Origin: a bacterium
Lineage (GTDB): Bacteria > JAMCPX01
NCBI GenBank assembly: GCA_021789095.1
Contig: JAJYJX010000023.1
Location: 1-18,808, forward strand
Direction of reading: 5' to 3'
Length of the DNA: 18,808 nt
Under the pieces are notes generated by a model. It searched no databases. It saw nothing but the letters and a program-made list of their open reading frames with translations, and was not told the DNA's origin. Numbering within the stretch: the stretch's first letter is position 1; every line of letters begins with the position of its first letter. The translations under genes were made by a program, and so were the position numbers. Positions 1 to 18,808 of this stretch are shown here, piece after piece.

Positions 1-143
1 AAACTGCCAAAGAGATAGAAGGTATAAAATTTCTTGGTGATACTTCTGCTCATAATCCTTTAATTAATGTAAAAATGGAGACAATTATCCCACAAATGCC
101 TTTTATTATTACAGCTTATGAAGAGCTATCCAAGAAATTATAA
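1..143 (+). CDS. C-terminal end of a DUF4145/HEPN-like protein (partial)
   Basis: An open frame enters from the left edge (first full codon at base 3) and stops with TAA at 141-143, giving 46 visible residues. The segment reads KFLGDTSAHNP followed by a helix ending YEELSKKL. The 'LG(N/D)xxAH' pattern followed by a helical tail is typical of the C-terminus of DUF4145 proteins, which belong to the HEPN-like group often found in restriction-modification and defence neighbourhoods. That fits the R-M pair immediately downstream. The family call is inference from a short segment; that the frame is coding is more secure than the name. Confidence 0.5.
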   Translation, partial: TAKEIEGIKFLGDTSAHNPLINVKMETIIPQMPFIITAYEELSKKL

Positions 144-386
144 TTTAGGACGGAAACGGGATCGGGCAACATGAGAAGCAGCAACCACCGACAGCCCCTT
201 ATATAATCAGAGGCAATAAAGGAAGAGGTATTGCATGATTTATGTGGAGATAGATTTTCGCAAGAAATAATAATAGAATTAGTCGTTGGCAATATTAATT
301 CAGTTGTGGTTTTTCTTTATTCATGTCAGACTATCAAAAAACAGACGATGGATTATGTGTTTCTATGAAGGTCTTAATCAAAAAAT
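144..386. other. Non-coding gap with a small orphan open frame
   Basis: This 243-bp gap separates the partial gene from the restriction endonuclease. One plus-strand frame is open from 207 to the TGA at 366-368 (53 codons). It lacks an ATG near its beginning (a TTG occurs at 231) and has no convincing ribosome binding site. Its translation has a plausible amphipathic composition but no motif I recognise, so it is a gene remnant at best. No terminator or promoter is clear. Confidence 0.3.
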
Positions 387-1268
387 ATGTTTGAATTTTG
401 GAACCAAAACCAGGAAAAAGACTTTTTTATAAAATCGCTTGAGTTTGCTACTCCGGAGCAACTTTTCTATGTAACAAAAGACAGAAAGTATTTAGCCTAT
501 TGGCCAAAGAAATATAATGGTGCAAAGACAACTTTACAAAGCAGAAATTCATTAATCGGTTCTTATACAGAGAAGTGGGTTACTGATTTATTTAGCGAAA
601 TAGCAGAGACAATTGGAGGGTATTCTATTCAGGGTGTAATTTCTGAGGAAATAGGATTAACTAATCAATCATCTGCTGATGTAGCCATTTGCAAAACAAA
701 AGAAGTTATCCAGAAACCTCAGAATATTCTTATGATTATCGAAGTAAAAATGTCTGTAGTTTGGAATTGGGAATTTATACCAAAGAATAAAGAACTTATT
801 TGTATCGGCGATTATAAAACGCATCAAGGGAATCCTGGACTATTAAGATCTGATACCATGTTAAAAGCTATTGGGAAATGCATCAACATCCGCGTATCTA
901 ATCTTTCGGCTTCAAAAATACCAATCATTGTTATTGGCAACGCTCCGATTACAGAAAGCTATTATGAAAAGGTTGATCGTCTTAAAAGGAATGGGATTAT
1001 CCAGGGTTTTGGGTCAGTGAATCCAAAACCATTAAACAATAATGGAGAAAATATTAAGTCTACCCCCTACAAAGGATTTTACAGGTTTGATAGTTATGAA
1101 GAGTTACAAAATAATGCTTTTAATCTTTTGAAAGAAAAGAGAGAATTTTTTTCCAGTATGCAAACAAAAAAGAGATTAGGAGAAATTGTTGAGATAGCCA
1201 ACAGAGAAAATACTTATGAAGCAAAAGCACAAAAGTTCCTAGAACTTATCCATCAATCAAAAAAATAA
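387..1268 (+). CDS. Putative type II restriction endonuclease, PD-(D/E)XK fold
   Basis: This 293-residue protein is encoded directly upstream of a DNA methyltransferase and is most likely its cognate endonuclease, cutting unmethylated foreign DNA. A PD-(D/E)XK-like core is visible: Asp98 in SSADVAI, then after about 20 residues the strand LMIIEVK with Glu119 and Lys121. A helix carrying Glu62 (GSYTEKW) precedes it, as in this fold. The later segment IPIIVIGNAPIT (about 178-189) looks like a central beta-strand. There is no methyltransferase or helicase domain, so this is a simple type II enzyme. The start has only a weak upstream purine stretch (GAAGG about 15 nt before). The gene is AT-rich compared with the rest of the window, consistent with acquisition. 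The recognition sequence cannot be deduced. Confidence 0.7.
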   Translation: MFEFWNQNQEKDFFIKSLEFATPEQLFYVTKDRKYLAYWPKKYNGAKTTLQSRNSLIGSYTEKWVTDLFSEIAETIGGYSIQGVISEEIGLTNQSSADVAICKTKEVIQKPQNILMIIEVKMSVVWNWEFIPKNKELICIGDYKTHQGNPGLLRSDTMLKAIGKCINIRVSNLSASKIPIIVIGNAPITESYYEKVDRLKRNGIIQGFGSVNPKPLNNNGENIKSTPYKGFYRFDSYEELQNNAFNLLKEKREFFSSMQTKKRLGEIVEIANRENTYEAKAQKFLELIHQSKK

Positions 1269-1275
1269 TATTACT

Positions 1276-2199
1276 ATGAAAAACCAAAGTTTTGACAATA
1301 AAAGAAAAAACGGAACACAAACCAGCGCTTTTGGTACGCCGGGCCGGATTAGCCATGACTCATCGAAATTTTATGACAGTAAGCTTTACGAGGGGCTGAA
1401 TAATGGGAAAACCGTTGAATATATTGAGAACCCAATTGACCAACAAAATATAAATAAAGTTTTTTGTAAAAGCAGTGAGGCTATGTCAGAGCTTCCGGAT
1501 AATAGCGTCCATTTAATGGTTACCTCGCCGCCATACAATGTCGGCAAGGTCTATGATGACAACCTATCGCTTCAGGAATATAGGAATTTACTGAAAAGGG
1601 TATTTAAAGAGACCCATCGTGTACTGGTTCCGGGTGGCAGAGCTTGTATAAATATTGCTAATTTAGGGAGGAAGCCGTATCTCCCCCTTCACAGCTATAT
1701 TATTGAAGATATGAATGACATTGGGTTTTTAATGCGTGGGGAAATACTCTGGGATAAAGGAAGTAGTGCAAGCCCTTCAACAGCATGGGGGAGTTATCTA
1801 AAAGCAAACAACCCCGTATTACGGGATGTCCACGAATATATTCTTGTATACTGTAAAGATACGTTTACTCATTCAAATCCTCACAATAGGCAGAGTACTA
1901 TTTCAAAAGAGGAATTTTTAGAATTTACAAAAAGTGTCTGGAGGTTTCCGGCAGAGCGAGCTACAAAAGTAGGACATCCAGCCCCTTTCTCTGTAGAATT
2001 GCCTTATCGTTTAATTCAACTTTATACATTTGAGGATGAAGTCGTTCTCGATCCCTTCGCTGGAAGCGGTTCTACCTGCATTGCAGCGTTAAAGACCCAC
2101 AGAAGATATGTAGCTTATGATATTGACCAGAAATATTGTAATCTGGCAGAACAAAGAATAAAGCAATTTTTACAGGAACGGATTACTTTATTTAAATAA
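1276..2199 (+). CDS. DNA methyltransferase, beta class, probably N4-cytosine
   Basis: This 307-residue S-adenosylmethionine-dependent DNA methyltransferase is expected to protect the host at the site cut by the upstream endonuclease. Catalytic motif IV is TSPPYN at residues 83-88; the Ser-Pro-Pro-Tyr form is typical of N4-cytosine enzymes, whereas N6-adenine enzymes usually carry DPPY or NPPY. The SAM-binding motif I, DPFAGSGST, is at 259-267. The order IV before I defines the beta class. The N-terminal segment with SAFGTP and HDSSKFY is a pattern I associate with this group. It begins 7 nt after the endonuclease stop with no clear Shine-Dalgarno of its own, so the two are probably translationally coupled. 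It is full length. Confidence 0.88.
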   Translation: MKNQSFDNKRKNGTQTSAFGTPGRISHDSSKFYDSKLYEGLNNGKTVEYIENPIDQQNINKVFCKSSEAMSELPDNSVHLMVTSPPYNVGKVYDDNLSLQEYRNLLKRVFKETHRVLVPGGRACINIANLGRKPYLPLHSYIIEDMNDIGFLMRGEILWDKGSSASPSTAWGSYLKANNPVLRDVHEYILVYCKDTFTHSNPHNRQSTISKEEFLEFTKSVWRFPAERATKVGHPAPFSVELPYRLIQLYTFEDEVVLDPFAGSGSTCIAALKTHRRYVAYDIDQKYCNLAEQRIKQFLQERITLFK

Positions 2200-2255
2200 C
2201 GAGGTTCTCGTGTGTTTCAAATACGCCTTTTGGGTTAAGGCAATCCTTAATGCTC

Positions 2256-3449
2256 TCACGATGCTATAGCTATGCCTATACCTACCATCATCAGGATCCA
2301 TGCGATCATCAGGTAGACACTCCATGTTCTTAACTTAAGCGACGATAGGTCAACAGGCTTTGATGACCTGCCCATCTTGAAAACAACGGTGAGCATATAT
2401 CCTATAACAATAATGCCCATGATAAAGGTGACGGCAAAAAGCGCAGTACTGCCGTAACTGAGGTTTAATTTATAATTATATACCGAGTAGTCGTAACGGC
2501 CGGTGTAAAGCACGCGCAGGGCTTCGCGAGCAGACGTCATTCCGAGCACGCTCATGAACGCCAGTGCTGCAGCCGGCAGTGTATATTTCTGCGGATTGGA
2601 CTGTGCTTCTATAAGCACAAAAAGAAGCAAAACCGCGAGCACACCCGCGGCTATGAATACCGGATTCTTGTAAAACTGGAAATCTGACGGCACACTGAAC
2701 AGCCACCATACTCCTACAACCATCTGCAAAACGGTAAAAATAACAGCCATCTTTGCACCTGCCCTGCCCACCCATGCAAGGTATGATTTATCCATGTCAT
2801 CCCTGTCTTTGAAATACCATGAATAAAGCATCATAAAGATGCCCGTAATTGCGAATGAGGCAACGACAAAGTGCAAAAACCTGGGCAGTTCAAATGCATG
2901 CAGTATGGTGCCTGAAAGATCCACCTTGCTTCCGTTTACATACCACTTAACCCATTGCTCCGGAAAGAGTGCCTGGTAAGACACAGCATGCATGGTAATT
3001 CCTACAAGTATTATCAGGAGAAAAGCAGCTATACCCCATGTACCGATGTGCTTTTTATCTTTATTCAGTTTAAGGTAAAACACGTAAGAAAAAGAAAAAG
3101 CCGCCATAAGCGCAAACACGATCCCCAACATCCATGCTGCTGAAAGTACATTTGAGGTATACCAGAATGGATCATATATGACCTGCATAAAAAGAAGCGG
3201 AGCAACACCCAATACTATTAATAAAGAGAGATTTATTGTGGATGCCCTTGCAAAAGCTTTTGAAAGGTTTTTGTAATAATCCCCGGACCTGAAATAACTG
3301 TAAATGCTTATGAATACGCCGCCGATAACAAGATTAACAAATATGATGTGCAGTGCGAAGGTAAATACAAGCAACACCTGAAAAACCAGCGGATAAAAGG
3401 GAACCCCCATCGGGTCCTGCAAAGCTTTTAACATTGAACCTGCGTTCAT
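2256..3449 (-). CDS. CydA-like integral membrane subunit lacking the acidic residues (oxidase second subunit)
   Basis: A 397-residue polytopic membrane protein with about nine hydrophobic helices. It starts with ATG preceded by GGGGG and lies 8 bp downstream of the heme-c CydA-like gene, so they form one operon. Its N-terminal half matches the layout of CydA: His34 in a first helix (FALHIIFVNL) and His193 in LPRFLHF, in positions equivalent to His23 and His186 of its partner. The helix corresponding to the one with paired glutamates in CydA (about 98-125) contains none. SAREALRVLY (306-315) resembles the E...R segment after the last core helix of CydA. I read it as a paralogous, reduced CydA-type partner taking the place of CydB. 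Its heme content cannot be judged from sequence alone. Confidence 0.7.
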   Translation of the reverse strand: MNAGSMLKALQDPMGVPFYPLVFQVLLVFTFALHIIFVNLVIGGVFISIYSYFRSGDYYKNLSKAFARASTINLSLLIVLGVAPLLFMQVIYDPFWYTSNVLSAAWMLGIVFALMAAFSFSYVFYLKLNKDKKHIGTWGIAAFLLIILVGITMHAVSYQALFPEQWVKWYVNGSKVDLSGTILHAFELPRFLHFVVASFAITGIFMMLYSWYFKDRDDMDKSYLAWVGRAGAKMAVIFTVLQMVVGVWWLFSVPSDFQFYKNPVFIAAGVLAVLLLFVLIEAQSNPQKYTLPAAALAFMSVLGMTSAREALRVLYTGRYDYSVYNYKLNLSYGSTALFAVTFIMGIIVIGYMLTVVFKMGRSSKPVDLSSLKLRTWSVYLMIAWILMMVGIGIAIAS

Positions 3450-3457
3450 ATACCCCC

Positions 3458-4861
3458 TTACCTGTGAAGTTTCACGATTTTAATATGATCAGCAGAAACG
3501 CTCCGTCGCTGAAGCTCTGGAGCGTAGGCGGCCTTGCTGCCGGGCGGATAAAGGCTTACAAGGTATGTTGCCAGTGCTTCCTTCTCCCTGACTGTACCTG
3601 CAAACTGCGGCATAAAAGGAAATGCATTCAGGAAACCGATGAGTGCCTGGGCGGTATCAACACTGATAAGACCGGCCTTCTCTACCATTGAAGGTAACGG
3701 CCTGAGCCATCCGTTTGATTCAAGCGTATGGCATGCAGAACATTCTATCTGTGCAATTATCTCACCAGCCTGCAGCATGTTTGTATTATTTATAGTCTTG
3801 AGCCCTTCGGGAACAAAATATGAATAATGCAGTATACCTTCCCTGTCAATATCCCCGATATTGCTCTTGATGTTTTTTGACGGCATGTCATTTGATATGA
3901 TCTGGTTTGAGTACAGATAATGGTCTATAACATAGGGCTTTCGTATGCGTTCCCGTATACTTTCCGCAGAGAATACACCCGCGAACAGTATAAAAATGGC
4001 CAAAATCCCGGGGATCAGCCTGGCCCATTGAGGTCTTATCCACACAACGATAAACCACACGAACAATACTATAAATGCAGCCGCAACAACGTGAGGTATA
4101 ATGTCCGGTATGAGCACATTCATTTTATAAAGCTCTTCGGCAGTATTTGGGAGCGACCATAAATACCATTTAAAAAACAAAGCCGCCAGCACCGAGCCTG
4201 CCATACCCCACAAAGAAGCCTTCTTTATAATAAACGATTTAACTTCCCTGTTCTTCAACGTACCCGCAACCACGATGGCATAAAGCCCTGCAATCGCGAA
4301 AATGTGCGATGTCCTCATAAGCAGCTGCGGCAGGTATGTCGGATTGAAGAACCCGTCGAAAAACCCTCCTGTTTTAAGCCATTGGCCCGGAGACAGCATA
4401 AATGCGATAATGCCCGTTATGATTACCATGCTTATCCACGCACCGATTGCATATATCAGGCCTATGGTCAGGTGCGTTTTCTTATCGACCTTGCCCAGGG
4501 TATAGTAATATATATAAATCGCGAGTATCTCGATGATAAAGAACACCCACTCACTGGCCCATCCCCACACATAATTATGTATTACGGCGGAAATGCCTTT
4601 AGGGTTTGAGACTGTTATGGCATACCATATGCCAACACCCGATAATGACCCGAACACAAAGGAGAAAATCAGTATCACAAGAACGTACTTTTTTATAAAT
4701 TCAAGGAGCTCCGGCTTGTTTTCTTTGTAGGACTTGTTCTCCACATAAACATTAAACCAGAACGCAGATGTTGCAAGATGCGAAGGAAGTATATGAAAAG
4801 ATGCAATAAAAGCTATCACCAGAGCCGACCCTGCAACAGGCAATTGCCAGACTGGATACAT
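3458..4861 (-). CDS. Cytochrome bd-superfamily subunit I (CydA-like) with C-terminal cytochrome c domain
   Basis: A 467-residue membrane protein, the first gene of a two-gene operon, with a strong ribosome binding site (AAGGAGGTGTTAGC before ATG). CydA-like marks: His23 and His28 in helix 1, two glutamates one helical turn pair apart (Glu104, Glu111) in ASEWVFFIIEIL, His186 in RTSHIFAIAGLY, and ESIRERIRKPY (300-310) at the position of the conserved Arg-Pro segment of bd oxidases. After about ten helices comes a periplasmic domain with one c-type heme site CSACH (374-378) and a likely distal Met in FMPQFAG (Met417). The heme suggests electrons arrive through cytochrome c rather than, or in addition to, quinol. 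The probable reaction is reduction of O2 to water at low oxygen. No canonical cydB or cydX is adjacent. The superfamily is secure; the exact donor and acceptor are inference. Confidence 0.8.
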   Translation of the reverse strand: MYPVWQLPVAGSALVIAFIASFHILPSHLATSAFWFNVYVENKSYKENKPELLEFIKKYVLVILIFSFVFGSLSGVGIWYAITVSNPKGISAVIHNYVWGWASEWVFFIIEILAIYIYYYTLGKVDKKTHLTIGLIYAIGAWISMVIITGIIAFMLSPGQWLKTGGFFDGFFNPTYLPQLLMRTSHIFAIAGLYAIVVAGTLKNREVKSFIIKKASLWGMAGSVLAALFFKWYLWSLPNTAEELYKMNVLIPDIIPHVVAAAFIVLFVWFIVVWIRPQWARLIPGILAIFILFAGVFSAESIRERIRKPYVIDHYLYSNQIISNDMPSKNIKSNIGDIDREGILHYSYFVPEGLKTINNTNMLQAGEIIAQIECSACHTLESNGWLRPLPSMVEKAGLISVDTAQALIGFLNAFPFMPQFAGTVREKEALATYLVSLYPPGSKAAYAPELQRRSVSADHIKIVKLHR

Positions 4862-4891
4862 GCTAACACCTCCTTAAAATTGCATGGGTAC

Positions 4892-4919
4892 AATTTATAA
4901 TAACGACAAAGAGTGTCAA
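4892..4919 (-). promoter_or_regulatory. Sigma-70-type promoter of the CydA-like operon
   Basis: On the minus strand a perfect -35 box TTGACA (plus-strand 4914-4919) is followed 16 nt later by TAAATT (4892-4897), which overlaps a better-looking TATAAA spaced only 14 nt away. Transcription from here would give a leader of roughly 25 nt ending in the strong ribosome binding site of the oxidase gene. Confidence 0.5.
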
Positions 4920-4941
4920 GAAGTTTTATCTATGGATAGGA

Positions 4942-4970
4942 TTGACTTTAAGCATAAAATATTATTTAAA
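4942..4970 (+). promoter_or_regulatory. Candidate promoter of tRNA-Leu
   Basis: TTGACT at 4942-4947 is followed after 17 nt by TTTAAA at 4965-4970 (an alternative TAAAAT starts at 4967 with 19-nt spacing). The predicted start would fall just before the tRNA at 4980. The -10 match is moderate. Confidence 0.4.
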
Positions 4971-4979
4971 ATGTTGAAA

Positions 4980-5065
4980 GCCTGGGTGGCGGAACTGGTA
5001 GACGCAAGGGACTTAAAATCCCTCGGGGCAAAAACTCCATGCCGGTTCGATCCCGGCCCCAGGCA
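4980..5065 (+). tRNA. tRNA-Leu, anticodon TAA
   Basis: An 86-nt class II tRNA. The acceptor stem pairs GCCTGGG (4980-4986) with CCCAGGC (5058-5064), with discriminator A at 5065. The D arm contains GGCGGAACTGGTAGACGC. The anticodon stem AGGGA/TCCCT encloses the loop CTTAAAA, giving anticodon TAA, which reads the Leu codon TTA. A long variable arm (TCGGGGCAAAAACTCCAT region) and the T arm GCCGGTTCGATCCCGGC complete it. The CCA end is not encoded. A protein-coding gene starts only 24 nt downstream. Confidence 0.97.
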
Positions 5066-5089
5066 AATATTTTTCTTAAGGAGGTTTAT

Positions 5090-5707
5090 ATGAAAAACAA
5101 GATTACATGGCTTAGCCATGCAAGTTTCAGAATATCCAATGACAAGGTAATATACATTGATCCGTGGCAACTAAAAAAATCTGAACCAAAGGCGGATCTT
5201 ATACTAATCACGCATGATCATTTTGATCACCTGTCTGTACCTGACATAGATAAAATAAGAAAAAGCGATACGATCATCGTTACAACCGTTACCGGAAAGT
5301 CAAAGATAAAGGGTGATGTAAGGGTTGTCAGACCCAACGACAGGATAACCATAGGGGAAATACAGATCCATGCGGTGCATGCCTATAACCGTGAAAAGCC
5401 CTTTCATCTTAAGATTTCGGACAATGTCGGGTTTATAGTTACCATGAACGGCGAGAGCATATATCATACCGGTGACACAGAATTTATTGAAGAAATGAAA
5501 TTATTAAAAGCAGATATATTGTTGGTCCCGGTCGGCGGAAAATATACCTCTGATGTAGTTGATGCGTTAAAGATTGTAGAAGCAATAAAGCCAAAAACAG
5601 CAATACCCATGCACTGGGGCACACTTGATGATGTTGCAGGCGAAGAGGCGGCGCACGAGTTTAAGAAACGCGCAAAGACCGCTGTAGAGATCCTGAAGCC
5701 GGAATAA
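5090..5707 (+). CDS. Metal-dependent hydrolase of the UPF0173 family (metallo-beta-lactamase fold)
   Basis: A 205-residue protein with the metallo-beta-lactamase fold. The metal-binding signature THDHFDH is at residues 41-47, followed by YHTGDT with His126 and Asp129, and PMHWG with His175, all expected metal ligands of this fold. Length and layout fit the UPF0173/YtkL-like family, whose physiological substrate is not firmly known. The start chosen is the ATG at 5090, because it follows AAGGAGG with ideal spacing and begins the conserved ITWLSHA segment; an upstream in-frame start would lie inside the tRNA. With only 24 nt after the tRNA, the gene is probably transcribed from the tRNA promoter. 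It is complete. Confidence 0.87.
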   Translation: MKNKITWLSHASFRISNDKVIYIDPWQLKKSEPKADLILITHDHFDHLSVPDIDKIRKSDTIIVTTVTGKSKIKGDVRVVRPNDRITIGEIQIHAVHAYNREKPFHLKISDNVGFIVTMNGESIYHTGDTEFIEEMKLLKADILLVPVGGKYTSDVVDALKIVEAIKPKTAIPMHWGTLDDVAGEEAAHEFKKRAKTAVEILKPE

Positions 5708-5737
5708 TATGTCATGCGGGATAAAGAAATGATACGC

Positions 5738-5846
5738 TTTACCCCGTTAGAAAGCCCCACCATGTATGGCGGGGATAATATGATAGGATTCAAACTCCCT
5801 ATGGAAAGGGTGTGGTTCAAAGTAACGTCTTTTCTAACGGGGTTTA
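5738..5846 (+). mobile_element. 101-bp palindrome-ended element between TTTA repeats, upstream of the aldehyde dehydrogenase
   Basis: The element spans 5742-5842. It begins CCCCGTTAGAAAG and ends CTTTTCTAACGGGG, an inverted repeat with one extra T, and is flanked on both sides by TTTA (5738-5741 and 5843-5846). Inside are a hairpin at 5755-5774 (CCCC-x-CCAT paired with ATGG-x-GGGG) and a second one, CCCT...AGGG around a GGAA loop. The frame starting at the left TTTA stays open to the right TTTA, reading TPLES at the left and SFLTGF at the right. The element ends about 20 nt before the gene start and leaves its ribosome binding site intact. A second 101-bp copy lies upstream of metK, and two related ones lie in pilin genes. 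The internal layout recalls ends of IS200/IS605-type elements; that is only a suggestion. Confidence 0.65.
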
Positions 5847-5866
5847 ACCAATAAAGGAGGTAGCAG

Positions 5867-7360
5867 ATGAAGAAATACCAGATGTTCGTGAACGGTAAAT
5901 GGGTTGATGCAAAGTCAGGCAAGACAATGAAGGTCATAAACCCTGGTAATGAAGAGGTAGCAGCAGAAGTACCGGCCGCAGACGTTGAGGATGTAAGGGA
6001 AGCGGTAAAAGCAGCAAGAAATGCTTTCGACAGCGGTATATGGTCAAGACTCGAACAGAAAAAACGCTCTGAATTGATGCTCAGGGTTGTTGATGGACTT
6101 ATAGCAAAACAGAACGAACTTGCAGAGCTTGAATCTTTAAGCTCGGGTGCCACATTGAGAAAATCCACCATGATAGACGCGCCGCTTGCGGTCGAGCACT
6201 TCAGGCATTTCGCTGAACTCGCCTATAAAAAGGACCTCTATGAACCCCTGCCATGGATAAATTTCCCGTCGGTCAGCTGGAACTTTGTGGTAAGGGAGCC
6301 CATAGGTGTTGCGGGACAGATTATCCCATGGAATTTTCCGTTACTGATGGCGGTGTGGAAAATAGCACCTGCACTTGCGGCAGGAAATTGTGTCATACTG
6401 AAACCTGCAAGCTACACACCCCTGACAGCGCTTGAACTTGCAAAAATAATAGAGGAGGCTGGCATACCTGCCGGCGTTGTGAATGTCGTTACCGGCTCGG
6501 GCGGCATTGTAGGTGAGGAACTCGCAAGCAATCCCATGGTCGACAAGGTAGCTCTCACAGGATCAACCGTTGTCGGCAGGCGCGTCATGGAGCTTGCGTC
6601 AAAGACCGTCAAGAAGGTAACCCTTGAACTCGGAGGCAAGTCTGCAAACATAATACTGGCTGATGCAATTATAGATGAAGCCGTGGACGGAGCATTGTTT
6701 GGAACATTCCTGCATGCAGGGCAGGTATGCGAATCAGGCACAAGATTGCTTGTTGATGAGAAGATATACGATAAGTTTATGGATAAACTGATCGCAAGAG
6801 CAAAGGGCATAAAGGTGGGCTACCAGATGGATTATGAGACCACCATGGGGCCTGTTGTGTCTGCCACACAGCGTGAAACCGTCGAGGGCTATATCAAGGC
6901 AGGACTGGACGAGAAAGCAAAACTTGTGATTGGGGGCAAGAGGCCAGCAGATATGAAAAAAGGGTTTTTTGTAGAGCCTACGATTTTCGTGGATGTAAAA
7001 AACAGCATGAAGATAGCGCAGGAAGAGATCTTCGGTCCTGTGCTGGCTGTGATCAAGTTTAAAACAGTGGAAGAGGCAATAAAGATAGCAAACGACAGCA
7101 TGTATGGACTGGCAGGCGGCGTATGGTCAACAGACCTGCCGAGGGCGATAGAGGTGGCAAAGGCAATCAGAACGGGTACAGTATGGATCAATGATTACCA
7201 CCTTATAAATGCAATAGCACCGTTTGGCGGATACAAACAGAGCGGAATAGGCAGGGAGCTTGGCGCTTACGGGTTTGATGAGTACACCCAGGCGAAGCAC
7301 ATTCACGTAGCCGTTGCTCCGCGTAAGGCAAAGTTCTGGTATGATCTACTGCTGGATTAA
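5867..7360 (+). CDS. NAD(P)+-dependent aldehyde dehydrogenase
   Basis: A 497-residue soluble enzyme of the aldehyde dehydrogenase superfamily, oxidising an aldehyde to the carboxylic acid. Key residues are visible: the cofactor and active-site Asn156 in PWNFP, the general base Glu254 in LELGGKSAN, the nucleophile Cys288 in GQVCESG, Glu387 in EEIFGPV, and the C-terminal APFGGYKQSG (451-460). The length matches the betaine-aldehyde/ALDH1-like group, but the substrate cannot be assigned from this. Start: ATG seven nt after AAAGGAGG. It stands alone, with a palindromic mobile element filling most of the preceding gap, so its promoter probably lies in or before that element. The final part WYDLLLD extends slightly beyond the catalytic core. 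Confidence 0.92.
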   Translation: MKKYQMFVNGKWVDAKSGKTMKVINPGNEEVAAEVPAADVEDVREAVKAARNAFDSGIWSRLEQKKRSELMLRVVDGLIAKQNELAELESLSSGATLRKSTMIDAPLAVEHFRHFAELAYKKDLYEPLPWINFPSVSWNFVVREPIGVAGQIIPWNFPLLMAVWKIAPALAAGNCVILKPASYTPLTALELAKIIEEAGIPAGVVNVVTGSGGIVGEELASNPMVDKVALTGSTVVGRRVMELASKTVKKVTLELGGKSANIILADAIIDEAVDGALFGTFLHAGQVCESGTRLLVDEKIYDKFMDKLIARAKGIKVGYQMDYETTMGPVVSATQRETVEGYIKAGLDEKAKLVIGGKRPADMKKGFFVEPTIFVDVKNSMKIAQEEIFGPVLAVIKFKTVEEAIKIANDSMYGLAGGVWSTDLPRAIEVAKAIRTGTVWINDYHLINAIAPFGGYKQSGIGRELGAYGFDEYTQAKHIHVAVAPRKAKFWYDLLLD

Positions 7361-7419
7361 GACTCAAGATTCAAAATTCGAGATTCGGGCGGGGCGACCC
7401 GCCCGTACATACCTTGCAG
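7361..7419. repeat. Intergenic hairpin and short direct repeats
   Basis: The gap after the aldehyde dehydrogenase contains short 'AAGATTC/GAGATTC' repeats and then a perfect 8-bp hairpin with a GCGA loop at 7386-7405 (CGGGCGGG/CCCGCCCG). It could slow transcription, but no T-run follows, so it is not a typical intrinsic terminator. It resembles dispersed intergenic repeats more than a dedicated signal. Confidence 0.5.
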
Positions 7420-8295
7420 ATGAAAAAACCGCACACAAAGTTTAAAAATTTAAAACCTGTACAGAAACTTTCCTTCGAGGATACCGATATCATAATATCA
7501 GAATCTGAACTTATGCGCCAGCTCAACGAGAAAAAAGGCTACAGCCTTTACCTTGGTGTTTTTACCAAAGAAGAAGTGCGTAAAGTACTGAAGAGTTCTC
7601 ATGTATGGCGTGAGCTCACCCTGAAGGGGTTTGTAAATCTTATACTCGATATAAATACGGATGATCCCCGCAGGCATATACTCAGGGTATATTTTGATAG
7701 TATGGACAAAGCCCATATGCTCATCGAGATTATACTCTCGGAGAGTATATTCAAACCCAAGATCCTGCATATCCCCTCATTCAAATACGGCACGTATAAC
7801 ATGACCGTGATAGAATGGCTTGTTTTGCAGAATCCCGTTTCGCAGTTTACAAAAGAAAGGCCCAAGCTGCCGGATCAGCAGTACCCGGGACTGGGCATAG
7901 CAAGGCAGGTTGGCGACATGCTGGTAAACGTATCAAGGTACCTGCAAAAAGACGGCATCCTCAATTTCCCCCAATACTATCATAACGCAGTAATATACTC
8001 TGAACTTTTTAAATTCTATAATCCTTACATGCAGGGCATTCTGAAAGCGCTTGAAAAATCACTCTCAAAATATCCGCTCGCTGAATCGGCTTTTGCCGTG
8101 TCCATAGGATGCGTGAAAAATCTAAAAGACGGCAGTTATTTTAAATGGAAGGCAGAAGAGTTAATACTTCCCATCTCCGCAGAACTTACCCGCTACTTTG
8201 AATCGAAAGAGTACGAGAACATTTCCAACAATACAATGAAAGAGTATTCTTTTGATATTGACTGGGTACTTTATAAATCAAAAATCACTCATTAA
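7420..8295 (+). CDS. Conserved-looking protein of unknown function
   Basis: A 291-residue predicted soluble protein that I do not recognise. The start chosen is the ATG at 7420 (MKKPHTKFKN); a TTG two codons upstream is the only alternative and no good ribosome binding site precedes either. It has no signal peptide or membrane helix. The N-terminal 100 residues have an alternating helix/strand pattern (LYLGVFTKEEVRKVL, then RHILRVYFDSMDKAHMLIEI), and the middle has an aromatic-rich conserved-looking block (IEWLVLQNP, then QYPGLGIARQVGDML and FPQYYHNAVIYSELF). Its last 11 bp overlap the end of the convergent small gene. Nothing nearby indicates a function. Confidence 0.7.
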   Translation: MKKPHTKFKNLKPVQKLSFEDTDIIISESELMRQLNEKKGYSLYLGVFTKEEVRKVLKSSHVWRELTLKGFVNLILDINTDDPRRHILRVYFDSMDKAHMLIEIILSESIFKPKILHIPSFKYGTYNMTVIEWLVLQNPVSQFTKERPKLPDQQYPGLGIARQVGDMLVNVSRYLQKDGILNFPQYYHNAVIYSELFKFYNPYMQGILKALEKSLSKYPLAESAFAVSIGCVKNLKDGSYFKWKAEELILPISAELTRYFESKEYENISNNTMKEYSFDIDWVLYKSKITH

Positions 8296-8533
8296 CGGCG
8301 GTAACTGTAAATGAATCGGTGGCGGGGTCATAGGATAATTTGTACTTTTGTTTGCCTGCCTTACCCTTAAAACTGGCAGTATTGTCGGTATTGCTCTTGG
8401 CCTCTTTCATTATAAACTTAAGATAAAAGAGGTTTTCTTCTTTTATGCGTTTCAGTTCTTCCAACCCTTCAGGGTCACCGCTTAACTTCATAATGAATTG
8501 TATGTCTGCAGCACCCGCGGGTGCTGCAGACAT
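8285..8533 (-). CDS. Small hypothetical protein
   Basis: An 82-residue protein of unknown function encoded directly after the OmpA-like gene. The ATG at 8533 is chosen because GGAG lies 8 nt upstream. A GTG at 8542, overlapping the OmpA-like stop, would add three residues. It has a charged helical middle (EGLEELKRIKEEN) and a C-terminal strand-rich part (QKYKLSYDPATDSFTVTAVNE). No signal peptide is evident. Its first codons form half of a perfect 32-bp palindrome, so the start codon can be buried in an mRNA hairpin. Its 3' end overlaps the convergent gene by 11 bp. Confidence 0.6.
   Translation of the reverse strand: MSAAPAGAADIQFIMKLSGDPEGLEELKRIKEENLFYLKFIMKEAKSNTDNTASFKGKAGKQKYKLSYDPATDSFTVTAVNE
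8502..8533. repeat. Perfect 32-bp palindrome covering a start codon
   Basis: Bases 8502-8533 equal their own reverse complement: arms ATGTCTGCAGCACCCG and CGGGTGCTGCAGACAT meet without a spacer. The palindrome begins 5 nt after the OmpA-like stop codon (minus strand) and includes the ATG of the small gene. It is not followed by a T-run, so it is not a standard terminator. It may be a protein-binding operator, a translation-controlling hairpin, or an inserted repeat. Confidence 0.85.
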
Positions 8534-8538
8534 TCCCT

Positions 8539-10500
8539 TCACTCCTTTGTTATGGTAAACTCCACCCTTCTGTTCTTTGCCCTTCCTTCTGCCGTAGCAT
8601 TGGACGCAATGGGCGACATCATGCCATAGCCCTTTGCCTCAAGCCTGTCCGGCGAGATTCCGTGATCTACGAAATACCTCATAACGCCGTCAGCCCTCGC
8701 CTGAGACAGCCTCAGGTTGTATGTCGGGGAGCCGACATTATCGGTGTATCCTTCTATCCTTATATTGATAGTCGGGTTGTCCTTGAGCACCTGAACAATC
8801 TCATCGAGCAATGAGAATGAATCCTCGAGTATCGCTGCGCGGCCGGTCTGGAAGTGTATTGCTTCTGTAATCTCTATTTTCTTCTTTGCCTTTTCAAGGA
8901 TTACCCTTGGCTTTTTAGCTGCAACAACAGGTGCGGGAGGAGGCGGTGCTGCTTGCACGGGCTCGAGTACAAAGTTTGCAATGGTTTTTATCATATTCTT
9001 TATCTGCACGTTTAATGTTTTGCTTACATAGCCCTGGGCAGAAACCGTTATTTCATAACTGCCCGGCGTTAATTTCACAAAATAAAATCCTGTTCTTGGG
9101 TCCGTTGCAGCCGGAGGCAGGGCTGTATTGTTGAACGTGATTACTGCCGCAAGCGGTTTGCCTGTTGTATCCGTTATCGTTCCTGCAATAGCACCGATCT
9201 GCACAATCTTCTTCATAACTACTTCTTGTGTGATCGTCTGACCTGTCAGAATCGTGCCGTCAAGAATACCAGGCTGATAGCCTTCTTTGGACAATTCGAG
9301 CCTTACGGGTCCTGAATTCATCGGACAGCTTACAAATGAACCATTGCTGTCTGTTTGGATAGTGGATAACTCCGTGCCCGGGAAGTTTACGGCAACGCCT
9401 ACGATAGGCTGTCTTGTCCGATCGTCAAGCACAACACCGGATATCTTTCCTTTTTCAGGAGGAGGCGGTGCCTCAACCTTCTGTATAACAACCGTTGCAC
9501 CCGGGAGCATGGTATAGTTTGCTCCGATTATGAGTTCCCACAGAGGTACTGCCCTTACTTCCATTGTTTGCCCCGGATTCAATGAGGAAGGCAGTTTTAT
9601 CGCCTGTGTAAGGCCGACATCAACAGCAACATCTATTGCCAGTCCTTTGGAAGGCGTAAATCTGAATCCGGGTGTAACGTACTGCGGTGATTCGTTATAC
9701 TTGAGATGCGGCAGCGAGGAGTTCTTCCCGGTATTGATCAGCTGGTTCGTGGAATATTCAACGAAGGGAGTCAAATAAGGTCCGGGAACTTCTATGGCAG
9801 CAGCACCAAGTACCTGATCGTCATGGTATATACCGTATGCGTACTCTTCCTCGCTGCGGGGCAAGCCAACGGCATACATCTGCGCCACAGTGTACGAACC
9901 CATTGTATAGTTCGGACCCGGCAAGAGGTATCGTGAGCGGTCAAATTTATAGCCGATATTTATATGCAGCCTGAAAGGTACATTGTTTGCGGCATCGAGA
10001 TCTACCGTCCACAGCATCCGTGCACCAAAATTTGTTGCGCTCCATTTATACCCGAGATCGTCTATGCTTGTTAACAGTTCTGAAAAAGCGTCTATGCCTA
10101 TCGATAGAGCCGGAGAAGCTAGGTAGCTTAATTTGAAGCCTCCTGTAAGATTCCCGAGCCTTTGATATATGTCATCCCTGTTTGTTAATTTGTTTTTTAT
10201 TGTCTGCCCTGAACCCGATTCATTCAAAAACAGCTCGAACCAGTCCGCTGCGCCATAGGTCACATTTACATTCTGCTCCAGTCTCTGGTTAACATCCCCT
10301 GCCGTATTCAGCAGGTCGGTTTCACGGAAATACAAGCCGTTTATGCCTACCATCAAGCCTGTTGCAGGCAATGCCTCGGCAGATATAACCCTTATTATTC
10401 CAGTTTGCCCTTCCATTGCAGGTCCTATTGGTGATGCGGCGTAAACCGATGTGCTCATGAGAAGTATAACTACCCCAGCTACACGTAGCGTATTTTTCAT
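8539..10500 (-). CDS. OmpA-like outer-membrane protein with two carboxypeptidase-regulatory-like domains
   Basis: A 653-residue cell-envelope protein. Residues 1-21 form a signal peptide ending VYA. Residues 30-340 are strand-rich and alternate aromatic and polar residues, consistent with an outer-membrane beta-barrel. A proline linker (APPPPEK) leads to two beta-sandwich domains of the CarboxypepD_reg type (about 352-430 and 436-513, each with the G.I.G.(V/I).D pattern). A second proline/alanine linker (515-528) precedes a C-terminal OmpA domain (545-653) with GYTDNVG, Asp587, and LSQARADGV, Arg602, the usual peptidoglycan diaminopimelate contacts. It probably ties the outer membrane to the cell wall. 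Start: ATG after CGAGGAGGTAGT. The small gene downstream is probably cotranscribed. Confidence 0.85.
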   Translation of the reverse strand: MKNTLRVAGVVILLMSTSVYAASPIGPAMEGQTGIIRVISAEALPATGLMVGINGLYFRETDLLNTAGDVNQRLEQNVNVTYGAADWFELFLNESGSGQTIKNKLTNRDDIYQRLGNLTGGFKLSYLASPALSIGIDAFSELLTSIDDLGYKWSATNFGARMLWTVDLDAANNVPFRLHINIGYKFDRSRYLLPGPNYTMGSYTVAQMYAVGLPRSEEEYAYGIYHDDQVLGAAAIEVPGPYLTPFVEYSTNQLINTGKNSSLPHLKYNESPQYVTPGFRFTPSKGLAIDVAVDVGLTQAIKLPSSLNPGQTMEVRAVPLWELIIGANYTMLPGATVVIQKVEAPPPPEKGKISGVVLDDRTRQPIVGVAVNFPGTELSTIQTDSNGSFVSCPMNSGPVRLELSKEGYQPGILDGTILTGQTITQEVVMKKIVQIGAIAGTITDTTGKPLAAVITFNNTALPPAATDPRTGFYFVKLTPGSYEITVSAQGYVSKTLNVQIKNMIKTIANFVLEPVQAAPPPPAPVVAAKKPRVILEKAKKKIEITEAIHFQTGRAAILEDSFSLLDEIVQVLKDNPTINIRIEGYTDNVGSPTYNLRLSQARADGVMRYFVDHGISPDRLEAKGYGMMSPIASNATAEGRAKNRRVEFTITKE

Positions 10501-10814
10501 ACTACCTCCTCGGCTATTGATTATATACTACTTACAAAACAAATCCTGTTCAGTCAAGTAAGAATTTTTGAATAATTTTCAATTGTGGATTACCGCAGCC
10601 ACAGGCGGCGGCTTCCAAAAAACTACAAAATGTCATTCCCGTGAAAACGGGAATCCAGCTCTTTTTTATCTTTTCTTTTTAAAGACTATTTCTGGATTCC
10701 GCATCAAGTGCGGAATGACGGAAAGAAATAGCCTTACTACTTGGCGGCATGGCCAACTTTCCATAACCACCGTCAAAGACGGTGGATTTTTACTTCGTAT
10801 TAAATCTTGAATCT
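10501..10814. repeat. Intergenic region with an inverted pair of dispersed REP-like repeats and a hairpin
   Basis: No gene is seen in these 314 bp. At 10631-10658 is TGTCATTCCCGTG...CGGGAATCCAG and at 10692-10721 its inverted partner CTGGATTCCGCATC...GCGGAATGACGG; each unit is itself a hairpin and the two face each other across an AT-rich spacer. Similar units occur at 14351-14472. At 10767-10785 a hairpin CCACCGTC-AAA-GACGGTGG is followed by ATTTTT on the plus strand, which has the form of an intrinsic terminator but has no plus-strand gene upstream. The promoter of the OmpA-like gene must lie at the left end; I could not fix its boxes. Confidence 0.75.
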
Positions 10815-11528
10815 TCAATCCGGATTCAGCATGGCCGTTACTTCCGGGGAATACCCGCCCGCTTCATGAACGATCAACGGCGGAAGAATGCCGAGCTGCT
10901 TTCCGCCGCCTTTCCTTGCAAGCATCAAAAACACATCTGAAGGTCTGTCCTTTGTTCTATGAACAAACCTGAGTACCTCGATATGAAATCCCCTTATACA
11001 AGTGAATACTTCATCTATCCTGCGTGAAATAAACAGCATGATCAAATAACCTTTCGGCTTCAGGAGGTAACGTGCTGCCTTGAAAATATTTTCTATTGTC
11101 AGGTACTTGTCGCTGTGTGATGACTCAAGTCCGCTTCTTGTACCCTTTTTGACTGTCCCTTCTCTGCAAAAAGGCGGGTTTGTCACAAGAGCACCATACG
11201 ACTGTGCGCGGAAAAGTGTTTTATATGCATTTATATCGGCATTCATAAACCGGACACCGTTCTCTGAGTCGTGCATCTGCCGGTTCTTTAAAGACGCGAG
11301 ATAAAGATCCCTGTTTATTTCAACACCCGTTACACCTGATACCCCGGGGTGTTTCGACAGGAGTATACTTATAATCCCCGATGCCGAGCCTATCTCCAGC
11401 ACGCTGCCCTTTGCATATTTCGAAGCAAAGTCATAAAGTATAACCGTATCAATATTAATCCTGTATCCATGAGATGGCTGATAAAATTTGAATTCAGGGC
11501 TTATGATGCTGTCAAGGGTAAACCCCAT
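10815..11528 (-). CDS. TrmN6-like SAM-dependent RNA/small-molecule methyltransferase
   Basis: A 237-residue class I methyltransferase of the TrmN6/YfiC type, known members of which methylate N6 of A37 in tRNA-Val. The SAM-binding motif VLEIGSASGIIS is at 44-54, the acidic end of strand 2 at GVEINRD (68-74), and the catalytic NPPF at 117-120, typical of N6-adenine methyltransferases. The frame is open further upstream, but those 34 extra codons are a translated dispersed repeat (11565 onward) and vector-like in composition. The ATG at 11528 has GAGGAG 6 nt upstream and begins the conserved GFTLDSI, so it is preferred. It is downstream of ahcY on the same strand, 135 bp away, and could be a distal operon gene. 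Confidence 0.75.
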   Translation of the reverse strand: MGFTLDSIISPEFKFYQPSHGYRINIDTVILYDFASKYAKGSVLEIGSASGIISILLSKHPGVSGVTGVEINRDLYLASLKNRQMHDSENGVRFMNADINAYKTLFRAQSYGALVTNPPFCREGTVKKGTRSGLESSHSDKYLTIENIFKAARYLLKPKGYLIMLFISRRIDEVFTCIRGFHIEVLRFVHRTKDRPSDVFLMLARKGGGKQLGILPPLIVHEAGGYSPEVTAMLNPD

Positions 11529-11564
11529 ATTGCTCCTCTGTCTAAACCAGAACACAAATCCGGC

Positions 11565-11650
11565 TGTCATTGCGAACGAAGTGAAGCAATCCCCGGGTGT
11601 ACCTGTGGATTGCTTCGTCATGGCGCTCAAGCGCCATTCCTCGCAATGGC
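11565..11650. repeat. Dispersed inverted repeat (GTCATTGCGAACGAAGTGAAGCAATC type)
   Basis: GTCATTGCGAACGAAG...GCAATCC on the left is answered by GGATTGCTTCGTC and CCTCGCAATGGC on the right, with an internal hairpin ATGGCGCT-CA-AGCGCCAT. The same family appears in part at 14311-14343. It fills the gap between ahcY and the methyltransferase gene. Confidence 0.75.
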
Positions 11651-11663
11651 GTTTTCTATTACC

Positions 11664-12947
11664 CTAGGTCCCGCTCTTCCATGACGCAAGGTAAGCCTTC
11701 TGCCGCGGTGTAAGGCTGTCGATCTCTATACCGAGTGTCTTCAATTTTATTACGGCGATATTCTTGTCGATATTTTCCGGAACGGGATAAACTGTTTTCT
11801 CAAGCCTTGATGCATTGGTCTTTAAATATGCAACCGAGAGCGCCTGGTTGGCAAAACTCATGTCCATGACACTTGAAGGATGCCCTTCTGCTGCCGACAG
11901 ATTCACGAGCCTTCCGTCTGCAAGCACGTATACCGCCCTCCCGTTCGCAAGGCGGTATTCCTCTACAAACTCCCTTACCTCTCTGTGATTTCTGGATATG
12001 GACCGAAGCGTTTCAAGGTCAAGCTCTACGTTAAAATGGCCTGAATTTGCCACGATCGCCCCGTCTTTCATGTTCAGGAATTCATTTTTCGATATCACGG
12101 TTGTGTCGCCGGTTACCGTAACAAAAATGTCTCCTATCTTTGAGGCTTCCCTGATTGACATTACATAGTAGCCGTCCATTGCAGCCTCGAGTGCCCTTAC
12201 GGGATCGACCTCTGTTATAATAACCCTTGCGCCCATGCCTTTCGCGCGCATTGCAACGCCCCTGCCGCACCAGCCGTAACCACACACAACAAATACAGAT
12301 CCTGCCATGAGCCTGTTGGTAGCCCGGAGTATGCCGTCTATCGTGCTCTGTCCCGTGCCGTACCGGTTGTCAAAGAGGTGCTTTGTGTAGGCATCGTTAA
12401 CCGATATGATCGGATATGCAAGCTTCTTCTCCTTTGCCATGCTTCTCAACCTTATAACGCCTGTTGTTGTCTCCTCTGTCCCCCCTATGACATTCCTGAG
12501 AAGGTTTCTTTTCTTCGTGTGGATGGTGCTGACAAGGTCCGCACCGTCGTCCATGGTTATCATGGGCTTTATTTCAAGTACCGAGAAAATATGCTTATAG
12601 TATGTTTTCGTGTCTTCCCCTTTTATGGAAAAGGTCGGCACATCAAAGTATTTTACAAGTGCCGCTGCAACATCGTCCTGCGTGCTGAGCGGGTTTGAAG
12701 CTGCAAGCGCAACATCAGCACCTCCAACCTTCAATACGCGCATAAGGTTCGCAGTTTCTGTTGTTACATGAAGACAGGCGCCGATCCTCAGACCCTTGAG
12801 AGGTTTACGCCTGTTGAAATCCTTCTCGACCTGTTTCAATACACCCATTGATCTATATGCCCATTCAATGCGCTGTTTGCCTGTCTGTGCCAGGCCCATG
12901 TCCTTTACATCATATTCCCTTATCGGATTTTTTACCGGCGGTTTCAT
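11664..12947 (-). CDS. ahcY: Adenosylhomocysteinase (S-adenosyl-L-homocysteine hydrolase), short form
   Basis: A 427-residue NAD-dependent enzyme that splits S-adenosylhomocysteine into adenosine and homocysteine, removing the inhibitory product of SAM-dependent methylation. Visible marks: HVTTETANL (60-68), MDDGADLV (132-139), [10 protein letters not shown] (155-164), [13 protein letters not shown] with the catalytic Lys189 and Asp193 region, the NAD loop GYGWCGRG (223-230), SGHFNVE (302-308) and [19 protein letters not shown] (347-365). It lacks the roughly 40-residue insertion and the C-terminal Lys-Tyr extension of the long bacterial/eukaryotic form, so it belongs to the short type seen in archaea and Thermotoga-like bacteria. 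Its ATG overlaps the metK stop (ATGA) and its ribosome binding site GAGAGGTG lies within metK, indicating translational coupling. Confidence 0.95.
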
Positions 12948-14098
12948 CTGTTCACCTCTCTCAGGATTGCATTTACCTTATCCGTCCTCTCCCATGTAAA
13001 CTCTTTCTCTATTCTGCCGAAATGGCCGTAAGCTGCTGTTTTGCGGTACCTCGGCTCCAGAAGCCTGAGTTCCTTTATAATGCTTGCGGGCTCCATGCAG
13101 AACGTCGCACACACCGCCTTTTCAAGCTTGTCGTTCGATACCCTGCCCGTGCCGAAGGTATCGACCATGATGGACACGGGTTCCGAAACACCGATTGCAT
13201 AGGCAAGCTGCACCTCGCACCTGTCTGCGAGCCGTGCGGCAACAATGTTCTTGGCTATGTACCTTGCCATGTACGAGCCGCTGCGGTCTACCTTTGACGG
13301 GTCCTTGCCGGAGAAAGCCCCGCCTCCGTGCCTTCCGAATCCTCCGTAAGTATCTACAATAATCTTGCGGCCTGTAAGCCCTGTATCACCGTGCGGACCG
13401 CCTATGACAAACCTGCCTGTCGGGTTTATAAAATACTTTGTCTGTTTTATAAGATTTGCAGGGATGACCTTTTTTATCACCTCATCGATGATTGCCTCTT
13501 TCAGCCTGCCGGTTGAAACGTCTTCCGAGTGCTGGGCTGCAATGACGATCGTTTTTATATCAACGGGCTTGTCGTCCTCGTACAGGAACGTTACCTGTGA
13601 TTTTCCGTCAGGCCTTAAAAACTTCAAGGTGCCGTTCTTTCTTACCTCTGCAAGCCTTTTGACAAGCGCATGTGCATACGAGATTGGAGCCGGCATAAGT
13701 GTTCTGGTTTCGTTCGTTGCATACCCGAACATCATACCCTGATCACCCGCACCCAGCTTGTCCTTGCCCCTGTTAACGCCCATTGCAATATCAGGGGACT
13801 GCTGCTTAACGGAAACAATAATGCCGCACGACCGCCAGTCATACCCCATGTCAGGATCATTATACCCTATGTCTTTTATCACTTCTCTGGCAATGTCATC
13901 ATACGCTATAGTGCCCTTGGTTGTTATCTCTCCTGCGATAATTGCAAGCCCTGTCGTTACAAGCGTCTCGCATGCAACCCTCGAGTGTTTGTCATGTGTA
14001 ATAGCTGCATCAAGAATGGCATCCGATATCTGATCCGCAATCTTGTCGGGATGTCCTTCTGTTACCGACTCCGATGTAAATAAATACCTGTTCTTCAT
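12944..14098 (-). CDS. metK: S-adenosylmethionine synthase
   Basis: A 384-residue methionine adenosyltransferase making SAM from ATP and methionine in the cytoplasm. The ATP/methionine-binding segment [18 protein letters not shown] is at 13-30 (His16, Asp18). [16 protein letters not shown] is at 116-131, and the phosphate-binding [19 protein letters not shown] is in the C-terminal third. Length matches the bacterial family. Its stop overlaps the ahcY start, so SAM production and SAH clearance are made from one transcript. A palindrome-ended 101-bp element lies in the leader between 14125 and 14225, about 27 nt before the ATG. The upstream purine run AAGGAGAT serves as ribosome binding site. 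Confidence 0.97.
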
Positions 14099-14120
14099 TC
14101 ATATCTCCTTGTTTTATTTT

Positions 14121-14229
14121 TTTATCCCGTTAGAAAGTCTCATGCGTTCACGGCGCGGATGGCACACAGATCCTAAATTCGTTGTAGAAACAACACCGTA
14201 TAAAGCCGAGGCCTTTCCAACGGGATGTA
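14121..14229 (+). mobile_element. 101-bp palindrome-ended element in the metK leader
   Basis: The element spans 14125-14225, exactly the length of the copy upstream of the aldehyde dehydrogenase. It begins TCCCGTTAGAAAG and ends CTTTCCAACGGGA (one mismatch in 13), flanked by TTTA (14121-14124) and TGTA (14226-14229). An internal hairpin GTTG-TAGAAA-CAAC matches in position the GGAA-loop hairpin of the other copy although its stem bases differ. The plus-strand frame is open from end to end, reading IPLES at the left and AFPTGC at the right, as in the other copies. Its coding-type orientation is opposite to metK, which argues against a metK-specific riboswitch. Confidence 0.6.
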
Positions 14230-14496
14230 TATAAGCCGAAATTTATAACTTATACAAACAATATCGTCAAGCACGAATTGAACCGGTTATAATGAAACAT
14301 CTATTCTTGCTTCGTCATTGCGAGCCGTAGGCAAAGCAATCTCATTTTGGTCATTCCCGTCTCGCGCAATGCGGGATAAATTCCAACGGTAATCCAGTTT
14401 TCTTTTGTCATTCCGCACTTGATGCGGAATCCAGTATTTTTTCTGGATTCCTGCTTTCGCAGGAATGACGGGATATGATTGGATTCCTACTGAAGC
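14230..14496. repeat. Intergenic cluster of dispersed REP-like repeats
   Basis: No gene is seen between the metK leader and ruvX. At 14311-14343 is a TCATTGCGAG...GCAAAGCAATCT unit. At 14351-14397 is a diverged TCATTCCCGTC...AATCCAG unit. At 14406-14434 is TGTCATTCCGCAC...GCGGAATCCAG, and at 14443-14472 its inverted partner CTGGATTCCTGC...GCAGGAATGACGGG. These are the same families as at 10631-10721 and 11565-11650. The promoter of metK should lie near 14230-14300 on the minus strand, but no clear boxes were fixed. Confidence 0.75.
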
Positions 14497-14925
14497 CTAC
14501 CCTTCTCCCCTGCCTCTTATGTTCTCCATATAGCTTTCAAGTATAAACGTCGCCGCAAGCATATCAACGACCGACTTTTTCTTCTTCCATTTCACGCCTG
14601 CACTATCAAGCACCTCTTGTGCCTGTACGGTCGTGTATCTCTCGTCCCATTCTATTACCGGCAGGGGAACGTGCTGTTTTATTACGGATATGAACGCATC
14701 GACCTCTTTTGCCTTGCTGCCCTTCTCGCCGCGCAGGGTGTAAGGCATGCCGACAATGATCTCTTCTATATGGTGAGATGCTATTACCCCTTTTATCTTA
14801 ACCATATCGTTTTTCAGCGATGTTCTTTTAAAACTGCAGATACCCTGTGCGGTTATGCCGAGTGCATCGTTCACAGCAAGTCCCATCCTCACATCGCCGT
14901 AATCAATGGCAAGTATGCGTTTCAT
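14497..14925 (-). CDS. ruvX: Putative pre-16S rRNA nuclease / Holliday junction resolvase-like protein (YqgF)
   Basis: A 142-residue RNase H-fold protein of the YqgF/RuvX family, members of which process the 5' end of 16S rRNA and have been proposed as Holliday junction resolvases. The acidic residues are in place: Asp8 in LAIDYGDVRMG, Glu95 in EWDERYTT, and Asp121 in SVVDMLAA; the conserved VGMPYTLRGEKG is at 58-69. Length is typical. The start ATG at 14925 has only a weak ribosome binding site. It is divergent from the next gene, with 61 bp between the two starts. Confidence 0.92.
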   Translation of the reverse strand: MKRILAIDYGDVRMGLAVNDALGITAQGICSFKRTSLKNDMVKIKGVIASHHIEEIIVGMPYTLRGEKGSKAKEVDAFISVIKQHVPLPVIEWDERYTTVQAQEVLDSAGVKWKKKKSVVDMLAATFILESYMENIRGRGEG

Positions 14926-14986
14926 AGATAGTAAGATTTACAATGCAGTACTTTAAAGTCAAGCGTCTGTGCATATACTATTATAC

Positions 14987-15397
14987 ATGACGGAACAGGA
15001 ATTATGGAAACATGTTGAAGCTGATCTTTCCAGCGAGGCTCTGCACCAGCAGTATGTGAATGCCTGTGTAAAGCATGACCTTGAAAAAGAGGCCTTACAG
15101 CGCTACAAACAGATCCAGAATACGTATCCGGAAATATCCGCTAAGTTTACCAAGCAATTGACAACGGTGCTCCAGTTCAAATTCATGCCTGCACATGGCA
15201 GCGCTGACGAACTTAAACCTAAGGGAAATCTTCTTGTAAGATTATTCGGCTTTGAGTATTCTATTTTGCTAACAGGCGTACTATCGCTTGCTTACGGCAT
15301 AATTGCCGGCTCAAAATTACAGACAGGGATCGGACTTGTGATCATTCTGGGGTTCATGGGCTACAAGTACACAAAGGTGAAACAGGTGAGGCGCTGA
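14987..15397 (+). CDS. Small membrane protein of unknown function
   Basis: A 136-residue protein. The N-terminal 60 residues are helical with a tetratricopeptide-like look (ALHQQYVNACVKHDLEKEALQRYKQI). Two hydrophobic helices follow at about 91-108 and 112-127, with a basic C-terminus (YTKVKQVRR). ATG 14987 is preferred over a GTG six codons upstream; neither has a clear Shine-Dalgarno, and a TATACT box at 14974-14979 only a few bases before suggests a very short or leaderless message. It may sense or scaffold something at the membrane, but no function can be assigned. Confidence 0.65.
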   Translation: MTEQELWKHVEADLSSEALHQQYVNACVKHDLEKEALQRYKQIQNTYPEISAKFTKQLTTVLQFKFMPAHGSADELKPKGNLLVRLFGFEYSILLTGVLSLAYGIIAGSKLQTGIGLVIILGFMGYKYTKVKQVRR

Positions 15398-15428
15398 GGA
15401 GGAACAACCCCGCCCCATCCTTATAGGG

Positions 15429-15454
15429 GGCTGTCCGACAATTATCGGACAGCC
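15429..15454. repeat. 10-bp stem-loop downstream of the small membrane protein
   Basis: GGCTGTCCGA and TCGGACAGCC pair around the six-base loop CAATTA. It lies 32 bp after the stop codon. The following bases are TGTATATAT rather than a T-run, so termination here is possible but not typical. Confidence 0.5.
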
Positions 15455-15500
15455 TGTATATATACCGCTTGATATCTTCTGTTAGTGGTGCGGGATATTA

Positions 15501-15725
15501 TTGGATATATTTGGATATATAAGGAATAACATTAGGATAGTTGAGCCCGGTGCTCTTGATGAGTCTATTTGCAGAGATAAGGAGGATGTCAAAATAATAG
15601 GAACAGCGGTGAAAGGCAATGAACGTTTCATCATAACCGGGGATGATGATTTATTAAACTTAAAGAAATATCATGAGATCAAAATAGTTACACCAAGAAA
15701 ATTCTGGGATTTCTTTAAGAAATAA
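15501..15725 (+). pseudogene. 5'-truncated PIN-domain toxin remnant
   Basis: An open frame of 74 codons (TTG at its beginning) whose residues 15-74 match the C-terminal half of small PIN-family toxins of VapC-like toxin-antitoxin systems. CRDKEDVKIIGTAVKGNERF is followed by IITGDDDLLNLKKY and IVTPRKFWDFF, containing the conserved acidic residues of the second half. The N-terminal half of the nuclease, with the first catalytic Asp, is missing; the upstream bases contain a stem-loop and no in-frame continuation. No antitoxin gene is adjacent. It is most likely a decayed gene, not an active ribonuclease. Confidence 0.65.
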
Positions 15726-15879
15726 TTGAGTCGTGCATTTTTTTCACAGTTTTGACGCCTTTTCATGTTTATCTTGTAGATGTTTAATGGCAATTAGTTC
15801 CAACATATTGAAAATTCATGTAGATTTTTGTAAGATATGATGGTATGTTTGTTGCTAAATAACAATACGGAGGCTATTT

Positions 15880-16773
15880 ATGCATCAGATATTTAAACTA
15901 ATAAAGAACACAAATTCCCCCTTTCTCCCCCTTTGTCAAAGGGGGAGAAAGGGGGAATTAACGGTGTTTATCCCGTTACATCTTAAAGCTTCATTTTTTG
16001 GACGGAAGTTAAATAACGTGTTGAACAAACTATCTCAAATAAACGGTTTGATAAGAAACGGGTTGACAGATGTAACGGGATTTACACTCATAGAACTTAT
16101 GGTTGTTATACTTATTGTAGGTATTATGGGTATTATAGCAGCACCGAACATGAGGAGCTGGTATACCGGCTTTCAGGTAAGAAGCTGTGCAGATAGTATA
16201 ACGAACACACTCGTAACAGCAAGGATGAACGCAATTAAAAATGGCAATAATGTTGTAGTGGCTTTTTACACAGCCGGCAACTGCCCTAAAACTGTTGCGG
16301 GGATTGGCACCAATGTACCAGCAGGGACAAGCTGCTATTTCATAATCAATGATGCAGACAATGATTGCCAATTGCTTGCAGATGTATCAGGGGGCGGCTG
16401 TATCCAGGCAGGCGAGTTCAACGGTGTGGTAAATACCTGTTCATCAAGTATTGTTTTTCCTGCAGCTATAGTTCCAAAGCCTGGAGCAGGATTTACAGTA
16501 ACAACTACCTATTGCGCTGTTACCGGTATTAATACTACGCCCTGTGTAATACCCAATGCTTGCACGTTTTGTACGGGCAATGTTGGAGCAGTAGCATTTC
16601 TGCCAAGTGGCTATGCCCAGTTTTTGAGTGCAGGAGGACCTAATGGCGGCGGTAATATGTTGGGCGGCAGCGTGACGGTAATACCATCAATGGACGTGAC
16701 GAATAACGACAGCTCAAAGGAATACGCAGTAGGCATTATAAGCCTGACAGGCGCTGTTAAGGAGTTTTACTGA
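15880..16773 (+). CDS. FimT/GspH-like minor pseudopilin with an enlarged leader
   Basis: A 297-residue type IV prepilin, first gene of a minor-pilin operon. The prepilin peptidase site is G67|F68 in DVTGFTLIELMVVIL, with the expected Glu at +5 (Glu72) and a hydrophobic helix to about residue 88. The mature part fits the GspH/FimT type, but is unusually cysteine-rich (ten Cys between 103 and 231), suggesting several disulfides. The leader is 67 residues instead of the usual 6-25. ATG 15880 is well placed after ACGGAGG. Two in-frame insertions explain the length: a 47-bp palindrome (15913-15959) and a 110-bp element (15971-16080). Removing both leaves MHQIFKLIKNTN joined to GFTLIEL, an ordinary leader. 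The family assignment is secure; the role in pilus priming is inferred from the operon. Confidence 0.82.
   Translation: MHQIFKLIKNTNSPFLPLCQRGRKGELTVFIPLHLKASFFGRKLNNVLNKLSQINGLIRNGLTDVTGFTLIELMVVILIVGIMGIIAAPNMRSWYTGFQVRSCADSITNTLVTARMNAIKNGNNVVVAFYTAGNCPKTVAGIGTNVPAGTSCYFIINDADNDCQLLADVSGGGCIQAGEFNGVVNTCSSSIVFPAAIVPKPGAGFTVTTTYCAVTGINTTPCVIPNACTFCTGNVGAVAFLPSGYAQFLSAGGPNGGGNMLGGSVTVIPSMDVTNNDSSKEYAVGIISLTGAVKEFY
15913..15959. repeat. Perfect 47-bp palindrome inside the fimT-like leader
   Basis: Two 23-bp arms, AATTCCCCCTTTCTCCCCC plus TTTG and the exact complement, flank a single central T. It is translated in frame as NSPFLPLCQRGRKGELT within the prepilin leader. The C/G-run structure is like a dispersed repeat rather than a gene-specific signal. 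In RNA it would form a hairpin of about 20 bp beginning about 33 nt after the start codon. Confidence 0.9.
15967..16084 (+). mobile_element. 110-bp palindrome-ended element inserted in frame in the fimT-like leader
   Basis: The element spans 15971-16080, with perfect 13-bp inverted ends TCCCGTTACATCT and AGATGTAACGGGA, flanked on both sides by TTTA (15967-15970 and 16081-16084). TTTA to TTTA is 114 bp, 38 codons, with no stop. The left arm encodes PLHLK and the right arm encodes DVTG directly before FTLIE. The bases just left of it, TTAACGGTGTTTA, look like a decayed right end of another copy. Confidence 0.7.
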
Positions 16774-16890
16774 TGATATTAACCAGTAACACAATTATAA
16801 AGACTTTTATTCCTGTCATTCTGAATCCTTCGCTTTATGTCATTCTGAACGAAGTGAAGAATCTATTCCTATTAATGGAGGCATCATAAA
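16774..16890. repeat. Gap with a dispersed repeat (GTCATTCTGAACGAAGTGAAGAATC type)
   Basis: Two partial copies of the unit TGTCATTCTGAA lie at 16814-16830 and 16838-16864; the second continues CGAAGTGAAGAATC. The rest holds the ribosome binding site of the pilV-like gene (GGAGG at about 16877-16881). No gene is seen. Confidence 0.6.
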
Positions 16891-17358
16891 ATGAATAAAC
16901 AAGAAGGCTTTACCTTAATAGAAGTTATAGTTTCCATCCTGCTTTTTGCCATAGGGGTGCTCGGCATGATGGGTTTGCAGGTGCTTGCAACACGAGGGGC
17001 GGTAATCGGCAACAATAACACGGCTGGTAATTATTTGGCTAAGTCCTTAGCAAGCGAACTTCAACAGCTTCCAGTTACAGATCTTAAGTTAAAAGCAGGT
17101 CCTCACGGTTATGGTGCAAGCACTGATGCGTGTTTATTATGCAACGATTGCGGCAACCGTGTCGATGCGTTAGGCTACTGTGTCGCAAATCAGGCTAATA
17201 ACTTTAATGTTAATAATAATGTTTATGACATAATATGGACAGTTACACCTGTTACAACGGTAAACAGCGGCACACTTAATAATTTGTTAAGCGTAGCTAT
17301 AACCGTTGAATGGGCGAACGGCAATTTTACTTTAACGATTCCTGCAGGACATTATTGA
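16891..17358 (+). CDS. PilV-like minor pilin
   Basis: A 155-residue type IV prepilin of the PilV type. The leader is short and normal: MNKQEG|FTLIE, with Glu at +5 (Glu11), followed by a hydrophobic helix VIVSILLFAIGVLGMMGLQ, the GVLG segment being usual in PilV. A cysteine cluster CLLCNDC...GYC (81, 84, 87, 97) may form disulfides or bind metal. The C-terminal part is strand-rich (YDIIWTVTP, LSVAITVEW). It follows the fimT-like gene and precedes the pilW-like gene by 12 bp. Unlike its two neighbours it has no palindromic insertion in the leader. Minor pilins of this set are known to prime pilus assembly. Confidence 0.83.
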   Translation: MNKQEGFTLIEVIVSILLFAIGVLGMMGLQVLATRGAVIGNNNTAGNYLAKSLASELQQLPVTDLKLKAGPHGYGASTDACLLCNDCGNRVDALGYCVANQANNFNVNNNVYDIIWTVTPVTTVNSGTLNNLLSVAITVEWANGNFTLTIPAGHY

Positions 17359-17370
17359 TAAGGAGCTTAT

Positions 17371-18729
17371 ATGATAAAGGAACAAAAGGGTTTTGCCCCG
17401 TTACATCTAAAAAACACGGCCTTCAGACAATGGATAAAGAGTAAATCAAATACCGGTTTAATAAAAAAGCTCTCTTCTAAAGGAAAAGATGTAACGGGGT
17501 TTACCCTTGTTGAAATGGCGGTTGCCCTTGTTTTGTCATCATTAATATTAATTGCTTTAATGGGCACATTCATACTACAAGGCAGGGCATATACAGCTAC
17601 AAGGATGTCCACAGAATTGCAGGACAATGCAAGAACAGCGCTTGATACCATTGAAATGATGGTGTCAAATGCAGGATTTGGTGTTGTCAAATCTACTTCC
17701 CATCCGCCAAACGACGCAGCAACTCCGGATTCTGCTGCCTTTTATTTCCCGAACTATAGTACCGGTACTTTTGGATATGGTACTGGACAGGACAACTATA
17801 AGAATTCAACAATGGATGGCACGGAATGTTCCGTAACTCAAGGACTTACACAAGCACAGAACGGGGGGCCGTGCCCACCATACGGTACTGACAGCTTAAC
17901 GTTTGCTTATAGGGACCCGCAATACCAGGGTACAATTACCGGTATAAGTACAGCTCCATTTGAACTGATCTATACTGATAATTTTCCGTTTTTAGCATTG
18001 CAACCCGGTGATGTTACATTCTTAATAGGCGGAAATCACGGCTTATCAGCACTTGCAACAATAGCACCAAACAGTGCAGGCGGTGGATCAGGAGGAACTG
18101 TTACCCTTGACCTCTCCGGTGTATCAACAGGGTCTGCTGGTTTTTATAATGAAATAACATTAGCAAATCCAAACTTAACAAATGTTGCAGCAGCACTTTC
18201 GAATAATGGGTTTTTAGAAAAGGTAAATGTTGTTCATGTCTATGTTGACTATTCAGATGCAAATCACCCTGTTTTAATGATGCAGATAAACGGCAGCAAT
18301 CCTTTGCCGCTTGCGGACAATATAGAGGACTTTCAGGTGCAGTTTATAATGGATGACAGTATCCTTGCTACAGGTACCAATACAACCAATCCCGATAATA
18401 TAATGGGTTCTGCTGCAATTCCGAAGTATCCTTCTTTTGCCAATAACTATTTTCCTGCTACAGATACTGCAAATCACCCGCATCAAAACCCTTTAAACAT
18501 CAATGCAATAATTATAACTTTAGTGGCAAGATCAGATGTACCAAGCCAGAGCGTTGCTACTGCTTCACAACAGCTTATAGCAGATCACGATACTACTAAT
18601 AATGCAACGCAATATCCCACACCTTTACTGGGTCAACTGGCAAACTATCAAAGGCAGGTATATCAGCGGATAATTCAACTGCCAAATATAAGAACTGTTT
18701 CAAAATTGTTTGATAATAGCATGCTATAA
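17371..18729 (+). CDS. PilW-like minor pilin with an enlarged leader
   Basis: A 452-residue type IV prepilin. Start ATG 17371 follows AAGGAG with good spacing. The functional peptidase site is G43|F44 in KDVTGFTLVEMAVALVL, with Glu48 at +5 and a hydrophobic helix to about 69, followed by TELQDNARTALDTIEMMV, the helical continuation typical of PilW. The C-terminus has long strand-rich, Ser/Gly-rich stretches. The leader begins MIKEQKGF, which would itself be the expected end of a short leader, but a 36-codon in-frame insertion (APLHLK...DVTGF) separates it from TLVEM. It is 10 bp from the pilX-like gene and in one operon with it. Confidence 0.82.
   Translation: MIKEQKGFAPLHLKNTAFRQWIKSKSNTGLIKKLSSKGKDVTGFTLVEMAVALVLSSLILIALMGTFILQGRAYTATRMSTELQDNARTALDTIEMMVSNAGFGVVKSTSHPPNDAATPDSAAFYFPNYSTGTFGYGTGQDNYKNSTMDGTECSVTQGLTQAQNGGPCPPYGTDSLTFAYRDPQYQGTITGISTAPFELIYTDNFPFLALQPGDVTFLIGGNHGLSALATIAPNSAGGGSGGTVTLDLSGVSTGSAGFYNEITLANPNLTNVAAALSNNGFLEKVNVVHVYVDYSDANHPVLMMQINGSNPLPLADNIEDFQVQFIMDDSILATGTNTTNPDNIMGSAAIPKYPSFANNYFPATDTANHPHQNPLNINAIIITLVARSDVPSQSVATASQQLIADHDTTNNATQYPTPLLGQLANYQRQVYQRIIQLPNIRTVSKLFDNSML
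17392..17503 (+). mobile_element. 104-bp palindrome-ended element inserted in frame in the pilW-like leader
   Basis: The element spans 17396-17499, with perfect 13-bp inverted ends CCCCGTTACATCT and AGATGTAACGGGG. The flanks are TTTG (17392-17395) and TTTA (17500-17503), 108 bp apart, 36 codons, with no stop. The left arm reads PLHLK, the right arm DVTG, as in the fimT-like gene; the inside also shares NTGLIKK versus INGLIRN. Excision between the flanks would restore MIKEQKGFTLVEM. Confidence 0.72.
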
Positions 18730-18739
18730 GGAGATTATT

Positions 18740-18808
18740 ATGAATAAACAAAACGGCTATGTACTTATCATAACGTTACTTGCACTCGTTGCGCTTACGA
18801 TTGCTGGC
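18740..18808 (+). CDS. PilX-like minor pilin, N-terminus only (partial)
   Basis: The gene starts at ATG 18740 after AAGGAGATTATT and runs off the window after 23 codons. The visible part reads MNKQNG|YVLIITLLALVALTIAG: a short charged leader, a peptidase-type Gly, then a hydrophobic helix. PilX-type minor pilins typically lack Glu at +5 and carry such a 'GxxLI..L' start, which fits here. Its position as fourth gene after fimT-, pilV- and pilW-like genes supports the call. Confidence 0.7.
   Translation, partial: MNKQNGYVLIITLLALVALTIAG

Follow-up and report, generated by a model that had tools for sequence, protein, structure and literature searches.

An intergenic 101-bp MITE and the proposed minimal GIY-YIG transposon with host-sparing ends to which it would belong

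The window, that is the whole stretch of 18,808 nucleotides of contig JAJYJX010000023.1 that was analysed, contains a short inverted-repeat segment between a gene for an MBL-fold protein (end 5707) and a gene for an aldehyde dehydrogenase (ALDH, start 5867). The segment is intergenic and can nevertheless be read as protein from one end to the other, and the question that it raises is what kind of sequence it is and whether it is built to be translated. The original prediction had described a 101-bp element with TTTA on both sides and inverted ends, lying outside genes and with a frame open from TTTA to TTTA, and each of these points is borne out (Table 1). The inverted repeat 5741-5753/5831-5843 is 13 nt long and 100% complementary (13/13), and CCCCGTTA occurs four times in the window (in 2 elements) compared to 0.41 expected, a count reached in 0 of 200 shuffles. 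In the frame set by the left TTTA the copy reads F-TPLESPTMYGGDNMIGFKLPMERVWFKVTSFLTG-F without a stop over 105 bp (101 + 4) or 35 codons.

The MBL-fold gene and ALDH are also adjacent in the relatives G001, G004, and G006, where the gap between them is shorter, and the ALDH-upstream site is without the element in five relatives. Because these sites are empty, 5742-5842 is an insertion, a MITE. The same palindrome could be viewed as a non-mobile structural or regulatory sequence (REP-like, a terminator, or an RNA element) with its pilin frames coincidental, and the strand that carries the copy does fold better than shuffles (z -2.74). This explanation is highly improbable as it is already contradicted by the comparisons of occupied and empty sites, in relatives and in paralogues, and the target-site duplications (TSDs), the in-frame insertions in pilins of several phyla, and the nuclease-coding versions discussed below also stand against it.

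Table 1. Features of the window that are associated with the element (positions are those of the window; the arrow marks the prepilin cleavage point).
Feature	Position	Strand	Basis or remark
Left target-site duplication, TTTA	5738..5741	.	Sequence
101-bp MITE, reported feature, non-autonomous	5742..5842	.	Absent at orthologous site in five relatives
Left terminal inverted repeat, CCCCGTTAGAAA	5742..5753	+	Frames PR-stop, PVR, PLE
Right terminal inverted repeat, TTTCTAACGGGG	5831..5842	-	Reads FLTG, then F from TTTA
Right target-site duplication, TTTA	5843..5846	.	Sequence
Pilin-like protein (N_methyl), long leader	15880..16773	+	Pfam
110-bp in-frame copy in leader of the pilin-like protein	15971..16080	+	Ends TCCCGTTACATCT/AGATGTAACGGGA; coordinates counted from sequence
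PilW-like minor pilin (PF16074, N_methyl), long leader with element	17371..18729	+	Pfam
104-bp in-frame copy in PilW leader	17396..17499	+	Ends CCCCGTTACATCT/AGATGTAACGGGG; flanks TTTG/TTTA; GFAPLHLK...KDVTG↓FTLVE

MITEs and in-frame palindromic elements (RPEs) are already known in bacteria. In the source genome (G000), where copies were gathered through pattern searches and fetched regions, about 60-90 short copies of the element are present. With a pattern search, 36 copies were found that have perfect ends and an interior of 60-90 bp, and ends with at most one mismatch number about 182 (97 + 85). From the fetched regions 57 distinct paired elements of 32-124 bp were extracted, each with at least 12 of 16 end positions matching, and the end pair of the family can be written CCCCGTTAG...CTAACGGGG. 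In most of these 57 copies the two flanking 4-mers are identical, in direct orientation, and read TTTA or TAAA, and 46 of the copies are intergenic in an ORF-based classification. The 101-bp sequence itself has 27 matches in the source genome and many in the relatives G001, G003, and G004, and its full-length copies are ~70-84% identical, so the subfamily is old. The family thus has the terminal inverted repeats, the target-site duplication, and the short, non-coding, multi-copy nature of MITEs.

An excess of open frames over shuffled sequences had been anticipated for such copies and did not appear, as the TPLE frame is open in 33 of 114 cases (57 copies in both orientations) compared to 28.2 after dinucleotide shuffling of the interiors. 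Lengths that together with one flank give a multiple of three are found in only about half of the copies (2, 0, and 1 modulo 3 in 29, 19, and 9 of the 57). Copies that are both in phase and open number 24 against 16.2 expected, a surplus that comes largely from one 101-bp subfamily whose members are related and not independent, and the open frame of the copy upstream of ALDH is common to this subfamily. Since there is no general excess and 46 of 57 copies are intergenic, the open frame of the intergenic copy carries little meaning.

Translated copies are found in three pilin genes of the source genome, two of them in the window (Table 1) and one elsewhere (C13 in L003). The 110-bp copy lies between TTTA at 15967-15970 and TTTA at 16081-16084 and reads FIPLHLK...TDVTG↓FTLIE within a pilin-like protein that we take to be FimT-like; the PilW-leader element has orthologues in G001 (as a tandem double copy), G004, and G005. 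The tandem in the G001 PilW leader (L264) is also in frame and reads DGFTPLHLEGS...ADV DGFTPLHLEGS...ADVTGFTLVE. Directly 5' of the 110-bp element, in the same leader, a second and unrelated 35-nt palindrome (CCCCCTTTCTCCCCCTTTG..., window 15901-15971) is translated as well (NSPFLPLCQRGRKGEL). In all, 3 of ~58 copies in the source genome fall in 7 pilin genes where 0.06-0.2 would be expected (P 3e-5 to 1e-3); one further locus, L054, was classed as a pilin by motif match and is probably not a pilin.

The reading of the ends at these sites is simple: the left target and end, TTT ACC CCG TTA GAA, give F T P L E, and the right end and target, CTA ACG GGG TTT A, give L T G F T, recreating the Gly↓Phe site of prepilin peptidase. 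That the right end with TTTA encodes the T-G-F of a prepilin cleavage site had been predicted and holds in pilins of many phyla, where short copies sit at G↓F-T and each restores LTG↓FTLIE. A scan of GTDB genomes found at least 117 stretches in which the right end is joined to FTLIE or FTLVE codons, and among the matches listed these come from Omnitrophota, Patescibacteria, Planctomycetota, Nitrospirota, Elusimicrobia, Riflebacteria, and others. Among the same listed matches, 63 of 72 pilin copies with an exact TSD have a length of 2 modulo 3, which makes the element with its TSD divisible by three, and several of the out-of-phase copies have, by eye, an internal Met in frame with the pilin. 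The suggestion that the element moves between coding sites is therefore right in that it moves, enters coding sequence, and does so in phase in pilins, but the open frame of an intergenic copy is no evidence of translation.

How strongly the element is associated with pilins depends on how the copies are collected. The pilin share of 72/79 in the junction scan is biased because that scan selected on the pilin junction. A less biased count gives 33 pilin junctions in 18 of 193 Omnitrophota genomes compared to 2 for a reversed-pattern control, and in G070, a genome picked for having pilin hits, 6 of 48 listed ends are at pilins. Within a pilin gene cluster (L170) an empty paralogue, MDKRKAFTLVELL, can be aligned with a filled one, MDKRKAFTTSEIKISNGASKRVLTGFTLVELL, and the insertion is exact with TTTA duplicated. 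In G060, two copies in different pilins have 98.9% identity, against only 59% in the alignment of the pilin sequence downstream, which is good evidence of recent movement. The enrichment need not be due to targeting and could also arise if harmless insertions are kept, or by duplication of pilin genes or recombination; that pilins are in excess over intergenic sites points to more than survival and is no proof of targeting.

Exact direct repeats flank 85 of 103 pilin-site elements and 41 of 87 other complete elements, and exact inverted pairs are found at 3. The target logo (T 0.89/A 0.89, flanking G/C 0.48) corresponds to a palindromic preference for (G)TWWA(C). At 46 of the 87 non-pilin elements the two flanks differ, frequently with TTCA paired with TAAA or TTTA, and a simple TSD model does not account for this. 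The nuclease-coding copies of the source genome and G001 are 98.9% identical with a left flank that is partly conserved, and further out the identity is ~55-70%. Both the unequal flanks and the conserved left flank would be compatible with a transfer that includes some adjoining sequence, as happens in gene conversion. Two side observations concern flanks: on many contigs of G001 a recurring flank, TGAACATACAGAGGACTGAAATCT, comes next to the element ends, as if the element were part of a larger repeat family, and on several contigs of G070 copies lie inside another dispersed repeat (CTGCG-TTCA-TCTGCGTCCC), resulting in repeated TTCA duplications.

A rival reading is a homing endonuclease gene that would cut uninterrupted pilin sites and spread via double-strand-break repair with co-conversion of the flanks, the intergenic copies being strays. 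The GIY-YIG family has homing members, the element clusters strongly in pilins, two near-identical copies have a common left flank, TAGTGGCTTCA, with unequal TTCA/TTTA flanks, and the source-genome and G001 copies, together with part of the flank beside them, are far more similar than the sequence further out. We nevertheless consider homing improbable as inverted ends and TSDs are foreign to homing genes, the recognised target is only ~4-6 bp, and most copies in the source genome are intergenic. A long homing target was considered and rejected since the logo contains only (G)TWWA(C).

The reading that we prefer depends on a longer form with matching ends, ~263-291 bp in length, that has a single ORF for a GIY-YIG nuclease. 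The 101-bp MITE, which is of type II, has only the ends in common with it. The source genome has one such element (C172:298-575), and in three genomes a whole nuclease lies in frame within a prepilin leader. The pilin insertions at L095 and L155 (275 and 281 bp) contain the complete nuclease in frame, and at L155 one ORF has GIY-YIG, N_methyl, and GspG (Pfam T2SSG) domains. The pattern CCCCGTTAGA, 243-273 bases, TCTAACGGGG was matched in 20 of 384 Omnitrophota and 7 of 379 Patescibacteria genomes, and the reversed pattern in 0. Most but not all of the matches encode the nuclease; L251 passed the nuclease filter without encoding one and L216 and L250, both of nuclease length, failed it, so the counts overstate nuclease elements somewhat. 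The ORF is nearly always open through the right end to LTG and outside pilins is usually ended by the duplicated target, by the TAA of TAAA or the TGA of TGAA. The idea that the element itself is translated thus applies to this longer form, a protein-coding unit open through both ends, and is not supported by the short copies in the source genome, which have no general open-frame excess.

The nuclease belongs to the GIY-YIG superfamily (PF01541, E 7.8e-16), with Y9, Y11, Y22, G24, R32, and E56 invariant and E68 nearly invariant. An AlphaFold model (pLDDT 88) has UPF0213 and the branched-DNA nuclease Slx1 as its best PDB folds. The median dN/dS is 0.15, with ~0.06-0.09 for the closest moderately diverged pairs, and the nuclease is thus maintained by purifying selection. 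No match to it was found in plasmid or phage records, and IMG/VR contained 0 full elements and only distant relatives of the nuclease.

These MITEs could instead be an ordinary family moved by some conventional (DDE) transposase, with the GIY-YIG gene as cargo or a hitch-hiker. Terminal inverted repeats with a 4-bp TSD are typical of DDE transposition, the TSD is exact in half of the copies, and many genomes with MITEs lack a perfect-ended nuclease element; only 5 of the 24 genomes with pilin MITEs that were tested had a pattern match to one. The longer end pairs, however, hold pilin or unrelated ORFs and no transposase ORF, and at ~263-291 bp the only ORFs are GIY-YIG, with no DDE, HUH, serine, or tyrosine transposase of a classical insertion sequence among them. 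The nuclease ORF also spans the element end to end in several phyla under the constraint given above, and there is no space for a second gene. A DDE transposase is thus unlikely to be the mobility enzyme, if somewhat less so than homing.

We propose a minimal GIY-YIG transposon, and consider it probable that the feature is a MITE belonging to a mobile element with a complete form of ~263-291 bp and a single gene, for a small Slx1/UPF0213-like nuclease. The common ends, 4-bp TSD, multi-copy spread, and empty and filled sites are observed, as are mobility over evolutionary time, the nuclease ORF filling the complete element, the host-sparing junctions, and the in-frame insertion at prepilin cleavage codons in several phyla; that the nuclease catalyses the movement is inferred from association only. 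The nuclease would cut the inverted-repeat ends, perhaps as hairpins or cruciforms because its fold is that of branched-DNA nucleases, would cut the target with a 4-nt stagger, and would mobilise MITEs in trans. At pilin sites TTTA+CCCCGTTAGAA is read as FTPLE and CTAACGGGG+TTTA as LTGF, so that the insert, whether MITE peptide or whole nuclease, becomes an extended leader that prepilin peptidase would cut off at the new Gly↓Phe site. On the wider claim, that this transposable element is of a new class, being autonomous at <300 bp with a GIY-YIG nuclease as its sole enzyme and ends read as protein, and settling at prepilin cleavage sites where the peptidase frees the nuclease in a processing-dependent analogue of an intein, our judgement is evenly divided.

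If the nuclease is the mobility enzyme, the element would rank with the smallest autonomous DNA transposons and be, to our knowledge, the first transposon on GIY-YIG chemistry. Neither an inverted-repeat element whose sole gene encodes a GIY-YIG nuclease nor a nuclease housed in a prepilin leader is known to us. No description of the element was found in the open-access literature on GFTPLE/LTGFTLIE motifs, on GIY-YIG in connection with pilins or TIRs, and on pilin elements of Omnitrophota. Like bacterial MITEs and insertion sequences it has terminal inverted repeats, a TSD, and non-autonomous copies that far outnumber the coding form, whereas the sole enzyme found is GIY-YIG and not a DDE, HUH, or serine/tyrosine transposase, and the total is <300 bp. 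As with inteins, a nuclease is translated within a host protein that is retained after its removal; in contrast, there is no self-splicing domain, removal would need the host prepilin peptidase at the recreated Gly↓Phe, and only the leader would be lost. GIY-YIG homing endonucleases and free-standing nucleases (PMC1564403) also reside inside conserved genes, but the present element is without an intron or intein and has inverted ends, a TSD, a short target, and in-frame expression with the host protein. CPR rRNA genes contain non-intron insertions coding for GIY-YIG (PMC11270868) that may be related to the present element; among 20 loci taken from the nuclease-length searches, Rfam identified only a tRNA and a 5S rRNA, and insertion in a large rRNA gene was not seen in this sample. 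Rickettsia palindromic elements (RPEs; PMC10969869) are multi-copy palindromic repeats of ~100-150 bp in frame in protein genes whose hosts are presumed functional. The present element resembles them by description and differs in its 4-bp TSD, apparent autonomous nuclease form, occurrence in many phyla, and strong bias to prepilin cleavage codons. Like RPEs, it is inserted in frame in unrelated protein genes, which in the source genome include, besides pilins, those for UvrA (L079), an NrfD/cytochrome c protein (L028), and a DUF1858/DUF2249 protein (L001).

Insertions at the borders of genes suggest other ways in which the host could be spared. At start-codon sites (L235, L236, and L237) ATGAN is split, with ATGAAC CCC GTT AGA leading into the nuclease on the left and GTGAN with a long open frame on the right, and similar GTG junctions are found at L220 and L242. 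An ATGAA start thereby becomes GTGAA upon insertion, and GGGG+TGAA leaves a GTG start that overlaps the TGA with which the nuclease stops. At stop-codon sites the left end supplies TAG: in two genomes (L232 and L234) the element is found where a long ORF ends, presumably with the C-terminus of phosphoglycerate kinase, to which the left end supplies PR-stop, and the start just 3' of it is, in our reading, that of tpiA. Since harmful insertions get lost, these host-sparing positions may be the ones that survive and not the ones that are chosen. How selfish elements persist harmlessly in essential or expressed genes becomes a testable question here, and the answer, if the proposal is true, would be ends that are functional in three frames (stop, fusion, and cleavage site). 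The proposal would also account for the unusually long leaders (GFTPLE...LTGFTLIE) that many annotated pilins of uncultured bacteria have; such leaders could distort the calling of gene starts and the prediction of pilins. Elsewhere in the window, 10568-10810 (SRENGNP...FRIKCGMT) and 11349-11684 (CHCERSEAI) resemble other dispersed bacterial repeats.

Follow-up and report, generated by a model that had tools for sequence, protein, structure and literature searches.

The two inserts in minor-pilin genes of our window, the 18,808-nucleotide stretch that we analysed (contig C139; the genome has 2.15 Mb in 203 contigs), are very likely copies of a MITE-like mobile element that goes in at TTTA(C), rebuilds the prepilin processing site and would be cut off together with the leader.

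Two inserts in minor-pilin leaders

The first insert, W1, spans positions 15971 to 16080 of the forward strand in the leader of a GspH/FimT-like prepilin gene (15880 to 16773, forward), and the second, W2, spans positions 17396 to 17499, also forward, in the leader of a PilW gene (17371 to 18729, forward). Both hosts were assigned from their translations and Pfam matches, with N_methyl above cut-off in the first gene and PilW above cut-off in the third, where N_methyl falls just under (20.7 vs 21.2 bits). The PilV-like prepilin gene at 16891 to 17358 (forward) has no insert, nor have its orthologues in six genomes of the family.

By direct reading, W1 is laid out as T-CCCGTTACATCT ... AGATGTAACGGG-A and W2 as C-CCCGTTACATCT ... 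AGATGTAACGGG-G (114 and 108 bp counted with one flank), and their 13-bp inverted ends, TCCCGTTACATCT/AGATGTAACGGGA and CCCCGTTACATCT/AGATGTAACGGGG, are perfect once the terminal base is counted. W1 lies between exact 4-bp copies of TTTA at 15967 to 15970 and 16081 to 16084 (forward), the right one of which doubles as the beginning of the Phe-Thr codon pair in the prepilin cleavage motif, while W2 is flanked by TTTG at 17392 to 17395 (one mismatch) and TTTA at 17500 to 17503 (forward). Translation runs through both inserts in frame and without a stop, reading PLHLK...DVTG and then FTLIE or FTLVE. These readings confirm what had been claimed from the sequence alone, namely two inserts of these lengths and positions before FTL(I/V)E, with perfect 13-bp inverted ends, TTTA or TTTG flanks and arms translated as PLHLK and DVTG. 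Across the 2.15 Mb of the genome, the four W1 and W2 arms are the only occurrences of the 11-mer CCCGTTACATC, and the two inserts form a CATC-armed subfamily within a larger CCCGTTAGAAA family.

A search for copies beyond W1 and W2, which the sequence-only reading had proposed, found them throughout the genome, including two more in the window. One, at 5742 to 5842, lies between listed ORFs and has CCCCGTTAGAAA ends and a TTTA duplication; the other, at 14125 to 14225, has a partly decayed right arm and flank and sits between S-adenosylmethionine-synthetase-like and Holliday-junction-resolvase-like ORFs, named from their translations. Among curated Rfam families at gathering score, the window matches tRNA only, with no match to the element. 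The leader of W1's host contains a second in-frame palindrome, unrelated to W1 and built around a TCCCCCTTTGTCAAAGGGGGA core, at 15901 to 15971 (forward); it has 35-bp arms, and no further copy was seen in the ~280 kb of sequence sampled from the same genome.

A dispersed family with a 4-bp target duplication

Genome-wide figures rest on pattern counts and sampled loci. The pattern CCCGTTN{75,105}AACGGGNTTTAC gave 16 matches in the window's own genome, compared to 0 for the reversed control, and paired ends of the form CCCGTTN{72,102}AACGGG gave 44 matches per strand, compared to 6. The end ACCCCGTTAGAAA, with one mismatch allowed, occurs 154 times in that genome and 2 times in the control, which would correspond to roughly 90 elements. 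The loci read were compiled into a 40-element table and then a 49-element catalogue, so that 40-50 copies are catalogued of probably ~90 in all.

Members take the form NCCCGTTA..TAACGGGN, with a total length of ~85-110 bp, most often near 90-108 bp, and internally deleted copies down to ~32 bp, and their interiors are unrelated to one another except inside subfamilies. Since the base beside CCC pairs with its partner at the other end (C..G, T..A, A..T), the 13-bp inverted repeats consist of NCCCGTTA plus five lineage-variable bp. The two arms of an element agree as far as position 12, much more often than after shuffling, and no further; at position 10, for example, they match in 67 of 74 elements, compared to 24 by shuffling. 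The variable ends (e.g., CATCT, GAAAG, GAGAA, CACCC and GATA) depend on the lineage, yet are equal within one element. Four copies of 32-40 bp (L265, L266, L267 and L256; G000 contigs C12, C27, C105 and C109) consist almost only of the two ends and look like hairpin terminators.

Outside these ends, we found a perfect 4-bp direct repeat in 25 of the 49 own-genome elements and 78 of the 101 elements from named genomes, while exact 3-bp or 5-bp flanking repeats were absent from both sets. As TTTA recurs, shuffling of the own set still gives a mean of 11 elements with a 4-bp repeat. Duplicated targets are TTTA or TTCA, with TTTA followed by C as the consensus, and a few others, such as TTGA, are duplicated as well. 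Together, the dispersed copies and the target duplication of exactly 4 bp bear out the earlier proposal of a mobile palindromic element with a TTTA target.

To see the family beyond this genome, we scanned the junction pattern CCCGTTAN{75,105}TAACGGGNTTYACNCT over 84,980 species genomes, which returned 72 stretches where we estimate that uniform base composition would give about seven by chance. The records come from Omnitrophota, Deltaproteobacteria, Nitrospirae, Planctomycetota, Elusimicrobia, Patescibacteria groups, Saccharibacteria, Neomarinimicrobiota, Stahlbacteria and others, all apparently metagenome assemblies. A stricter pattern, with 0 matches for its control, was present in 22 of 386 diverse genomes, including 14 that do not belong to the family of the window's genome. 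FTL[IV]E sites account for 32 of 74 junction matches; the length is a multiple of three in 28 of these 32 and the frame is open throughout in 25, while the other 7 have a broken upstream frame or an internal stop, and some of them can restart within the element. When all 101 elements in the junction-scan loci are considered, 41 were called prepilin sites, a share that is biased because the junction pattern favours FTL codons; in eight genomes sampled regardless of flank, prepilin sites make up 5 of the 20 elements read.

Copies also sit in frame in other proteins. An otherwise complete uvrA holds one (39 residues, compared to 4 in solved UvrA chains), as does an HmcC-like/multihaem cytochrome fusion, and the other open frame of the element, which reads NPVR...SNGV, is present in several further ORFs. 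Lengths divisible by three are in excess outside pilin genes too (24 of 45 own and 24 of 42 named-genome elements), an excess for which tolerance alone is insufficient; shared descent accounts for part of it, and coding copies could be a source.

Prepilin sites and the rebuilt cleavage motif

Prepilin peptidase needs a glycine at -1. In the pilin frame, the right end of the element reads ACG-GGN-TTT-ACN, and the codon before Phe is therefore glycine whatever the terminal base, which means that the G|F processing site is restored by any insertion whose duplicated TTTA lies in this phase. As had been noticed for W1 and W2, the right arm thus supplies Gly(-1), with the end and the duplicated TTTAC reading Thr-Gly|Phe-Thr.

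We propose that W1 and W2 would be copies of a non-autonomous, MITE-like palindromic element whose 13-bp ends are recognised by a putative transposase-like activity that cuts with a stagger of exactly 4 bp. Insertion at TTTA(C) would place the duplicated TTTA directly after the last four bases of the element, GGG and one more; where a prepilin gene writes the Phe-Thr of G|FTLIE as TTT-ACN, it should always restore Gly(-1)|Phe(+1)-Thr. Given a length that is a multiple of three and no stop, the 35-39 extra residues would be confined to the leader, and prepilin peptidase should cut them off with it at the rebuilt site. The finished pilin would be unchanged, and prepilin sites would therefore tolerate and accumulate copies.

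Occupancy in the window's genome is high at such sites, with 5 of 9 prepilin-like genes filled, and 5 of the 7 in which Phe-Thr is TTTAC. Three of the filled genes are the type II secretion prepilins on contig C13 (GspG, GspH and GspJ), which have other arms, translated as GFIPLE.., GFIPIE.. and GFTPLE... Extrapolating from sampled loci, the genome has about 7,400 TTTAC sites, of which on average about one in a hundred would be occupied, in a sample biased towards element-bearing loci. Most family copies nevertheless sit outside pilin genes, and some lie in frame elsewhere, as in UvrA. The suggestion that the family is aimed at a removable leader is therefore not borne out, and a matching target combined with tolerance accounts for the excess at pilins better than exclusive targeting does. 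More tentatively, the ends may be adapted to prepilins, with the element erasing itself from the protein through the peptidase site (compare inteins and introns). Leaders would then shelter the element, and dispersed copies may even originate there, which would account for the surplus of lengths divisible by three.

We then read orthologous prepilins in eight genomes belonging to the same family as the window's. The GspG gene lacks an insert in G002, G003, G005 and G006 (e.g., ATGCAAAGAGATAAAGGA|TTTACG) and has one in the window genome (ATGCCAAGAGAGAATGGA TTTA-element-TTTACC), G001, G004 and G008. For FimT, the site is unoccupied in G002, G003 and G005, and the insert is present in the window genome, G001 and G007. 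PilV is empty in every genome where it was read, and the G001 PilW leader holds three tandem in-frame units. The proposed comparison of leaders thus revealed insertion polymorphism, with empty sites in orthologous GspG and FimT genes; an inserted leader is neither common to all relatives nor the only place where copies occur. The FimT leader of G004 holds other repeat-like sequence, which, like the second palindrome in the leader of W1's host, fits leaders that are permissive in general. G005 carries a high-copy CCCGTTCCTTGAATGCCCTGCGCTCTTGGCGCAGGG... element (contigs C17, C49, C56, C58, C61, C72 and C107; L050, L059, L064, L067 and L070) whose ends are similar and whose flank is TTTAC; it may form a subfamily of its own in that genus.

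Since an insert that is removed with the leader should be free to change, we compared inserts with the mature parts of the same pilins, based on small numbers of sites. For GspG of G001 and G008, dN and dS were 0.111 and 0.081 in the insert and 0.008 and 0.123 in the mature part. The corresponding values were 0.157 and 0.048 versus 0.105 and 0.771 for L133/L141, and 0.476 and 0.649 versus 0.077 and 0.801 for L135/L139. The pairs L133/L122 and L141/L122 pointed in the same direction but more weakly, and the L151/L170 insert had too few changes for a comparison. Near-unconstrained inserts beside strongly conserved mature pilins are consistent with removal with the leader and lend indirect support to the earlier idea that the extra residues would be harmless because they are cut off.

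Some constraint may act on the CATC subfamily, judging from dN 0.24 and dS 0.62 between W1 and a G001 unit. This raises the alternative that it is an exapted leader cassette, copied among pilin genes by gene conversion or transposition and kept for prepilin handling or assembly, its selfish movement being over. CATC arms are confined to pilin genes in this genome and occur in pilin genes of relatives, W1 is close to the G001 PilW units (20 of 34 residues alike, dN/dS about 0.4), and these have been amplified in tandem to three. However, the W1/G001 sample is small (10 synonymous and 16 replacement changes), the PilW inserts of G001 and G007 diverge freely (dN 0.48, compared to 0.08 in the mature part), and the same genes lack the insert in other genera. 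We therefore consider both the retained function and the end of selfish movement unlikely.

Far less likely still is that the hairpins control translation, with the arms folding in the mRNA just past the start codon to regulate the minor pilins and the covariation of the arms being RNA covariation. Predicted folds do pair the arms, at -38 and -36 kcal/mol, and the arms covary between lineages. On the other hand, the covariation does not extend past the terminal repeat and takes in the terminal base, as is expected of transposon ends, and the same arms and duplications are found in copies outside pilin genes, which are most of the copies. This explanation, which the sequence-only reading had offered as its alternative, is also disfavoured because orthologous prepilins lack the insert and because the arms have decayed in the filled GspG genes of G001, G004 and G008.

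Known palindromic elements and the search for a transposase

Rickettsia palindromic elements (RPEs) are the textbook case of selfish DNA surviving inside proteins. Like them and their Wolbachia counterparts (WPEs), which are palindromes of ~100-150 bp found both in frame in proteins and between genes, the present family yields recognisable peptides (here TPLE..FLTG or NPVR..SNGV) in many gene contexts. Unlike them, it has another sequence and other ends, spans many phyla, has a clear 4-bp target duplication, is diverse in its interiors even within one genome and is in strong excess at prepilin sites, where its end rebuilds the peptidase site. With in-frame copies in unrelated proteins, namely pilins, UvrA, the HmcC-like/cytochrome fusion and further ORFs, the family behaves like RPEs (PMC10969869), and no RPE or WPE model was among the NCBIfam matches of four insert-bearing proteins. 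This combination makes it a new and apparently widespread family whose insertion site should be self-removing. Our search of open-access papers for GFTPLE or CCCGTTAGA returned nothing relevant, and the family appears to be undescribed in that literature.

Bacterial MITEs, such as QMITE1/2 of Coxiella (PMC5896051; reviewed in PMC10969869), are likewise short and dispersed, with terminal inverted repeats, a target duplication, no transposase gene and occasional in-frame fusions. The present family differs from them in its enrichment in cleavable leaders and in having ends that are conserved across phyla while the inner part is lineage-specific, and no parent insertion sequence for it turned up in the genes and loci read.

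The tolerance of such elements gains a simple candidate mechanism, in which the element end and the target duplication would together restore a cleavage site through which a protease takes the insert out. In metagenomes, the GFTPLE...LTGFTLIE signature will lead predictions of start sites and leaders astray for many pilins, and the family also provides a source of neutral markers and a transposase to find.

We found no autonomous copy or transposase with these ends near Y1, PF13701 or PF01609 genes or in the loci read. None of the IS1380-type PF13701 and DDE_Tnp_1 genes is linked to an element, and long end pairs that might have been autonomous copies turned out to be separate short elements (L058, the one case traced, and the pilin pairs). 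Homing through likeness of the target to the element's own end (TTTACCCTTATAGAA vs TTTACCCCGTTAGAA) was not supported, because general targets show TTTA(C) only.

The least probable origin is a REPIN-type element moved by a REP-associated tyrosine (Y1) transposase, since, although the size near 100 bp, the two inverted units and the lineage-specific ends recall REPINs with RAYT and TIRtrons (PMC3733652), Y1 genes occur in 7 of the 8 family genomes searched and TIR-flanked Y1 genes are on record (PMC3733652), the GTAG tag is absent, insertion comes with an exact 4-bp target duplication that is unexpected for HUH/Y1 transposition, and no Y1 gene is linked to the family, with 20 loci in 7 genomes showing none with paired CCCGTTAG ends and the two single CCCGTTAG-type ends near one of them (L188) wrongly oriented. 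That locus (G000:C43) carries a RAYT-like Y1 transposase gene at about 860-1690 with inverted flanks of its own, of AAATAGGGACAGCGACC type; these GGGAC-type flanks resemble those of the TIR-flanked Y1 genes already known (PMC3733652).
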